Source: Variovorax paradoxus (GTDB lineage Bacteria > Pseudomonadota > Gammaproteobacteria > Burkholderiales > Burkholderiaceae_C). From it: a stretch of DNA of 64,000 nucleotides. The translations under genes were made by a program, and so were the position numbers. The stretch is taken from NCBI RefSeq assembly GCF_024734665.1, contig NZ_CP102931.1, positions 1,734,001 to 1,798,000 on the forward strand. The letters run 5' to 3'. Positions 1 through 64,000 of this stretch are shown here, in pieces (the first letter of the stretch is position 1; each line of letters opens with the position of its first letter). The notes beneath the pieces are model-generated. The model worked only from the letters and a program-made list of their open reading frames with translations, made no database searches and was not told where the DNA came from.

Positions 1-39
1 CCCCTCTCCCGCAAGCGGGAGAGGGCTGGGGTGAGGGCG
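1..39. repeat. REP-like palindrome, left copy of an inverted pair
   Basis: A GC-rich hairpin (CCTCTCCCGC-aa-GCGGGAGAGG) is followed by a CTGGGGTGAGGG tail. The same unit recurs in opposite orientation about 45 bases downstream, giving a BIME-like pair. Palindromes of this style are widespread intergenic repeats in proteobacteria. Confidence 0.8.
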
Positions 40-82
40 GCGGCGCTGGAACTGGAAGCCTTGCCGTCATGAAGGCCGCTGC

Positions 83-122
83 ACCCTCACCCCAACCCTC
101 TCCCGCAAGCGGGAGAGGGAGC
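83..122. repeat. REP-like palindrome, right copy of an inverted pair
   Basis: Inverted copy of the hairpin at the window start: tail CCCTCACCCCAACC, then the CTCTCCCGC/GCGGGAGAG stem. It overlaps the longest possible reading frame of the downstream ferredoxin gene, so codons upstream of the GTG at 129 are probably repeat and not protein. Confidence 0.8.
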
Positions 123-128
123 AACACA

Positions 129-794
129 GTGCGCGCGGAGCAGGGCGAAACCCTCGCCAAGCAACTCGCCCTTGTCATCGACCTCAACGTCTGCGTCGGC
201 TGCCATGCCTGCGTCACCTCGTGCAAGCAATGGAACACCTCCGGCAGCGCAGGCCCGCTCGCCGACGAGCGCCCCTATGCGGCCAACCCCACCGGCACCT
301 TCTTCAACCGCGTGCAGACCTACGAAGCCGGTGCCTTCCCGGTCACCGAAACCATCCACTTTCCCAAGAGCTGCCTGCACTGCGAAGACCCGCCCTGCGT
401 GCCCGTGTGCCCCACGGGCGCGAGCTACAAGCGCAAGGAAGACGGGATCGTGCTGGTCGACTACGACAAATGCATCGGCTGCAAGTACTGCGCATGGGCC
501 TGCCCCTACGGCGCGCGCGAGCTCGACGAAGAGCGCCAGGTCATGACCAAGTGCACGCTGTGCGTGGACCGCATCTACGACGAGCAACTGCCGAAAGAAG
601 ACCGCAAGCCGGCCTGCGTGAAGGCTTGCCCCACGGGGGCGCGGATCTTCGGCGATGTGAAGGACCCGGACTCCGAAGTGTCGAAGGCCATTCGCGAGCG
701 CGGTGGCTACCAGTTGATGCCTGAGTGGGAAACCAGCCCGGCTAATCAATACCTGCCGCGGCACATCACGCAGGCAACGGACGCGCGGGAGTAG
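129..794 (+). CDS. DmsB-like 4Fe-4S electron-transfer subunit of a molybdopterin oxidoreductase
   Basis: The protein passes electrons between a membrane quinol anchor and a molybdopterin catalytic subunit. From a GTG start (GAGGGA about 9 bases upstream) it has 221 residues. It carries sixteen cysteines in four ferredoxin groups (C22/25/28/32, C82/85/90/94, C115/118/121/125, C142/145/163/167), the DmsB/PhsB/NrfC pattern. An ATG at 69 is in frame, but the extra 20 codons lie inside the REP-like repeat, so I prefer the GTG. The catalytic DmsA-like gene is expected just left of the window. The anchor gene follows after 4 bases, so the two are one operon. The substrate (DMSO, TMAO or other) cannot be told from this sequence. 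Confidence 0.9.
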   Translation: MRAEQGETLAKQLALVIDLNVCVGCHACVTSCKQWNTSGSAGPLADERPYAANPTGTFFNRVQTYEAGAFPVTETIHFPKSCLHCEDPPCVPVCPTGASYKRKEDGIVLVDYDKCIGCKYCAWACPYGARELDEERQVMTKCTLCVDRIYDEQLPKEDRKPACVKACPTGARIFGDVKDPDSEVSKAIRERGGYQLMPEWETSPANQYLPRHITQATDARE

Positions 795-798
795 CCGG

Positions 799-1731
799 AT
801 GCACCCCGCGTTCTCCATTCTTTTCTTCACCACGCTGGCCGGCGCGGCTCAGGGGCTGGTCTTCACGCTCGCACTTGCAGCGCTGTTCGGCCTTGCATTG
901 GCACCCGGCTTCCTGACACTGGCGCTTGGCGTTGCCGAAGTGCTGCTCGCGGCCGGGCTTACCGCATCGTTCATGCACCTGGGCCGCAAGACCCGAGCGT
1001 GGCGCGCGGTGCTGATGTGGCGCACCTCGTGGATGTCGCGCGAGGTGATCGTCCTGCCTGCGTTCATCGCGCTGGTGGGGCTGTGGTGGCTGTCGCTGTG
1101 GCTGGGTATCGGCGCGCCGTGGTCATGGCTGCTGCCCGTGTTGGTGCTGTGCGGTGCGGTCGCGCTCTGGTGCTGCACCGCGATGATCTATGCCTGCCTG
1201 CGCTTCATCGAGGAATGGGCGCATCCACTGACTATCGTCAACTTCACGCTGATCGGGTTGTCGTCGGGGCTGGTGCTGGCCTGTGCGATGGCGGCGCTGG
1301 CTGGCGAGGCGCGCTTCGTGCAGGTCTTCGGGCCGTGTGCATTGGTTGCCACGCTGGCAGCGTGGGCCGCGCGCGTGCAGGCGCTACGGCGCAACGCGGG
1401 CATCCGCCACAAGTCGACGCTGCAGTCGGCCACCGGTATCCGCACGCAGAAGCTGGTTCAGAAGTCGATGGGCATGTCGGCCGGGTCGTTCAACACGCGC
1501 GAGTTCTTTCATGGTGCATCGCTGGCCGCGCTGAAGAACATGAAGCTCGGCTTTCTGCTGCTGGCCTTCGTGTTGCCGGCGTTGCTTTTGGCGTGGGGCC
1601 TTGCGAGTGCCGCGGTGTTGCCGTGGTTGCTCGCCGTACTGGTGCAGGCACCGGGCCTGCTGGCCGAGCGCTGGTTCTTCTTCGCGCAGGCGAAGCACCC
1701 GCAGAACCTGTACTACCAGGTGGTGTCTTAG
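799..1731 (+). CDS. DmsC-like membrane anchor subunit
   Basis: This is a 310-residue, strongly hydrophobic integral membrane protein with about eight transmembrane stretches, the size and profile of the DmsC/DMSO reductase anchor family. In that family it binds quinol and hands electrons to the iron-sulfur subunit. It starts 4 bases after the ferredoxin gene, which supports co-translation and a shared complex. The match is by family pattern and neighbourhood; no catalytic motif is expected in this subunit. Confidence 0.85.
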   Translation: MHPAFSILFFTTLAGAAQGLVFTLALAALFGLALAPGFLTLALGVAEVLLAAGLTASFMHLGRKTRAWRAVLMWRTSWMSREVIVLPAFIALVGLWWLSLWLGIGAPWSWLLPVLVLCGAVALWCCTAMIYACLRFIEEWAHPLTIVNFTLIGLSSGLVLACAMAALAGEARFVQVFGPCALVATLAAWAARVQALRRNAGIRHKSTLQSATGIRTQKLVQKSMGMSAGSFNTREFFHGASLAALKNMKLGFLLLAFVLPALLLAWGLASAAVLPWLLAVLVQAPGLLAERWFFFAQAKHPQNLYYQVVS

Positions 1732-1801
1732 CCTTTGAGGTCCGTCGGCAAGGGTTTGCGTCCATCCCCGGGGCCGCGCGCCCGTGGCACGATCCGCGGC
1801 C

Positions 1802-2707
1802 ATGAACTTCCGTCAATTGCGCTACTTCTGCGAGGTGGCCGACAGCGGCACCCTCGCGCGTGCCGCCGAGCGCCTGTTCGTTGCGCCCACTGCCATCAGC
1901 ATGCAGATCGCGCAGCTCGAGGAAGGGCTGGGAGGGATGCTGTTCGATCGAACCGCCAGGCCCATGAAGCTCACCCCGCTGGGGCTGTTCTTCCTGCCGC
2001 GGGCGCGCGAGTTGCTGGCAAACGGCCAGCGGCTGGAGGAAGAGACCCGCGACGTGGCCAGCGGAAAGAGCGGCTGGCTCGGCATCGGCTTCGTCCGCTC
2101 GCTGCTCAACTCCGTTCTGACGGATGCGGTGCGCGCCTTCCGGCAGAGGCACCCCGATGTAAAGCTCGACTTGGTCGAACTGCTGTCCGAACATCAGCCG
2201 GCGCAGTTGCGCAGCGGGCGCATCCACATCGGGCTGTCGCGCTTCGCAGGGCCGCAGGAGCCGCCTGCGGACCTGCGGCATGAACTGCTCTTCGAAGACC
2301 CGTTCGTCATCGCGCTTCCTGCAGAGCATCGTGCGGCGAAGCGAGGCAAGGTCTCACTGGCCGAACTCTCGGGACTGCCGCTCATCAGCTATCCGAAGGA
2401 TCCGCAGAGTTCCTTTGCACAGCACGTCATCGGGCAGCTTCGTGCGTTGGGCATGCAACCGCGCGTGGGGCACGAGGCCATCGAGATCCACACCGCGCTA
2501 GGGCTCGTTGCGGCGGGGCTGGGCTATGCGGTCGTCGGCGCCTCGGTGGCGCAGCGCGCGCAGAGCGACGTGGCCTTCGTCAGGCTGCCCGCGCTCAAGG
2601 CGCTCACCACGGTTGTGGCCGTGACACGCGTCGACGAAGAAGGCCCGCTGGTCGCCTCCATGCTCACGACGCTGGCGACCGTACGGCAGGCCGCGAAGAA
2701 GCTCTGA
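1802..2707 (+). CDS. LysR-family transcriptional regulator
   Basis: A 301-residue LysR protein beginning MNFRQLRYF, with the N-terminal winged helix-turn-helix (about residues 1-60) and a periplasmic-binding-like effector domain after it. The ATG at 1802 gives the standard N-terminus; an in-frame ATG six codons upstream adds residues atypical for the family. It sits directly before, and in the same direction as, an RraA-like aldolase and a Bug receptor gene. It may control them in response to a carboxylic acid, which is inference. Confidence 0.9.
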   Translation: MNFRQLRYFCEVADSGTLARAAERLFVAPTAISMQIAQLEEGLGGMLFDRTARPMKLTPLGLFFLPRARELLANGQRLEEETRDVASGKSGWLGIGFVRSLLNSVLTDAVRAFRQRHPDVKLDLVELLSEHQPAQLRSGRIHIGLSRFAGPQEPPADLRHELLFEDPFVIALPAEHRAAKRGKVSLAELSGLPLISYPKDPQSSFAQHVIGQLRALGMQPRVGHEAIEIHTALGLVAAGLGYAVVGASVAQRAQSDVAFVRLPALKALTTVVAVTRVDEEGPLVASMLTTLATVRQAAKKL

Positions 2708-2774
2708 AAATCTGAAGTTATCTCCAGAAATCGGCACTGTCGTTCAGGAGTTCATCGGGTGATCATCCGCACCC

Positions 2775-3422
2775 ATGAGACAACAACTGCAGAACGAAGC
2801 GCTTGAAAGCCTGCGCCAACTGGGCGCCGCCACCGTGTACGAAGCGCAGGGCGCTTGCGGCGCGCTCGACAGCGGCCTGAAGCCGCTCGACCCGGCCAGC
2901 CGCCTCGTGGGGCCGGCGCTCACCGTGGACATGCGGCCCGCGGACAACCTCATGCTGCACTACGCGCTGCTCAAGGCGAAGCCGGGCGACGTGCTGGTGG
3001 TCGATGCCAAGGGCTTCATGGAGGCCGGCCCCTGGGGCGACGTGCTGACCGAAGCAGCTATGGCACGGGGCGTGGCGGGGCTCGTGCTCCACGGCGCGGT
3101 GCGCGATGCCGAGGCCATCGTGCGAATGGGCTTTCCGGTGTTCTGTCGCGGACTGTCGATCAAGGGTACCGGCAAGCACCAGCCCGGGCGCCTCAACGTG
3201 CCCGTGTGCATCGGTGACGCGGTGGTCCGGCCGGGAGACATCGTGGTCGGCGACCGCGACGGCCTGGTGATGGTCGAGAGCGATGCCGTTGACCGCGTGC
3301 TGGCGAGCGCGCTGGCTCGCGAGGAAAAGGAAGCGGGCTTTCGCCGCGCGATTGCGAACGGAAGCTCCACCGTGGAACTGCTCGGCCTCGGCGAGACGCT
3401 GCATCGGCTCGGCCTGCATTGA
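2775..3422 (+). CDS. RraA/HMG-aldolase family protein (possible 4-carboxy-4-hydroxy-2-oxoadipate aldolase)
   Basis: This 215-residue protein has the family signature in the middle: a GPWGD loop followed by MARGVAGLVLHGAVRD, which carries the Arg and Asp that bind substrate and divalent metal in class II pyruvate aldolases. Such enzymes cleave 4-carboxy-4-hydroxy-2-oxoadipate or HMG and often decarboxylate oxaloacetate. RraA proper (RNase E inhibitor) is shorter. Position between a LysR regulator and a carboxylate receptor favours a catabolic aldolase, but the substrate is not determined by the sequence. Confidence 0.85.
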   Translation: MRQQLQNEALESLRQLGAATVYEAQGACGALDSGLKPLDPASRLVGPALTVDMRPADNLMLHYALLKAKPGDVLVVDAKGFMEAGPWGDVLTEAAMARGVAGLVLHGAVRDAEAIVRMGFPVFCRGLSIKGTGKHQPGRLNVPVCIGDAVVRPGDIVVGDRDGLVMVESDAVDRVLASALAREEKEAGFRRAIANGSSTVELLGLGETLHRLGLH

Positions 3423-3474
3423 GTGCGGCCGCGTCGCGGCCTGAACAACAAACATCCAAGAAGAGACAAGACCC

Positions 3475-4458
3475 ATGAACAAGCACAAGCGAATCTTCCT
3501 CGGGCTCTGCGCATCCGCCGTCGCGCTGGCCACCACCTTGTCGGCGCCCGCAGCCTTTGCGCAGGCCTACCCGCAGAAGCCAATCCGCCTCATCGTGCCG
3601 TGGCCCGCGGGCGGTGCGAGCGACTCCGTGGGGCGCGCGGTGGCCGAGGCACTGCGCGTGCAACTGGGACAATCCGTCATCGTCGACAACATCGCGGGCG
3701 CGGGCGGCAACATCGGCACGCAGCAGTTCATTCGCCAGCCGCACGATGGCTACACGCTGCTGCTGGCCACGAGCTCGACCAACTCCGCCAATCCCTACCT
3801 CTACAAGCGCACCGGCTTCGACCCGATCAAGGACTTCACGCCGGTCGCGTCGCTGGCCGTCATTCCGAGCGTGATGGTGGTGGCGGCCGCTTCGCCCTAC
3901 AAGACGCCCGCCGACATCGTGAGCGCTGCCAGGGCCAAGCCGGGCTCGCTTTCGTACGGTTCGGGCGGCGTGGGCAATTCGGCGCATCTGGCGGGCGAGC
4001 TCTTCAAGTCGGTGGCTCGCATCGATGCGATTCACGTGCCCTACAAGGGCAGCTCGCCGGCACTGACCGATGTGATGGCGGGGCAAATCGACTACATGCT
4101 CGACACCGGCGCGTACGGGCAGATCAAGGGCGGAAAGATCCGCGCCATCGCCGTGGCTTCTGACAAGCGCCATTCCATGCTGCCGGGCGTGCCGACCTTC
4201 GACGAACTCGGGATCAAGGGCATGCACATGAATGCCTGGTACGGCCTGGCCGCACCCGCAGGCACGCCGAGCGCGGTGGTCGACCGGCTGAACGCCGCAG
4301 TGCAGACGGCTTTCAGGACGGGTGACCTGGGCAAGCGGCTTGCCGACATCGGCGCCGAGGTGCGACCCGGCGATGCCGCAAGCTTTGCCGCGTTCTGGAA
4401 ATCCGAACTCGACCGCTACGCTGGCCTCGTGAAGCTCACGGGTGCATCATTGGACTGA
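3475..4458 (+). CDS. Bug-family (TctC) tripartite tricarboxylate transporter substrate-binding protein
   Basis: A 327-residue periplasmic receptor. It has a Sec signal peptide (residues 1-29, cleavage after AFA) and then the family opening AYPQKPIRLIVPWPAGGASD. Bug proteins bind small carboxylates and are greatly expanded in Burkholderiales, mostly without adjacent TctAB membrane genes, as here. It lies 52 bases after the aldolase gene, and its stop overlaps the ATG of the next small gene, so all three are probably one operon. The ligand is unknown. Confidence 0.9.
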   Translation: MNKHKRIFLGLCASAVALATTLSAPAAFAQAYPQKPIRLIVPWPAGGASDSVGRAVAEALRVQLGQSVIVDNIAGAGGNIGTQQFIRQPHDGYTLLLATSSTNSANPYLYKRTGFDPIKDFTPVASLAVIPSVMVVAAASPYKTPADIVSAARAKPGSLSYGSGGVGNSAHLAGELFKSVARIDAIHVPYKGSSPALTDVMAGQIDYMLDTGAYGQIKGGKIRAIAVASDKRHSMLPGVPTFDELGIKGMHMNAWYGLAAPAGTPSAVVDRLNAAVQTAFRTGDLGKRLADIGAEVRPGDAASFAAFWKSELDRYAGLVKLTGASLD

Positions 4459-4856
4459 TGACTACAACCATTGCATCGCTCGACGCCGAAGACATCGGGA
4501 GAATTGCCGCCGCCTACGAGGCTACGCCCATGTGCGCGCACTGCGCCGTACTGGTCTGCCCGGGTTGGGAGGCGTTTCCGGCTACCGCGGACGAATCGAT
4601 GCTCCAGCGGCTGGGCAAGGTCAAGCCGCTCGGCGACGGGAGCGACGCGACGCTGGACGAGCATCATCCGTCGGGTACAAGCTACTGGTCGCCGGATGCG
4701 CCCATTGCATTGGGTTTTCATCCGTACAACCGCTGCGAGATCTGGGCGTGCAAGGCGTGCGCCAGGCCCTTCCTGCGGTACACCGAATATGGCGGTTACT
4801 ACGAGGAGCGGCGCATCCGGGAGCTCCGGCATGCGTTGTTGTCGGCCGCGGCCTGA
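4458..4856 (+). CDS. Hypothetical protein, cysteine-rich, coupled to the Bug receptor gene
   Basis: I do not recognise this 132-residue cytoplasmic protein. Its start codon overlaps the stop of the upstream receptor gene (TGATG), a strong sign of translational coupling. Two CxxC pairs (near residues 26-29 and 95-98) could bind a metal like a split zinc ribbon. No signal peptide or membrane segment is visible. A role tied to the preceding transport/aldolase operon is possible but unproven. Confidence 0.75.
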   Translation: MTTTIASLDAEDIGRIAAAYEATPMCAHCAVLVCPGWEAFPATADESMLQRLGKVKPLGDGSDATLDEHHPSGTSYWSPDAPIALGFHPYNRCEIWACKACARPFLRYTEYGGYYEERRIRELRHALLSAAA

Positions 4857-4922
4857 GGAAGACTCCAGCTTGCGTCAGTTCGTACTGGCACGTCGTCGGT
4901 CAGGCGGCGTGTTTCATACCGC

Positions 4923-6371
4923 TCACTTCTTCGGATTCTGCATGCGCGCGATGATCTTGGAGGTCTCGTTGCCTTCCTCGCGGCCGTCCGCGTAGCGGCG
5001 CATGTAGTCGAACACCTTGGCTTGCGAAACCTTCACCATCTGGCCGGCGTGCAGGTTCGGCACCTCGACCGGTTCGTTCTTCAGCAGGCCTTCGATGGCG
5101 TCACCGTTCCAGCGCGCGACTTCGACCCACATCCATTCGTTGCTGCCGCTGCGCGTGGTGAAGGGCGCCTTCACGAGGATGTATTCACCGGGCTGCAGGC
5201 CCTTGGTGAAGGCGTCGCGCAGCTTGGGCAACTGCGCGTTGGCTGCCTTGCTGGCGGCGAGCAGTTCGTCGTTGTGCTTGAGCCGCGTGACGCTGTCTTC
5301 GTCGGCACCGAAGACCGAGACCAGCATCGCAGTCTGCTGCGCATAGCGGTCGGGGCCCTTGTAGCGATCGAAGCGGATCTCGTACAGCCGGTTCTGCGGA
5401 TCGCCGCTTTCCCAGGTGCCGTTGACCAGCGAGAGCCTGGCCACCGCTGCGGCATTGGGCTTCAGGTGCGTGAGCTGTGGGTCGCGCGCGGCGGCGTGCT
5501 TGAGTGCGCGCAGGTCCAGGTCGTATTGGCCGGGCTGCGCCAGCGTGGCGCCTTCGACCATCGCCTGCGAGAACATGTTGACGAGGTTGCCCATCGGCCG
5601 GTTGCTCGACCACGAGAAATCGCTCACCACCACGTCGGGCAATCCGAACTTCGACATGCCGAGCGTGATGGCTCGCACGAGGTCGCCGCTGCGGTAGGCA
5701 TGAATGGTCGTGTGCTGCGACATGTCGGGCACGCCGCCGGCCCAGGTGTCGATGCGGCGCTTCTGCCATTCGTCGGGCGCGAAGACCTCGCGCGTTTCTT
5801 CGTCCCATAGAAGGCCGTTGGTGTCGCGCGCGACCTGCAGTGTGAGCTGCAAGGCTTTCTGCATGGCGGCCGAAGACTGCTGCGCCGGGTGCGCGAAATC
5901 GATGATGAGTGCCTTGTCCGCGGTCTGCAGGGCTTCGGCCTGCTCGCGCGAGATGCCGCGGCCGAAGCGCTGCAGCATCTCCATGCTCGGCGCGCGGTAC
6001 TCCTTGAGCACCGTGGTGGTGTTCCAGTTCGCGAAGACCACGGGCTCGGTGGCCGTCGCTGGCGTGGGTGCCGCCTTCAACAGCTTGGGGCCGCCACTGA
6101 GCTTGGCGAGCCGGCTGCGCAACGCGGCCATCGGGTCGGTGGCCGGGGTCTTGGCGTAGTAGATGGCGAACTGGAAGTGGACCGGGCTGGTCTGCAGCGG
6201 CGAGCCTGCGGGCACCGGGGCGCCCGGTACGGCCTTGGCTGCGCTCTGCGCAGTCGCTGGCGCCGCGGTCGCGGTCGGCGTGGCCGCGAAAGCGACGGCA
6301 CCGGCAGAAGAAAGAATCAGCGCGGCGAGCGCGAGGCGGGGGAAGAAGGCGGTCGTCTTTGGTGAGGGCAT
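4923..6371 (-). CDS. Exported DUF2314-domain protein
   Basis: A 482-residue protein with a Sec signal (hydrophobic core followed by an AFA cleavage region and an Ala/Thr/Pro-rich linker). The C-terminal ~90 residues match DUF2314: a WMWVEV segment, a GLLKNEPVEVPNLHAG stretch and a DYMRRY end. The central ~280 residues are unassigned. The ATG at 6371 is chosen because it directly precedes the signal peptide; an upstream in-frame ATG would add 14 polar residues. The function of the domain is unknown. Confidence 0.8.
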   Translation of the reverse strand: MPSPKTTAFFPRLALAALILSSAGAVAFAATPTATAAPATAQSAAKAVPGAPVPAGSPLQTSPVHFQFAIYYAKTPATDPMAALRSRLAKLSGGPKLLKAAPTPATATEPVVFANWNTTTVLKEYRAPSMEMLQRFGRGISREQAEALQTADKALIIDFAHPAQQSSAAMQKALQLTLQVARDTNGLLWDEETREVFAPDEWQKRRIDTWAGGVPDMSQHTTIHAYRSGDLVRAITLGMSKFGLPDVVVSDFSWSSNRPMGNLVNMFSQAMVEGATLAQPGQYDLDLRALKHAAARDPQLTHLKPNAAAVARLSLVNGTWESGDPQNRLYEIRFDRYKGPDRYAQQTAMLVSVFGADEDSVTRLKHNDELLAASKAANAQLPKLRDAFTKGLQPGEYILVKAPFTTRSGSNEWMWVEVARWNGDAIEGLLKNEPVEVPNLHAGQMVKVSQAKVFDYMRRYADGREEGNETSKIIARMQNPKK

Positions 6372-6424
6372 GGTCAGGACGTCTTCGTTGCTGCGGATGC
6401 CGGCATTCTCCACACGGCCCGGCC

Positions 6425-6955
6425 TTAGCTTCGCCGGCCCCCCGTCGCGCGAGGCTTGCCCGGCGTGCCGGGCAGCAGGTGGTCGAGCGGCAGCGCCGTT
6501 TCCGACTTGATCTCGCGCAGCACGATGCTCGAGCGCACGTGCGTCACGCCGGGCAGGCTGAACAGCACCTCATGAAGGAAGCGCTCGTAGTGCTTCATGT
6601 CCGGCACGGTCACGTTGAGGATGTAGTCGGCGGGCCCGGTGGCCGACACGCAGCGAATGATCTGCGGGCTCGCGGCCACGGCCTCTTCGAAGCGCTGCAC
6701 CATCGCCTCGCTGTGCCGGTCGAGGTTCACCTCGGCCACGGCAGACACGTGCAGGCCCACCAGTTCGGGGTCGACCAACGCCGTGTAGCCGCGGATGACG
6801 CCGGCTGTTTCCATGTCTTTGATGCGCTTCCAGCAGGGCGTGGGCGACAGGCCGATGGTGTCTGAAATCTGCTGCACCGTCTGGCGGCCATCATGCTGCA
6901 GTGCAGAAAGAATCTTGAGGCAATGCTCGTCAAGGGAAAGAGAATCGACGTTCAT
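6425..6955 (-). CDS. Lrp/AsnC-family transcriptional regulator
   Basis: This 176-residue regulator has an N-terminal winged helix (DGRQTVQQISDTIGLSPTPCWKRIKDME, split here by description, about residues 22-50) and a C-terminal RAM ligand-binding domain. It is divergently arranged with the indolepyruvate oxidoreductase gene, separated by 92 bases, so it very likely controls that gene in response to an amino acid, and may autoregulate. The AT-rich stretch between the two starts is the probable operator region. Confidence 0.92.
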   Translation of the reverse strand: MNVDSLSLDEHCLKILSALQHDGRQTVQQISDTIGLSPTPCWKRIKDMETAGVIRGYTALVDPELVGLHVSAVAEVNLDRHSEAMVQRFEEAVAASPQIIRCVSATGPADYILNVTVPDMKHYERFLHEVLFSLPGVTHVRSSIVLREIKSETALPLDHLLPGTPGKPRATGGRRS

Positions 6956-7047
6956 GGCAAATTCCGAGAAGATTATTCTTCAAACAAGGGTCTGCGCCAG
7001 TGTATTGAAGAAGCACTTCCCTGGTGTGTCGCAGAACAATTCCCGGC

Positions 7048-10000
7048 ATGAACGCCCCACACGACACAGCCGCACTCAGACGGCCCGGCTACCAACTCTC
7101 CGACAACCTCTGGGCCCCTTCGGGCTCGGTCTTCATCACCGGCACGCAGGCGCTGATACGCGTGCTGGTGATGCAGGGCCGGCGCGACGCGCAACGCGGC
7201 CTGCACACGCAGGGCTTCGTCAGCGGCTATCGCGGCTCGCCGCTGGGCATGGTCGACCAGGCGATCTGGAAGGCCGGTGAGCGGTTCAAGGAAACGGGCA
7301 TCCGCTTTGTGCCAGCCGTCAATGAAGAACTGGCGGCCACGCAGGTGCTGGGCACGCAGCGCGTCGAGTCGGACCCGGAGCGCACCGTCGAAGGCGTGTT
7401 TGCCATGTGGTACGGCAAGGGGCCGGGCGTGGACCGCGCGGGCGATGCGCTCAAGCACGGCAATGCGTATGGCTCGTCGCCGCATGGCGGCGTGCTGGTG
7501 GTGGCGGGCGACGACCACGGCTGCGTGTCGTCGTCGATGCCGCACCAGAGCGACCACGCCTTCATGGCCTGGCGCATGCCGGTGATGCAGCCCTCGTGCG
7601 TGGCCGAGTACCTGGAGTTCGGCCTGTACGGCTACGAGCTGTCGCGCTACTCGGGTGCCTGGGTCGGCATGGCGGCGCTGTCTGAAGTGGTCGAGAGCGC
7701 CGGCACGGTGGACCTGGACGTGATCAACGAGCGCGTCCAGGCCTGGGAAGACGCCGACACCGTGAGCGCCGCTACCGGCCACCACGCGCCGCCTGACGGC
7801 TTGCACTACCGCTGGCCCGATCTGCCGTCGCTGCGCATCGAATCGCGGCTCGAAGACAAGCTCGCGGCCGTGGCCGCCTTCACCAAACGCAACAGCATCG
7901 ACCGCGACGTGATCGTGAGCCCGCACGCGAAGGTGGGCATCGTCACCTGCGGCAAGGCGCATCACGACTTGATGGAAGTGCTGCGCCGGCTCGAACTCTC
8001 TCCGGAACAACTGGCCCGCGCCGGTGTGCGGCTCTACAAGATCGGGCTGAGCTTTCCGGTCGAGCAGACGCGCATCAAGGCCTTTGCACAGGGGCTCGAA
8101 GAGATTCTCATCGTCGAGGAGAAGGGCGCAGTAGTCGAGACGCAGCTGCGCGACATCTTCTACAACGCGCCAGCAGATGCACGGCCCGTGCTCGTGGGCA
8201 AGCACGACCGCGACGGCCAGCCGCTGGTGTCGGCGCTTGGCGAGCTGCGCCCGTCGCGGCTCATAGAGCTGGTCGCGCACTGGCTGGCCGTGCACTTTCC
8301 CGACAACCACGACCTGGGCGACCACCTGCAGCACGTGCGCGACTTCACGCCGCCCGAACTGCTCGGCAACGCAAGCGATGCGGTCAAGCGCGTGCCGTAT
8401 TTCTGCGCAGGCTGCCCGCACAACACCAGCACCAAGGTGCCCGAAGGCTCGACGGCGCGTGCCGGCATCGGCTGCCACTTCATGGCTAACTGGATGGACC
8501 GCAGCACGGCAGGGCTGATCCAGATGGGCGGGGAGGGCGTTGACTGGATCTCGCACGCGATGTTCACGAAGACGCCGCATGTGTTCCAGAACCTGGGCGA
8601 CGGCACGTACTACCACTCGGGCTATCTCGCGATCCGGCAGGCCGTGGCGGCCAAGGCAACGCTCACCTACAAGATCCTGTTCAACGACGCGGTGGCGATG
8701 ACGGGCGGGCAGCCGGTCGATGGCGTCATCAGCGTGGATGCCATCGCGCGGCAGGTCGAGTCCGAAGGAGTGCGGCAGGTCGTCGTCGTCAGTGACGAAA
8801 TCGGCAAGTACGACGACATCAGGGACCGCTTTCCGAAAGGCACCGAGTTCCACGACCGCGCCGCGCTCGACGATGTGCAGCGCCGCCTGCGCGAGATGCC
8901 TGGCGTGACGGTGCTGATCTACGAACAGACCTGCGCGGCCGAGAAGCGTCGCCGCCGCAAGAAGGGCGAGTTGGCCGACCCGCCCAAGCGCCTGTTCATC
9001 AACGAGGCCGTGTGCGAAGGCTGCGGCGACTGCACCGTGCAGAGCAACTGCGTGGCCGTGCTGCCGCACGAAACGCCGATGGGCCGCAAGCGCAAGATCG
9101 ACCAGACCAGCTGCAACAAGGACTACTCCTGCGCCAAGGGCTTCTGCCCCAGCTTCGTGGGCGTGACGGGCGGCAAGCTGCGCCGCAAGAGTGGCGCACT
9201 GGCGGCCGGGCGCGATGCCTTCCTGCATCGGGTGGCTGCATTGCCGCACCCGGCAGAACATGTGTGGACCGGCCCCTACGACCTGCTCGTGACCGGCGTG
9301 GGCGGCACCGGCGTGGTGACGGTCGGCGCGGTGATCGCGATGGCCGCGCATCTGGAAGCCAAGGCTGCGAGCGTGCTCGACTTCATGGGCTTCGCGCAGA
9401 AGGGCGGCTCGGTGCTGAGCTTCGTGCGGCTGGCCGATTCGCGCGAGCGGCTGCACCAGGTGCGCATCGACACGCAACAGGCCGATGCGATCCTGGCTTG
9501 CGATGTGGTCGTGGGTGCGTCAGCCGATGCGCTGCAGACCGTGCGGCACGGGCGCACGCGCGTGCTGGCGAACATCCACGAGATTCCGGTGGCCGAGTCG
9601 TTGCGCAATCCGGATGCGGATCTGCATGTGGACTTGCTGCTGGAGAAGATGCGCTTCGTTGCCGGCGAAGAGCAGGTCGAGATTTTCGATGCGCAAAGCC
9701 TGGCGGAAGAATTCCTGGGCGACACGCTGGCGGCGAACATCGTCGCGACCGGCTACGCATGGCAGCGCGGGCTGGTGCCGCTGAGCCTGGAGGCGCTGAT
9801 GCATGCGATCGAGCTGAACGGCGTGGCGGTGGCGGCCAATCAGTCGGCGTTCTCGCTGGGGCGGCTTGCTGCGGGTGACCCTGCGGCGTTGGATCAGTTG
9901 CGCGCTGCGCCTGTCGATGCGCATGCATCAACGACCGACGAGCGCCCGCTCGAGACGCTGCTCGCCGATGCGCGCAGCCACCTGACCGGCTACCAGAACG

Positions 10001-10656
10001 CCGCATGGGCGGCTCGCTTCGAGACGCGCATCCGCAGCCTGCAGGCGCGCGAGGAGGCACTGCCGGGCGGCGATGCGAGCTTGCCTTTCACGCGCAATGC
10101 GGCGCGCAGCCTGCTCAAGCTCATGAGCTACAAGGACGAGTACGAGGTGGCGCGCCTGTACACCGATGGCGCGTTCATGCAGAAGCTGAAGGAGCAGTTC
10201 GAAGGCGAGTTGAAGCTCGAATTCCACATGGCGCCGCCGCTGGTTTCTCGTGGGGCGCACGGGCAGGCACCCGCCAAGATCCGCATCGGCGGCTGGATGC
10301 TGTCTGCGATGCGATGGTTGGCGCTTGGCAAGCGGCTGCGCGGCACGGCTTTCGATCCGTTCGGGCGCACCGGCGAGCGGCGCGCAGAGCGTGAGTTGAT
10401 CGCGCATTTCGATGGCCTGCTCGAAGCCATGGCTGGTGAGCTGTCGGTCGACAACCAGGCAACGGCTGCGCGCATTGCTGCGTTGCCGCTGTCGATTCGC
10501 GGCTTTGGCCACGTCAAGCTTGCGAACCTCGAAGCCGCGAAGCTGCGGGAGGCTGAGTTGCTGCACCGGTTTGCACCGGCGCATTATCCGAAGCCGGAGC
10601 GTGCAGTGGAGGCGGGGCAGATCCGGGGGATTGCGATCGTGGCCGGCGCGCGTTGA
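7048..10656 (+). CDS. Indolepyruvate ferredoxin oxidoreductase family protein (one-piece)
   Basis: A 1,202-residue fused enzyme that oxidatively decarboxylates aryl- or branched 2-oxo acids to acyl-CoA, using thiamine diphosphate and iron-sulfur clusters. The N-terminal half is the alpha-like TPP/pyrimidine region. A cysteine-rich ferredoxin-type segment begins around residue 656 (CEGCGDC, then CNKDYSCAKGFC). The C-terminal third is the gamma-like domain, opening with a GVGGTGVVTVG loop. The length fits the single-polypeptide proteobacterial form. The ATG at 7048 is chosen because it begins the family N-terminus. The divergent Lrp-type regulator suggests amino-acid catabolism. Confidence 0.93.
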   Translation: MNAPHDTAALRRPGYQLSDNLWAPSGSVFITGTQALIRVLVMQGRRDAQRGLHTQGFVSGYRGSPLGMVDQAIWKAGERFKETGIRFVPAVNEELAATQVLGTQRVESDPERTVEGVFAMWYGKGPGVDRAGDALKHGNAYGSSPHGGVLVVAGDDHGCVSSSMPHQSDHAFMAWRMPVMQPSCVAEYLEFGLYGYELSRYSGAWVGMAALSEVVESAGTVDLDVINERVQAWEDADTVSAATGHHAPPDGLHYRWPDLPSLRIESRLEDKLAAVAAFTKRNSIDRDVIVSPHAKVGIVTCGKAHHDLMEVLRRLELSPEQLARAGVRLYKIGLSFPVEQTRIKAFAQGLEEILIVEEKGAVVETQLRDIFYNAPADARPVLVGKHDRDGQPLVSALGELRPSRLIELVAHWLAVHFPDNHDLGDHLQHVRDFTPPELLGNASDAVKRVPYFCAGCPHNTSTKVPEGSTARAGIGCHFMANWMDRSTAGLIQMGGEGVDWISHAMFTKTPHVFQNLGDGTYYHSGYLAIRQAVAAKATLTYKILFNDAVAMTGGQPVDGVISVDAIARQVESEGVRQVVVVSDEIGKYDDIRDRFPKGTEFHDRAALDDVQRRLREMPGVTVLIYEQTCAAEKRRRRKKGELADPPKRLFINEAVCEGCGDCTVQSNCVAVLPHETPMGRKRKIDQTSCNKDYSCAKGFCPSFVGVTGGKLRRKSGALAAGRDAFLHRVAALPHPAEHVWTGPYDLLVTGVGGTGVVTVGAVIAMAAHLEAKAASVLDFMGFAQKGGSVLSFVRLADSRERLHQVRIDTQQADAILACDVVVGASADALQTVRHGRTRVLANIHEIPVAESLRNPDADLHVDLLLEKMRFVAGEEQVEIFDAQSLAEEFLGDTLAANIVATGYAWQRGLVPLSLEALMHAIELNGVAVAANQSAFSLGRLAAGDPAALDQLRAAPVDAHASTTDERPLETLLADARSHLTGYQNAAWAARFETRIRSLQAREEALPGGDASLPFTRNAARSLLKLMSYKDEYEVARLYTDGAFMQKLKEQFEGELKLEFHMAPPLVSRGAHGQAPAKIRIGGWMLSAMRWLALGKRLRGTAFDPFGRTGERRAERELIAHFDGLLEAMAGELSVDNQATAARIAALPLSIRGFGHVKLANLEAAKLREAELLHRFAPAHYPKPERAVEAGQIRGIAIVAGAR

Positions 10657-10666
10657 CCCTGGTCGC

Positions 10667-11620
10667 TCAGCCGACCGCCTTGATGAGCTTGTCGCGTCCT
10701 GCCTTCGCCAGCATGGACGCGACGGCGCAAGAGGCGAGTCGTGCGGGCTCGGAATCGGCGCGGCTCGTGAGGATCACCGGCACCTTGGTGCCAAGCACGA
10801 TGCCCGCTGCATAGGCGCCACCGAGAAAGGTGAGGCTCTTGGCGAGCATGTTGCCCGCGTCCAGGTCGGGCACGATGAGCACGTTGGCGCGGCCCGCAAC
10901 CGGCGAGGTGATGCCCTTGATGCGCGCGGCCTCGGCGTCGATGGCGTTGTCCATCGCCAGAGGGCCGTCGAGCACCGCGCCGGTGATCTGGCCGCGATCG
11001 GCCATCTTGCATAGCACGGCGGCATCGAGCGTTGACGGCACTTTCGGGTTGACGGTTTCCGTTGCCGAGAGCACGGCCACGCGCACCGCCGGCATCTGCA
11101 GCGCATGCGCAAGGTCGATGGCGTTCTGCACGATGTCGACCTTCTCTTCGAGCGTGGGCGCGATGTTGATGGCCGCATCCGAAATGATCAGCGGCTGTGC
11201 GTGGCCGGGTATGTCCATCACGAAGCAATGACTGATGCGGCGCGAGGTGCGCAGGCCGCCTTCGCGGCGCACGACTGCGCCCATCAGTTCGTCGGTGTGG
11301 AGGCTGCCCTTCATCAATGCATCGACCTCGCCGCGCAGTGCCATTGCGACGGCGGCATCGGCTGCGGCATGGCTGTGTGGTGCGTCGACGATGGTGACGT
11401 TCGAGATGTCGGCTCCTATCTCGCGCGCCGCGGCTTCGATCTTTGCGCGAGGGCCGACCAGCGTAGGCGCAATGAGGCCCAGTGCCGTTGAGGAGAGTGC
11501 TGCTTCGAGCGACACAGCGTTGGCGGGGTGGACCACTGCAACGCGCAACGGAGGCAGGTTGCGCGCGGCTGCGATCAGGCGGTCGTAGTGCGGATGGGCT
11601 GCGAGGGTCGAAGACGCCAT
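10667..11620 (-). CDS. Phosphate acetyl/butyryltransferase family protein
   Basis: This 317-residue protein of the PTA_PTB family exchanges an acyl group between CoA and phosphate. Family features include MKGSLHTDELMGAVV, the SDAAINIAPTLEEK segment and the C-terminal GGAYAAGIVLG stretch. The ATG at 11620 has an excellent AGGAG ribosome site; longer in-frame starts run back through the intergenic promoter region. It converges on the indolepyruvate oxidoreductase gene with a 10-base gap. It could use acyl-CoA made by that enzyme, which is inference. No acetate/butyrate kinase gene is adjacent. Confidence 0.88.
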   Translation of the reverse strand: MASSTLAAHPHYDRLIAAARNLPPLRVAVVHPANAVSLEAALSSTALGLIAPTLVGPRAKIEAAAREIGADISNVTIVDAPHSHAAADAAVAMALRGEVDALMKGSLHTDELMGAVVRREGGLRTSRRISHCFVMDIPGHAQPLIISDAAINIAPTLEEKVDIVQNAIDLAHALQMPAVRVAVLSATETVNPKVPSTLDAAVLCKMADRGQITGAVLDGPLAMDNAIDAEAARIKGITSPVAGRANVLIVPDLDAGNMLAKSLTFLGGAYAAGIVLGTKVPVILTSRADSEPARLASCAVASMLAKAGRDKLIKAVG

Positions 11621-11693
11621 GCGGGCTCCTGAAGGTGAAGGGGAGGGAGTGTGTTGCCGCAACGGTACTTGAAAAAAAAGTTGATCGAGGCAG

Positions 11694-11722
11694 TTGACGA
11701 TTGTGTAAAGACTATTTACAGT
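11694..11722 (+). promoter_or_regulatory. Promoter with embedded palindromic operator
   Basis: A sigma-70-type pair is visible: TTGACG, 17 bases, TACAGT. A perfect inverted repeat TGTAAA-N5-TTTACA (11704-11720) covers the spacer and -10 region, where a dimeric repressor would block RNA polymerase. A small gene with its own ribosome site and terminator follows. Confidence 0.5.
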
Positions 11723-11755
11723 CCAAACCCAGTCAACGCCAACAGGACACACATC

Positions 11756-11965
11756 GTGAAAGCCGCACAGATCCGCATCTACAGCACCTGCCCCGCATCG
11801 GGCAATGTGTTCGTGCGTATCGCATCGCATGCCGGCCTCAGCTTTGGTCTGCTGCCGTCGTCGCAACAGCTCGATCAGTCCCCGTATTCCATGCAGAAGC
11901 CGCAGACCAATCTGTGGTCGTGCGATTACGAGGATCAGGTGCAACCGGGTGGAGGAAGCGCATAG
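11756..11965 (+). CDS. Small hypothetical protein (69 aa) in its own transcription unit
   Basis: I do not recognise this protein. It has 69 residues from a GTG start with AGGA 8 bases upstream. Support comes from packaging rather than homology: a promoter with operator just upstream and a strong hairpin terminator 25 bases after the stop. The N-terminal half looks like a compact beta-rich fold; the C-terminus is polar with a GGGS end. An in-frame ATG at 11651 would start upstream of the promoter and is unlikely. It lies immediately before the tRNA array. Confidence 0.5.
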   Translation: MKAAQIRIYSTCPASGNVFVRIASHAGLSFGLLPSSQQLDQSPYSMQKPQTNLWSCDYEDQVQPGGGSA

Positions 11966-11990
11966 GCGCAGACCTCCCAAGCTCTCTCGA

Positions 11991-12033
11991 AAAGAGGCCC
12001 GGACACCGCAAGGTTCCGGGCCTCTTTGTTTTT
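11991..12033 (+). terminator. Rho-independent terminator of the 69-aa gene
   Basis: A 12-base-pair stem AAAGAGGCCCGG / CCGGGCCTCTTT with a 13-base loop is followed by GTTTTT. It separates the small gene from the tRNA array. Confidence 0.9.
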
Positions 12034-12095
12034 CGCGTCACTCATCTTCTCAAGCAGCGATCGTGCTGCATGACACCGGGCTCCGGCCTCGTGAA

Positions 12096-12104
12096 CGCTC
12101 TTTA
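12096..12104 (+). promoter_or_regulatory. boxA-like antitermination element in the tRNA-array leader
   Basis: CGCTCTTTA followed by AAAAATT matches the boxA core (GCTCTTTA) of ribosomal RNA leaders, which recruits NusB/NusE to prevent early termination. It lies about 70 bases before the first tRNA. No clear -35/-10 pair was found between it and the preceding terminator. Confidence 0.5.
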
Positions 12105-12173
12105 AAAATTCGCAAGCACCGAGGCGAGACCGGCCACTGGAACGGATCGTCGCCTCACACCATCTTTCATTCA

Positions 12174-12250
12174 GCCCTGGTGACGCAATTGGTAGACGTG
12201 TCCGCCTTAGAAGCGGAATCCTGGGAGTTCGAGTCTCCCCTGGGGCACCA
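12174..12250 (+). tRNA. tRNA-Leu (TAG), atypical short variable loop
   Basis: A complete cloverleaf with acceptor GCCCTGG/CTGGGGC, D stem ACG/CGT, anticodon stem TCCGC/GCGGA around CTTAGAA (anticodon TAG), T stem GGGAG/CTCCC, discriminator A and an encoded CCA. Leucine tRNAs normally have a long variable arm; here the variable loop is only five bases (ATCCT). It is the first member of a seven-gene array. Confidence 0.8.
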
Positions 12251-12270
12251 ATTTTTCTTCTCTTTTTTCT

Positions 12271-12348
12271 CTGGGTGTAGTGTCAATCTGGTAGACGGCC
12301 TGCCTTGGAAGCAGGAGGCTGCAGGTTCAAATCCTGCCACTCAGACCA
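12271..12348 (+). tRNA. tRNA-Pro (TGG), divergent
   Basis: Acceptor CTGGGTG/CACTCAG, anticodon stem CCTGC/GCAGG around CTTGGAA (anticodon TGG), T stem GCAGG/CCTGC, discriminator A, encoded CCA. C1:G72 and A73 agree with proline identity. The D arm (GTC/GAC) is unusual, with extra bases at positions 8-12. A T/C-rich 20-base spacer separates it from the Leu gene. Confidence 0.75.
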
Positions 12349-12374
12349 TCTTTTTTCTTCGTCTTTTTTTCCAC

Positions 12375-12450
12375 GCGTGTGTAGCTCAACTGGCAGAGCA
12401 CTGGACTCCAAACCCAACGGTTGAAGGTTCGACTCCTTCCGCGCGCGCCA
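12375..12450 (+). tRNA. tRNA-Trp (CCA), weak anticodon stem
   Basis: Acceptor GCGTGTG/CGCGCGC, D stem GCTC/GAGC, loop CTCCAAA (anticodon CCA), T stem GAAGG/CCTTC, discriminator G and encoded CCA. The anticodon stem CTGGA/CCCAA has mismatches at both ends (C-A and A-C), leaving three pairs. It is either degenerating or specialised. Confidence 0.75.
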
Positions 12451-12458
12451 ATCTTTTC

Positions 12459-12534
12459 TGGCCCTTCGCCTAGTGGCCCAAGGCACCGGGTTTTGATCCC
12501 GGCATCCAAGGTTCGAATCCTTGAGGGTCTGCCA
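12459..12534 (+). tRNA. tRNA-Gln (TTG), divergent
   Basis: Anticodon stem CCGGG/CCCGG around TTTTGAT (anticodon TTG), D stem GCC/GGC, T stem CAAGG/CCTTG, discriminator G, encoded CCA. The first acceptor pair is a T-T mismatch; a weak first pair is a known identity feature of glutamine tRNA. It lies 8 bases after the Trp gene. Confidence 0.8.
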
Positions 12535-12546
12535 GTTTTCTCTTTC

Positions 12547-12622
12547 GTTCCGCTAACTCAGTGGCCAGAGTGCCTCCCTGTCCAGGAGGAAGCCAGGGGT
12601 TCGACTCCCCTGCGGAACGCCA
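12547..12622 (+). tRNA. tRNA-Asp (GTC), second divergent copy
   Basis: A perfect acceptor GTTCCGC/GCGGAAC, anticodon stem CCTCC/GGAGG around CTGTCCA (anticodon GTC), T stem AGGGG/CCCCT, discriminator G, encoded CCA. It reads the same codons as the standard-looking tRNA-Asp at 61963 but differs from it through every stem. Confidence 0.82.
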
Positions 12623-12630
12623 TATATTCC

Positions 12631-12704
12631 GGCGCGATAGCAAAGTGGCTATGCAACGGATTGCAAATCCGTCCACCCCGGTTCGAATCCGGGTCGCGCC
12701 TCCA
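12631..12704 (+). tRNA. tRNA-Cys (GCA)
   Basis: Acceptor GGCGCGA/TCGCGCC, loop TTGCAAA (anticodon GCA) on a perfect stem, discriminator T and encoded CCA: all normal for cysteine. It is the most canonical member of the array. It starts 8 bases after the Asp gene. Confidence 0.9.
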
Positions 12705-12729
12705 TTCATCCATCGATCCATCCACTTTT

Positions 12730-12806
12730 TCCCCGATAGCTCAGTTGGTAGTAGCAGCGCACTGTTAATGCGCGTGTCACACGTTCGATCCGTGTTCGGG
12801 GAGCCA
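12730..12806 (+). tRNA. tRNA-Asn (GTT), altered D arm
   Basis: Acceptor TCCCCGA/TCGGGGA, anticodon stem GCGCA/TGCGC around CTGTTAA (anticodon GTT), T stem ACACG/CGTGT, discriminator G, encoded CCA. The D stem is only GCT/AGC with an enlarged loop (GGTAGTAGC), unlike the usual four-pair stem. It is the last member of the array. Confidence 0.85.
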
Positions 12807-12879
12807 AAAAATCTGTCCATCTTTCGCATGGGCGCCAGCACCATACTCGAACGCAAAAATCCCAAAGGAGCAGCGAAGC

Positions 12880-13596
12880 ATGAAACCCGAAGTCCAACAG
12901 AACAAGATCGTCGTGCTCTCTGGCTCCGGTGTGAGTGCCGAAAGCGGCCTGCCCACGTTCCGCGATGCCAAGGGCCTGTGGAACACCTACTCGTGGCAGG
13001 AACTCGCAAGCCCTGAAGGCTGGCGAAAGCATCCCGAGGCGGTGCTGGCCTTCTACAACGAGCGACGTGCGAAGGCGTGGCAGGCGCAGCCGAACGCCGC
13101 ACACCTCGCCATTGCATCGCTCGAGTCGGCGTACGAAGTCGTGATCGTCACGCAGAACGTCGATGCGCTGCACGAGCGTGCGGGTTCGCGCAACGTGCTG
13201 CACGTGCACGGGCAACTCGCGTATGCGCGCGGCACATCCGAGCCTGAACCCAGGCGCTACCGCATCGACGGCGAACCCATTGCCATGGGCCAGTTGTGCG
13301 AGGACGGCACGCAACTGCGGCCCGACATCGTGTGGTTCGGCGAAGCGGTGCAGCACTTCGACGAAGCTGAGCTGCATGTGGCCACCGCGGCGCGCGTGCT
13401 GGTGGTGGGTACGTCGCTCACTGTCAACCCGGCGGCATCGCTGGTGCGGTACGCGGATCGCTCTGCGCAGAAGGTGCTGGTTGCGCTCGACATGGAAGAC
13501 GTGCCGCACGGATTCACCTTCCTGCAAGGCAAGGCCACCGACGTGGTGCCGGCCTTGGTGGCAAGGTGGCTTCACGAGGCGAGAGCCGGCACGTGA
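12880..13596 (+). CDS. Sir2-family NAD-dependent protein deacylase, zinc-free type
   Basis: A 238-residue sirtuin. The NAD-binding loop is GSGVSAESGLPTFRD (residues 14-28; the usual GAG is GSG), the QNVD motif is at 92-95, the general-base His is H110 in HVHG, and FGEAV follows near 153. The two CxxC zinc pairs of classical CobB are missing: there is no cysteine between H110 and C140. This is the short, metal-free form seen in scattered bacteria and phages. AAAGGAG precedes the ATG. It lies 73 bases after the tRNA array and ends at its own terminator. Targets are unknown. Confidence 0.9.
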   Translation: MKPEVQQNKIVVLSGSGVSAESGLPTFRDAKGLWNTYSWQELASPEGWRKHPEAVLAFYNERRAKAWQAQPNAAHLAIASLESAYEVVIVTQNVDALHERAGSRNVLHVHGQLAYARGTSEPEPRRYRIDGEPIAMGQLCEDGTQLRPDIVWFGEAVQHFDEAELHVATAARVLVVGTSLTVNPAASLVRYADRSAQKVLVALDMEDVPHGFTFLQGKATDVVPALVARWLHEARAGT

Positions 13597-13621
13597 TTGC
13601 CCTGCAGCGCTGCTTCAACCC

Positions 13622-13656
13622 AAGCCCGTCATCGTGTCGATGACGGGCTTTTTTAT
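13622..13656 (+). terminator. Strong rho-independent terminator after the Sir2 gene
   Basis: A perfect 13-pair stem AAGCCCGTCATCG / CGATGACGGGCTT with a three-base loop TGT, followed by TTTTATT. Confidence 0.93.
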
Positions 13657-14176
13657 TGATCTTTCTTGTTCGAATCGATCAGCGCATCGTGCAGGCAGTG
13701 TCTGTAGTTCTTTCTCCGCATGCCGTTTGGCACTGGTCGTGCGCAGGTGCCTCGCTTAAGGTACGGGCCTTGCGAACCCGATGTAGCGCGGACCGCCAAC
13801 ACCTCGCAGACCCTTTGGCTCATTGTGTCTTCGCGAGATGAGGCGGCTTAAAACTTATTGTTTTGTTTCGGACGTCTTCTGAAGAAATAGACAAAAAAGA
13901 TCCGTGCAACAGATCGATAAAGCAGGAAAAGTTTGTTAAAAATCGGGCCTTCCGTTGCGTACTTGTTTCGATTTGATCGAATGGAAAGTGGGCACGAATG
14001 GATTCGAAGGCGCGATGTAATGCGAAAGCGTTGCGCCTGAAAGATGGGGCGACCCCCGCTGTGTCACCAGCGCTGGCGCCATCCGGTTGCGATTCGCTGC
14101 CGTCCTCCTGCAAGTGGAGGGCGGCTGGTTCCACGGTGTCCTCAATGGGCACGCAATTTCTGAGGGAGTTGATCTC
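13657..14176. other. 520-base intergenic region upstream of hcp
   Basis: No convincing gene. It holds a sigma-54-like element near 13727 and a conspicuously AT-rich patch (about 13850-13950) in otherwise GC-rich DNA, which fits a long regulatory leader for the type VI effector operon. The last 16 bases carry the hcp ribosome site. Confidence 0.6.
13727..13743 (+). promoter_or_regulatory. Candidate sigma-54 (-24/-12) promoter upstream of hcp
   Basis: TTGGCAC-TGGTC-GTGCG matches the -24 element perfectly and has GC at the right distance for the -12 element (consensus TTGC; here GTGC). Type VI hcp/vgrG operons are often sigma-54 dependent. Its distance (about 430 bases) from hcp lowers confidence. 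Confidence 0.35.
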
Positions 14177-14659
14177 ATGGCAGTAGACATGTTCATGCGC
14201 GTTGAAGGCGCAAACGGCGAATCGAAGGACTCGAACCACAAGGAGTGGACGGACATCAAGTCGTTTGCGTGGGGAGCAACGCAGCCTGGAAACATGGTCA
14301 GCGGCGGTGGCGGCGGGGTTGGCAAGGCCAGCTTCAACGACCTGCAGGTGCTGGCACGCATCGACAAGGCGGCGCCGTCGGTGCTCAAGAACTGCGCCAG
14401 CGGCAAGCACCTGGCGAAGATCGAAGTGTCAGTCTGCAAGGCCGGCGGTTCGCAGATCGAATACACCCGCGTCACGCTCGAAGAAGTACTGGTCACCTCG
14501 GTGCAGTACACGGCCGAGCAGGGTTCGGACGCCGTGTTCGTGCAGTACGCCTTCCAGGCCGCAAAGGTGAAGCAGCAGTACTGGGAACAGACCGACAAGG
14601 GCGGCAAGGGCGCCGAGACGGTGCTGGGCTGGAACATCAAGGAAAACAAGGAAGCATGA
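14177..14659 (+). CDS. hcp: Hcp (TssD) type VI secretion tube protein
   Basis: A 160-residue Hcp protein beginning MAVDMFMRVEG, with the family segments DSNHKEWTDIKSFAWG and VTLEEVLVTSVQY. Hcp hexamers stack into the inner tube of the type VI apparatus and carry small effectors. The ATG at 14177 follows TGAGGGAG at good distance; an in-frame upstream ATG is not Hcp-like. It heads the effector island; vgrG follows after 74 bases. No sheath, baseplate or membrane-complex genes occur in the window, so this is a remote hcp-vgrG cluster served by an apparatus encoded elsewhere. Confidence 0.93.
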   Translation: MAVDMFMRVEGANGESKDSNHKEWTDIKSFAWGATQPGNMVSGGGGGVGKASFNDLQVLARIDKAAPSVLKNCASGKHLAKIEVSVCKAGGSQIEYTRVTLEEVLVTSVQYTAEQGSDAVFVQYAFQAAKVKQQYWEQTDKGGKGAETVLGWNIKENKEA

Positions 14660-14733
14660 GTTCCCTTTGCCGGGCGCGTTGCTCGCTTCTGCGGCACGCG
14701 CCGGGCTCGCATTGACCAGGGAGCCTTCCAGGA

Positions 14734-17700
14734 ATGACCCGCAGCTTCATCGCCCACAGCGTGTTGGGCGAGCGCCTGAAGTTCCGCTCGATGACGGGAC
14801 AGGAGCGCATCTCCGCACTGTTCGAGCATCGCGTTCGACTCATCAGCGACATGCCCAACATCCAGCCCAAGCGCATGCTGGGGGAGGACATGAGCATCGA
14901 GGTGAACCTCGCCACGGAACTCGGCGGCGCCGGCAAGCGCTTCCTGAGCGGACAGGTCACGCGCTTTGCTTACGTGGGCAAGGACGACGGCGACATGTGC
15001 GTGTACGAGGCCACGCTGCGCCCCTGGCTGTGGTACGCCACGCGGCGCTCCGACTTCAAGATCTTCCAGTTCAAGACGGCACCGCAGATCCTGCAGGAGG
15101 TGCTCGCGCCCTACGGCTATGCCATCGATGCGCGCCTGAGCGGCAACTACCGCACCTGGGACTACTGCGTGCAGTACTCGGAGAGCGACTTCAACTTCGT
15201 CAGCCGGCTCATGGAGCAGGAGGGCATCTACTACTTCTTCTCGCACGCGCAGGGCAGCCATCAGCTGGTGCTGTGCGACGGGGCGGATTCGCACACCCCC
15301 CTGCCCAGTGGTCCGGTGAAGGTGCCGTACCACGCGGGCGTGCTGGCGGCGCAGATCCTCGAGCAGGACTTCATCGACAGCTGGAGCCATTCGGAGGACA
15401 TCGCTTCGGGCAACTTCGCGGCTGACGACTACGACTTCAAGAAGCCCAACGCCGAGATCGACACAGTGCGCCAGCAGCCGGCCGGCCACAGCCGCGATGA
15501 CTTCGAGATCTACGACTGGCCCGGCGGCTACACCGAGCTGGGTGACGGCGAGAACTATGCACGCCTGCGGCTGGAGCAGCTCGCCGGGCGCCGCGAACTG
15601 GTGAGCGCCGAAGGCAACCTGCGCCACATGGCACCGGGCTACCTGTTCGAGCTGGCGCGCCATCCGAACGCCGAGGACAACCGCCGTTACCTGATCGAGG
15701 CCGTGACCTACGACTTCCAGGAGAACGCGCTGCGCGTGGTCGGTGCGGCGGACGCGGCCTACAGCGAATCGACCAGCAGCACCAGCTACCGCCAGACCTT
15801 CGAGGTGCTGCCCGACAGCGCCCCCTATCGCCCCGCGCGCGTCACGGCCAGGCCACGCACCACCGGACCGCAGACCGCGGTGGTGGTGGGCCCCGCGGGC
15901 GAAGAGATTCACACCGACGAGTACGGCCGCATCAAGGTGCAGTTTCATTGGGACCGCTATGGCCGGCGCGACGAGAACTCGTCGTGCTGGATTCGCGTGT
16001 CGCAGACCTGGGCTGGCAGCAACTACGGCGCCATGCATATCCCGCGTATCGGACAGGAGGTGATCGTCGACTTTCTCAACGGCGACCCTGACTATCCGAT
16101 CGTCACCGGCTGTGTCTACAACGCCGCGCAGATGCCGCCGTGGGAGTTGCCGCGCCACAAGACGCAGACCGGCTTCCAGACGAACTGGAGCAAGGGCGGC
16201 GGTGGCAAGCACATGCTGCGCTTCGAGGACAGCCGCGGCACCGAGCACATCGAGCTGTCGACCGACCACGGCAACACCCACCTGCACATGGGCTACCTGA
16301 TGAACCAGGGCTCGGGCGTGCAGCGCAGCTATGGCTTCGAGCTGCGCACCAACGAGTGGGGCTCCATCCGCGCGGACAAGGGCCTGCTGCTGACCACCTA
16401 CACGCAAGACTACGCGCAACGCGTCTCGCGCGACAACCCCGACGGCCACGAACACATGGGCGCCACGCTGGCGCAGAGCAACGCGCTGATGCAGGCGTCG
16501 GGTCAGGCCATCGCGGCCACCAAGGCGCTGGTCGGGTCGATGGCGCAAGGCAAGAACCAGACGCTGATGGGGCTGGTGCAGGGCGTGCAGGCCGCGGGCG
16601 GTGTTTCGCAGGCCGTGGCAGCACTGGCCGCGGGCGGCACGCCGGAAGCGGGCGTTTCCGACAACCCCGACCCGGCCATGGCCGACGCGCAGCAGATGCT
16701 CGACCTCTCGCGCAAGATCGACAAGCCCGTGGTCTCCATCGTCAGCCCCGAGGGGCAGACCATGATCAGTCCCAAGCCTATCGTGATGAGCTCGGGGCAG
16801 AGCATGTCGATGCGCGCCACCTCGGCCATGACGCTGACCACCGGCGCGCAGCTCACGCAGCTCGTTACCGGCGGCATGCTCACGCAGGTGAGCGAGGGCG
16901 GGCAGGTCAACGTGGTGTCGGGCGGCGACATCGTCTCGCACGCCAGCGCGGGCGCCGTCAACCTGGTGTCGAAGACCGATGCCTCCATGACCTCCACCGA
17001 GAGCAACGCCAACATCACCGGCCGCAAGTCGGTCGTGATCCAGGCGGCCGACCAGGACGTGTTCGTCACCGGCAAGACCAGCATCTCGCTGATCTGCGGC
17101 AAGTCGTCCATCGTGCTGCTGGCCGACGGCACGGTGAACATCAACGGCGTGAAGGGCCTCGTCAACTTCACGGGCGAGCTCGACCAGCGCGGCAGCAAGA
17201 TCTTCTTGAACTGCGATGCGCCCATCGGCAGCCAGAGCGAGGAAGCCGTGGTGGAAGACGGCGTGCCCCTGACGCCTGCGGCCGCTGCCACGTCGGCAGA
17301 GGCATCGGAGCGTGCTGTGCCCGCAGCCGCGCCGCCGGGCTACGTCACCACCGGCCTCGGCAAAGGCGTCGACGCCATCGCGGCGAGGTCGCCCACGTTG
17401 CAGAGGCAGATCAAGTTCCTGCAGGGCGAGAAATGGAATGTCAGCTATGGCCCTGCGGGCGGGGGCTCGTATGCCAACACCAATCCGGGTGTCAGGAAGA
17501 TCGTGATCGACGGCGACTACGCGAGCGACCCGTACAAGACCGCCGCCTCGCTGTCGCACGAGGTCGGGCACGCGGTCTATTCATACCGCTTCAAGCCCGA
17601 CATTTCCTCGAAGACCGCGTTCGTCAACAGCATGCTCAGCACCGAGGGCGAGGCTGCGCTGAACCAGATCCAGGTGCAGCGTGAAGTCTGGCGCGCGGCC

Positions 17701-17907
17701 AAGGTCGACATCCTCCAGGGCGCGAACCCCGCGAACGTGGAGGCCTTCAACGAGGCCTACAACGGCATGGTGAAGGGTGGTACCCGGGAGGCCGCAAGGG
17801 CCGCGGCCGGCAAGTACTACGGCACGCTCACCACATCGACCACCGGCGAGCAGTACACGCAGTACTACGGCAACTCCTACGACAAGAAATATGCCGGCAA
17901 ACACTGA
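14734..17907 (+). CDS. vgrG: VgrG spike with C-terminal putative metallopeptidase effector domain
   Basis: This 1,057-residue specialised VgrG (TssI) starts with the gp27-like region (about residues 1-370). A gp5-like OB domain follows (about 383-465), then the long beta-helical DUF2345 repeat region (about 668-832, rich in SG and VSG turns). Ordinary VgrGs end near here. The extra ~200 residues contain H942-E-V-G-H946, a zincin HExxH signature, with a downstream EGEAALNQIQ segment that may supply a third ligand. The spike would deliver this domain into rival cells. The next gene overlaps its 3' end and is the likely immunity gene. The protease assignment rests on the motif only. Confidence 0.88.
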   Translation: MTRSFIAHSVLGERLKFRSMTGQERISALFEHRVRLISDMPNIQPKRMLGEDMSIEVNLATELGGAGKRFLSGQVTRFAYVGKDDGDMCVYEATLRPWLWYATRRSDFKIFQFKTAPQILQEVLAPYGYAIDARLSGNYRTWDYCVQYSESDFNFVSRLMEQEGIYYFFSHAQGSHQLVLCDGADSHTPLPSGPVKVPYHAGVLAAQILEQDFIDSWSHSEDIASGNFAADDYDFKKPNAEIDTVRQQPAGHSRDDFEIYDWPGGYTELGDGENYARLRLEQLAGRRELVSAEGNLRHMAPGYLFELARHPNAEDNRRYLIEAVTYDFQENALRVVGAADAAYSESTSSTSYRQTFEVLPDSAPYRPARVTARPRTTGPQTAVVVGPAGEEIHTDEYGRIKVQFHWDRYGRRDENSSCWIRVSQTWAGSNYGAMHIPRIGQEVIVDFLNGDPDYPIVTGCVYNAAQMPPWELPRHKTQTGFQTNWSKGGGGKHMLRFEDSRGTEHIELSTDHGNTHLHMGYLMNQGSGVQRSYGFELRTNEWGSIRADKGLLLTTYTQDYAQRVSRDNPDGHEHMGATLAQSNALMQASGQAIAATKALVGSMAQGKNQTLMGLVQGVQAAGGVSQAVAALAAGGTPEAGVSDNPDPAMADAQQMLDLSRKIDKPVVSIVSPEGQTMISPKPIVMSSGQSMSMRATSAMTLTTGAQLTQLVTGGMLTQVSEGGQVNVVSGGDIVSHASAGAVNLVSKTDASMTSTESNANITGRKSVVIQAADQDVFVTGKTSISLICGKSSIVLLADGTVNINGVKGLVNFTGELDQRGSKIFLNCDAPIGSQSEEAVVEDGVPLTPAAAATSAEASERAVPAAAPPGYVTTGLGKGVDAIAARSPTLQRQIKFLQGEKWNVSYGPAGGGSYANTNPGVRKIVIDGDYASDPYKTAASLSHEVGHAVYSYRFKPDISSKTAFVNSMLSTEGEAALNQIQVQREVWRAAKVDILQGANPANVEAFNEAYNGMVKGGTREAARAAAGKYYGTLTTSTTGEQYTQYYGNSYDKKYAGKH

Positions 17908-18355
17908 ACCCATGAACCTGCAAGCCACGACCATGACGCTCTGGCAGGCCATCGATGCGCTGGCGGCGCAGTTGCCGTTCTCCACGCAGAAGGTCGGCCG
18001 CACGCTGTCGACCACCTTGAGCGACACGCATGCAGCGGGCGGCAACGTGTTCCGGTTCTTCGAAGGTACGCCGGTGCGCCTTGCGGATGGCACCGAGCTT
18101 GCGCACATCGACCTGCGCATCAAGCGCGAAGACGCGAGCCAGGGCTTTCTGGTGCTGGAGCTGAAGGGGCGCTGCGTGCCGATGGCCGAAGTGCGCCAGC
18201 ACTACGCCGCACTGGAACTCATCGACGTGCCGCGCGGCCGTTCGCTCGACGAAGCGAGCACCTTCACGGCCACGCTCGGCTGGGGCCGGCTGTCGTTCGG
18301 CTTCACCGAGCGCAACCCCGACTGCCTGGCCTTCGCGGCTTTCGACCCCGCATAG
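17891..18355 (+). CDS. Hypothetical protein, probable immunity protein for the VgrG metallopeptidase
   Basis: I do not recognise the family. It has 154 residues from the first ATG, which overlaps the vgrG stop by 17 bases; an ATG at 17912 would give 147 residues and is equally possible. No signal peptide or membrane segment is seen, so it would act in the cytoplasm. Tight coupling directly behind a toxin-tipped VgrG is the classic position of a cognate immunity gene. Function is inferred from position alone. Confidence 0.72.
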   Translation: MPANTEPMNLQATTMTLWQAIDALAAQLPFSTQKVGRTLSTTLSDTHAAGGNVFRFFEGTPVRLADGTELAHIDLRIKREDASQGFLVLELKGRCVPMAEVRQHYAALELIDVPRGRSLDEASTFTATLGWGRLSFGFTERNPDCLAFAAFDPA

Positions 18356-18380
18356 AACAAACCCGGAAGAAAGCAGCCTG

Positions 18381-18824
18381 ATGAAGTACCACATCCAGGA
18401 AGGCCAGTTCGACGTGCCGGACGATGGGCGCATCGATCGCTCGATGAACGTGCTGGCCATGCCCGATGGCTCCGGCACCACGCTCATCGTGAGCCGCGAC
18501 GCGCTGCGCGCGCAGGAGAGCCTGGCGCAGTTCGTCACGCGGCAGATGAACGACCTGACGCGCCAGGTGAGCCAGCTGAAGGAGGTGTCGCGCACCGACA
18601 TCGCCGTGGGGCCCGCCATTGCGAGCCTGCGCGCCATCGAGCTCGCCACGCAGTTCAAGCAGAACGGACAGGCGCTGCACCAGCGCCAGGCCGTGTTTCT
18701 CTTGCCGCAGGACGCCACCGGCAAGGCCGTGCTCATTCTCACGGCCAGTAGCCCCGTGCCGTTCGATACAGAGGCGCTCGCGCTGTGGCAGCGCACGCTC
18801 GAGAGCTTTCAGCCCAGGGCCTGA
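18381..18824 (+). CDS. Eag-type DUF1795 (DcrB-like) effector chaperone
   Basis: A 147-residue protein of the DUF1795/DcrB family, without a signal peptide. Members next to PAAR-Rhs genes (EagR/EagT6) shield the N-terminal transmembrane helices of the effector and load it on VgrG. Here the next gene, 23 bases on, is exactly such a PAAR-Rhs protein with N-terminal hydrophobic helices, which fits the rule. The start follows a GGAAG ribosome site. Confidence 0.87.
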   Translation: MKYHIQEGQFDVPDDGRIDRSMNVLAMPDGSGTTLIVSRDALRAQESLAQFVTRQMNDLTRQVSQLKEVSRTDIAVGPAIASLRAIELATQFKQNGQALHQRQAVFLLPQDATGKAVLILTASSPVPFDTEALALWQRTLESFQPRA

Positions 18825-18847
18825 CACCTTGAAGGCCACGACGACCC

Positions 18848-21800
18848 ATGGCCGGTAAACCCGCTGCCCGGCTGCACGACCCCATTGCCCACACCAACGC
18901 GCACGCGCGCTTCTGGGCCAAGTTCGCGGGCGGGCTGATCGGCGGCATCGCCGTCGGCTTCGCGGTGGGCGTGGCCGCTGCCGCCGTGGTCGGCACCGGG
19001 GGGCTTGCGGGGCCGCTGGTGGCGGGCGCTGTGGTGGTGGGCGCGCGCATGGTCGGCGGGTATGTCGGCGCGAGCCTGGGCGAGTCGATTGCCGATGCGC
19101 TGGTGCCCGAGACCCTCACCGTGACCGGCATGATCACCAGCGGCTCGTCGGACGTGTTCATCGACAGCAAGGCCATAGGCGCGGCGCGCGCCTCGCCCGA
19201 GATGCCGATGGACACCGTGAGCTGCAAGAAAGACTCGCCGCAGATCCTTCTTGCCGAAGGCGCGGAGACCGTGTTCGTCAACATGGGCGTGGCCTCGCGC
19301 AAGGACGACCACACCGAGTGCGGCGCCAAGGTGAGCGAAGGCTCGCCCACCGTCTTCATCGGCGGGCCGACCGCACGCGTGCGCGAGGTGGCCGACGAGG
19401 TGCCGCTCATTTCGAAGGTGCTGGTGACCATCTTCAACGTGGTCATGATCTACCGCGGCCTGCGCTGCCTGCCCAAGCTCGCGCGCCAGGGCAAGAACGC
19501 GCTGCCTTGCCTGATCGAAGGCGCGGTGGGGCTGGGCATGGGCATCCACGGCCTGGCCAGCTCCTTCGGCAACCCGGTGCATGCGGCCACGGGCGGAAAG
19601 TTTCTGGGTGGCGAGAGCGAGCTCGACTTCAGCTTGCCCGGCCCGCTGCCCATTGCGTGGCAGCGCTTCTACAGCAGCCATGACCTGCGCCGCGACGGCG
19701 CGCTGGGGCAGGGCTGGAGCCTGCCCTATGCGATGGAGCTGCGGCTGGGCAACGACGCCGCCGGACAGCCCACCGTGACGCTCATCGATGAGCAGGGCCG
19801 GCCGATGGTGCTGCCAGACATCGAGCCCGGTACTCGGCAATACAGCCTGCGCGACGGCCTGGACCTGTGCCGCTCCGAAGGCAGCCACTACTTCATTCAC
19901 GTGCCGGGCGGGCTGTTCTTCATGTTCGAGCCACCGGCCGAAGGCGAGCCGCGCGCGCAGACGCTGAAGCTCGCGCGGCTTGAGGACCGCAACGGCAACT
20001 TCATCGACCTGCGCCACGACGCGTTGGGCCGGCTGATCGAGCTGACCGACAGCACCGGGCGCCTGCTGGCACTCGACTACGCGGGCGAGAGCCGCCGGCT
20101 GGGGGCAGTGCGCCTGGCCGCCGGTGCACCCGGCGAGCTGCCGGGCCTGCTGGTGGCGTACAGGCACGACGCCGAAGGCCGCCTGCTCGACGTGACCGAC
20201 CGCAACGGCGTAGTGGTGCGCCGCTTCGGCTACGACGCCCAGGGCCTCATGAGCTTCCACGCCGACGCGGCGGGGCTGGAGTGCCACTACGAGTGGCGCG
20301 GCCCGGCCGGCGACGCGCACGTGGCCCGCCACTGGACAAACGACGGTGAGAGCTACACCGTGCGCCGCATGACGCCCCCCGCGGACGATGCGCTGGCGCT
20401 GGGCGAGACCCTGGTCATCGACCAACTCGGCCGCGAATTCGCCTGGCACTGGAACGCCGACCACCAGGTCACCGACTACATCGACGCGGCCGGCCGCCAC
20501 TGGCATGCGCAGTACAACGAGCTGCGCCAGCTCGTCGCCATCACCGAGCCCGGCGGCGCCACCACGCGCTGCACCTACGACCCCATGGGGCTCATGAGCA
20601 GCCGCACCGATGCGCTCGGCCGCACGCAGAGCACCGGCTGGACCGAGTTCGGCCAGCCCTGGCGCGAGACCCTGGCAGACGGCAGCACCTGGACCTACGC
20701 CTACAGCGACCAGGGCAACCTGGTGCGCGAGACCGACCCGCTGGGCCACACCACCGAGTACGCCTACGACAGGCGGGGCCTGCCCATCGTCGTTACCGAC
20801 GGCAAGGGCGGCACCAACCGCATGGCCTGGAACGAGTGCGCGCAACTGGTCTCCCTGACCGACTGCTCCGGCAAGACCACGCGCTACGCCTACGACGGCT
20901 GGGGCCACCTGCAGGCCGTGACCGACGCCGCGAACCAGCGCACGAGATTGACGCACGACGCCATGGGGCGGCTGCTGTCGGTGTCGCAGCCTGACCAGAG
21001 CCACCAGTCGTTCCGCCGTGACGCGGCCGGCCGCATCGTGGCCGCCACCGATGCGCTGAGCCGCAGCACGCAATTCGCACTCGGCCTGCGCGGCCAACCG
21101 CTGACGCGGCAGGACGCCGAGGGGCGCCGCATCGCGTGGCACTACGACAGCGCCCAGCGCCTGCAGTCGCTAGTCAACGAGAACGGGCTGCACTTCGAGT
21201 TCGTGCGCGACGCTGCCGATCGCGTGGTGGAAGAGCGCCGCGTGGGCGGCACGCGCGTGCAGGTGGAATACGACGCCAACGGCTGGCCGGTGTGCATCAC
21301 CCATGTGCCGGGCATCGGCGACGAAGACCTCGCGCTGCACGACGGCACCGCGCCACGGCCCGCCGCGAGCCGCCCCTTGCGCACCGAGTTGCTGCGTGAC
21401 GCCGTGGGTCGCCTGGTCGGAAAGCGCACCCAGAGCCACCACTACCGCTACAGCTACGACCAGCTAGACCGGCTGACCGAGGCGGTCAAGCTGGAGGCGC
21501 CGCAACCCGGCACGGGTGACGAACCACGCGCGCTGCACCGCACCGTGTTCGCTTACGACAAGCTCGGCCGGCTGATCGAAGAGACCGCCATCGACGAGCT
21601 CACCGGCGAGACGCACACCCTGCACCACGCGCACGACGAACTCGGCAACCGCACGCAGACCGTGCTGCCCGCCATCGCGTCGCAGCCGGGTGTGCAGCGT
21701 GTGCTGAACTACCTGTACTACGGCTCCGGCCACCTGCACCAGATCAACCTGTCGCAGCAACGCGGCGATGCACCCGCGGTGCACCAACTGATCAGCGACA

Positions 21801-23284
21801 TCGAGCGCGACGACCTGCACCGCGAGGTGGCGCGCAGCCAGGGCGCGCTGCACACCCGCTTCGCGCTCGACCCGCTGGGCCGACGTGCCGCATCGTGGTG
21901 CCGGGCTGGCGGGCTGGACACAGCCTTCACTACGCAAGCCCCGAGCTGGCGCCAGGCCATCGACAGCGCCGGCACGCCCGGGGCCCGCCTGCTCGACGGG
22001 TTGATGAAGGAGTACAGCTACGACCCCGTGGGCGAACTGCGGCAGAGCCGGCATTCGCTGCAGGGCACGACAGGGCACCGGTACGACGCTACCGGGCGCA
22101 TCGAGGAGACCTTGCGCAGCGCGGCTGCCAACAGCGAACGCTTCGCCTACGACCCTGCGGGCAACCTGCTCGATGCATCATCGACCGCGCCCGGCTATGT
22201 GCGCGACAACCTCGTGCGCGTGTTCGAGGACAAGCGCTACAGCTACGACGGCCACGGACGGCTGGTGCGCAAGAGGTCGGGCAGGCATACCGAGCAGCGT
22301 TTCGAGTGGGATGACGAAAGCCGGCTCATGGCCGTGCACACCACGCGCCGCCCGGGCACGCCCGAAGCCACCACGCAACTCACCCGCTTCGACTACGACG
22401 CCATGGGGCGGCGCGTGGCGAAGCACGATGCATTCGGCAGCACGCGGTTCGTCTGGGAGGGGATGCGGCTGATCGAGGAGCGCAGGGGCTCGCAGGTGGT
22501 GAGCTACGTGTACGAGCCCGAAAGCCACGTACCAGTCGCGCGGCTTGACGCCAAGGCCGAGCCCGCCTCGGCATCGACCACGGCGCAGGTCTTTCACTTT
22601 CACAACGACACCGCCGGCCTGCCGGAAGAACTGAGCAACAACGAAGGCCAACTGTGCTGGCGCGCGAGCTACAGGACATGGGGCGCGACCGTTACCGAGC
22701 AGTGGGAGGTCACGGCCCTGAATGGCCGCGCTGTTGCATCGACCGGCACGGTGCCCCAGGCCATCGAGCAGAACCTGCGCTTCCAGGGCCAGTACCTGGA
22801 CCGGGACACGGGGCTGCACTACAACACCTTCCGGTTCTATGACCCGGACATTGGGCGGTTCATCAGCCCTGACCCGATCGGGCTTGCGGGCGGCGACAAC
22901 CTGCATAGCTACTCGCCCAACCCCATCCGGTGGATCGACCCGCTGGGTTGGATCTGCGGCGAGACGCTTGCACGGCCGGTCGGCTTCAACAGGGGCAGCC
23001 GCAACTTCACGCTGGAGCAGGGCAATGCCACCTCGGGCTGGAAGCACATCTACGACCGACACGTCGATCCGGTGCGGTTCCCCAACAAGTCGAAGTTCAA
23101 CTCCAGCATGAGCCAGGGAGAGATTTCCTCGCTGCTGGGCAAGACGCTCAAGCACGGCAAGGAGTCGAGCTACGAGGGGAAGGCCGTGTTCGAGTCCCGG
23201 CTGAAGTACGACGGACAATACAAACGCTATCGCGCCACCGTCAACGAAGACGGAACCGTTCGAACCTTCCACCCGCTGGACTGA
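18848..23284 (+). CDS. PAAR-Rhs type VI effector with variable C-terminal toxin tip
   Basis: A 1,478-residue effector. Residues 1-20 resemble the prePAAR motif. Two hydrophobic, Gly/Ala-rich helices span about 25-80. A PAAR domain (about 94-180) sharpens the VgrG tip. Many YD/Rhs repeats (about 250-1300) build the cocoon. The hyperconserved boundary (PDPIGLAGGDN through DPLGW) lies at about 1341-1365. The remaining ~112 residues are the toxin, with a GWKHIYDRHV motif and a C-terminal strand pattern. This resembles BECR-fold RNase tips, but I cannot name the family. Immunity follows 2 bases after the stop. Confidence 0.92.
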   Translation: MAGKPAARLHDPIAHTNAHARFWAKFAGGLIGGIAVGFAVGVAAAAVVGTGGLAGPLVAGAVVVGARMVGGYVGASLGESIADALVPETLTVTGMITSGSSDVFIDSKAIGAARASPEMPMDTVSCKKDSPQILLAEGAETVFVNMGVASRKDDHTECGAKVSEGSPTVFIGGPTARVREVADEVPLISKVLVTIFNVVMIYRGLRCLPKLARQGKNALPCLIEGAVGLGMGIHGLASSFGNPVHAATGGKFLGGESELDFSLPGPLPIAWQRFYSSHDLRRDGALGQGWSLPYAMELRLGNDAAGQPTVTLIDEQGRPMVLPDIEPGTRQYSLRDGLDLCRSEGSHYFIHVPGGLFFMFEPPAEGEPRAQTLKLARLEDRNGNFIDLRHDALGRLIELTDSTGRLLALDYAGESRRLGAVRLAAGAPGELPGLLVAYRHDAEGRLLDVTDRNGVVVRRFGYDAQGLMSFHADAAGLECHYEWRGPAGDAHVARHWTNDGESYTVRRMTPPADDALALGETLVIDQLGREFAWHWNADHQVTDYIDAAGRHWHAQYNELRQLVAITEPGGATTRCTYDPMGLMSSRTDALGRTQSTGWTEFGQPWRETLADGSTWTYAYSDQGNLVRETDPLGHTTEYAYDRRGLPIVVTDGKGGTNRMAWNECAQLVSLTDCSGKTTRYAYDGWGHLQAVTDAANQRTRLTHDAMGRLLSVSQPDQSHQSFRRDAAGRIVAATDALSRSTQFALGLRGQPLTRQDAEGRRIAWHYDSAQRLQSLVNENGLHFEFVRDAADRVVEERRVGGTRVQVEYDANGWPVCITHVPGIGDEDLALHDGTAPRPAASRPLRTELLRDAVGRLVGKRTQSHHYRYSYDQLDRLTEAVKLEAPQPGTGDEPRALHRTVFAYDKLGRLIEETAIDELTGETHTLHHAHDELGNRTQTVLPAIASQPGVQRVLNYLYYGSGHLHQINLSQQRGDAPAVHQLISDIERDDLHREVARSQGALHTRFALDPLGRRAASWCRAGGLDTAFTTQAPSWRQAIDSAGTPGARLLDGLMKEYSYDPVGELRQSRHSLQGTTGHRYDATGRIEETLRSAAANSERFAYDPAGNLLDASSTAPGYVRDNLVRVFEDKRYSYDGHGRLVRKRSGRHTEQRFEWDDESRLMAVHTTRRPGTPEATTQLTRFDYDAMGRRVAKHDAFGSTRFVWEGMRLIEERRGSQVVSYVYEPESHVPVARLDAKAEPASASTTAQVFHFHNDTAGLPEELSNNEGQLCWRASYRTWGATVTEQWEVTALNGRAVASTGTVPQAIEQNLRFQGQYLDRDTGLHYNTFRFYDPDIGRFISPDPIGLAGGDNLHSYSPNPIRWIDPLGWICGETLARPVGFNRGSRNFTLEQGNATSGWKHIYDRHVDPVRFPNKSKFNSSMSQGEISSLLGKTLKHGKESSYEGKAVFESRLKYDGQYKRYRATVNEDGTVRTFHPLD

Positions 23285-23286
23285 CT

Positions 23287-23613
23287 ATGCTGGACATCTA
23301 CTACACAGACCCCTCCACCACGGACATGCCCGAAGACCCGGGCAGCCTGGAACTGGCGGGCTCCATCGAACTCGATGCGCACCGTTCGCTGGCCGTGTTG
23401 TTCGACAAGGGCAGCAAGGCCGGCGCAAGTTTCAAGTACTTCGAAGATTCCCTGCTGAAACCCGCACAGGTTGCAACGCTGCTGAAAATCTTCACTTCGA
23501 ATGTGGGAGAGCTTGACGGCAACCGCCAGGCGCTTGCGGCGTTCGACGAAATGCGCGGCATCTTCGAAGGAGCGGTCGGCAAAGGCGCGGGGCTTGTGGC
23601 GTTCAGCGACTGA
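23287..23613 (+). CDS. Probable immunity protein of the Rhs toxin
   Basis: A 108-residue soluble acidic protein starting two bases after the Rhs stop, the standard position of a cognate immunity gene. Family unknown. A second, truncated copy of its N-terminal half (shared segments AGSI-LDAHRSLAV and YF-DSLL) lies at 24530. That shows the module has been duplicated, as often happens when toxin tips are exchanged. Confidence 0.8.
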   Translation: MLDIYYTDPSTTDMPEDPGSLELAGSIELDAHRSLAVLFDKGSKAGASFKYFEDSLLKPAQVATLLKIFTSNVGELDGNRQALAAFDEMRGIFEGAVGKGAGLVAFSD

Positions 23614-23701
23614 GCCTGTCGGGGCGAAGCACGATGCCTTGGCAGGAATGGAACTCACATTCCGACCACAAGGTCACCTGACCCATGAAGGCCTGCAGTC
23701 C

Positions 23702-24013
23702 ATGAAATCGATCGACCTGTTGTACGAAGACCTGCAGAACGCGCCCTCACTGCTTTCCGTGGGGGACGAGGTGCGCTTCATGCTTGGCGTGATGGCGCTC
23801 GAGCCCGATGACATCGCGTGCAGCGAGGCTTTCTTCAAGATACTGGACCAGCTCGAAGACTCCCACACCACGGGGTGGGGCCATACCTCCGAGGATCCCG
23901 AGGCCGTGAAGGTCTTCGAGCGCTTTGCTTCATTCCTGGAAGGACTTGCGGCGCACATTCCTGCTCAGCAAGAGTGGCTCGGCAGTGCGGCGGAGAACTT
24001 CCGTCTCCGGTGA
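23702..24013 (+). CDS. Hypothetical protein, possible orphan immunity gene
   Basis: A 103-residue acidic, mostly helical protein, unrecognised. It starts MKSIDLLYEDLQNAP; an in-frame ATG at 23648 would add 18 residues. It lies between two copies of the Rhs immunity gene in an array of small genes with no toxin of their own, which suggests it protects against tips lost or carried by other strains. This is inference from position. Confidence 0.65.
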   Translation: MKSIDLLYEDLQNAPSLLSVGDEVRFMLGVMALEPDDIACSEAFFKILDQLEDSHTTGWGHTSEDPEAVKVFERFASFLEGLAAHIPAQQEWLGSAAENFRLR

Positions 24014-24038
24014 AACGGAGGCTGGTGAAGCACGTCGG

Positions 24039-24509
24039 ATGTTGAAGCAAACCATCGCCGGGCAGCTCGACCTTCTGCGCTACCTCGAGCGAGGCGCCGT
24101 GCATCTGGCCGCGGGCATGAGCATTCCGGAGCAGACAGCCTGCGAGCAAGAGGCCGACGAGCAATGGCGCACGGGGTCGGGGGTCGTGTACACCTTCGAC
24201 TTTGACGGCTGGAGTCTCAACCTCCACTTCGACCTCGAAAAGAATTTCTTGCACGACACCATCGACTTCTTCGGGCATTGCGACCTGCCCGACTTCGCGG
24301 ACATTGCCGGACTCGCGCGGGCCGCTTGCGCTATCGAGGGCGCGACAGGCTTCGACCTGGGCGACGAGCAAGTGGTTCTGCTTCCATCCAGCGTCACGCT
24401 CCATTTCCGCAAGGAGGAGGGCGACGTGCAAGTGCTGACGAAGATTGCAGGTGCTCTGCTTTCGTACGGTGCACTCGCGGACTACTACCGCTCGATGCTG
24501 CGGCGTTGA
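24039..24509 (+). CDS. Hypothetical protein, possible orphan immunity gene
   Basis: A 156-residue soluble protein with alternating helix/strand character (a VVYTFDFDGWSLNLHF stretch, later VTLHFRKEEGDVQV). I do not recognise it. It follows the preceding small gene by 25 bases, same strand, inside the Rhs downstream region. No signal peptide. Function unknown; an immunity role is suggested only by location. Confidence 0.68.
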   Translation: MLKQTIAGQLDLLRYLERGAVHLAAGMSIPEQTACEQEADEQWRTGSGVVYTFDFDGWSLNLHFDLEKNFLHDTIDFFGHCDLPDFADIAGLARAACAIEGATGFDLGDEQVVLLPSSVTLHFRKEEGDVQVLTKIAGALLSYGALADYYRSMLRR

Positions 24510-24529
24510 GCGTGGCCTCCGATGCACCC

Positions 24530-24700
24530 ATGCTCGACATCTACTTCGTCCCATTTTCATGCCGGGCCATGCCCAAGGATCCGCGCGGGTTGGTGCATGC
24601 GGGCTCCATCGACTTCGATGCGCATCGCTCCTTGGCCGTTGTGTTCGACCAATGCGGGCACGCGGGCGCAAACCTCAGCTACTTCGGTGACTCCCTGCTA
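24530..24700 (+). pseudogene. Truncated second copy of the Rhs immunity gene
   Basis: The first ~55 codons mirror the immunity gene at 23287 (MLDIY start; AGSIDFDAHRSLAVVF here against AGSIELDAHRSLAVLF there; SYFGDSLL against KYFEDSLL). The similarity then stops abruptly where the convergent DUF4431 gene ends, and the open frame continues as unrelated antisense sequence. The 3' half has been lost, so it is probably non-functional. Confidence 0.75.
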
Positions 24701-25096
24701 CTTGATGGGCGAGATCGACACCGGAAAGATCAGCACGTTCGTCTGATGGTTGCCATTGTCCGAATGAAAGAGCCTGCCGGTGACCTCGACCGTCTTGCCC
24801 TTGAGGCGCTTGAACGCAGCCATGTTCTTTTCGTCGAGTGCCATGTGCAGTAGCACCACGTTTTTCTCGGCAGGCCAATCGCGCGGCTCGTCTTCCGGCA
24901 CGGAGATGGGCTCGGTGAGCCGTATCGCCGGGAACTTGAGCTTCTCTCCCTCGGGCTTCATGCCGTCAGCGGAGAGCAGCGTGCCTTGGAGCGTGACGAC
25001 GGCTGGCTCATAGGGGAGGGGCTTGGCGGTCGCGAGCGAAGCACAGAGTGCGAAGGCTAACGAACACAGGATTGAAGCGAAGGGCGTGTTTTGCAT
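24698..25096 (-). CDS. DUF4431-domain exported protein
   Basis: A 132-residue protein with a Sec signal peptide (hydrophobic residues 8-22, cleavage near ATA). The C-terminal half matches DUF4431: a VLLHMALDEKN segment, GKTVEVTGRLFHSDNGNH and a terminal VLIFP. The fold is likely a small OB-like barrel acting in the periplasm; function is unknown. It marks the right border of the effector island and faces the truncated immunity copy. Confidence 0.82.
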   Translation of the reverse strand: MQNTPFASILCSLAFALCASLATAKPLPYEPAVVTLQGTLLSADGMKPEGEKLKFPAIRLTEPISVPEDEPRDWPAEKNVVLLHMALDEKNMAAFKRLKGKTVEVTGRLFHSDNGNHQTNVLIFPVSISPIK

Positions 25097-25405
25097 GGCG
25101 AATTTCTGATGCTGGATTCGTGAAGGGCTTCACGGTATTGCAGAGGACGAGCGCAGTGGATTTGCAGGCTACATCTCGAATCACCCTGATGCTGGCGATC
25201 TTGCCCAGAAGTCCGGCGGGTTCGCAAGGTGCGTTGGAGCCGCGCCGGATCGGGCAAGAGCGGCGGCGTACGGGTCGTCTACTTCAACCGCGGCAGGTTC
25301 GACGAAGTCGTCTTGATGTTGATCTATGCCAAAGCGAACCTCGATTCGATCTCTGGCGAAACCTTGAAGGAGTTGCGCGATGCCGCAGAAAAAGCCAATG
25401 GGTGA
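25095..25405 (+). pseudogene. Decayed HigB/RelE-type toxin gene
   Basis: Pieces of one toxin are spread over different frames. SDAGFVKGF comes first, then ERSGFAGYISNHPDAGDL, then (from about 25208) VRKVRWSRAGSGKSGG, VRVVYFN and LMLIYAKANLDSIS, ending at 25405. One base is missing in the G run near 25216-25220, and at least one or two further shifts lie upstream. The 3' end overlaps the antitoxin start by 26 bases, the usual toxin-first higBA order. The toxin cannot be made from this copy. Confidence 0.8.
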
Positions 25406-25745
25406 TGCCGAACTGGCCGCCTTCGAAGCGAGCCAGGACTTCGAGGCCTTGCTTATTCAGTCTGCACGCGAGATGGGCGCGGGCAAGACGCGCAAGGTCT
25501 ACACGCCGGTCGTTGCCGCGCGTGAGAACGCGGGCTTGTCGCAAGCCGGGTTTGCGCAACTGCTGGGCGTCTCGGTGCGTACCTTGCAGCAATGGGAGCA
25601 GGGGCGTCGCGAGCCGACGGGCGCCGCGAAGACGCTGATTGCCATTGCAGAGAAGATGCCTGAGGCACTAAGGGCGGTTGATCCCGAGTACAAGGCGCCG
25701 CGACGTGCGCTCGGTCGTGCGAAGAGCAGGCAGATCAAGACTTAA
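25380..25745 (+). CDS. HigA-like antitoxin, Xre-family helix-turn-helix protein
   Basis: This 121-residue protein has a Cro/CI-type helix-turn-helix (about residues 44-80: ARENAGLSQAGFAQLLGVSV then TLQQWEQGRREP). It matches the COG2944-like antitoxins that follow RelE/HigB toxins. The N-terminal segment would wrap the toxin. It is intact while its partner upstream is frameshifted, so it may now act only as a repressor. ATG at 25398 is an alternative start. Confidence 0.88.
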   Translation: MPQKKPMGDAELAAFEASQDFEALLIQSAREMGAGKTRKVYTPVVAARENAGLSQAGFAQLLGVSVRTLQQWEQGRREPTGAAKTLIAIAEKMPEALRAVDPEYKAPRRALGRAKSRQIKT

Positions 25746-26002
25746 GCTTCCGCATCGTCGAGCGCAGCAGCGATCACGGTGATGCACTCAAAGTCGACGC
25801 GATTCCCAATTTGTTCACTGCATGGAGGCGTCCGCCAGCGCGCTTCTCCCATACATTTGAAGGTCCGCCGCGCCTCACGGCGGGACATCGATGCACACCG
25901 CAGCGATGTCGATGTGAGGCACAAAAGGCGACGGCCAAGGTGCGCTAACACCATGGCCGTCTGACCAATCAACGTGCAGATCTTTGGTAAGGAGCACATC
26001 AA
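25746..26002. other. Intergenic region between antitoxin and a small gene
   Basis: No supported gene. The only longer open frame (minus strand) lacks a family pattern or ribosome site. The AAGGAG at 25989 belongs to the next gene. Confidence 0.5.
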
Positions 26003-26275
26003 GTGGCTGATCGAATTATCGCCGGGCAGAACTCGCCCACCTCCGACGACGTAACCCGCCAGCAGGACGCGTCAGGCATTCTTGAGAACAAGTTGACCCA
26101 ACTGCAATCTCTGCTGAGTTGCTGTCATGGGGACTGGAGTGAATGGCTCGAAGGAATTGGGGAGCGGCACCGGGACAACATCATGTGGCTTGCGGCGGAT
26201 CTGGCGAACGACATTGCCCGGCTCACGCAAGAACTCCTGAAGAGACTCAACGCGATGGATCAGCAGAAAGCCTGA
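26003..26275 (+). CDS. Small hypothetical helical protein (90 aa)
   Basis: From a GTG start with a clear AAGGAG about 9 bases upstream. The 90 residues are largely helical and amphipathic (WLEGIGERHRDN, then LANDIARLTQELLKRLNAM), with a CC pair near residue 40. Unrecognised. It lies between the toxin-antitoxin remnant and the restriction cluster, on the opposite strand to the latter. It may be a phage-derived or accessory gene. Confidence 0.6.
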   Translation: MADRIIAGQNSPTSDDVTRQQDASGILENKLTQLQSLLSCCHGDWSEWLEGIGERHRDNIMWLAADLANDIARLTQELLKRLNAMDQQKA

Positions 26276-26403
26276 AGGATCAACGGTGGGCATCTGACCC
26301 ACCTCCGATCCTCACGGCTGGATCGCCACGATCGCCTTGGGTGACAGCCGAGGTGCGGCAGTCATCGGCTGCTATTTTTAGTCGAGCTGAGCGTCTACTC
26401 TGG

Positions 26404-27180
26404 TCATGCCTCTTCGGCAGGAGCGTCAGGCGCATCAGTGTTCACCGTGTCGTCGATGTCCATCGGCGTCGCCAAGATGCTTTGGCCGAGGGCGTTGATC
26501 AGCGTCTCCGGGATGTCGTAGTTCGTGCTCGCAAGTTCTTGCTTGATCTCGGCCATCAGTTGCTCGCGCGTCTCGCCGCGATCGGCGTGGATCACAGCCT
26601 GGGTACGCCCACCGTGCAGGGTGTCCCAACGAGATCGCTTGGACGCATCTCGGCCTGAGCCTTGTGCGTTGTTGCCAAATCCGTCGACAAAGTTGTTCCA
26701 CAGCGGTTTGTACAGCGACAGCAACGATGTTTCGGCCAGACGGATGAAGGCGTCGTCCATCACCAGAGCGCGGTAGCAAAAATCTTCGATGCTGAAATCG
26801 GTGGATGCGGCCCCGATACTCAAACGGTGTTTCATCAGCCGCTTGCGCAAGGTGGGCTCTTCGTCCGCAGTCGCGATCCCGCGTCTACCGCCGCTCGGGA
26901 GGGCCTGGCCAACATAGATTGGCCAAACGATCTTCCCGTTGGAGTTCTGCTGCGCCAGGGGCGCGTAGGGGGGAAACCCGGCGCCGGTGTAATAGATCGC
27001 GTAGACGCCTGGGCCTCTCAACGGGAAGGGCGTCGACAACGGGTACACCGGCGTCGTGAGCAAGACTTCTGCGATCGAGGCTCCGAGAACGCGCTTCTCG
27101 AGAGGGTTGAAAGGGATCACCCTGGAGATGACAACGCGCGCGCTCTTCTGGGCCGCAGTCCTTGGACGACGGGTGCTCAT
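26404..27180 (-). CDS. Eco29kI-like GIY-YIG type II restriction endonuclease
   Basis: This 258-residue nuclease shows the GIY-YIG core: VYAIYY (59-64), then IYVG (88-91). The Eco29kI-family catalytic set is Y89, R114, H118, E150 and N162, with the R-x3-H and E-x11-N spacing of that family, followed by DGFGNN and a WD-LHGGR segment. Eco29kI cuts CCGCGG; the same target here is inference. The ATG overlaps the methyltransferase stop (ATGA), so the nuclease is translated only after its protective enzyme. An upstream in-frame start would lie within the methyltransferase gene. Confidence 0.88.
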   Translation of the reverse strand: MSTRRPRTAAQKSARVVISRVIPFNPLEKRVLGASIAEVLLTTPVYPLSTPFPLRGPGVYAIYYTGAGFPPYAPLAQQNSNGKIVWPIYVGQALPSGGRRGIATADEEPTLRKRLMKHRLSIGAASTDFSIEDFCYRALVMDDAFIRLAETSLLSLYKPLWNNFVDGFGNNAQGSGRDASKRSRWDTLHGGRTQAVIHADRGETREQLMAEIKQELASTNYDIPETLINALGQSILATPMDIDDTVNTDAPDAPAEEA

Positions 27181-28442
27181 GCGCGCTTTGAGGCTAAGGC
27201 CTGCTGATTCGATTGCGCGAGTGCCTTTGCGACATCCGCAGTGCTTTTCAGGCCCATCTTGCGGAGTTGGGATTCGACGAGCTGAATACCGACGCTCGAC
27301 ATCACCTGACGTGCAAGCTCTACTGGCACGGCGTTGCCTAGCTGACGCATCACCTCGCCCCAGGCACCATGGAATCGGTACCCGTCGGGAAAGGTCTGAA
27401 GGCGTGCGGATTCTCGAATGGTGAAGTAGCGGCAACTGCCGTCGTCGTTCACCATCATGTTCTCGCCTCCAGGCACGCCATGGCCGCCGGCCTTCAGCGT
27501 CTTAGCTGGAAGATCCAGGGGGCTGCCCGTGTGGCCAGGGTATGACTTAGCACCCGGTTGATAGGTGTGGTTGATGAGGTGGTGCTTCACGCGCCTTTCC
27601 GGGTTCGGCATGTCTGCTAGCGCCTCGCGCACGGTTTTCCAAGGCTTAAGCGGCTCTTCAATCAGGCTACGCTGACGGATCAGCATTTGGCTCGTCGCCG
27701 TGATCAGCGGTGACGCCGGCCGATTCTTTTTCGCGATTTGATTCCGCTCCCAGTATGCCCCGGTGACCCATTGGTCGTGCATCAGCGCGGACTGGCTGTG
27801 CGTCTGCTCGGGCATGCTCCACGTGGTCTCGAGATCGTGACGAAAGCCAACGATGAAAACGCGTTCACGGCGTTGCGGCACACCGTAGTCGGCGGCGTTG
27901 ACGAGGTTGGTCTGGAGGCGGTATGTCAGGGCCCTGCCGTGCTGCTTGCCCGAGCTGTGCTCTGCCTGCAGGCGGACGTAATGGCCTTGCCAGTCCTCGT
28001 TCTTCCTCTTGGGAGACTCGGGAAATTCCAGCTGCAGGCGGATGTATTCGAAGTAGTTGTGGAAGGCCGAACGCGTGAGGCCTTTCACGTTCTCGAAAAT
28101 GAACGCTTTCGGTTGGAGCCGGCGCACGATGTCCACGCTTGCGGGGAACATGTCCCGCTGATCGTTGTACGCACCGTGCTTGCCGCCCATCGAGAAGGGC
28201 TGACACGGCGGGCCGCCGGCGACGAGTTCGATGTCTGTAGGCAGCGATTTCCAGTCGAAATCGCGTACATCGCCTTCGTGAATGGGCCAACCGGACACCA
28301 GGGGGTACCCATTCTTCTGGTTTTCGCGAAGGGTATCGCATGCCCACCGGTCCCACTCCAAAACCGCCAAAGGCTTGAACCCAGAGAGGCTTGCTCCCAA
28401 AGCTAGGCCGCCGGCCCCAGCGAAAAGCTCAACTGCACGCAT
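27177..28442 (-). CDS. DNA (cytosine-5) methyltransferase
   Basis: A 421-residue type II modification enzyme. Motif I FAGAGGLALG (7-16) binds S-adenosylmethionine, motif IV GGPPCQPFS holds the catalytic C80, motif VI is ENV (117-119), motif VIII is QRRERVFIVG and motif X is GNAVP near the C-terminus. The variable target-recognition region lies between motifs VIII and IX. It lies downstream of vsr and overlaps the nuclease gene by 4 bases, forming one restriction-modification system. Base composition is visibly less GC-rich than in neighbouring core genes, a sign of transfer. Confidence 0.94.
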   Translation of the reverse strand: MRAVELFAGAGGLALGASLSGFKPLAVLEWDRWACDTLRENQKNGYPLVSGWPIHEGDVRDFDWKSLPTDIELVAGGPPCQPFSMGGKHGAYNDQRDMFPASVDIVRRLQPKAFIFENVKGLTRSAFHNYFEYIRLQLEFPESPKRKNEDWQGHYVRLQAEHSSGKQHGRALTYRLQTNLVNAADYGVPQRRERVFIVGFRHDLETTWSMPEQTHSQSALMHDQWVTGAYWERNQIAKKNRPASPLITATSQMLIRQRSLIEEPLKPWKTVREALADMPNPERRVKHHLINHTYQPGAKSYPGHTGSPLDLPAKTLKAGGHGVPGGENMMVNDDGSCRYFTIRESARLQTFPDGYRFHGAWGEVMRQLGNAVPVELARQVMSSVGIQLVESQLRKMGLKSTADVAKALAQSNQQALASKRA

Positions 28443-28614
28443 CGAGTCACCCTTTTTCTATTGGTCAAGTGTATCCCGCAAGGTCGCTTTCTAGGCCTGT
28501 AGACGTGGGGAATGGAGCCTGCTCGCGGAGTGTGCAGTAGTCGCGAATGGAGGGCTCTGAGCATGCTTGATGAGGCTATCCCAACAGTTGCTCCCGCGAA
28601 GAATTCGATTGCAT
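28443..28614. other. Intergenic region between vsr and the methyltransferase
   Basis: A 172-base gap on the minus-strand transcript, AT-richer than the surroundings. It probably contains a separate methyltransferase promoter, but no pair of hexamers with good spacing could be fixed. Confidence 0.4.
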
Positions 28615-29028
28615 CTATGGGTCAAGAAACTCGCGAATTCTTCTTTCGAGTTCCTTTGTGTCACGAATCTGGCACTCCCAGATCGTCATCACGTTCCAGC
28701 CCATGCTTTCCAGGATTTCCAGGGTTTTGACGTCACGTGCCTTGTTGCTATCCAGTTTGGGTATCCAGAATTCGAGCCGCGACTTTGGCAATCTTGCCAG
28801 CCGACAATCCGGATCATCGTGTCTATGCCAGAAGCAGCCATGGATAAAGATCACCTTGTGTCGAGCCGGGAATACCAGGTCTGGTTTTCCTGGGAGGTCC
28901 TTCCTGTGCAGGCGGTAGCGGTATCCCATTCCATGCACCAACCGACGCACAACCATCTCCAGCGCCGTATCAGTGGCGCGCACCTTACGCATCCGCTCGC
29001 TCCGCTGTAATGGGGTCAGGCTGTCCAT
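28615..29028 (-). CDS. vsr: Very short patch repair endonuclease (Vsr)
   Basis: A 137-residue Vsr protein. It has the catalytic GKPDLVF segment, HGCFWHRH (zinc-site region), the W-PKLDSNKARD stretch and a C-terminal IWEC. Vsr nicks at T:G mismatches left by deamination of 5-methylcytosine and so limits the mutation cost of the adjacent C5 methyltransferase. It is upstream of that gene on the same strand, and its usual companion is exactly such an enzyme. Confidence 0.95.
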   Translation of the reverse strand: MDSLTPLQRSERMRKVRATDTALEMVVRRLVHGMGYRYRLHRKDLPGKPDLVFPARHKVIFIHGCFWHRHDDPDCRLARLPKSRLEFWIPKLDSNKARDVKTLEILESMGWNVMTIWECQIRDTKELERRIREFLDP

Positions 29029-29177
29029 GCTTTGAGTCAGGCCTTGATTGAGGCAAGCATTACTCTAGGACGTTTGGGGTTGTAGCCGGGCAGAAATCAG
29101 ACAGACGGATGCCCACTGCTCGTCTATTCAAAAATGAGCGTCTTATCTCGCACCGTTGGCGCATCCCGCAGCCACAA

Positions 29178-29206
29178 AACAAAAAAGCCATCCCGAAAGA
29201 TGGCTT
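29178..29206 (-). terminator. Rho-independent terminator of tRNA-Thr
   Basis: Read on the minus strand: AAGCCATC, loop TTTCGG, GATGGCTT, then TTTTGTTTT, 26 bases past the tRNA 3' end. Confidence 0.85.
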
Positions 29207-29231
29207 AAATGCTTGATTTCATTATCAAATT

Positions 29232-29307
29232 TGGTGCCGGAGAGATGAATCGAACACCCGACCTTCTCATTACGAATGAGCTGCTCTACCGACTGAGCTA
29301 CACCGGC
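29232..29307 (-). tRNA. tRNA-Thr (CGT)
   Basis: A minus-strand cloverleaf beginning GCCGGTG, D arm GCTC/GAGC, anticodon stem CTCAT/ATGAG around TCGTA (anticodon CGT), discriminator A, encoded CCA. It borders the restriction island, and tRNA 3' ends are common integration sites; no direct repeat of its 3' end was found across the island. Confidence 0.93.
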
Positions 29308-29332
29308 GAAGCCTCAGATTATAGCCAAGAAA

Positions 29333-30346
29333 TCACGCCTTCTCGGCGTGGTACTGGGTCAGCCGCTCAACTTCGTTACGCGAACCCAACATCACGCTCA
29401 CCCGCTCATGCAGTTTGGTGGGCTGCAGGTCGAGGATGCGTTGCTTGCCATTGGTGGCCGCGCCGCCGGCCTGTTCGACCAGCCAGCTCATGGGGTTGGC
29501 CTCGTACATCAGGCGCAGCTTGCCGGCCTTTTCGGGCTCGCGCTTGTCCCACGGGTACATGAAGACGCCGCCGCGCATCAGGATGCGGTGCACGTCGGCC
29601 ACCATGCTGGCAATCCAGCGCATGTTGAAGTCTTTGCCGCGCGGGCCTTCCTTGCCGGCCAGGCATTCGTCGATGTAGCGCTTCATGGGCTCGTCCCAGT
29701 GGCGCATGTTGCTCATGTTGATGGCAAATTCCTTGGTGTCGGCCGGAATCTGGATGTCTTCCTGCGTCAGCACGAAGCTGCCTTGTTCGCGGTCCAGCGT
29801 GAACATGGCCACGCCGTTGCCCACGGTCAGCACCAGGGTGGTCTGCGGGCCGTAGATGCAGTAGCCGGCGGCCACTTGCTGGGTGCCTGCCTGCAGAAAG
29901 TCGCCTTCCTGCACGCCGGGGTGGTCGTCGGGCTTCTTCAGCACGCTGAAGATGGTGCCGATGCTGACGTTCACGTCGATGTTGCTGCTGCCGTCGAGCG
30001 GATCGAACATGAGCAGGTATTCGCCCTGGGGATAGCGGTTGGGCACCACGTAGATGCTGTCCATTTCCTCGCTGGCCATGGCCGCGAGGTGGCCGCCCCA
30101 TTCGTTGGCCTCAATCAGCACTTCGTTGGCGATGATGTCCAGCTTCTTCTGGATCTCGCCCTGCACGTTCTCGCTCTCGGCGGTGCCGAGCACGCCGCCC
30201 AGCGCGCCCTTGTTGACGGCCTGGCTGATGCTCTTGCAGGCGCGCGCGACCACTTCGAGCAGCAGGCGCAGCTGGCCGGGAATGAGGCCGTCGGCGCGTT
30301 GTTGTTCGACGAGGTAGCGGGTGAGGGAAATCTTTTGTTGAGCCAT
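29333..30346 (-). CDS. fbp: Fructose-1,6-bisphosphatase class I
   Basis: A 337-residue enzyme of gluconeogenesis and the Calvin-type cycle that hydrolyses fructose-1,6-bisphosphate. The metal-binding signature [13 protein letters not shown] is present, with an EE pair (SEEMDS) upstream and the [15 protein letters not shown] stretch near the C-terminus. The length is normal. It is the last gene of a minus-strand run after pepN (23-base gap). Confidence 0.96.
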
Positions 30347-30369
30347 GTGTCTTGTGGGGTTCGGTTGCT

Positions 30370-33063
30370 TCAGTTTCCGGCCAGGGCGCGAGTGACGACC
30401 TCGTGGGTGTCCTTGCTCAGGTCGGGCTTGGCGGCCACGCGGGCGATGGCTTCGCGCGCGGCGCTGCGGTACGGCTCGGCCAGCTTGCTCCAGCGGTCGA
30501 GTGAGCGCGCGAGGCGGGCAGCCACTTGCGGGTTGATGGCGTCGAGCTCAATCACGCGCTCGCTCCAGAACACGTAGCCGGCCGCGTCGGGGCGGTGAAA
30601 GGCGCCGGGGTTGCCGCTGCAATAGGCAAAGATCACGCTGCGCGCGCGGTTGGGGTTCTTCAGCGAGAAGTCGGGGTGCTTCATCAGCTGCTTGACCAGC
30701 GGCAGGATGTCGCCGCCGCGGTCGCTGGCGCCAGCCTGCAGCGAGAACCACTTGTCGATGACCAGTGCCTCGTCCTTGAAGATGGCGTGGAAGCGGGCCA
30801 GCGCCTGCGCCGCCAGGGTGTTGCCCGACGACACCAGCGCGTTGAGCGCGTTGAAGCGGTCGGTCATGTTGCCCGCGTCCTTGAAGCGCTGCAGCGTCTT
30901 GCCCGGCCACACGACGTCGCCCGAGGCGCGCGCCGCCAGGCACAGAAAGTTGAGCGCCATGCCGGCCAGCGCGCGGCGGCCCGACGAGGTCGGGTCGGGG
31001 CTGTAGGCACCGGTATCGTGGTTCTCTTCGTAAACCCACTGCCAGTCGGCAAAGAGGGCGGTGGCCAACTGGGCGCGCATGGCTTCGCGCACCAGGTGCA
31101 CGCGCTGCGGGTCGACCACGTCGAGCTGTTCGGCAATGTAGGTTTCCGACGGCAGCGTGAGCACCAGTTCCTTGAAGGCGGCGTCGAGCTGCGGGTTGCG
31201 CAGCACGCTGCGCATGGCGTCGATATACGCGTCGTTCAGCACCGGCGTGGTGTCGGTGGCCAGTGCGGCAATGCCTTGCAGCGCGGCGCGCAGGCCCAGT
31301 CGCTGGCCGGCTTCCCAGCGGTTGAACGGGTCGGGGTCGTTGGCCAGCAACGTCAGCAGTTGGGCGTCGGTGTACTCGAAGTCGAGGATCACCGGCGCGC
31401 TGAAGCCGCGCAAGATGGAAGGCACGGGCTCGGCGTCGAGGCCCACGAAGGTGATCTGCTCGCCGGCGCGCGACAGCACCAGGGTGCGGGTGCCGCGGGT
31501 CACGTCGTTTTCGCCTTCGAGCTGCAGCGGCAGTTCGCGGCCGTTGGCGTCGAGCAGGCCGATGTTCAGCGGAATGACGAAGGGCTCCTTCGTCGGCTGG
31601 CCCGGCGTGGGCGGGCAGCTTTGCACCACGCTCAGGGTGTAGCTGCGGTTCTGCGCGTCGTACACGCCGTGGGCTGCAAGGCGGGGCGTGCCGGCCTGGC
31701 TGTACCAGCGCTTGAACTGGGGCAGCAGGCGGGCGAGTTCCGATTCAGGGTTGGCGTCGGCAATGGCCTGGGCAAAGTCGTCGCAGGTCACGGCCTGGCC
31801 GTCGTGGCGTTCGAAGTAGAGCGTGATGCCCTTTTCAAAGCCCTTGCGGCCGACCAGCGTCTGCATCATGCGCACCACCTCGGCACCCTTTTCGTAGATG
31901 GTGACGGTGTAGAAGTTGCTGATCTCGATGTAGCTGTCGGGGCGCACCGGGTGGGCCATGGGGCCCGCGTCTTCGGGGAACTGGGCGGTGCGCAGCACGC
32001 GCACGTCTTCGATGCGCTTCACGGCGCGGGCCGAGGCGTCGGCGCACAAATCCTGGCTGAACTCCTGGTCGCGGAAGACGGTGAGGCCTTCTTTCAGCGA
32101 CAGCTGGAACCAGTCGCGGCAGGTCACGCGGTCGCCGCTCCAGTTGTGGAAGTACTCGTGGCCGACCACGCTTTCGATGTTGCTGTAGTCGGCGTCGGTG
32201 GCGGTGGCCTGGTTGGCCAGAACGTACTTCGTGTTGAAGATGTTCAGGCCCTTGTTCTCCATGGCGCCCATGTTGAAGTCGCTGGTGGCAACGATCATGA
32301 AGCGGTCGAGGTCGAGCGGCAGGCCGAAGCGGGTTTCGTCCCACAGCACCGAGTGGATGAGCGAGTTCATCGCGTGCTCGGTCTTGTCGAGGTCGCCGGC
32401 GCGCACGTACACCTGCAGCAAATGCTCTTTGCCGTTGCGTGCCTTGATGCGCTGCTCGCGCGCCACCAGCTTGCCCGCCACCAGTGCGAACAGGTAGCTG
32501 GGCTTCTTGAAGGGGTCGACCCACTTGGCAAAGTGGCGGCCTTCGGGCAGTTCGCCCTGCTCGACGAGGTTGCCGTTCGACAGCAGCACCGGGTAGGAGG
32601 CCTTGGCGGCGCGCAGCGTAACGGTGTACATCGCCATCACGTCCGGACGGTCGAGGAAGTAGGTGATGCGGCGGAAGCCCTCGGCCTCGCACTGCGTGAA
32701 GAAGGTGTCTTCGCTCACGAACAGGCCCATCAGCTTGGTGTTCTTGATGGGGCAGCAGGTGGTGAAGATCTCGAGCTCGAAAGCATCGGGCAGGCCGTCG
32801 ATGACGAGCTGTTCGCCTTCCATGCGGAACGAAGCGCCCTGGCCGTTGACCAGCACGCGCGCCAGGTTCAGCTCGTCGCCGTCCAGGCGCAGCGGCTGCA
32901 CCGGCACCTCGGGGTTGCGGCGCATCTGCATGCGGTTGAGCACGCGGGTCTTGGCGGGGTCGAGGTCGAAGGTGAGGTCGACGGTGTCGATCCAGTACGC
33001 CGGGGCGGCATAGTCTTCGCGGCGGATGGCAATGGGTTGCCCTTGAGCGTCACGTAGCAGCAT
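30370..33063 (-). CDS. pepN: Aminopeptidase N
   Basis: An 897-residue M1 zinc metallopeptidase that removes N-terminal residues from peptides in the cytoplasm. GAMEN exopeptidase motif at 266-270, zinc site HEYFH (302-306) with E325 as third ligand, then the M1 C-terminal helical domain. Size is close to E. coli PepN (about 870). The ATG at 33063 gives the family N-terminus and overlaps the end of the upstream HAD gene by 14 bases; a longer in-frame start lies inside that gene. Confidence 0.96.
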
Positions 33064-33748
33064 CGAGTGTCTCCAGAAAATTCGAATGGGCGAGTTCGTT
33101 GTAGTCGCGAACCGCGGCAATCACATGGGGGCCGGCAAGCTCGGCGGCGGTATGGGTGCTGCACACGGCCACGGCACGCATGCCGCCGCGGCGGGCGGCT
33201 TCTATGCCGAAGGGTGCGTCTTCAAAAACGATGCAGCGCTCGGGCGCAATGCCGATGCGGCGCGCGGCTTCGAGAAAAATGGCGGGCGTGGGCTTGCCCG
33301 AGAAGCCTTCATCGCCGCCCACGATGGCCAGCGGCAGCGGGTCCATCTTCAGGCGCGACATGGCGAACTCGATGTTGCCCTTGTCGCCGGCCGTGCCCAC
33401 CGCCACCTTCAGGCCGCGTGCAACGGCTGCCTTGGCAAAGGCCGTGAAGCCCGCGACTTCGGTGAAGTTGTCGCTGAACATGGCGCGGTAGATCTCTTCC
33501 TTCTCGTGCACCAGCGCCTGGCACTCCTCGTCGGAGAGCTCGCGCTCGAACAGCTCGCGCATGCACTCGGTGCCGGTGCGGCCCGTGGTGCGCGCGAGGA
33601 TGTCGCTCACGTCGAGCTTCAGGCCGTGGCGCGCCACGAACTCCACCCACGAGCGCGCATGCCAGGGCATGGAGTCGATCATGGTGCCGTCCATGTCGAA
33701 GATGAAGGCTTCGACCTTGCCACCATCCTTCAGGCTTTTCAGGCTCAT
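33050..33748 (-). CDS. HAD-superfamily phosphatase (beta-phosphoglucomutase-like)
   Basis: A 232-residue HAD hydrolase: motif I FDMDGTMIDS with the nucleophile Asp, motif II GTAGDKGN, motif III lysine in FSGKPTPAIF and motif IV VFEDAPFGIEAA. The helical cap between motifs I and II is of the phosphoglucomutase/phosphatase type. It lies between prfB (5-base gap) and pepN (14-base overlap) in one minus-strand operon. The substrate is not evident. Confidence 0.9.
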   Translation of the reverse strand: MSLKSLKDGGKVEAFIFDMDGTMIDSMPWHARSWVEFVARHGLKLDVSDILARTTGRTGTECMRELFERELSDEECQALVHEKEEIYRAMFSDNFTEVAGFTAFAKAAVARGLKVAVGTAGDKGNIEFAMSRLKMDPLPLAIVGGDEGFSGKPTPAIFLEAARRIGIAPERCIVFEDAPFGIEAARRGGMRAVAVCSTHTAAELAGPHVIAAVRDYNELAHSNFLETLDAAT

Positions 33749-33753
33749 CGGTT

Positions 33754-34858
33754 TTACACGCCTTGCTTGAGAGAGGCTTCGATGAACACGTCGAGGTCGC
33801 CGTCCAGCACCTTCTGCGTGGCCGAAACTTCCACGTTGGTGCGCAGGTCCTTGATGCGGCTGTTGTCCAGCACGTAGCTACGGATCTGGTGGCCCCAGCC
33901 CACGTCGGTCTTGCTGTCTTCGAGCTTTTGCTGCTCTTCCTGGCGCTTGCGCATCTCGTGGTCGTACAGGCGCGAGCGCAGGCGCTTCCACGCCACGTCG
34001 CGGTTGCTGTGCTGGCTGCGGCCGTCCTGGCACTGCACCACGATGCCGGTCGGGATGTGCGTCAGGCGCACGGCCGAGTCGGTCTTGTTGATGTGCTGGC
34101 CGCCCGCGCCGCTGGCGCGGAAGGTGTCGGTGCGCACGTCGGACGGGTTGATCTCGATCTCGATGGAGTCGTCGATTTCCGGGTACACGAAGATGCTGGC
34201 AAAGCTGGTGTGCCGCCCGCCCGACGAGTCGAACGGCGACTTGCGCACCAGGCGGTGCACGCCGGTTTCGGTACGCAGCAGGCCGAAGGCGTAGTCGCCC
34301 TCGACCTTGATGGTCGCGCCCTTGATGCCGGCGGTGTCGCCGGGCGTTTCGTCTTCGATCTGCGTCTTGAAGCCCTTGCGCTCGGCGTACTTCAGGTACT
34401 GGCGCAGCAGCATGCTGGCCCAGTCGCAAGCCTCGGTGCCGCCGGCGCCGGCCTGGATGTCGACAAAGGCGTTCAGCGGATCGGCCGGGTTGTTGAACAT
34501 CCGGCGGAATTCGAGCTGCTTGATGTCGGCTTCGAGCGTGGCGGCGTCATCGGCAATGGCCTGCAGGCCGTCCATGTCGCCGTCTTCCTTCGACATTTCG
34601 AAGAGTTCGGTGTTGTCCGAGAGCCCGTTGGTGAGCCGGTCGAGCGTGACGACCACGTCGTCGAGCGACTTCTTTTCCTTGCCTAGTTCCTGGGCCTTCT
34701 TCGGGTCGTTCCAGACGTTCGGGTCTTCGAGCGATGCGTTGACTGTCCTCAGTCGTTCAGCTTTTGCATCGTAGTCAAAGATACCTCCGTAAATCGACCG
34801 TACGGACGCTCAGGTCCGCGAGCATTGCGCCGATTTGGTTGATCTGTTCTGCGTCCAT
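33754..34858 (-). CDS. prfB: Peptide chain release factor 2, programmed +1 frameshift
   Basis: RF2 ends translation at UGA and UAA. The first 27 codons from ATG 34858 end with CTT TGA C (34780-34774), preceded by the Shine-Dalgarno-like CGGAGG. Ribosomes slip +1 at CTT when RF2 is scarce, and continue as DYDAKAE into the main frame. The full product is 367 residues, the usual size. SPF anticodon-like tripeptide at 207-209, GGQ at 252-254. This is the classical autoregulatory design. It heads the prfB-HAD-pepN-fbp run. Confidence 0.96.
34774..34786 (-). promoter_or_regulatory. prfB programmed frameshift site
   Basis: Read on the minus strand: AGG, TAT, CTTTGAC, with an internal Shine-Dalgarno-like element just upstream. 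The in-frame TGA stop follows CTT; the skipped base is the T at 34777. This is the standard RF2 autoregulation signal. Confidence 0.95.
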
Positions 34859-34936
34859 GGGGTGTCCTGACTGTGTTCGGGGAAACCGGGCATTTTCTCA
34901 CGGTCCGCCGAGCTGCCAAGGAGCGCCCTTGTATTG

Positions 34937-34975
34937 CTCCTTCCCCCTCTGGGGGAAGGCTGGGATGGGGGCGGG
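34937..34975. repeat. REP-like palindrome, left copy
   Basis: CCTTCCCCC-tct-GGGGGAAGG hairpin with a CTGGGATGGGGGC tail. It is the same architecture as the repeat at the window start, paired with an inverted copy 45 bases downstream. Confidence 0.75.
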
Positions 34976-35019
34976 CAGGGCGCTTGTGGTGCCCGTTGCT
35001 CCCAGCGCGAGCGCCGCTT

Positions 35020-35054
35020 GCCCCACCCCGGCCCTCCCCCAGCGGGGGAGGGAG
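35020..35054. repeat. REP-like palindrome, right inverted copy
   Basis: GCCCCACCCCGG tail followed by the CCTCCCCC-agc-GGGGGAGG stem. It lies just after the 3' end of the metQ gene and may also act as its transcript-end hairpin. Confidence 0.75.
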
Positions 35055-35065
35055 AAAGACCGAAA

Positions 35066-35878
35066 TCAGAACGCCGGCACGAGCGAGCCCTTGAACTGGG
35101 TTTCGATGAAGCTCTTCACCTCGGGCGACTGGTAGGCCGCCACGAGGCGCTTGGCCCAGGGCTTGTCCTTGTCGGCGCGGCGCACGGCGATCAGGTTGGC
35201 GTACGGGCTCTTCGGCGATTCCTTGATCACGGCGTCCTTGTTCAGCGACAGGCCGGCCTTCTCGGCGTAGTCGTTGTTGATGGAGGCAATGGTCAGGTCG
35301 TCGAGCGAGCGCGGCAGTTGGGCAGCATCGAGAGCGACCAGCTTCAGCTTCTTGGGGTTCGTCACCACGTCCAGCGGCGTGGCCGTGTTGTTCTTCACCG
35401 CCTCGGGCTTCAGCGTGATCAGGCCGGCCTGCTGCAGCAGCAACAGCGCGCGGTTGCCGTTAGACGGGTCGTTCTGGATGCCGACCGAGGCGCCATCGGG
35501 CAGCTGGTCGATCGACTTGATCTTGCGCGAGTAGAAGCCCAGCGGCGCGGTGATGGTCAGGCCCACGGGCACGATGTCGAAGCCGCGCGCCTTGTTCTGG
35601 TTGTCGAGAAAGGGCTGGTGCTGGAAGGCGTTGGCGTCGAGGTCGCCCGAGGCCAGCGCTGCATTGGGCAGTTGGTAGTCGTTGAACACCACGACCTGGA
35701 TGTTCAGGCCGTCCTTGGCAGCGACCTTCTTGACCACCTCGAAGATCTGCTCGCCGTTGCCGACGGAGACGCCGACCTTGAGCGTGTTCTTGTCCTGCGC
35801 GAAGGCGGTGCTGCCGGCAAAAAGGGCGGCGGCCAGCGTGGCAAGGGCGAGGGTGCGGCGGCGGAAAGAGGTATGCAT
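35066..35878 (-). CDS. metQ: MetQ/NlpA-family ABC transporter substrate-binding protein
   Basis: A 270-residue periplasmic receptor with a Sec signal (residues 1-28, ending AFA) and no lipobox cysteine. The family landmarks are DYQLPNAALASGDLDANAFQH, IQNDPSNGNRAL and the C-terminal AAYQSPEVKSF. These proteins bind methionine or related compounds for the MetNI permease. It is divergent from metN across a 237-base region with two palindromes. The ATG at 35878 starts directly at the signal peptide. Confidence 0.88.
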   Translation of the reverse strand: MHTSFRRRTLALATLAAALFAGSTAFAQDKNTLKVGVSVGNGEQIFEVVKKVAAKDGLNIQVVVFNDYQLPNAALASGDLDANAFQHQPFLDNQNKARGFDIVPVGLTITAPLGFYSRKIKSIDQLPDGASVGIQNDPSNGNRALLLLQQAGLITLKPEAVKNNTATPLDVVTNPKKLKLVALDAAQLPRSLDDLTIASINNDYAEKAGLSLNKDAVIKESPKSPYANLIAVRRADKDKPWAKRLVAAYQSPEVKSFIETQFKGSLVPAF

Positions 35879-35951
35879 GTCGTTGCGCGAAATCAAAAAA
35901 AGAAGGCGCGAATGTGGCATTGCCGCCAGCGTTTGGGAACGAACCAATGCG

Positions 35952-35963
35952 CATATCGATATG
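35952..35963. promoter_or_regulatory. Perfect palindrome in the metQ-metN divergent promoter region
   Basis: CATATCGATATG, inside the longer match ATGCGCATAT that recurs at 35993. Likely a regulator-binding site shared by the divergent genes; the regulator is unknown. Confidence 0.4.
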
Positions 35964-35990
35964 GCGTGTCTTGCCCGCTACAGGATTTCC

Positions 35991-36010
35991 TTATGCGCAT
36001 ATGCGTATAA
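35991..36010. promoter_or_regulatory. Second palindrome in the metQ-metN divergent promoter region
   Basis: Near-perfect palindrome TTATGCGCATATGCGTATAA with the exact core CGCATATGCG. Its centre is 43 bases (about four helical turns) from the palindrome at 35952, consistent with paired operator sites. Confidence 0.45.
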
Positions 36011-36115
36011 ACAGCATCCTTTTTGTTCGTTCCCTTTCGCTGCGTTTCTTTTCATACTCGGCACCTTTTTGCGAACCTCCGCGACCTGCCTTTGCGCGGG
36101 CTGCGCTTCTTTTCC

Positions 36116-36985
36116 ATGACCCACCCTACGCCTGACACGGGCCGCGGCAATCACGCGGCGCCAGTCATCCGTCTTCAATCGGTGCAGAAGTCTTTCGCCT
36201 TGCCCAACGGCGAGGTGTTCGACGCCGTGCAGTCGCTGTCGCTCGACATCCAGCAGGGCGACGTGTTCGGCCTGATCGGCAAGAGCGGCGCCGGCAAATC
36301 GACGCTGCTGCGCCTTATCAACCTGCTGGAGCGGCCCGATTCGGGCCAGGTCTTCGTCGGCGGGCGCGACCTCACCACGCTCTCGCGCCGCGAGCTGCGC
36401 GACACGCGCCAGAACATCGGCATGATCTTCCAGCAGTTCAACCTGCTGCAGAACGCCACGGTGTTCGACAACGTGGCCTTCCCGCTGAAGATCCACGGCC
36501 GCCATTCGAAGGCCGAAATCAACGCACGTGTGCGCGAATGCCTGGCGCTCGTGGGCCTGGCCGAGAAGATCGACACCTACCCGGCCCAGCTCTCCGGCGG
36601 CCAGAAGCAGCGCGTGGCCATTGCCCGCGCGCTGGCGCCGCGCCCGCAGGTGCTGCTGTGCGACGAGCCCACCTCGGCGCTCGACTCCGAAACCACGCGC
36701 TCGCTGCTGGAAACGCTGCGCGAAATCAACGAGAAGATCGGCGTGACCATCGTGATCGTCACGCACGAGCTGTCGGTGGTCGAGGTGCTGTGCCGCAACG
36801 TGGCCATTCTCGAAAAGGGCCGGCTGGTGGAGCAGTTCGCGGTCGATGCACCGAGCGTCGAGCGCAAGACCGCGCTGGGCCGCGAAATCGACGAACTGGT
36901 GCGCCGCCGCGAACGCGAGGCGCGCGAACCCTACTCGCCGCGCCCGCCGTCGCAGCTCGGCGCACAGGAGCTGGCCTATGTTTGA
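36116..36985 (+). CDS. metN: Methionine ABC transporter ATP-binding protein
   Basis: A 289-residue ABC ATPase with Walker A GKSGAGKS (55-62), signature LSGGQKQR and Walker B LLCDEPTSALD. The C-terminal regulatory tail is short compared with full-length E. coli MetN (343 residues), so methionine feedback through a NIL domain may be absent. The ATG at 36116 precedes the normal N-terminus. The 3' end overlaps metI by 8 bases. Confidence 0.92.
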   Translation: MTHPTPDTGRGNHAAPVIRLQSVQKSFALPNGEVFDAVQSLSLDIQQGDVFGLIGKSGAGKSTLLRLINLLERPDSGQVFVGGRDLTTLSRRELRDTRQNIGMIFQQFNLLQNATVFDNVAFPLKIHGRHSKAEINARVRECLALVGLAEKIDTYPAQLSGGQKQRVAIARALAPRPQVLLCDEPTSALDSETTRSLLETLREINEKIGVTIVIVTHELSVVEVLCRNVAILEKGRLVEQFAVDAPSVERKTALGREIDELVRRREREAREPYSPRPPSQLGAQELAYV

Positions 36986-37640
36986 GAACATCGCCCCCAT
37001 CCTCCCCGAGCTGTGGGTCGCCACCGGCCAGACCTTCATGATGCTGGCCATCGGCCTTTCGGCCGCCGTGCTCATCGGCGGGCCGCTGGGCATCTTGCTG
37101 TTCCTTCTGGGCCCTGGCCAGTCGCTCGAGAACAAGCCCGCGTTCCTGGTGCTCAACTGGCTGGTGAACACGGTGCGTTCGTTCCCTTTCATCATCCTGC
37201 TGGTGGCCCTGGTGCCGTTCACGCGGGTGATCGCGGGCACGTCGATCGGGCCGCTGGCGGCCGCGGTGCCGCTGTCGTTCGCGGCCATTCCGTACCTGGC
37301 CCGGCTGGTCGACCAGTGCCTGCGCGAAGTGCCGCGCGGCGTGATCGAGGCGGCGCATGCCATGGGCGCGACCGAGCTGCAGATTGTCTGGCGCGTGCTG
37401 CTGGTCGAGGCCCGTTCGGGGCTGGTGCTGGCGCTGACCGTGCTGGCCGTGAGCTTTCTCTCGTACTCGGCCGTGGCCGGCGTGGTGGGCGGCGGCGGCA
37501 TCGGCGACCTGGCCATCCGCTACGGCTACTACCGTTTCCAGACCGACGTGATGGTGCTCACCGTGGCGCTGCTCGTGGTGCTGGTACAGATCCTGCAATT
37601 CGTGGGCAACACCACGGCAAGCAGGCTCGACAAGCGTTGA
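36978..37640 (+). CDS. metI: Methionine ABC transporter permease
   Basis: A 220-residue inner-membrane permease with about five transmembrane helices and the EAA coupling loop (EAAHAMGATELQIVWRVLL). It matches MetI, which pairs with MetN to import methionine. The ATG overlaps the metN stop. The receptor gene follows after 34 bases, giving metN-metI-metQ. Confidence 0.94.
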   Translation: MFENIAPILPELWVATGQTFMMLAIGLSAAVLIGGPLGILLFLLGPGQSLENKPAFLVLNWLVNTVRSFPFIILLVALVPFTRVIAGTSIGPLAAAVPLSFAAIPYLARLVDQCLREVPRGVIEAAHAMGATELQIVWRVLLVEARSGLVLALTVLAVSFLSYSAVAGVVGGGGIGDLAIRYGYYRFQTDVMVLTVALLVVLVQILQFVGNTTASRLDKR

Positions 37641-37674
37641 TTCCTTCTCTTTTCTTCCCTGCTTTCCCAATCTC

Positions 37675-38502
37675 ATGAAAACCGCATTCCTGCGCCGCTC
37701 CGTTCTCGCCCTGTCCCTGGCTGCCGTCTCGCTGGGCGGCCTCTCGCTGCAGGCCCACGCGCAAGACCCCGCCAAGAAGAACCTGGTGATCGGCGGCACA
37801 GCCGGCTCCAACGCCGACCAGCTCAAGGCCGGCATCGTGCCCATCCTCGAAAAGAAGGGCTACAAGGTGAAGCTGGTCGAGTTCAACGACTACGTGCAGC
37901 CCAACCTGGCGCTGGCCCAGGGCTCGCTCGACGCCAATTTCTTCCAGCATCAGGTCTACCTGAAGAAGTTCGCGGCCGACCAGAAGCTCGACCTCGCCGA
38001 ACTGGTACAGGGCCCGATCGCGCCCATGGGCGTGTACTCGACCAAGCGCAAGACGCTGGCCGACGTGAAGGAAGGCGACCGCGTGACGCTGCCGAACGAC
38101 CCGAGCAACCTGGCCCGCGCATTGGTGCTGCTGGAGCAGAACAAGCTGATCACGATCAAGACCGGCATCGACCCGCTGCGCGCGTCTGAAAAAGACGTGG
38201 CCGAGAACCCGAAGAAGCTGAAGTTCATTCCGCTCGAAGCCGCGCAGCTGCCGCGCTCGCTGGGCGACACCGAGTACGCCATCGTCAACGGCAACTTCGC
38301 GATCTCGTCGGGCCTGAAGCTCACCGACGCCGTGGTGCTCGAGAAGACGCCCGACTACTACCTGAATGTGGTCGCCGTGAAGACCGCCGACAAGAACACC
38401 CAGTGGGCCAAGGACATCGCCGATGCCTATCGCTCGAAGGAGTTCAAGGCCGTGGTCGACAGCAAGTTCCAGGGCTACGCCAAGCCCAGCTTCCTGCAAT
38501 AA
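37675..38502 (+). CDS. metQ: MetQ/NlpA-family substrate-binding protein
   Basis: A 275-residue receptor with a signal peptide ending QAHA. It carries the conserved blocks LVEFNDYVQPNLALAQGSLD, LPNDPSNLARAL and LEAAQLPRSLGD. It is third in metNIQ. It differs considerably from the divergent copy at 35066, so the two may bind different ligands and share one permease. Confidence 0.92.
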   Translation: MKTAFLRRSVLALSLAAVSLGGLSLQAHAQDPAKKNLVIGGTAGSNADQLKAGIVPILEKKGYKVKLVEFNDYVQPNLALAQGSLDANFFQHQVYLKKFAADQKLDLAELVQGPIAPMGVYSTKRKTLADVKEGDRVTLPNDPSNLARALVLLEQNKLITIKTGIDPLRASEKDVAENPKKLKFIPLEAAQLPRSLGDTEYAIVNGNFAISSGLKLTDAVVLEKTPDYYLNVVAVKTADKNTQWAKDIADAYRSKEFKAVVDSKFQGYAKPSFLQ

Positions 38503-38526
38503 CCCTCCTTCAAGAAAAGGACTCCC

Positions 38527-38877
38527 ATGCCCGTTCTGGCCGTATTCGATGCTCAGGGAAGCTGGCGCGACACGCATGTGTGCGACGGCTGGATCACCGA
38601 ACACCTGGCCGGGCAGGGCGTGAGCTGGGGGCGTGGCAAGAAGAAGGGGCAGCGTGTGCTCGACAGCGCGGGGCTGTTCTATGTGCCGACTGCCGACGGC
38701 TACCTGGGGCTGTTGCTGGAGGCTGGCGAGTGGGCTGCCATGCCGGCCGGCAAACCGCATTTCTTCGATGCGGGCGAGGCCGAGTCGCTCGACGGCCTGC
38801 CTGCCGCGCTGCCGCTGTTCGAGGCTTTCGTCGAAGAAGTGCTGTCCCTCACGGGTAACGACGCCGACGAGGAGTGA
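38527..38877 (+). CDS. Hypothetical cupin-like protein, resembles acireductone dioxygenase
   Basis: A 116-residue protein. The segment LLEAGEWAAMPAGKPHFFDAG recalls the second cupin motif of acireductone dioxygenase (methionine salvage), but the HxH...E metal ligands of that enzyme are not complete. It follows the methionine transporter genes by 24 bases, same strand. It is either a divergent methionine-salvage relative or a non-catalytic cupin. Moderate certainty that it is a real gene, low for function. Confidence 0.7.
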   Translation: MPVLAVFDAQGSWRDTHVCDGWITEHLAGQGVSWGRGKKKGQRVLDSAGLFYVPTADGYLGLLLEAGEWAAMPAGKPHFFDAGEAESLDGLPAALPLFEAFVEEVLSLTGNDADEE

Positions 38878-38892
38878 AGGTGGGGGCTCTTG

Positions 38893-38990
38893 TTCGGGGT
38901 GCGCGCGAATGACACCGGGTACTCCCCTCCGCGAATGTCCCCCGGCCTTCGGCCTCCTCCTTTATTTCGCTGCGGGGAGCACCCGATGCC
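38893..38990. repeat. Left arm of a ~95-base inverted repeat
   Basis: Runs from TTCGGGGTGC through CTCCGCGAATGTCC and CTTTATTTCGCTGCG to GAGCACCCGATG. The right arm is at 39053-39146 with about 80% identity. The 62 bases between the arms carry no gene. This looks like a miniature non-autonomous element or two facing copies of a genomic repeat. Confidence 0.7.
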
Positions 38991-39052
38991 ATTCGCACAT
39001 GGGCGCTGCCGTTGTGCGGCTGGATTAAGCGCTGCGCTGAACGATCACGTCG

Positions 39053-39146
39053 ATGGGGTGCCTTGCGCAGCGAAATAAAGGGGGAGGCCGCAGGCCGGAG
39101 GACATTCGCGGAGCAAGGTACCCCGTCGGCGTGATCGCACCCCGAA
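39053..39146. repeat. Right arm of a ~95-base inverted repeat
   Basis: Reverse complement of the left arm: GATGGGGTGCCTTGC, CGCAGCGAAATAAAG, GGACATTCGCGGAGC, ending GCACCCCGAA. No transposase is encoded between the arms. Confidence 0.7.
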
Positions 39147-39165
39147 CGGTGCACCCCAACCGCCC

Positions 39166-40518
39166 TCAAGCCGCCAGCCGCTGCGTCGCCCGCCCGCCGG
39201 GCCGCGCCAACCCGAGGTGATCGCGCAGCGTGCGGCCTTCGTACTCGGTGCGAAAGATCCCGCGCTTCTGCAGGATCGGCACCACGCCATCGACAAAATC
39301 CTGCAGCCCATGCGGCAGCGCATCGGGCATCAGGTTGAACCCATCGGCCGCACCGGCCTTGAACCAGCGCTCGATGTCGTCCGCAATCTGCTCCGGCGTG
39401 CCGACGATCACGCGGTGCCCGCCGCCGCCCGCCAGTTCGCGGATCAGCTGCCGCACCGTGTAGCCGTGGGTGCGGCCTGCCGCGACCACCGCGTTGAAGA
39501 AGGTGTGGTTGCCGTTGCCATTGCCGGGCAGTGGGAGGTCGTCGGGCAGGCGCTCGTCGAGCTTCAGACGGTCGGGCGTGATGCCCAGCGTGCCGGCGAT
39601 GCGCGTCAGGCTGTAGTCCCACGGAATCAGGTCGACCAGTTCGTCGCGCCGGCGACGGGCTTCGGCCTCGGTGCTGCCGACGATGGTGGTCAGGCCCGCG
39701 AGCACCTTCACTGCGTCGGGGCCGCGGCCCAATTCGGCGGCGCGTGTCTTCAGCGCGCGCGCGTAGGCCAGCGATTCCTCGAACGACTGAGAGGCCGAGA
39801 ACACCGCCTCCGCATGGCGCGACGCCAGCTCGCGCCCGTCGGCAGATGCTCCGGCCTGCACCAGCACCGGGTGGCCCTGCGGCGGACGCGGCAGGTTCAG
39901 CGGCCCCTGCACCGCGAAGTGCTCGCCGCGGTGCGCAATGGCGTGCACCTTGGCCGTGTCGATGAAACTGCCAGTGGCCTTGTCGCCGATGAAGGCGTCG
40001 TCCTCCCAGCTGTCCCACAGCGCCTTCACGATGTCGGTGAACTCCGAGGCGCGTGCGTAGCGCTTCGCATGGTCGGGCGTGGCGTCGAGGCCGAAGTTGC
40101 GCGCCGATGGCAGGTCGGCCGTGGTCACCACGTTCCAGCCCGCGCGGCCGCCGCTCACATGGTCGAGCGTGGCGAAGCGGCGGGCGATGTTGTAGGGCTC
40201 GTTGTAGCTGGTCGAGGCCGTGGCGATCAGGCCGATGTGCGTGGTGGCGGCGGCCACGCAGGCCAGCAGTACCGTGGGTTCCAGCGCGGTGATCGGTCGG
40301 AAGTTGATCTGGTCGACGATGGCCGCGTTGTCCGCGAGGAACACCGCATCGAGCTTGGCCGACTCGGCGATCTGCGCCGTTCGGATGTAGTGCCGGACGT
40401 CGGCAAAGGCCCACGGATCACTCTCCGGCAGGCGCCATGCCGAGGGCACGAAGCCCGAGTGCAGGATGTTGACGTTGAGGTGCAGTTGCCGGGGCTTGGG
40501 GCTGTTCGAAAGGCTCAT
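39166..40518 (-). CDS. LLM-class FMN-dependent monooxygenase (NtaA/SnaA/DszA-like)
   Basis: A 450-residue flavin-dependent monooxygenase opening LHLNVNILHSGFVPSAWR and containing HYIRTAQIAESAKLDAVFLAD. It carries the subfamily's SGGRAGWNVVTT and LVQAGASADGRELA stretches. Relatives desulfurise or oxidise small organic molecules with reduced FMN. The start overlaps the stop of an upstream MetQ-like gene (ATGA), so the oxygenase and the uptake receptor are translationally coupled. A sulfur-containing substrate is an inference. Confidence 0.9.
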   Translation of the reverse strand: MSLSNSPKPRQLHLNVNILHSGFVPSAWRLPESDPWAFADVRHYIRTAQIAESAKLDAVFLADNAAIVDQINFRPITALEPTVLLACVAAATTHIGLIATASTSYNEPYNIARRFATLDHVSGGRAGWNVVTTADLPSARNFGLDATPDHAKRYARASEFTDIVKALWDSWEDDAFIGDKATGSFIDTAKVHAIAHRGEHFAVQGPLNLPRPPQGHPVLVQAGASADGRELASRHAEAVFSASQSFEESLAYARALKTRAAELGRGPDAVKVLAGLTTIVGSTEAEARRRRDELVDLIPWDYSLTRIAGTLGITPDRLKLDERLPDDLPLPGNGNGNHTFFNAVVAAGRTHGYTVRQLIRELAGGGGHRVIVGTPEQIADDIERWFKAGAADGFNLMPDALPHGLQDFVDGVVPILQKRGIFRTEYEGRTLRDHLGLARPGGRATQRLAA

Positions 40519-41348
40519 TGGGAGAAGTAGTCGGGCAGCCGGTAGCCGGCCCATGTCGGGTTGGCCTTGAAGAAGCGCTGGAACTCGGCCGACTGGTAGG
40601 CCGCTGCGATGTCTTTCGCGAACTGGGCTTGCTCGTTGCTGCGCTTGACGGCCACCACGTTCACGTAGGGCAGCGTCATGTTCTCGAGCTTGAGCGCATC
40701 GGTGAGCTTCAGGCCCGAGGCCACCGCGAAGTTGCCCTGCACGGCGGCAATGTCTGCATCGGCCAGCGAGCGCGGGGCCTGCGCGGCTTCGAGCGGCACC
40801 AGCTTCAGGCGCTTCGGGTTGTTCACGATGTCGCGCTCAGACACGGCGAGCGGGCTCACGCCCGGCTTGAGCGTGACCCAGCCGACGGTCGCGAGGATGT
40901 TGAGCGCGCGCGCCGCGTTCACCGGGTCCGAAGGCAGCGTGACCGTGGCACCGTCAGGCACCGTGTCGAGCGACTTGTGGCGCTGCGAGTACAGGCCCAT
41001 TGGCGGTGTCGGCACGTGCACCACGGGCACGAGGTCGAAGCCCTGCTGCTTGTTGGTGGCGTTGAGGTACAGCGTGTGCTGGAAGATGTTGGCGTCGATC
41101 TGCCCGCGCTCCACTGCGTCGTTGGGCTGCACGCCCTGGCTGAACTCGACGTACTTGACGGTGTAGCCGAGCTTCTTCAGCTGGGGCTCGATGCCGTTCG
41201 TGAAGGCATCGCGGTACGGGCCGGGCATGAAGCCCACGCGCAGGTCGGCGGCGTGGGCGGAGACCTGAAGAAGCAGGCTCAGGGCAAGGCCACCGAGCAA
41301 CGGAACGGACCAGCGCGCCAGCGAGGGCGCGCGCGAAGAAAAGCGCAT
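40515..41348 (-). CDS. MetQ/NlpA-family substrate-binding protein, third copy
   Basis: A 277-residue receptor with a signal peptide ending SAHA. Family blocks VEFSQGVQPNDAVERGQIDANIFQH and LPSDPVNAARALNIL are present. There is no permease or ATPase gene beside it. The coupled gene is a flavin monooxygenase, so this copy probably recognises that enzyme's substrate rather than methionine. It may share the MetNI permease encoded at 36.1-37.6 kb. Confidence 0.9.
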   Translation of the reverse strand: MRFSSRAPSLARWSVPLLGGLALSLLLQVSAHAADLRVGFMPGPYRDAFTNGIEPQLKKLGYTVKYVEFSQGVQPNDAVERGQIDANIFQHTLYLNATNKQQGFDLVPVVHVPTPPMGLYSQRHKSLDTVPDGATVTLPSDPVNAARALNILATVGWVTLKPGVSPLAVSERDIVNNPKRLKLVPLEAAQAPRSLADADIAAVQGNFAVASGLKLTDALKLENMTLPYVNVVAVKRSNEQAQFAKDIAAAYQSAEFQRFFKANPTWAGYRLPDYFSQ

Positions 41349-41458
41349 GACGGGCAACTCCGGGGAGGCAAGGGGAGCTGCGCACTCTAGGTCGCGGTGC
41401 CTGCGGCGCGAACGAAGATTCGTGCGCTTCGATATCCGCTTGTCGAATATCAGGCGGA

Positions 41459-42361
41459 TCAGGCGGGCTGGCCTTCGTTCTTCAGGAAGTCGACGAATGC
41501 GCGCAGCGGCGCAGGCATGTGCGTGCGGCTTGGGTAGTACAGGAACGGCCCCGAAAAACTCTGCCACCAGTCTTCGAGCACGGGCACCAGCGTGCCGCGG
41601 TCGATGGAGGGCCTCAGGTATTCGTCGAAGGTGTAGATCAGGCCCAGGCCCGACTCGGCGGCGTGCAGTTCGAGGTCGAGCATCGACGCGATCAGCGGCC
41701 CGCCCGGCGTGATCTTGACGGCCTTGCCCTTGCGCACGAAGCCCCAGGTGGCGAGCACGCCACTCGGAAAACGGTGGGCGATGCAGGCGTGCTGCAGCAG
41801 GTCGGTCGGGTGCCTGGGCGTTCCGTGCTTCGCCAGGTAGGCAGGCGAGGCCGCGGCCACGAAGCGCTGCGTGCGAGGGCCCAGAGGCACGGCGATCATG
41901 TCGCGCGCAATGCTCTCGTCGTAGCGGATGCCGGCGTCGAAGCCTGCGGCGAGCACGTCGATGAAGGTGTCGTTGGTCGTGATCTCCAGCGTGATGCCGG
42001 GGTGCTCCGCCAGGAATCGGCTGGCCAGCGGCGGCAGCACGCGCTGCGTCACGATCGTCGGCACGTTCAGCCGCAGCGTGCCGGTGGGGCTGTCGCGAAA
42101 GCTGTTGAGCGTGTCGAGCGCGCCCGCGATGTCGTCGAGCGCGGGCGAGATGCGGTCAAGCAGCCGCTGGCCGGCTTCGGTCGGCGTAACGCTGCGCGTG
42201 GTGCGGTTCAGCAGGCGCACGCCAAGCTGCGCTTCGAGCCGCCGCATGGCCTCGCTGAGCGAGGAGGGTGATACGCCGCGCAGCGTGGCGGCGCCTCGAA
42301 AGCCGCGTGCCCGGGTCACTGCCACAAAGGCGCCGAGATCGGAAAGATCGGGATCGGTCAT
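41459..42361 (-). CDS. LysR-family transcriptional regulator
   Basis: A 300-residue LysR protein with the N-terminal helix-turn-helix (RGFRGAATLRGVSPSSLSEA, about residues 19-38) followed by LLNRTTRSVTPTEAG and an effector domain. It is divergent from an aldo/keto reductase gene (137-base gap), a frequent pairing in which the regulator activates the reductase. The chosen ATG lies at the standard family N-terminus. Confidence 0.92.
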   Translation of the reverse strand: MTDPDLSDLGAFVAVTRARGFRGAATLRGVSPSSLSEAMRRLEAQLGVRLLNRTTRSVTPTEAGQRLLDRISPALDDIAGALDTLNSFRDSPTGTLRLNVPTIVTQRVLPPLASRFLAEHPGITLEITTNDTFIDVLAAGFDAGIRYDESIARDMIAVPLGPRTQRFVAAASPAYLAKHGTPRHPTDLLQHACIAHRFPSGVLATWGFVRKGKAVKITPGGPLIASMLDLELHAAESGLGLIYTFDEYLRPSIDRGTLVPVLEDWWQSFSGPFLYYPSRTHMPAPLRAFVDFLKNEGQPA

Positions 42362-42497
42362 GGCGGGATTGTGCGTTTTTCTGCACAACCCGTGCGCCGC
42401 TGGACGGATTATCGAACGGGCCGATTCCTTCCAGACTAGCACCATGCCGTTCGCAACCGCGTCCGGCCACAGTCAAAAAGTCAGAAAGGACACTGCA

Positions 42498-43517
42498 ATG
42501 AACACACTTCAACTCGGCACCAAGGCCATGAACGGCCCCAAGGTTTCCGCCTTCGGTCTCGGCTGTATGGGCATGTCGGGCATGTACGGCCCTTCGGATC
42601 GCGCGGAGAGCATCGCCACCATCCACGCCGCGATGGACGCGGGCATCACGTTGCTCGACACCGGCGACTTCTACGGCAGCGGCCACAACGAAATGCTGAT
42701 CGGCGAAGCGCTCAAGGGCCTCAAGGGTTCGCAGCGCGACGCCGCACTGGTCAGCGTGAAGTTTGGCGCCATGCGCGACCCGGCCGGTGGCTGGGTTGGC
42801 TACGACGCTCGGCCCGCGGCGGTGAAGAACTTCGCTACCTACTCGCTGCAGCGCCTGGGCGTGGACCACATCGACATCTACCGCCCGGCGCGGCTCGACC
42901 CGAACGTGCCTATCGAAGACACCATCGGAGCCATCGCCGACCTGGTGAAGGCGGGCTACGTGCGCCACATCGGCCTGTCGGAAGTGGGCTCTCAGACCAT
43001 CCGCAAGGCGGCGGCCGTGCACCCGATCTGCGACCTGCAGATCGAGTATTCGCTGATCTCGCGCGGCATCGAGGACGACATCCTCGCGACTTGCCGCGAG
43101 CTGGGCATCGGCATCACCGCATACGGCGTGCTTTCGCGCGGCCTGATCAGCGGGCACTGGAAGAAGGATGCGGCTGGCGAGAAGGATTTTCGGGCGCACA
43201 GCCCGCGCTTCCAGGGCGAGAACGTGGACCGCAACCTCGCGCTGGTCGATGCGCTACGCAAGATTGCCGAGGCCAAGGGCGTTACCGTCGCGCAGATCGC
43301 CATCGCATGGGTGGCGGCGCAGGGCGACGACATCGTGCCGCTGATCGGCGCGCGGCAGCGTACTCGGCTCGACGAGGCGCTGGGCGCGCTGAACGTGAAG
43401 CTGGCGGCCGACGATTTCGCGGCCATCGAGCGTGCGGTGCCGAAGGGCGCTGCCGCTGGCGACCGCTATGCCGCGGCGCAGATGGCGAGCCTCGACAGCG
43501 AACCGCGCCGCACCTGA
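42498..43517 (+). CDS. Aldo/keto reductase
   Basis: A 339-residue NADPH-dependent reductase, (beta/alpha)8 barrel. It has the D-T-G-D-FYG catalytic Asp/Tyr region, the lysine in SVKFGAM and an IYRPARLDPNVPIEDT loop in place of the usual catalytic His segment. C-terminal cofactor residues PLIGARQRTRLDEALGAL follow. Divergent from the LysR gene, probably its target. Confidence 0.92.
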   Translation: MNTLQLGTKAMNGPKVSAFGLGCMGMSGMYGPSDRAESIATIHAAMDAGITLLDTGDFYGSGHNEMLIGEALKGLKGSQRDAALVSVKFGAMRDPAGGWVGYDARPAAVKNFATYSLQRLGVDHIDIYRPARLDPNVPIEDTIGAIADLVKAGYVRHIGLSEVGSQTIRKAAAVHPICDLQIEYSLISRGIEDDILATCRELGIGITAYGVLSRGLISGHWKKDAAGEKDFRAHSPRFQGENVDRNLALVDALRKIAEAKGVTVAQIAIAWVAAQGDDIVPLIGARQRTRLDEALGALNVKLAADDFAAIERAVPKGAAAGDRYAAAQMASLDSEPRRT

Positions 43518-43523
43518 GGCGGC

Positions 43524-44453
43524 TCAGTTCGCCAGGAATTCTTCGATCATCCGCGCCACGCGCTGTGGCTGGTCGTGGTGCAGCATATGGCCCGCGTCTT
43601 CGAGGCGCTCGATGCGGCTGTTGGCAACTGACTTCAGGCGCTCGTGGAATTCGTCGAGCGTGTAGCGGTTCTTCCACCAGCCTTTCAGGCTGTCGTCGGA
43701 GGCCTCGACCATGAGCAACGGCGCGGTGATGCGCGCGTAGAGCGCCAGCGTTTCGTCGACGCGGAAGATATGTGCGTTGACGATCTTGTGCGCCGCCTCG
43801 CCGAGGATCTGCCAGCGTTCGCTGCCGTCGGGTTGGGCGTGATTCACCGACCAGTGGCTGGCCAGCCAGTTGGCCTTGTCGGGCGTGAGGCGCGGGTTGG
43901 TCTTCATGAGGCGGCGCGCGACGCCGTCCACGGCCGAATAGCCGGCCAGCGCCATCTCGCCGCGATGCAGGCGCTTGAGCTCGTCGATCCACTGGCCGTA
44001 GCGCGCGGGCGCTTCATCGGGCTTGCGCGCGGGCATGCCGAAGCCTTCGAGATTGACGAGGCGGCGGATGCGCTGGGGCCGCACGCCGGCGTAGTGCATG
44101 ACGACGTTGCCGCCCATGCTGTGGCCGACCAGGTCAACCTGCCTTGCGCTGTCGCCTTCGCCTGCGTAGTGGTCGAGCAGCCATTCGAGGTCGGCCAGGT
44201 AGTCAGCGAGCCAGTAGTTGTCGACGCCGCCGCCGTCGGTCAGGCCGAAGCCGCGCCAGTCGGGGGCGATGATGAAGCGGTCTTCCTCCATCGCATCGAC
44301 CACGAACTGCCACGACGCCGCCACGTCCATCCAGCCATGCACCAGCACCAGCGGCGGGCGCTCGTCGGAGGGCTGGCCCCAGAGGCGCACGTGGTAGCTG
44401 AGGTTGCGCACGGGCACGAATTCGCTGCGGGAGGGGCGGAGGGCTTGGTACAT
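43524..44453 (-). CDS. Alpha/beta-fold hydrolase
   Basis: A 309-residue hydrolase with an HGWMD oxyanion loop, the nucleophile elbow GHSMGG and a C-terminal catalytic His in DAGHMLHHDQP. The family includes epoxide hydrolases, esterases and C-C hydrolases; the substrate is unclear. It converges on the aldo/keto reductase gene with a 6-base gap. The ATG at 44453 is the first compatible with the fold; longer in-frame starts run through the opposite-strand gene. Confidence 0.92.
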   Translation of the reverse strand: MYQALRPSRSEFVPVRNLSYHVRLWGQPSDERPPLVLVHGWMDVAASWQFVVDAMEEDRFIIAPDWRGFGLTDGGGVDNYWLADYLADLEWLLDHYAGEGDSARQVDLVGHSMGGNVVMHYAGVRPQRIRRLVNLEGFGMPARKPDEAPARYGQWIDELKRLHRGEMALAGYSAVDGVARRLMKTNPRLTPDKANWLASHWSVNHAQPDGSERWQILGEAAHKIVNAHIFRVDETLALYARITAPLLMVEASDDSLKGWWKNRYTLDEFHERLKSVANSRIERLEDAGHMLHHDQPQRVARMIEEFLAN

Positions 44454-44579
44454 GGGCGTCGATGATAAAGAGGCCTTTGTGCTGACGCAGTCCGGCACAG
44501 GACAGCGGGCGGGGGCGGATTGCTCGGGTTTTGGCGCGGCGGCCAGCGGGGTGTGGGGCGGGGCGGTAGCATCCCGCGC

Positions 44580-45641
44580 ATGAAAAAGATCCAACTCGGT
44601 CAAAGCGACCTGCACGTCACCCCGATCTGCCTTGGCACGATGACCTTCGGCGAACAGGTCGACGAGCCCACTTCCCACGCCATCCTGAGCCGTTCGCTCG
44701 AGCGCGGCGTCGACTTCATCGATACAGCCGAGATGTACTCGGTGCCCACGCGCAAGGAAACCTACAGCGTCACCGAGACCATCATCGGCAACTGGTTCGC
44801 CGCCAACCCCGGCGCGCGCGAGAAGCTGGTGGTTGCGACCAAGGTGGCAGGCCCGTCGCGCGGCATGCCCTGGGTGCGCGAAGGCAGCGGCATGACGGCG
44901 GCCGACATCGAAGCCTCGTGCAACGCCAGCCTGAAGCGGCTGCGCACGGACGTCATCGACCTCTACCAGATTCACTGGCCGGAGCGCCACGTGCCTCTGT
45001 TCGGCAACATGTATTACGACCCGGCGAAGGAAACCTCGAAGACGCCGATCCACGAGCAACTCGAGGCGCTGGGCAAGCTGGTGAAGGCGGGCAAGGTGCG
45101 CGCCATCGGCCTGTCGAACGAAACGCCGTACGGCGTGCACGAGTTCGTGCGGCTGGCCGAACAGCACGGGCTGCCGCGCGTGGCGACGGTGCAGAACGTG
45201 TACAGCCTCATCAGCCGCGGCTACGAGAACGGGCTGGACGAGACGATGCACCGGCTGGGCGTGTCGCTGCTGGCGTATTCGCCGCTGGCCTTCGGCCTGC
45301 TGACGGGCAAGTACGACCAGAGCGGCATCGAAGGGCCGGATGCGCCCAAGGGCGCGCGGATTTCGAGCTACGAATCGGTGCGCAAGCAGCGTTGGGGCCG
45401 CCCCGATTCGCTGCGCGCGGCCAAACGCTACAACCAACTGGCCCGCGACAACGGGCTGACGCCGACGCAGCTGGCACTGGCTTTCTGCTACACGAAGTGG
45501 CAGGTGGCGAGCACGATCATCGGCGTGACTTCGGTGGCGCAGCTGGAAGAAGACCTGGATGTGTACGGCACCACGCTGTCGCCGGAAATCCTGGCCGAGA
45601 TCGACAAGATCCGCTGGGACATTCGCGACCCTGCTGCGTAA
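44580..45641 (+). CDS. Aldo/keto reductase, Tas-like
   Basis: A 353-residue reductase of the Tas/YajO type: LGTMTFGEQ start, FIDTAEMYSVPTR with catalytic Asp/Tyr, lysine in VVATKVAGPS and the histidine in IDLYQIHWPERH. C-terminal IIGVTSVAQLEEDL binds NADPH. The insert containing RKETYSVTETIIGNWF is typical of this subgroup. Unrelated in sequence detail to the reductase at 42498. Confidence 0.93.
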   Translation: MKKIQLGQSDLHVTPICLGTMTFGEQVDEPTSHAILSRSLERGVDFIDTAEMYSVPTRKETYSVTETIIGNWFAANPGAREKLVVATKVAGPSRGMPWVREGSGMTAADIEASCNASLKRLRTDVIDLYQIHWPERHVPLFGNMYYDPAKETSKTPIHEQLEALGKLVKAGKVRAIGLSNETPYGVHEFVRLAEQHGLPRVATVQNVYSLISRGYENGLDETMHRLGVSLLAYSPLAFGLLTGKYDQSGIEGPDAPKGARISSYESVRKQRWGRPDSLRAAKRYNQLARDNGLTPTQLALAFCYTKWQVASTIIGVTSVAQLEEDLDVYGTTLSPEILAEIDKIRWDIRDPAA

Positions 45642-45644
45642 TTT

Positions 45645-46211
45645 TCAACGGCCGCATTCGCCTTGGGCGGCGGCCAGGGCGAGGGTCGGCAGGCTCAACA
45701 GGCCCATGTTGCTGCCTTTGAACTGGCCTTTCATGCAGTCGCCGTGTGCAGAGCTTGCGACGCCTGCGCTCAACCTGGAATCGAAGGCGGAGCGCGGGCT
45801 GCCATTGAGATCCTGGCTGGCACGGTCGGCGAAGGAGCGCTCGCGGCCGATGTCGCGCAGGGCGCGGCGGGTGCTTTCCGAATGAAGAATCAGTGGCGCG
45901 GGGCTTGTCGTGGTTTGCGGCGGTTCAGTGGCTGGGGCAGCGGGGGCGGTGATCGCCTTGCCGCGAGCAGTTCGGGGCATGCGCGTGGTTGTCGCGCGTG
46001 TGGCCGCAGCCGTGGTTCGCGGCGTCGTTTCCCGGCGTGCGGGAGGCTCGGTCTTCACTGGGGCTTCGACCTGCACCACCTCCATGACCATTCGCTTCAC
46101 CGGAACGGTCTTGCGACCATGCGGCTGCGTGGCGACCAGCAGCAGCCAGAGCACAGCTGCGTGCATCGCCACCACGGCCAGCACGAGCGCAGTCAGGGCG
46201 GGGCGGCGCAT
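45645..46211 (-). CDS. Hypothetical membrane-anchored Pro/Thr-rich protein
   Basis: A 188-residue protein with one N-terminal transmembrane helix (about 7-27) and then a long Ala/Pro/Thr/Arg-rich periplasmic linker. A short C-terminal region has a CMKGQF...LPTLALAAAQGEC stretch whose two cysteines could form a disulfide. The layout resembles TonB-like envelope linkers, but no TonB signature is seen. An earlier in-frame start would add residues with no family support. Confidence 0.7.
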   Translation of the reverse strand: MRRPALTALVLAVVAMHAAVLWLLLVATQPHGRKTVPVKRMVMEVVQVEAPVKTEPPARRETTPRTTAAATRATTTRMPRTARGKAITAPAAPATEPPQTTTSPAPLILHSESTRRALRDIGRERSFADRASQDLNGSPRSAFDSRLSAGVASSAHGDCMKGQFKGSNMGLLSLPTLALAAAQGECGR

Positions 46212-46356
46212 CGATGCCCGAGGTAGAACGAGGCCGTGGCCACCGGGGCTGGCGTATGCTGCATGGTTGGACCGGAATTCAATGTAGTACGGCAGATTTT
46301 TTGCTGCGGAACACCAGGTTTTCTGAAGCGATCCTGAACCCGCAATTGCCACCGAG

Positions 46357-46851
46357 ATGGCCAAGAAAAGCACCCACACCTCCGAGACGCCCGCCACCCA
46401 GCTGCTGCGCGCGCACAAGATCTCCTTCACCGAACACCCCTACGAGTACGTCGAGCACGGCGGTGCGCAGCGCGGCGCCGAAATGCTCGGGCTCGACCCG
46501 TTCACCGTCATCAAGACGCTGGTCATGCAAGACCAGGACGCCAAGCCGCTGATCGTGCTGATGCACGGCAACCGCACGGTGTCCACCAAGAACCTCGCGC
46601 GGCAGATCGGCGCCAAGTCGGTCGAGCCCTGCAAGCCCGAGGTGGCGCAACGGCACAGCGGCTACATGGTGGGCGGCACTTCGCCGTTCGGCACGCGGCG
46701 CGAGATGCCGGTGTACGTGGAGTCGACCATCCTCGAACTGCCGAGAATCGTGCTCAACGGCGGGCGCCGCGGCTACCTGATCGGCATCGATCCGCAGGTG
46801 TGCGTGGGGTTGCTGGGCGCGAAGCCCGTGCAGTGTGCGCTGGCAGAATAG
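46357..46851 (+). CDS. ybaK: YbaK/EbsC-type Cys-tRNA(Pro) deacylase
   Basis: A 164-residue trans-editing protein that hydrolyses cysteine misattached to tRNA-Pro. Family features: EYVEHGGAQRGAEMLG, the conserved lysine in VIKTLVMQD and the VGGTSPFGTRREMPV loop. The length matches E. coli YbaK. It is followed after 8 bases by a DUF6348 gene. Confidence 0.92.
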   Translation: MAKKSTHTSETPATQLLRAHKISFTEHPYEYVEHGGAQRGAEMLGLDPFTVIKTLVMQDQDAKPLIVLMHGNRTVSTKNLARQIGAKSVEPCKPEVAQRHSGYMVGGTSPFGTRREMPVYVESTILELPRIVLNGGRRGYLIGIDPQVCVGLLGAKPVQCALAE

Positions 46852-46859
46852 CCGGCGCC

Positions 46860-47669
46860 ATGGCGACATCCTCGTCTTCCGACTTCTTTCCCCTGCGAGC
46901 CGCTGGCAACCCGGGCCAGGGCACGACGTTCGCACTTGCCTTTCGCAACGACGAGCGCGAATGGACCGAATTGCTCGACCTGTCGGCGTTGCTGCGCGAC
47001 GCACTGCTGGCGCGCGGCCAGGCCGCCGCGCTCGCACGCGATGGCTGGGTTACGCTGTCCGACGGACTCTGGCTGCTGCCGCAGATCCTGAGCTACTCGC
47101 GCGCCGAGGACGGCAGCGTGCGCACCTCCAGCACCATCGAGGTGGCCCATGCCGGACTCTTGCCGCAGGGCATCTTCGAGTACCAGCATTCGGGCGGCGA
47201 AACCACCGAGCAGGCCCTGACCCGCGGGTTCGACCTGTGGGCGCAGGTCGATCTGGTTGTGTTCCAGGATGCGCTGGGCGGTGAACTCGCCCACTGCACG
47301 TCGATGGACATGAGCTGGAAGGAAGGGCGGCAGCGGCGCGTGCTGTTCGGCCCCGTGGCGCACCGGGCGACGCTGCCGGCGGCCGAGGTTGAGGAAGAGC
47401 ACCCGTTCTGCCCCTGCTGCCTGTTCACCAATACCTGGGACGCCTTCAAGCCGCAGATCGAATCGGACAGTCTCCACGCCGTGCGCCTCTATGCCGTGCG
47501 CGACGCCGAGGGCGAAGTGCAGGCCGACTGCCGCATCAACGGCGAGGACTGGCCCGCCGGCGCCGAGGCCCTGCGCGCCTATGTGACACAGTGGCCCGAC
47601 CGCGGCTTCGAGTTTCGCAAGCAGTATGTTGTGATCCAATCGCCGCCCCAGGCGCTCGTCGCCGAATAG
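46860..47669 (+). CDS. DUF6348-family protein
   Basis: A 269-residue cytoplasmic protein whose central part (IEVAHAGLLPQGIFEYQHS, then EQALTRGFDLWAQVDL) matches DUF6348. It has a CPCC cysteine cluster near residue 184. Function unknown. It lies between ybaK and plsY on the same strand with short gaps, so it is probably co-transcribed. Confidence 0.8.
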   Translation: MATSSSSDFFPLRAAGNPGQGTTFALAFRNDEREWTELLDLSALLRDALLARGQAAALARDGWVTLSDGLWLLPQILSYSRAEDGSVRTSSTIEVAHAGLLPQGIFEYQHSGGETTEQALTRGFDLWAQVDLVVFQDALGGELAHCTSMDMSWKEGRQRRVLFGPVAHRATLPAAEVEEEHPFCPCCLFTNTWDAFKPQIESDSLHAVRLYAVRDAEGEVQADCRINGEDWPAGAEALRAYVTQWPDRGFEFRKQYVVIQSPPQALVAE

Positions 47670-47699
47670 AACAACAACCATCCCCCGCGGAGTGCCGTC

Positions 47700-48338
47700 T
47701 TGAGTTTCAACTTGCCTTCCTTCATTGCCATCGTGGCGTCGTACCTGATCGGCTCGCTGTCCTTCGCGGTCATCGTGAGCAAGGCGCTCGGCATGGCCGA
47801 TCCGCGCAGCTACGGCAGCAAGAACCCCGGCGCCACCAATGTGCTGCGCTCGGGCAATAAAGGTGCGGCGCTGGCCACGCTGCTGCTCGACGCGGTCAAG
47901 GGCTGGGTGCCGGTGTTTCTGATTCACCGGTTCGGCGCGCAGTGGGGGCTGGGGGAGGGCGTTGCCGCCCTGGCCGGCCTGGCGGCGTTCCTCGGCCACC
48001 TGTATCCGGTGTTCTTCGGCTTCCAGGGCGGCAAGGGCGTGGCGACCGCGGCGGGCGTGCTGGTGGGCGTCGCGCCCTGGTTGGGGCTGGCCACCGGCGC
48101 CACCTGGTTGATCATTGCCGTCTTCTTCCGCTACTCGTCGCTGTCGTCGCTGGTGGCGGCCTTCTTCGCACCAGCCTACTATCTGATCGGTGGCGGCATC
48201 GCGTGGCCGCTCGACCGCACAGTGCTGATTGCGCTCATCGTCATGAGCCTGCTGCTGATCTGGCGGCACCGCGAAAACATCCGCCGGCTCGCGGCCGGCA
48301 CGGAGTCGAAGCTCGGCTCCAAGAAAAAACCGGACTGA
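47700..48338 (+). CDS. plsY: Glycerol-3-phosphate acyltransferase PlsY
   Basis: A 212-residue inner-membrane enzyme that acylates glycerol-3-phosphate with acyl-phosphate, the first step of phospholipid synthesis. Motifs: [28 protein letters not shown] (phosphate loop) and [19 protein letters not shown]. Five or more transmembrane helices. The start codon is TTG, with CGGAG upstream; no ATG or GTG fits the family N-terminus. Confidence 0.95.
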
Positions 48339-48350
48339 AGAAAGAACACC

Positions 48351-48704
48351 ATGGCCTCCATCACCCGCTTCCACGTCGGCCCTCGTCTCTCGGAGACGGC
48401 CGTGCACAACGGCACCATCTACCTCGCGGGCCAGGTGCCCGACGACACCTCGCAGGACATCCGCGGCCAGACCACGCAGGTGCTGGGCATGGTCGATCGC
48501 CTGCTGGCCGAGGCTGGCAGCGACAAGTCGCGCATTCTCATGACGCAGATTTTCCTGGCGGACATCACCGACATCACGGCGATGAACGAGGTGTGGGACG
48601 CCTGGATTCCGGCCGGCAACACGCCGCCGCGCGCCACTGTGCAGGCCAAGATGGCCAATGCGGCCTACAAGATCGAGATCGTGGTGACGGCCGCGCAGGC
48701 CTGA
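48351..48704 (+). CDS. RidA-family (YjgF) protein
   Basis: A 117-residue member of the RidA/YjgF family, which deaminates reactive enamines/imines formed by PLP enzymes. Seen: LYLAGQVPDDTSQDIRGQ-like N-terminal pattern, IFLADITDITAMNEVWDAW, and PPRATVQAKMA with the conserved Arg that binds the substrate carboxylate. It starts 12 bases after plsY. Confidence 0.93.
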   Translation: MASITRFHVGPRLSETAVHNGTIYLAGQVPDDTSQDIRGQTTQVLGMVDRLLAEAGSDKSRILMTQIFLADITDITAMNEVWDAWIPAGNTPPRATVQAKMANAAYKIEIVVTAAQA

Positions 48705-48717
48705 GCGGCTGCTGCGA

Positions 48718-49362
48718 TCAATATCGCTTTTCGAGGACCATCTGGTCCGCGTCGCGCCGCATCGAGAAGCGATTGATGAAGCTGTTGCCCAGCAGTACGA
48801 AGGGCATGGCCTGCGGCGAGACGATGGCGTCGATGTCGTAGACCTCGACGTCGCCCACGCGCACTGACTGCAGGCGCAGCCGATAGCCTGAAGTCGTGCC
48901 GTTGGCAGTGCTCATCGTGACGCGCTGGCCCTTGCTGTAGTCGAGCCCGATGCGCTGGGCGTCGTCGGCCGAGAGTGCGATGGACGTCGCACCCGTGTCG
49001 AGCATGAACGTGACTGGCCGGCCGTTGATGGTACCTTGCGTCATGAAATGCCCGCGGCTGTCGGCCGACAGCACGACGCGGTTTCCGCCCCCGCCCGAGC
49101 CGCCCCCACCGCCGATGCTGACGGGGGTGTCCATGCGCAGGTTGACGCGCTTGCCGTCGAGTTCGACCACGGCCTGATCGGCCTGCAGCGAGAGCAGTTT
49201 CACGCCCTGGTAGCTCTCGCCGACCGCCACGGTCTTGGGCGGGTTGCCGTTCACGATCAGGATCGCGCGGCTGCCGATGCTGCCGGTCAGGGTGACCGAG
49301 CCAGCGGCATGCGCCACGGCAGCGGCAGCCAGCAGCTGCGCTGCGACGACGAGGGCTTTCAT
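48718..49362 (-). CDS. Retropepsin-like aspartic protease, exported (clan AA)
   Basis: A 214-residue protein with a signal peptide (1-19) and a C-terminal single-domain aspartic protease fold. The active-site triplet is FMLDTGATSIAL and the second strand signature is FVLLGNSFINRF. It resembles the TIGR02281 family of periplasmic retropepsin-like proteins, which would act as dimers. A Gly-rich linker lies at about residues 82-92. It converges on ridA; yajQ is upstream on the same strand. Confidence 0.88.
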   Translation of the reverse strand: MKALVVAAQLLAAAAVAHAAGSVTLTGSIGSRAILIVNGNPPKTVAVGESYQGVKLLSLQADQAVVELDGKRVNLRMDTPVSIGGGGGSGGGGNRVVLSADSRGHFMTQGTINGRPVTFMLDTGATSIALSADDAQRIGLDYSKGQRVTMSTANGTTSGYRLRLQSVRVGDVEVYDIDAIVSPQAMPFVLLGNSFINRFSMRRDADQMVLEKRY

Positions 49363-49374
49363 GAAGGGGCCCGC

Positions 49375-49860
49375 TCAGTCGCGGAAGTTGTTGAACGTGA
49401 GCGGCATGTCCGGCACGTCCTTCTTGATCAGCGCCATGGCGGCTTGCAGATCGTCGCGCTTGGCGCCGGTGATGCGCACCGCGTCGCCCTGGATGGCGGC
49501 CTGCACCTTGAGCTTGCTGTCCTTGACGATGCGGGTGATCTTCTTGGCCTGCTCGCTTTCGATGCCGCTCTTGACCTTGATGACCTGCTTGACCTTGTCG
49601 CCGCCCATCTTCTGGACGTCGCCCTTGTCGAGGAAGCGCACGTCGACGCTGCGCTTGGTGAGCTTGCTGCGCAGGATGTCTTCCACCTGCACGAGCTGGA
49701 ACTCGGCGTCGCCGATCATGGTGATCTCCTTGTCCTTGAGCTCGACGGCGGCGGCCGTACCCTTGAAATCGAAGCGCGTTCCGATTTCCTTGGCGGTGTT
49801 CTCGACCGCGTTCTTCACCTCGGGCAGGTTGGGCTCGCAGACGGTATCGAAGGACGGCAT
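49375..49860 (-). CDS. yajQ: YajQ family cyclic-di-GMP/nucleotide-binding protein
   Basis: A 161-residue YajQ/DUF520 protein: [15 protein letters not shown] start, TRFDFKG, and the C-terminal [18 protein letters not shown]. Members bind nucleotides; the Xanthomonas homologue binds cyclic di-GMP and acts with a transcription factor. Normal length. Divergent from murB with a 45-base gap. Confidence 0.95.
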
Positions 49861-49905
49861 GGACTCTCTCCTGAATTCACTGGTGCTGGATGCGACAATT
49901 CTCCC

Positions 49906-50958
49906 ATGATCGTGGAGTCCAACGTCCCGCTGCAGCCCTACAACAGCTTCGGCATCGTCGCGCGTGCGCAGCATCTGGCGCGCATTGCCAGCGAGGCCGA
50001 CCTGGTTGCGCTGCGCGCCGATCCGGCATGGCGCGACGCGCCCCGGTTCGTGCTGGGCGGCGGCAGCAACATCGTGCTCACGGGCGACGTCAAGCCGCTG
50101 GTGCTGAAGATCGAGATCAAGGGTCTGCGGCTGGTGGAAGAAACCCCGCGTGCCTGGATCGTCGAGGCCGGTGCCGGCGAGATCTGGCACGACGCGGTGG
50201 AGTGGATGGTGCGCAGCGGCTATCCAGGGCTTGAAAACCTGGCCCTGATTCCGGGCACGGTGGGGGGGGCGCCGGTGCAGAACATCGGCGCCTACGGGGT
50301 CGAGCTGCAAGACCGCTTCGATTCGCTCGACGCCTTCGACCTGGAAACCGGCCGCAGCTTCACGCTCGACGCCGCCCAATGCGCCTTCGGCTACCGCGAC
50401 TCGGTGTTCAAGCACGTGCGCAGCGGCCCGAACGACTTCGGCCTGGCGGGCAGGGCGGTGATCACCCGGGTGCGCTTTCGCCTGCCCAAGCCGTGGAAGG
50501 CCGTGGTCGGCTATCTCGACCTCGAGCGCAAGATGGAAGAAACCGGCAACTTCACGCCGAGCGCACAAGACGTCTTCGACTGGATCTGCGCGATTCGCCG
50601 CGCCAAGCTGCCCGACTGGCGCGTGCTGGGCAACGCTGGCAGCTTCTTCAAGAACCCGACCGTCACGCCCGAGCAATGCGCGGACATCATCGCGCGCGAC
50701 CCCAAGATCGTTCACTACCCGATGGACGACGGCAGCATCAAGCTGGCAGCCGGCTGGCTTATCGACGCCTGCGGCTGGAAGGGCAAGTCGGTGGGCAATG
50801 CCGGCGTCTACGAGCGGCAGGCGCTGGTGCTGGTCAACCGCGGCGGCCGCGAGAACCCGGTGACCGGCGGCGAGGTGATGACCCTGGCCAAGGCCATCCA
50901 GACCAGCGTGTACGAGCGTTTCGGCATCCGGCTGGAGCCGGAGCCGGTGGTCGTCTGA
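49906..50958 (+). CDS. murB: UDP-N-acetylenolpyruvoylglucosamine reductase
   Basis: A 350-residue FAD enzyme of peptidoglycan synthesis, reducing UDP-GlcNAc-enolpyruvate to UDP-MurNAc. Motifs: [18 protein letters not shown] (FAD), [15 protein letters not shown], the catalytic serine in [10 protein letters not shown] and the C-terminal glutamate region. Length fits the type I (E. coli-like) form. A 4-base gap leads to the next gene. Confidence 0.96.
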
Positions 50959-50962
50959 CGGC

Positions 50963-51808
50963 ATGGATCTCGACTTCCTGCACCTGAATTTCCGCCGCCG
51001 CATCGGCGCGCTGCTATGGGCTCGGCGGGCGGTGCCGCTCATTGCGCTGCTCGCGTTGTTCCTGGGCTCGCGCCGCTGGGGTTCGGTGGTGGCCGTGATT
51101 GTGGTGGCGCTGCTGTTTTCGGCGGTGCTCAAGTTCCTCGAAACCAGTTTGCGGCGCCAGTTCATTCGCGAAGCGCGGCTGCCGCCATTCCTTGTCGGCA
51201 AGCTGTGCGAGGCGCATCCGCAGCTCAGTCGGCGCGACGCCGAACTGGTGCTGCGCGGCCTGCGCCAGTTCTTCATGGCGCACCTGCGCAGCGGGCGCAA
51301 GTTCGTGGCGATGCCTTCGAAGGTGGTCGACACGGCCTGGCACGAGTTCATCCTGCATACGCAGGGCTACCAGAACTGGTGCAAGGCGGCCTTCGGCGGC
51401 ATGCTGCATCACAGCCCGGCCGAGGTGCTGGGACGTGATCCCAAGCGCAACGACGGGCTGCGCCGCACCTGGTACTGGGCCTGCAAGGAAGAAAGCATCG
51501 ATCCGCGCAAGCCGGCGCGCCTGCCGCTGCTGTTTGCGCTGGACGTCAAGTTCGCGATCGACGGCGGCTTTCACTATGTGCCCGACTGCCGGGCGGTCGA
51601 GCGATACATTGGCTCGGACGCCCAGTGCGGTACCAGCTTCGGGGAATCGTCTTCGTCGGATGGTGGCAGCGCAGGCGATGCCGGCGGGTTCGGCGGTAGC
51701 GAGTCGTCGAGCAGCAGTGGCGGTGACGGCGGCTCCGGCGATGGTGGCGGCTCGTCCGACGGCGGTGGTGGGTGTGGCGGCGGTTGCGGTGGAGGCGGCG
51801 GGGACTGA
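50963..51808 (+). CDS. Membrane protein with glycine-rich C-terminal tail
   Basis: A 281-residue protein. One or two transmembrane helices lie near residues 20-55, followed by a conserved central domain ([20 protein letters not shown], then [15 protein letters not shown]) seen in bacterial glycine-rich domain proteins. The last ~55 residues are almost only Gly, Ser and Asp, with a CGGGCGGGGG end. Function unknown. It follows murB by 4 bases and ends at a strong terminator. Confidence 0.8.
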
Positions 51809-51828
51809 CCCTCGCAGCGCACCAATGA

Positions 51829-51859
51829 AAAACGGGCCCCGAGGGGCCCGTTGTCGTTT
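51829..51859. terminator. Bidirectional terminator between the glycine-rich gene and argG
   Basis: Stem ACGGGCCCC / GGGGCCCGT with a two-base loop, A-run before and T-rich run after; it can serve both converging genes. Confidence 0.9.
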
Positions 51860-51890
51860 CTGCCTCGCTGAAGGAGGCAGAGAGCTGCGA

Positions 51891-53246
<1,356 letters not shown>

Positions 53247-53261
53247 TTAGCGGTTCGCGGT

Positions 53262-53588
53262 TCAGCCGAAATGGCAGATGTAGCTGTAGGGCTCGCCGCT
53301 CACGCGGATCTGGAAGCTGGAGTTGCCCGGCACGCTGAACTTCTGCCCGGGGCCCGAGGCCACCCATTCGCTGGTGCCCGACAGCAGGTATTCGCAGCTG
53401 CCGGCGGTGCCTTCCATGATCTCGGGGGCGCCGGTGTTGAAGGTGAGGGTGGCCGGCAGGATCACGCCGACCGATTTCTTCGTGCCGTCCGCGAGCGTGA
53501 GGCTGTGGCTCACGCATTTGCCGTCGAAGTACACATTGGCCTTGGTGGCCACTGCGGCGCTGTTCAGAGTGTCGGTAGTCGTCGTCAT
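53262..53588 (-). CDS. ppnP: Pyrimidine/purine nucleoside phosphorylase PpnP
   Basis: A 108-residue cupin (DUF1255/YaiE) that phosphorolyses a broad set of nucleosides. Seen: NVYFDGKCVSH, VGVILPATLTFNTGAPEIMEG and the closing SSFQIRVSGEPYSYICHFG-like pattern. Size is slightly above the E. coli protein (94). The ATG at 53588 removes an Arg-rich upstream stretch not found in the family. It lies upstream of argG by 30 bases on the same strand. Confidence 0.93.
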   Translation of the reverse strand: MTTTTDTLNSAAVATKANVYFDGKCVSHSLTLADGTKKSVGVILPATLTFNTGAPEIMEGTAGSCEYLLSGTSEWVASGPGQKFSVPGNSSFQIRVSGEPYSYICHFG

Positions 53589-53713
53589 TGGGTGGCGCCG
53601 GCGCCTGGGCGGTCGGCAAATCGAGGACGCACCGCACCGGCGGCGCACCCGTCAAGGGTTGGAAAAGTCCTCGATTTTAGGGGCTCGGGCGGCATGGGCC
53701 GCCGGCCGGTGAC

Positions 53714-54310
53714 TCAGCGGTGCCAGCCGCGGTATCCGCCACCCCAGCCGCGATAACCGCCGCGGTAGTAGCCGCCACCCCAGCCGCGCGAATAGCCGAG
53801 GTTCAGCGAGATGCCGACTGGGGGATAGACGTAAGGATAGGCATAGGGATACGGATAGGCCGGCTGCACGTAGACCGGATCGGCATACACCGGCGCCGGC
53901 TGGTAGACCGGGGCAGGCGCGTTGGAGACCACCACGCCCGGCTCGGGCACCACGTTGTCCCAGGGGGAGCCGCCGGACTGCGGGTAGTAATTGCCGCTGT
54001 TGGCCTCGACCGGATAGGTCTGCACCTGCGACTGCGGCGCCACCGGCGAGGTCGTCACGCCATAGCCGCTGGCCTGGATCGGAATGGTCGCGCCGGGCCG
54101 GCTGTTCATGCGGGTGGTGTACTGGCGCCCGTTGTATTCGTACGTGACGTTGTAGTTCACGTCGCTGCCGGTCGTTTCGCGGATCGGTGTGGCGGAAATC
54201 ACCCGGGCCTGGACCACCTGGTTCTGCTGGGCGTGCACGAGGCCGGTGCCTGCAGCCAGCGTGCCGGCCACCGAAATGCCGGCAAGGGTGCGAAAAACGT
54301 GTTTGTTCAT
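53714..54310 (-). CDS. Exported hypothetical protein with Pro/Tyr- and Gly-rich tail
   Basis: A 198-residue protein with a Sec signal peptide (1-27, ending VHA). Next comes a domain (ARVISATPIRE, then NVTYEYNGRQYTTRM and RPGATIPIQ) typical of the C-terminal part of glycine-zipper outer-membrane proteins. The tail is a YPYPYAYPY-type run and then Gly/Trp/Tyr repeats. Probably periplasmic or surface-attached; function unknown. Confidence 0.8.
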   Translation of the reverse strand: MNKHVFRTLAGISVAGTLAAGTGLVHAQQNQVVQARVISATPIRETTGSDVNYNVTYEYNGRQYTTRMNSRPGATIPIQASGYGVTTSPVAPQSQVQTYPVEANSGNYYPQSGGSPWDNVVPEPGVVVSNAPAPVYQPAPVYADPVYVQPAYPYPYAYPYVYPPVGISLNLGYSRGWGGGYYRGGYRGWGGGYRGWHR

Positions 54311-54368
54311 GGTGTGTTTCTCCTGCAGATCGCGGTTTGACGCAGGGCCACAGGTCGGGTTCCGGGGT

Positions 54369-54722
54369 TTACACGGCGTTGACAGCCCAGGATTCGGCGT
54401 CGAATCCCGTCGTAACGGGCTTTTTGGGGCCCCAGTTGACCACCGGCCGCTTGATCAGGCTGGGGTTGGCCAGCAGCACGGCGCGGGCCGAGCCGGCGTC
54501 GACCACGCCTTCGCGGGTTGCGTCGTCCAGCTTGCGCCAGGTGGTGCCCTTGCGGTTGACCAGGGCCTCCCAGCCGGGCTTCTTCAGCCACTGGTCGAGC
54601 TCGGCTTCGGGCACGCCCTGTTTCTTGAAGTCGTGGAAGGTGTACTCCACGCCGTGTTCGTCGAGCCAGGCGCGGGCGCGCTTGACGGTGTCGCAGTTCG
54701 GAATGCCGTATAGGGTTGTCAT
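54369..54722 (-). CDS. ArsC/Spx-family reductase-like protein (YffB type)
   Basis: A 117-residue thioredoxin-fold protein starting MTTLYGIPNCDTVKRARAWL, with a single N-terminal cysteine in the CDT motif, and ending in the RPVVNWG region. YffB-type proteins resemble arsenate reductase but their physiological substrate is uncertain. It is divergent from folC with a 48-base gap. Confidence 0.9.
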   Translation of the reverse strand: MTTLYGIPNCDTVKRARAWLDEHGVEYTFHDFKKQGVPEAELDQWLKKPGWEALVNRKGTTWRKLDDATREGVVDAGSARAVLLANPSLIKRPVVNWGPKKPVTTGFDAESWAVNAV

Positions 54723-54770
54723 GGCCGCGATGATGCCCCGAGCGGCGGGTCGGCGACAATGCCGGGCTCC

Positions 54771-56066
54771 ATGGAAACCCTTAACGACTGGCTCGCGCGC
54801 GCCGAGCAACTCCATCCCAAGAACATCGAACTCGGACTCGAGCGCGCCAAAGAGATGGCGCAGCGCCTCGGCCTGCGCTTTGGCTGCCCCGTCATCACGG
54901 TGGCAGGCACCAACGGCAAGGGCTCGACCTGCGCCATGCTCGAATCGATCCTCACGCACGCGGGCTACCGCACGGCGGTGTTCACCTCGCCGCACCTGGT
55001 GCGCTTCGAGGAGCGGCTGCGACTCAAGGGCGAAGCTGTCGATGCTTCCAAACTGATAGCAAGCTTCGAAGTGGTGGAAAAGGCGCGCGGCGACATGTCC
55101 CTGACCTACTTCGAGTTCACCACGCTCGGCATCCTGCATTGCATGATCGAGGAAAAGCCCGACGTAGCGATCCTCGAAGTCGGCCTGGGCGGGCGGCTGG
55201 ACGCGGTCAACATCATCGACACCGATTGCGCGGTCATCACCAGCATCGACCTCGACCACATGGAATACCTCGGGCCCGACCGCGAAAGCATCGGCTTCGA
55301 GAAGGCCGGCATCCTGCGCCCGGGCAAGCCCGCCATCGTGAGCGACCCGATGCCCCCGCAGAGCGTGATCGACCATGCCAACGCCATCGGCGCCGACCTC
55401 TGGCGCTTCGGGACTGACTTCAACGTGTCGGGCGACAAGCAGCAGTGGGGTTGGTCGGGCCGCGGGCGGCGCTACAGCGGGCTGGCCTATCCGGCACTGC
55501 GCGGGGCCAACCAGCTCATCAATGCGGCCGGCGTGCTTGCGGCGCTCGAAGCGCTGCGCCCGCAACTGCCGATCACGGCGCAGGCCGTGCGCAACGGGCT
55601 CGCGATGGTCGAGTTGCCGGGGCGCTTCCAGATCGTGCCGGGCGAACCGGCGCTGGTGCTCGACGTGGCGCACAACGCCCATGCCGTGGCCGCGCTGGCC
55701 GAGAACCTCGATGCGATGGGCTTCTACCCCACTACGCATGGCGTGTTCGGCGTGATGGCCGACAAGGATCTCGCTCCGATCCTGGCGCGCATCGGGCCGC
55801 TGATCGACCGCTGGTACTTCACCGACCTGCCCACCCCGCGCGCCGCCAAGGCGGCCGAACTGCTGGCCAGCTGGCAGGCGCAGAACACGCGCACCGATGC
55901 CTCGGGCAGCGTGTACGCGGGCCCGATGGAGGCGTTGCGCGCAGCCATCGAGCAGGCGGGGCCCGCTGATAGAATCGTGGTCTTCGGATCGTTCTTCACC
56001 GTGGGTGGCGTGCTCGAAAACGGCACCCCCCGGCTGCAAGCCAAACACCTGCTGCCAGGCGGCTGA
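54771..56066 (+). CDS. folC: Bifunctional folylpolyglutamate/dihydrofolate synthase
   Basis: A 431-residue Mur-ligase-fold enzyme that makes dihydrofolate and adds glutamates to folates. P-loop GTNGKGST (46-53), the FTSPHLVRFEERLR segment, LEVGLGGRLDAVN and the C-terminal HNAHAVAAL. ATG at 54771 begins the family N-terminus; an in-frame ATG four codons earlier is possible. First of folC-SPOR-cvpA-purF-metZ-gltX. Confidence 0.96.
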   Translation: METLNDWLARAEQLHPKNIELGLERAKEMAQRLGLRFGCPVITVAGTNGKGSTCAMLESILTHAGYRTAVFTSPHLVRFEERLRLKGEAVDASKLIASFEVVEKARGDMSLTYFEFTTLGILHCMIEEKPDVAILEVGLGGRLDAVNIIDTDCAVITSIDLDHMEYLGPDRESIGFEKAGILRPGKPAIVSDPMPPQSVIDHANAIGADLWRFGTDFNVSGDKQQWGWSGRGRRYSGLAYPALRGANQLINAAGVLAALEALRPQLPITAQAVRNGLAMVELPGRFQIVPGEPALVLDVAHNAHAVAALAENLDAMGFYPTTHGVFGVMADKDLAPILARIGPLIDRWYFTDLPTPRAAKAAELLASWQAQNTRTDASGSVYAGPMEALRAAIEQAGPADRIVVFGSFFTVGGVLENGTPRLQAKHLLPGG

Positions 56067-56127
56067 TCGTCGGGCTGTCCACACCATCTGGCACCACCTC
56101 GCTGCACTCCTTCAGGGATCGAACTTC

Positions 56128-57003
56128 ATGGCGTTTTTCAAGTTCCGCACGCGCGGCCCACAAGGCAACGAAGGACGCAGCGCCCCGGCCGCTGTCCCCG
56201 CGGAAAGTGTCGAAACCATGCGTCGGCGTGCGCGCCACCGGCTGCTCGGCGCAGCGGTGCTGGTGCTGCTCGGTGTGATCGGTTTTCCGCTGTTGTTCGA
56301 TACGCAGCCGCGGCCCGTGTCGGTCGACATTCCCATCGAGATTCCCGATCGCAACAAGGTCAAGCCGCTGCCCGTGCCCGCCACGCCGGCACCTGCCACG
56401 AGCACCGCGCCGGCCGCGCCCGACAACAGCAGCTCGCGCGTGGCCTCGGCATCGCCCTCGTCCGGCGGCATGATCACCGAGACCGCCGACGGCACGGTGA
56501 TCGACTCCGGCAAGCCCGTGCCCAGCACGCCGCCCGTCGCGGCCGCCGAGCCCAAGCCTGAACCGAAGCCCAAGCCCGAGCCCAAACCGGAGCCGAAGCC
56601 CGAACACAAGCCGGAAGCCAAACCAGAGCCCAAGCCGAAGCCCGAAGCCAAGCCGGACCCCAAGCCTGAAGCCAAGCCCAAGCCGGCTGCCTCTGATGAT
56701 GGTGCCCGCGCCCGTGCGCTGCTCGAAGGCAAGCCCGTCACCACTGCCGCCAAGCCCGCCGCTGCCGATGAGGGTGGCCGCTTCGTGGTGCAGGTCGGCG
56801 CTTTCGCCGATGCCGACAAGGCGCGCGAAGTGCGCCAGAAGCTCGAAAAAGCCGGCCTCAAGACCTATGTGCACGTGGCGAAGACTGCCGATGGCGAGCG
56901 CACGCGTGTGCGTGTCGGCCCCTTCAGTTCACGTGCCGAGGCCGACCGCGCGGCGGAGAAGGTCAAGGGCTTGTCTTTGTCGGCCGCGATCCTCACGTTG
57001 TAA
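56128..57003 (+). CDS. SPOR-domain cell-division protein (DedD-like)
   Basis: A 291-residue protein: short cytoplasmic N-terminus, one transmembrane helix (about 38-56), a long periplasmic linker made of Lys-Pro-Glu repeats (about 140-190) and a C-terminal SPOR domain (about 217-291; FVVQVGAFADADKAREV). SPOR domains bind denuded glycan at the division septum. Its place between folC and cvpA equals that of dedD in E. coli. Confidence 0.92.
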   Translation: MAFFKFRTRGPQGNEGRSAPAAVPAESVETMRRRARHRLLGAAVLVLLGVIGFPLLFDTQPRPVSVDIPIEIPDRNKVKPLPVPATPAPATSTAPAAPDNSSSRVASASPSSGGMITETADGTVIDSGKPVPSTPPVAAAEPKPEPKPKPEPKPEPKPEHKPEAKPEPKPKPEAKPDPKPEAKPKPAASDDGARARALLEGKPVTTAAKPAAADEGGRFVVQVGAFADADKAREVRQKLEKAGLKTYVHVAKTADGERTRVRVGPFSSRAEADRAAEKVKGLSLSAAILTL

Positions 57004-57024
57004 GAGCCGTCGCCAGCTGTTGCC

Positions 57025-57510
57025 GTGGCCTTGCTCGACTGGATCGCCGTCGCGCTCATCGGGGTGTCGATGCTGTTCGGCCTGATGCGCGGGCTGGTGT
57101 TCGAAGTGATTTCGCTGATCGGCTGGGTGGCAGCTTTCATTGCAGCCCAGTGGCTGGCTTCTGGTGTGGCGGCATGGCTGCCGTTCGGCGATCCGCAGGG
57201 GGCGTGGCGCTATCCGCTGGCCTTCGTGCTGGTGTTCGTGGCGGTGGTGTTCGGCGTGGGCCTGGTGGCCGCGCTCACGCGCAAGTTGATCACGGTCGTG
57301 GGTCTGCGGCCGGTGGACCGGATTTTGGGAGCAGCGTTCGGAGCGGCGCGGGGTGCGGTGGCCCTGCTCGTGCTGGCCGTCGTTGTTCATTTGCTGGTGT
57401 TGAGCGACAGTGTCTGGTGGCACGAATCGCGCAGCGCCATTGTTCTCGATGCGGCATTGCAGGGCCTCAAACCCTCGCTGCCTGAAAAGTTGGCAAGCTA
57501 CCTGCCCTGA
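57025..57510 (+). CDS. cvpA: CvpA family membrane protein
   Basis: A 161-residue protein with four predicted transmembrane helices and the family opening LDWIAVALIGVSMLFGLMRG. In E. coli CvpA is needed for colicin V production and lies in front of purF, as here. GTG start 21 bases after the SPOR gene; purF follows after 12 bases. Confidence 0.93.
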   Translation: MALLDWIAVALIGVSMLFGLMRGLVFEVISLIGWVAAFIAAQWLASGVAAWLPFGDPQGAWRYPLAFVLVFVAVVFGVGLVAALTRKLITVVGLRPVDRILGAAFGAARGAVALLVLAVVVHLLVLSDSVWWHESRSAIVLDAALQGLKPSLPEKLASYLP

Positions 57511-57522
57511 GAGGAATCGTTC

Positions 57523-59025
57523 ATGTGTGGAATCGTCGGCGTTGTCAGCAGCGCACCCGTCAATCAGCTGCTCTATGACGCGCTGCTGCTCCTGCAGCAT
57601 CGCGGCCAGGATGCCGCTGGCATCGTGACCTTGCTTGAACGCAAGTTCTTCATGCACAAGGCCAAGGGCATGGTCCGCGACGTGTTCCGCACGCGCAACA
57701 TGCGTGCGCTGCCGGGCAATGTGGGCCTGGGCCAGGTGCGCTACCCGACCGCCGGCAATGCGTACAGCGAGGAAGAGGCCCAGCCCTTCTACGTGAACGC
57801 GCCGTTCGGCATCGTGCTCGTGCACAACGGCAACCTGACCAACGCGCATGCGCTGCGTTCGGAGCTGTTCTCCACCGACCACCGCCACACCAACACCGAG
57901 AGCGACTCCGAAGTGCTGCTCAACGTGCTGGCGCACGAACTGGAGCGCTCCTCGCGCGGCGTGCCGCTGCATCCGGCCGAAGTGTTCGCCGCGGTCAAGA
58001 ACATGCACAAGCGCCTGCGCGGCTCGTACGCCGTGGTATCGCTGATTGCCGGCCACGGCCTGCTTGCTTTCCGCGACCCGTACGGCATTCGCCCGCTGTG
58101 CATGGGCCGCAGCGCCGACGGCACCGTGATGGTGGCGAGCGAATCGGTCGCGCTGGAAGGCTCGGGCCATGTGTTCGAGCGCAACATCAACCCCGGCGAG
58201 GCCGTGTTCATCGACCTCGAGGGCAACGTGCATTCGATGCAGTGCGCCGAAGCGCCGACGCTGAACCCCTGCATCTTCGAATTCGTGTACCTCGCGCGTC
58301 CGGACTCGGTGCTCGACGGCATCTCGGTCTACCAGGCGCGCCTGAACCTCGGCGAGACGCTGGCCAAGCGCGTGGTGTCGACCGTGCCGCCGAACCAGAT
58401 CGACGTGATCATCCCGATTCCCGAGTCGAGCCGCCCGAGCGCCACGCAGCTCGCGCACCTGCTGGGCGTGCCATACCGCGAAGGCTTCGTGAAGAACCGC
58501 TACGTCGGCCGCACCTTCATCATGCCGGGGCAGGGCGTGCGCAAGAAGTCGGTGCGCCAGAAGCTCAACGTGATCGCCAGCGAGTTCAAGGGCCGCAACG
58601 TGCTGCTGGTCGACGACTCGATCGTGCGCGGCACCACCAGCCGCGAGATCGTGCAGATGGCACGCGATGCCGGCGCCCGCAAGGTCTACCTGGCCAGCGC
58701 CGCGCCGCCGGTGCGCTACCCCAACGTCTACGGCATCGACATGCCGACCAAGGACGAGCTGGTGGCGCACGACCGCACCGTCGAAGAAATCCGCGAACTG
58801 ATCGGTTGCGACGCGCTGATCTACCAGGACGTCGACGCCATGAAGCGCGCCATCGGCTCGCTCAACACCAAGCTCGACGGCTTCGACGCCTCGTGCTTCG
58901 ACGGCGTCTACGTGACCGGCGACATCGACACCGACGCCATCTCGCGCATGAACGGCAACCGTCCCCGCGTCGAGGAGACCGAAGAAGATTCTTCGCGTCT
59001 CGCGCTCCCCAACCACAGCGAGTGA
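57523..59025 (+). CDS. purF: Amidophosphoribosyltransferase
   Basis: A 500-residue enzyme, first committed step of purine synthesis (PRPP + glutamine to phosphoribosylamine). The N-terminal nucleophile is C2 in MCGIVGVV, the glutaminase domain fills the first half, and the PRPP loop is VLLVDDSIVRGTTS in the second half. Normal length for the E. coli type. Confidence 0.97.
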   Translation: MCGIVGVVSSAPVNQLLYDALLLLQHRGQDAAGIVTLLERKFFMHKAKGMVRDVFRTRNMRALPGNVGLGQVRYPTAGNAYSEEEAQPFYVNAPFGIVLVHNGNLTNAHALRSELFSTDHRHTNTESDSEVLLNVLAHELERSSRGVPLHPAEVFAAVKNMHKRLRGSYAVVSLIAGHGLLAFRDPYGIRPLCMGRSADGTVMVASESVALEGSGHVFERNINPGEAVFIDLEGNVHSMQCAEAPTLNPCIFEFVYLARPDSVLDGISVYQARLNLGETLAKRVVSTVPPNQIDVIIPIPESSRPSATQLAHLLGVPYREGFVKNRYVGRTFIMPGQGVRKKSVRQKLNVIASEFKGRNVLLVDDSIVRGTTSREIVQMARDAGARKVYLASAAPPVRYPNVYGIDMPTKDELVAHDRTVEEIRELIGCDALIYQDVDAMKRAIGSLNTKLDGFDASCFDGVYVTGDIDTDAISRMNGNRPRVEETEEDSSRLALPNHSE

Positions 59026-59036
59026 GAGCCCAAGAA

Positions 59037-60257
59037 GTGACCGACGAACGAACCCTGCCGCCCGGACTGCATCGCGACACGCTCGCGCTGCGCACCGGGC
59101 TGGCGCCGAGCCAGCACGGCGAGCACTCCGAGGCGCTGTTCCTGACGAGCGGCTTCGTGCAGCCCGATGCCGAAACCTCGGCGCGCCGCTTTGCGGGCAC
59201 CGAAGCGGGCTTCACCTATTCGCGCACGTCCAACCCGACGGTGGCGAGCTTCGAGCAGCGCCTTGCGGCGCTCGAAGGCACCGAGGCCGCCATCGGCGCA
59301 TCGACGGGCATGGGCGCGATCCTCATGATGTGCATGGGCCTGCTGAAGGCCGGCGATCATGTGATCTGCTCGCGCTCGGTGTTCGGCTCCACGCTGAACC
59401 TGTTCGGCAAGGAGTTCGCCAAGTTCGGTGTGGAAACCACTTTCGTCTCGCAGACCGACGTGGCGGAATGGCGTGCTGCGCTGAAGCCCAACACGAAGTT
59501 GCTGTTCGCCGAAACCCCGACGAATCCGCTGACCGAGGTGTGCGACATCCGTGCGCTCGCCGATCTGGCACACGGCGCGGGCGCGCTGCTGACCGTGGAC
59601 AACTGCTTCTGCACGCCGGTGCTGCAGCGCCCCGCCGAACTGGGCGCCGATCTCATCATCCATTCGGGCACCAAGTACCTCGACGGCCAGGGCCGAGTGA
59701 TGGCTGGCGCGATCTGCGGGCCATCGAAGCTCATCGTCGACGTGTTCGGCCCCGTGGTGCGCACTGCCGGCATGGCGCTGTCGCCGTTCAATGCGTGGGT
59801 CGTGCTCAAGGGCATGGAAACGCTGGGCATCCGCATGCAGGCGCAGTGCGCGAACGCGCTGGCCGTTGCGAAATGGCTCGAAGCGCAGCCGGGCATCGCA
59901 CGCGTCTATTACCCGGGGCTCGCCTCGCATCCGCAGCACGAACTGGCGATGCGCCAGCAGGCGGGGCAGGGCGGGGCGGTCGTGTCCTTCGACGTGGTCG
60001 GCAACGACCCCGAGACGGCGCGCGCCAATGCCTTCCACGTGATCAACAGCACGCGCGTGGTCAGCATCGCGACCAACCTCGGCGACACCAAGACCATCAT
60101 CACGCACCCCGGCACGACCTCGCACGGACGCCTCACCGAAGTGCAGCGCCAGGCCGCAGGCATCAGCCAGGGGCTGATCCGCCTCGCGGTCGGCCTGGAG
60201 TACATCGACGACATCACGGCCGACCTGCAACGCGGCCTGAGCACCCTGACAACCTGA
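59037..60257 (+). CDS. metZ: O-succinylhomoserine sulfhydrylase
   Basis: A 406-residue PLP enzyme of the Cys/Met metabolism family that makes homocysteine from O-succinylhomoserine and sulfide. Seen: YSRTSNPTVASFEQRLAALEG, TVDNCFCTPVLQRP and the PLP lysine in SGTKYLDGQGR. The start is GTG, 11 bases after the purF stop; a longer open frame on the same strand would run inside purF. The purF-metZ order is common in this group of bacteria. Confidence 0.94.
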   Translation: MTDERTLPPGLHRDTLALRTGLAPSQHGEHSEALFLTSGFVQPDAETSARRFAGTEAGFTYSRTSNPTVASFEQRLAALEGTEAAIGASTGMGAILMMCMGLLKAGDHVICSRSVFGSTLNLFGKEFAKFGVETTFVSQTDVAEWRAALKPNTKLLFAETPTNPLTEVCDIRALADLAHGAGALLTVDNCFCTPVLQRPAELGADLIIHSGTKYLDGQGRVMAGAICGPSKLIVDVFGPVVRTAGMALSPFNAWVVLKGMETLGIRMQAQCANALAVAKWLEAQPGIARVYYPGLASHPQHELAMRQQAGQGGAVVSFDVVGNDPETARANAFHVINSTRVVSIATNLGDTKTIITHPGTTSHGRLTEVQRQAAGISQGLIRLAVGLEYIDDITADLQRGLSTLTT

Positions 60258-60264
60258 TTGATTC

Positions 60265-61653
60265 ATGACCGGCAAAGTTCGCACCCGCATCGCTCCGTCT
60301 CCCACCGGCTTTCTTCACCTGGGCACGGCTCGCACTGCGCTCTATTCGTGGGCCTATGCGCGCCACCACGGCGGCGAGTTCGTGCTGCGCATCGAAGACA
60401 CCGACGTGGCCCGCTCCACGCAGGACTCGACCGACCAGATCCTCGCGTCGATGCATTGGCTCGGCCTCGACTACGACGAAGGCCCGATCTACCAGATGCA
60501 GCGCCTGGAGCGGTATCGCGAAGTGATCGCGCAGATGCTTGCGGCCGGCACGGCCTACCACTGCTACTGCACGCCGGCCGAACTCGACGAGATGCGCGAG
60601 GCGCAACGCGCGCGCGGTGAAAAGACGCTGTACGACCGCCGTTGGCGTCCCGAGCCGGGCAAGGTGCTGCCGCCCGTGCCCGAAGGCGTGCCGCCGGTGG
60701 TGCGCTTCTGCAATCCGCCTGAAGGCGACGTGACGTGGAACGACCTCGTCAAGGGCGAGATCACCATCAACAACCGCGAGATCGACGACCTCATCATCCT
60801 GCGGCCTGACGGTGTGCCCACCTACAACTTCGCGGTGGTGGTCGACGACTGGGACATGAACATCACGCACGTGTTCCGCGGCGACGAGCACATCAACAAC
60901 ACGCCGTGGCAGATCAACATCTTCCGCGCGCTCGGCGCACCGCTGCCCGATTTCGGCCATGTGCCCGTGATCCTCGGCGACGACGGGCAGAAGCTGTCGA
61001 AGCGCCGCGGCGCCGTGAGCGTCACTGCCTACGAAGACAACGGCTACCTGCCCGAAGCGATGCTCAACTACCTCGCGCGCCTCGGCTGGAGCCACGGCGA
61101 CGACGAGCTCTTCACGCGCGAACAGATGGTGAGCTGGTTCGACGGTTCGCACCTCTCGAAGAGCCCCGCGCAGTGGGATGCGGCCAAGCTCGCGTGGGTC
61201 AACGCGCAGTACATCAAGGCGAAGAGTGGTGACGAACTCGCGCCGCTTGTTGCAGCACAGTTGCAAAAGCGTGGCATCGTGGCCGACGAGCGTTTGCCCG
61301 TGATCTGCGCGTTGTTCAAGGACCGTTGCGAGACCACAGTGGCGCTGGCCGACTGGGCTGCGGCGTTCTATGCGGACATCAACGTGAGCGATGCCGATCG
61401 CGCGCAGCACATCACTGATGCAGTGAAGCCTGCGATCGCAACGCTCGCAGAAAAATTGACGACGGCTGCCTGGGATAAGGCCTCGATCGCAGTTATCATC
61501 AAAGAAGTTCTCGCGACACATGCATTGAAAATGCCGGTGTTAGCGATGCCAGTACGAGTGCTTGTGATGGGAACATCGCAGACACCGTCCCTCGATTCAG
61601 TGCTCGAAATTTTTTCCCGCGAAAAAGTTATCGAGCGATTGAAAAAGGCCTGA
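60265..61653 (+). CDS. gltX: Glutamyl-tRNA synthetase
   Basis: A 462-residue class I synthetase that charges tRNA-Glu. HIGH-equivalent [14 protein letters not shown] (residues ~10-23), KMSKS-equivalent [10 protein letters not shown], and the IEDTD segment. The discriminating C-terminal anticodon-binding helices are complete. It starts 7 bases after metZ. The tRNA-Glu gene lies only ~160 bases downstream. Confidence 0.97.
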
Positions 61654-61669
61654 AAAATCGGGCTATAAT
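61639..61669 (+). promoter_or_regulatory. Promoter of the Ala-Glu-Asp tRNA operon
   Basis: A perfect TATAAT at 61664 with TTGAAA at 61639 (19-base spacing, slightly long), overlapping the last codons of gltX. The transcript would start about 10 bases before tRNA-Ala. Confidence 0.6.
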
Positions 61670-61689
61670 TCGAGGCTCGACACCCACAC

Positions 61690-61765
<76 letters not shown>

Positions 61766-61816
61766 TCAAAGTGTCGAGAAGATATGAAGTGCTGATCGCA
61801 GCACGTCCAAGGTTTT

Positions 61817-61892
61817 GACCCTATCGTCTAGAGGCCTAGGACACCACCCTTTCACGGTGGCTACCGGGGTTCGAATCCCCGTAGGGTCGCCA
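61817..61892 (+). tRNA. tRNA-Glu (TTC)
   Basis: Acceptor GACCCTA/TAGGGTC, anticodon stem CCACC/GGTGG around CTTTCAC (anticodon TTC), T arm GGGGTTCGAATCCCC, discriminator G, encoded CCA. Confidence 0.96.
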
Positions 61893-61962
61893 GTTTTACT
61901 TCGGTAAAGCAGGCACAAGTGGCAACACTTGGCTCCGTCAAACGAGCGAACGTTGTCTACCA

Positions 61963-62039
61963 GGAGTGGTAGTTCAGTTGGTTAGAATACCGGCCTGTCA
62001 CGCCGGGGGTCGCGGGTTCGAGTCCCGTCCACTCCGCCA
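61963..62039 (+). tRNA. tRNA-Asp (GTC)
   Basis: Acceptor GGAGTGG/CCACTCC, anticodon stem CCGGC/GCCGG around CTGTCAC (anticodon GTC), discriminator G, encoded CCA. The standard form; compare the divergent tRNA-Asp at 12547. Confidence 0.96.
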
Positions 62040-62045
62040 GTCAGA

Positions 62046-62080
62046 AGCCCTTGCAGCTCAATGAGTTGCAAGGGCTTTTC
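62046..62080 (+). terminator. Rho-independent terminator of the tRNA operon
   Basis: Stem AAGCCCTTGCA / TGCAAGGGCTT, followed by TTTTC, directly after tRNA-Asp. Confidence 0.9.
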
Positions 62081-62107
62081 ACTTTCTGACGCCCCCACGC
62101 AATCACC

Positions 62108-63049
62108 TCATCCTGCTGTTTTGGGCTGTGTCACGCCTGCGAGTTGCTGCTCGTTCGACAGCAGGAAGTCGATGAAGGCGCGCACGCGGCGCGGCATCGC
62201 CCGGCTTGCGGGATAGAGCAGTGACGCGAGCTTCGGCGCGGGCTCGAAGTCTTGCAGCAATCTTTCGAGCCGGCCGTTGGCGAGGTGCTCGCCCACAACG
62301 AACATCGGCAGATGCGCGATGCCCAACCCGGCCACCGCCATCGCTGCGAGGTGGTGCATGTCGTCCGACCGCACTGCGGCTCGTGGCTCGATCTGCAGCG
62401 GGCCTTCCGGTGTCTTGAAGTTCCACGGATCCTCGCGACCATCTGGCCGCGTGTAGGCCATGCATCGATGCTCGACGAGTTCTTCGGGTCGTGATGGCCG
62501 CGACATCTCCCTGAAGCAGGCAGGTGCCGCGACGGTGACGAACTGACCGTATCCGAGTGGCCGCGCCACGAGGCTCGAGTCGGGCAGGGCGCCCACCGTG
62601 ATCGCGACATCCAGCCCCAGGTCGAAGACGTCTGACAGCCGCATCGTCGACACGATCTCGATGCGCAGCTTCGGATGCCGCGCGAGCAGTGCTGGCAGCA
62701 GCGGCGCCACGAGAAACGTTCCGAAGAGCGGCGGCAACCCCACGCGCACGGTGCCCGCTACCGCACGCGTGCCCGCGCCAGCTTCTTCCGCAGCTTCGGC
62801 CAGCAGGTCGAAGGCCCTTGCACAACGCTCGTGAAACGCCATGCCTTCCTCGGTCAGATGCAAGGCCCGCGTCGTGCGCGCCAGCAACTGCACGCCGAGA
62901 TCGCTTTCGAGCCGGCCAATGGCCTTGCTCACGGCCGATGGCGTCATCGCATGAAGTGCCGCCGCGGCGGTGAAGCTGCCCGCATCGGCCACGGTCACGA
63001 ACACGCGTGCATCGGCCTCCGAGATTGGCAACTCGTGAGTCCGGCTCAT
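62108..63049 (-). CDS. LysR-family transcriptional regulator
   Basis: A 313-residue LysR protein with helix-turn-helix (GSFTAAAALHAMTPSAVSKA, about residues 24-43), then LLARTTRALHLTEEG and an effector domain. It belongs to the group that regulates adjacent oxidoreductases. Divergent from a glutathione S-transferase gene (113-base gap), its probable target. An in-frame ATG at 63079 with GAGGGG upstream is an alternative start adding 10 residues. Confidence 0.9.
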   Translation of the reverse strand: MSRTHELPISEADARVFVTVADAGSFTAAAALHAMTPSAVSKAIGRLESDLGVQLLARTTRALHLTEEGMAFHERCARAFDLLAEAAEEAGAGTRAVAGTVRVGLPPLFGTFLVAPLLPALLARHPKLRIEIVSTMRLSDVFDLGLDVAITVGALPDSSLVARPLGYGQFVTVAAPACFREMSRPSRPEELVEHRCMAYTRPDGREDPWNFKTPEGPLQIEPRAAVRSDDMHHLAAMAVAGLGIAHLPMFVVGEHLANGRLERLLQDFEPAPKLASLLYPASRAMPRRVRAFIDFLLSNEQQLAGVTQPKTAG

Positions 63050-63162
63050 CAATCTTGTGCCCTCAACCCGCTTTTTCATGAAGCCCCTCGCGGCCACCAT
63101 TCGTGGCGTGCACATCGATAACGTCAACACACAACCCGTCTGACCACCAACAGGAGCCGATC

Positions 63163-63774
63163 ATGAAACTCTTCTACAGCCCCGGTGCTTCTTCATTGTC
63201 CCCGCACATCGTGCTGCGCGAGGCTGGACTGACCGCGGAGATGGTCCGCGTCGACCTCGAGACCAAGACGCTGCCCGCCACCGGCCAGAGCTATCTGCCG
63301 ATCAACCCCATGGGCAAGGTGCCTGCGCTCGAACTCGACGATGGCGCGGTGCTCACGGAAGGCCTTGCCGTGCTGCAGTACCTCGCCGATCTCGCACCGG
63401 TTTCGCGGCTTGCGCCGGCTGCCGGCACCATGGCCCGCTATCGCCTGGTCGAGGCCCTGAGCTTCGTGGCCACCGAACTGCACAAGGGCTTTGCACCGAT
63501 GTTCGATCCCGACGTGCCGGCTAGCTACAAGCACAGCCTGATCACGGACACCCGCGCTTTCGATCGCATCGCATCGTTGGTGCAGCCGGGGCCGTACGTC
63601 CTCGGCGAACACTTCACCGTCGCGGATGCGTATCTCTATCCGATCTTGCGCCTTGGCCGTCATGCAGGCCTCGATTTTTCCCGCTGGCCGGCGATCGTCA
63701 GCTATATGGAATTGACCGCGAAACGCCCCGCCGTGCGCGCCGCGATGCAGGTCGAAGGCCTGATCGAAGACTGA
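63163..63774 (+). CDS. Glutathione S-transferase family protein
   Basis: A 203-residue GST, with an N-terminal thioredoxin-like domain opening MKLFYSPGASSLSPHIVL (the catalytic Ser/Cys position in the beta-class pattern is serine here), cis-Pro in GKVPALEL, and an all-helical C-terminal domain with FTVADAYLYPIL. CAGGAG precedes the ATG. Probably controlled by the divergent LysR protein. Substrate unknown. Confidence 0.92.
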   Translation: MKLFYSPGASSLSPHIVLREAGLTAEMVRVDLETKTLPATGQSYLPINPMGKVPALELDDGAVLTEGLAVLQYLADLAPVSRLAPAAGTMARYRLVEALSFVATELHKGFAPMFDPDVPASYKHSLITDTRAFDRIASLVQPGPYVLGEHFTVADAYLYPILRLGRHAGLDFSRWPAIVSYMELTAKRPAVRAAMQVEGLIED

Positions 63775-63906
63775 TCGACGAAGGCCTGAAGCGACCGCGT
63801 TACATCCGGGCTCTCGCAGTCGAATAAACTCCGCCCCGCTTGCAGCTTGTATTCGTGCTGCGCCGCCATAGGCAACATGGCGAAATCAAACCTAATAGGA
63901 ACTCAG

Positions 63907-64000
63907 TTGAACCGCATCGAACTCGTCGAAAAAATCGTCACCGCCCACAACGTCAGCAAGGCAGAAGCCGCGCGCATTCTCGAGACCGTTACCGGCTCGA
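63907..64000 (+). CDS. HU-family DNA-binding protein, 5' part only
   Basis: Only 31 codons are in the window. From a TTG start with AGGA upstream, the reading is (M)NRIELVEKI, then VSKAEAARILETV, the typical N-terminal helix-turn-helix of HU/IHF proteins. The gene runs off the right edge, so the beta-arm region that would separate HU from IHF cannot be seen. Confidence 0.8.
   Translation, partial: MNRIELVEKIVTAHNVSKAEAARILETVTGS

Follow-up and report, generated by a model that had tools for sequence, protein, structure and literature searches.

A leader ORF as the probable codon checklist of a spare tRNA array in Variovorax paradoxus

Introduction

Why bacteria and plasmids keep odd, redundant tRNA arrays, and how these are silenced and switched on, is a puzzle that a locus of Variovorax paradoxus allows us to address. 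The locus lies in a window of 64,000 nucleotides (contig NZ_CP102931.1, positions 1,734,001 to 1,798,000; coordinates below count from the first base of the window). A first-pass annotation, made from the sequence letters, had described seven adjacent tRNA genes as a phage- or element-derived array that could supply tRNAs after host tRNA cleavage or shutdown. We computed the open reading frame (ORF) and frame of a leader upstream of these genes, the spread of this leader, its covarying structures, the match of its codons to the array tRNAs, and the genes downstream of its copies.

Three kinds of known system are relevant here. tRNA array units comprise about 20 or more genes. The attenuators of the trp and his operons consist of a short translated ORF with sensor codons and of a terminator that is opposed by an antiterminator. 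The RtcBA and Ro60-Y RNA repair operons are under the control of the activator RtcR.

Results and discussion

Seven redundant and mostly divergent tRNA genes

ARAGORN placed seven tRNA genes, for Leu, Pro, Trp, Gln, Asp, Cys, and Asn, on the forward strand at 12174-12806, that is, within 633 bases (Table 1), and together with Rfam this confirms the array as first annotated. Default Rfam scans recovered six of the seven and missed tRNA-Asn, while all seven scored 53-63 bits in a permissive scan (gathering score 29). The spacers are T/C-rich as had been described, with a measured range of 8-26 rather than 7-26 bases. Several of the reported structural traits are likewise present in the sequence: tRNA-Leu has a variable loop of 5 bases, tRNA-Gln starts with a T-T pair, the anticodon stem of tRNA-Trp has mismatches, and CCA ends all seven tRNAs. 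That most of them are unusual holds for six, which share an identity of 0.64-0.78 with the regular tRNA of the same anticodon in their own genome, but not for tRNA-Cys, which is scarcely odd (0.93). The short-loop tRNA-Leu(TAG) (12174-12250) is nearer to the regular tRNA-Thr of the genome (0.73) than to its regular tRNA-Leu(TAG) (0.66).

A whole-genome search of the 7.29-Mb genome (one contig) returned 53 tRNAs, including six of the seven array tRNAs. All seven array anticodons have a regular copy elsewhere in the genome, and the array is present in 20 of the 101 genus genomes, its own included (E <= 1e-40); for these two reasons we regard it as accessory. The same facts and the variable flanks bear out the earlier view that these are not seven core tRNAs. 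In the 19 relatives read, the gene order Leu-Pro-Trp-Glu-Gln-Asp-Tyr-Cys-Asn recurs with single genes in or out; the shortest array (L104) has three genes, and an array of 19 tRNAs (L110) has a compatible order. A Sir2 gene lies downstream in 9/19 relatives and an oxidoreductase gene upstream in 4/19, with several loci truncated by contig ends. In the window itself, a Sir2-family gene, a VgrG-type gene, and a DcrB-domain gene are located 3' of the array (12880-18824).

Table 1 Features of the leader and the tRNA array in the window
Feature	Coordinates	Strand	Basis or remark
Promoter-like site TTGACG-17-TACAGT	11694..11722	+	consensus match only; alike in relatives
Shine-Dalgarno AGGA of leader ORF	11744..11747	+	sequence
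Leader ORF, GTG start, 69 codons + TAG, codons for all seven array tRNAs	11756..11965	+	frame conservation, codon-array match
Antiterminator 5' arm GGTG-CAA-CCGGG, inside last leader codons	11938..11949	+	pairs with 11998-12007; covariation
Hairpin P1, leader stop codon in loop	11951..11977	+	covarying
Intrinsic terminator, stem 11991-12003 / 12015-12027 + T-rich tail	11991..12034	+	folding, covariation
Hairpin GCAGCGATCGTGCTGC, boxB-like, before boxA-like site	12054..12069	+	alignment by eye; relatives changed on both arms; RNA hairpin or DNA operator
boxA-like GCTCTTTAAAAATT	12097..12110	+	only exact copy in genome
tRNA-Leu(TAG), short variable loop	12174..12250	+	ARAGORN
tRNA-Pro(TGG)	12271..12348	+	ARAGORN
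tRNA-Trp(CCA)	12375..12450	+	ARAGORN
tRNA-Gln(TTG)	12459..12534	+	ARAGORN
tRNA-Asp(GTC)	12547..12622	+	ARAGORN
tRNA-Cys(GCA)	12631..12704	+	ARAGORN
tRNA-Asn(GTT)	12730..12806	+	ARAGORN, permissive Rfam scan

A conserved leader upstream of the array

The first-pass annotation had started the locus at 12096, on the boxA-like site, and had overlooked a leader at 11694-12035. This leader folds better than all 100 of its shuffles (z -4.24), and a promoter consensus scan of the region returned two promoter-like sites compared to 0.4 +/- 0.8 in shuffles. A consensus terminator scan with a loop limit of 8 bases did not list the leader terminator and gave a terminator count no higher than that of shuffles. 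A conserved gene spanning the whole ORF 11651-11965 was considered and dropped; only the stretch from the GTG at 11756 holds. The codon in the P1 loop, which in the window is the stop at 11963, is TAG in 64, TAA in 14, TGA in 3, and a sense codon in none of the 81 genus loci. When the Shine-Dalgarno-GTG motif was sought blind to frame in these loci, it was in frame with the stop in all 70 that have the motif. The predicted leader ORF has the start and the ribosome site of the translated ORF of an attenuator. In the genus, leaders measure 55-69 codons before arrays, 46-47 before RNA ligase genes, and 35-36 in five loci lacking tRNAs (the start of L199 is miscalled). Constraint on the peptide sequence is weak, with dN/dS-like values of 0.62-0.80 in four groups and of 2.22 in a fifth (five members, 23 informative changes); we give these values little weight.

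In 48 of 115 leader-array gaps, a boxA-like site is found past the terminator and ahead of the first tRNA; the reversed pattern occurs in none. No 16S gene was found in the V. paradoxus genome and thus no rRNA-leader boxA for comparison; rRNA operons seem to be absent or masked in this genome sequence.

In a protein search, the leader ORF accompanied the array in 18/19 loci despite differing neighbours, and the lone exception (L102) also has the RNA element, which is found upstream of the array in 19/19 relatives and upstream of other arrays as well. Its last 105 bases match in 53 of the 101 genus genomes (E <= 1e-5) and at two further places in the own genome. The loci fall into those with the array type of the window (19/19), those with a mostly Arg/His mini-array (L142-L171, with at least one tRNA within 1 kb in 30/30), those with long arrays, and loci without tRNAs. 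Among 397 family genomes from 126 genera, 75 genomes in 40 genera matched a covariance model of the element (E <= 1e-4), the weakest matches being plain terminators; at E <= 1e-8 the model matched 53 family genomes in 27 genera. Across the order, matches were obtained in 9 of 349 genomes (E <= 1e-6), three from the own family, four from f29, and two from f22. At three f29 loci (L342, L344, L346), the same strand carries two leaders, separated by 2.5 to 3.2 kb.

Rfam returned no family at its cut-off for the leader element; apart from the tRNAs there were sub-threshold matches only, and a known Rfam RNA was therefore dropped as an identity of the leader. The T-box covariance model gave no match at its gathering score, nor any up to E 5 in 11500-12900.

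The leader lists codons for the tRNAs of its array

The window leader has between 1 and 8 codons for each of the seven array tRNAs, its sole TGG standing 16 codons before the stop. We asked how far leader codons follow array content in general. Outside the genus there were 92 places (E <= 1e-4), of which 80 were read and the remaining 12 lie at E 3.5e-6 or worse; 17 of the 80 (L295-L311) were excluded as plain terminators or gene ends. With the 81 genus loci this gave 144 leaders, and the codon tests omit five of them (L105, L199, L234, L262, L266) for start or contig-end problems. The other 139 were reduced to 65 representatives of less than 75% similarity, 40 with arrays of at least two isotypes, 20 without an array, and 5 with one isotype. 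Arrays were read to 5-6 kb or to a gap of 1.5 kb, and those of further loci in part to no more than 1.5 kb. Kinship makes the loci non-independent, an effect that similarity cuts and pair contrasts reduce without removing it.

In the 40 non-redundant pairs of leader and array, a leader codon was missing for 3 of 340 amino acids served by the array compared to 73 of 460 unserved ones. Two of the three misses come from L241, the start of which is probably miscalled and which was retained. Randomisation under fixed row and column totals gave an expectation of 17.4 +/- 2.7 misses, and none of the 3799 runs was as low as 3. The 27 arrays of 2-9 isotypes had 0/135 misses (8.9 +/- 2.2 expected). The match extends to anticodons: 370 of 379 array tRNAs have a cognate leader codon, and the 9 misses compare to 33.2 +/- 4.3 expected with margins fixed (0/5499 as low, the lowest being 19) or to 28.9-32.1 expected under alternative cuts of the leader end. 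AGA or AGG occurs in 5/5 leaders whose array has Arg-TCT or Arg-CCT and in 5/35 others, TGG in 16/16 leaders of Trp arrays and in 11/24 others, and a Cys codon in 18/18 leaders of Cys arrays and in 16/22 others. Among the same 40 pairs, no match was seen for Lys-CTT (codon in 4/7 leaders vs 19/33 others) or Thr-TGT (5/6 vs 34/34).

The two wrong frames gave 99 and 102 misses compared to 100.4 and 96.1 expected, and the antisense strand 62 compared to 70.0, which is slightly low (z -1.9); none of these is a significant match. The true frame reached z -6.8, and z -4.0 with just 22 leaders under 50% similarity. The margin-fixed randomisation, the wrong frames, and the antisense strand rule out composition, leader length, and array size as causes of the codon match. 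In 34 close pairs with differing arrays, 60 codon counts shifted in the direction of the array and 25 in the opposite one, and 85 were unchanged. Nine further loci of the same family, some with leaders resembling earlier ones, had 0/39 tRNAs without a codon (4.6 expected, P 0.005), and in other families a codon was lacking for 4/23 tRNAs, two of the four with uncertain starts. The sensor codons of the leader hence fit the genes that they would control, as they do in attenuators.

These data bear on a more general translation-stress attenuator, in which any slowing of ribosomes, by antibiotic or starvation, would open the array and no single codon would be decisive. The identical anatomy would suffice for it, and two known cases point the same way. 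For the PA5471.1 leader of armZ in Pseudomonas aeruginosa, transcription attenuation by the leader peptide under ribosome impairment has been proposed; this leader controls an efflux anti-repressor, and the excerpt of that paper describes no codon checklist (PMC12057347). The trn operon of Anabaena PCC 7120, a redundant tRNA array, is silent normally and induced by translational stress such as translation inhibitors, according to the excerpted account, in which it is repressed by the protein TrcR, unlike the array of the window, which a leader would control; the word "leader" does not occur in the text (PMC10272220). Such a general attenuator would leave unexplained why codons, including those for rare isoacceptors, track the array tRNAs in the true frame only, and why leaders without tRNAs are shorter (median 45 codons in 20 representatives compared to 63.5 in 40 with an array). 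We therefore consider it unlikely.

Terminator, antiterminator, and a second reading of the leader

P1 and the terminator covary, with 115 doubly changed cells compared to 29.2 in shuffles. The duplex of the CCGGG arm with the terminator 5' arm has an energy of -16.0 compared to -15.24 +/- 0.26 when partners are swapped (fraction 0.002, 38 representatives), to -13.0 with shuffled arms, and to -12.7 with another leader segment. In an alignment of 76 sequences, doubly changed cells number 16 in the antiterminator helix compared to 7.6 in shuffles (0/500 as high). Its core pairs show little variation, and the share of sequences in which the outer three are paired ranges from about a fifth to six tenths. 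In L272, the leader has ACCTGG opposite CCAGGT. Folding of the nascent stretch as far as the terminator loop predicts five or more antiterminator pairs in 143/144 loci and 58/58 representatives; shuffled arms reach five in 647 of 1160 folds. By folding and covariation, terminator and antiterminator are mutually exclusive and overlap the end of the ORF.

Omission of the last 6 leader codons costs no checklist codon, and with 10 or 12 omitted the misses rise to 18 and 38; the end of the list thus falls roughly at the point from which a stalled ribosome would start covering the antiterminator arm. Sole codons lie at a median of 25 codons upstream of the stop. A few lie at 8-10 and are poorly explained by the model, as a ribosome stalled there would partly cover the antiterminator arm.

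The leader might instead encode a small protein and end in a terminator of its own, ahead of an array that has a separate downstream promoter. The terminator does separate leader and tRNAs, with the boxA-like site beyond it, and a promoter at 12035-12173 is conceivable, although the consensus scan for the sigma-70 type found none there. However, the peptide is poorly constrained whereas its codon set tracks the array, and a coding arm covaries with a terminator arm, which makes a separate protein gene highly improbable.

A model of ribosome-mediated attenuation

Of the accounts that explain why the codons follow the array, attenuation with a checklist is the simplest. We judge it quite probable that the array is a reserve of spare tRNAs whose transcription is attenuated through the ribosome, and that the leader serves as a codon checklist, with a codon for almost all the tRNAs for which its array can substitute. 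Counting against this reading are the misses in other families, the lack of a match for Lys-CTT and Thr-TGT, the few sole codons close to the stop, the weak constraint on the peptide, the near-invariance of the strongest antiterminator pairs, the frequency with which shuffled arms reach five pairs, and the leaders that have neither tRNAs nor a repair gene behind them. The leader transcript would, on this view, be translated from the GTG at 11756. If all codons are read promptly, the ribosome would reach the stop at 11963 and cover CCGGG, so that the terminator at 11991-12034 would form and transcription would stop short of the tRNAs. Should a listed tRNA be absent, cleaved, or uncharged, the ribosome would stall farther upstream, and CCGGG, together with GGTG, would pair with the terminator 5' arm and allow the polymerase to read through into the array, possibly aided by the boxB/boxA-like site past the terminator. 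We infer that stalling is the on-switch and that tRNA cleavage is the natural trigger. As the leader peptide carries a codon per array tRNA, the cell probably produces the spares only once its own tRNAs are exhausted or cleaved; the leader in this way lends indirect backing to the earlier suggestion of supply after tRNA loss.

RNA repair genes behind further copies of the leader

The second leader of the V. paradoxus genome (L142, G000:C1:4897700-4903300, minus strand) precedes extra Arg-ACG and His-GTG tRNA genes and an HNH endonuclease gene, and it contains Arg and His codons. The third (L200 1573-2735, G000:C1:6771672 onward, plus strand) stands 31 bases before an RNA ligase gene, whose product matches PF09414 and the OB-fold of PHA02142. 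Among 29 leaders without tRNAs, an RNA ligase gene follows 31-47 bases downstream in six and an RtcB gene within 6 kb in nine, five of the RtcB starts lying 316-379 bases downstream; HNH alone was found in one. At one of these loci (L270), a gene for a Ro60-type vWA-domain protein (TROVE below cut-off) starts 2.0 kb downstream and is followed by a YrlA RNA barely above cut-off and then by RtcB. At six family and seven genus leaders without tRNAs, no RNA ligase, RtcB, Ro60-type, or HNH gene was found. Of 115 leaders with tRNAs, 81 have an HNH endonuclease gene, 19 RtcB, and 4 a Ro60-type gene within 6 kb downstream, and 2 have a plasmid-type RNA ligase gene.

Five loci (L190, L191, L194, L195, L180) retain a leader, shortened to 35-36 codons, while the downstream tRNA is gone; at L190 the tRNAs were probably lost, since the neighbours match a mini-array locus. 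A second conserved stretch with GGGTGTGC and, farther downstream, GGATGTGC, which may be an RNA or a site, lies right after the terminator and ahead of the genes at L142, L163, L233, L259, L264, and L270. One or both motifs are present in 30/30 mini-array loci compared to 0/20 loci of the window class.

Copies of the leader switch thus precede RNA repair genes, and jointly they look like a tRNA-loss regulon, in which the three leaders of the V. paradoxus genome (before the array, the Arg/His mini-array with HNH, and the RNA ligase) and the RtcB of relatives would combine replacement with repair. The nearby RNA ligases and RtcB suggest tRNA cleavage rather than plain starvation as the trigger.

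Mobile elements and the origin of the array

Longer related arrays are carried on megaplasmids of Variovorax and Polaromonas. Those read have 10, 23, and 27 tRNAs in Variovorax and 19 in Polaromonas; one carries an annotated RNA ligase and three carry HNH endonucleases. The leader itself was found on four megaplasmids. In a genome of the same genus (G094), the RNA ligase of the array locus is 100% identical to that of Variovorax sp. RA8 plasmid 3. Because related arrays and the leader sit on megaplasmids, a link of the array to mobile elements is likely. In the window, seven genes in 633 bases, all with redundant anticodons, form the dense run that is typical of tRNA array units; their number is small, and relatives have up to 29 (L232). 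The array looks like a reduced form of the longer plasmid arrays, although the direction of change between the two is inferred.

A reduced array could also be decaying debris of a plasmid array with non-functional tRNAs. Its gene content is a subset of that of longer arrays, several of its tRNAs have mismatches, and some loci have a leader without any tRNA. Against decay, all seven tRNAs score well above the tRNA cut-off, their order is maintained across many species, and leader and array change together; debris is in our view very unlikely.

The earlier proposal of a phage or element origin gains support in its second part. Phage tRNA clusters with altered anticodon loops do exist and have been proposed, in the excerpted source, to resist anticodon nucleases (PMC10264068), so that the array might be such a cluster serving a phage. 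Yet coverage of 80% of the array is reached by no phage record, the 20 records listed among 574 that match span 13-23% of it, the leader has no match in phage records at E 0.01, and neither the gene order nor the leader was found in phage genomes, while the relatives are chromosomes and megaplasmids. We regard a phage cluster as extremely improbable and, given the absent leader match and the short array coverage, set a phage origin aside.

Comparison with known systems and implications

The array leader shares a short, presumably translated ORF, codons as sensor, and the terminator/antiterminator pair with the trp and his attenuators. Those leaders repeat one amino acid and control biosynthesis, whereas the array leader lists many and would control tRNAs and RNA repair enzymes. 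RtcB, a Ro60-type protein, and YrlA RNA, known from the RtcBA and Ro60-Y operons, are likewise found behind the leader in L270; the difference is a presumably translated leader 2 kb upstream of the Ro60 gene, which would exert the control. The tRNA array units of mycobacteria and of their plasmids have dense redundant tRNAs of divergent arms and an HNH endonuclease, and the excerpted sources give 26-27 tRNAs in M. avium compared to seven in the window (PMC12803027, PMC5966550); PMC5966550 contains neither the word "promoter" nor the word "leader". Among the matches listed from the open-licence literature, no leader or attenuator before tRNA arrays is reported. Leader-peptide attenuation as such is known, while a checklist of many codons over tRNA arrays and RNA repair is unreported in that literature, among the matches listed.

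Beyond the window, it seems reasonably likely that the Burkholderiales have a widespread regulon in which a translated checklist, of up to all twenty amino acids plus rare isoacceptor codons, co-evolves with its array, and in which tRNA loss would call up altered spare tRNAs, RNA ligases (Rnl-type, RtcB), and perhaps Ro60/Y-RNA. The leader offers an answer to the puzzle of redundant arrays that can be tested codon by codon, joins the arrays to RNA repair, and provides a sequence signature for tRNA-loss responses. If true, the regulon would sense tRNA damage directly, through translation, and each leader would show the tRNAs that a lineage expects to lose, which would provide a lead to the anticodon nucleases and tRNase toxins that this lineage meets.
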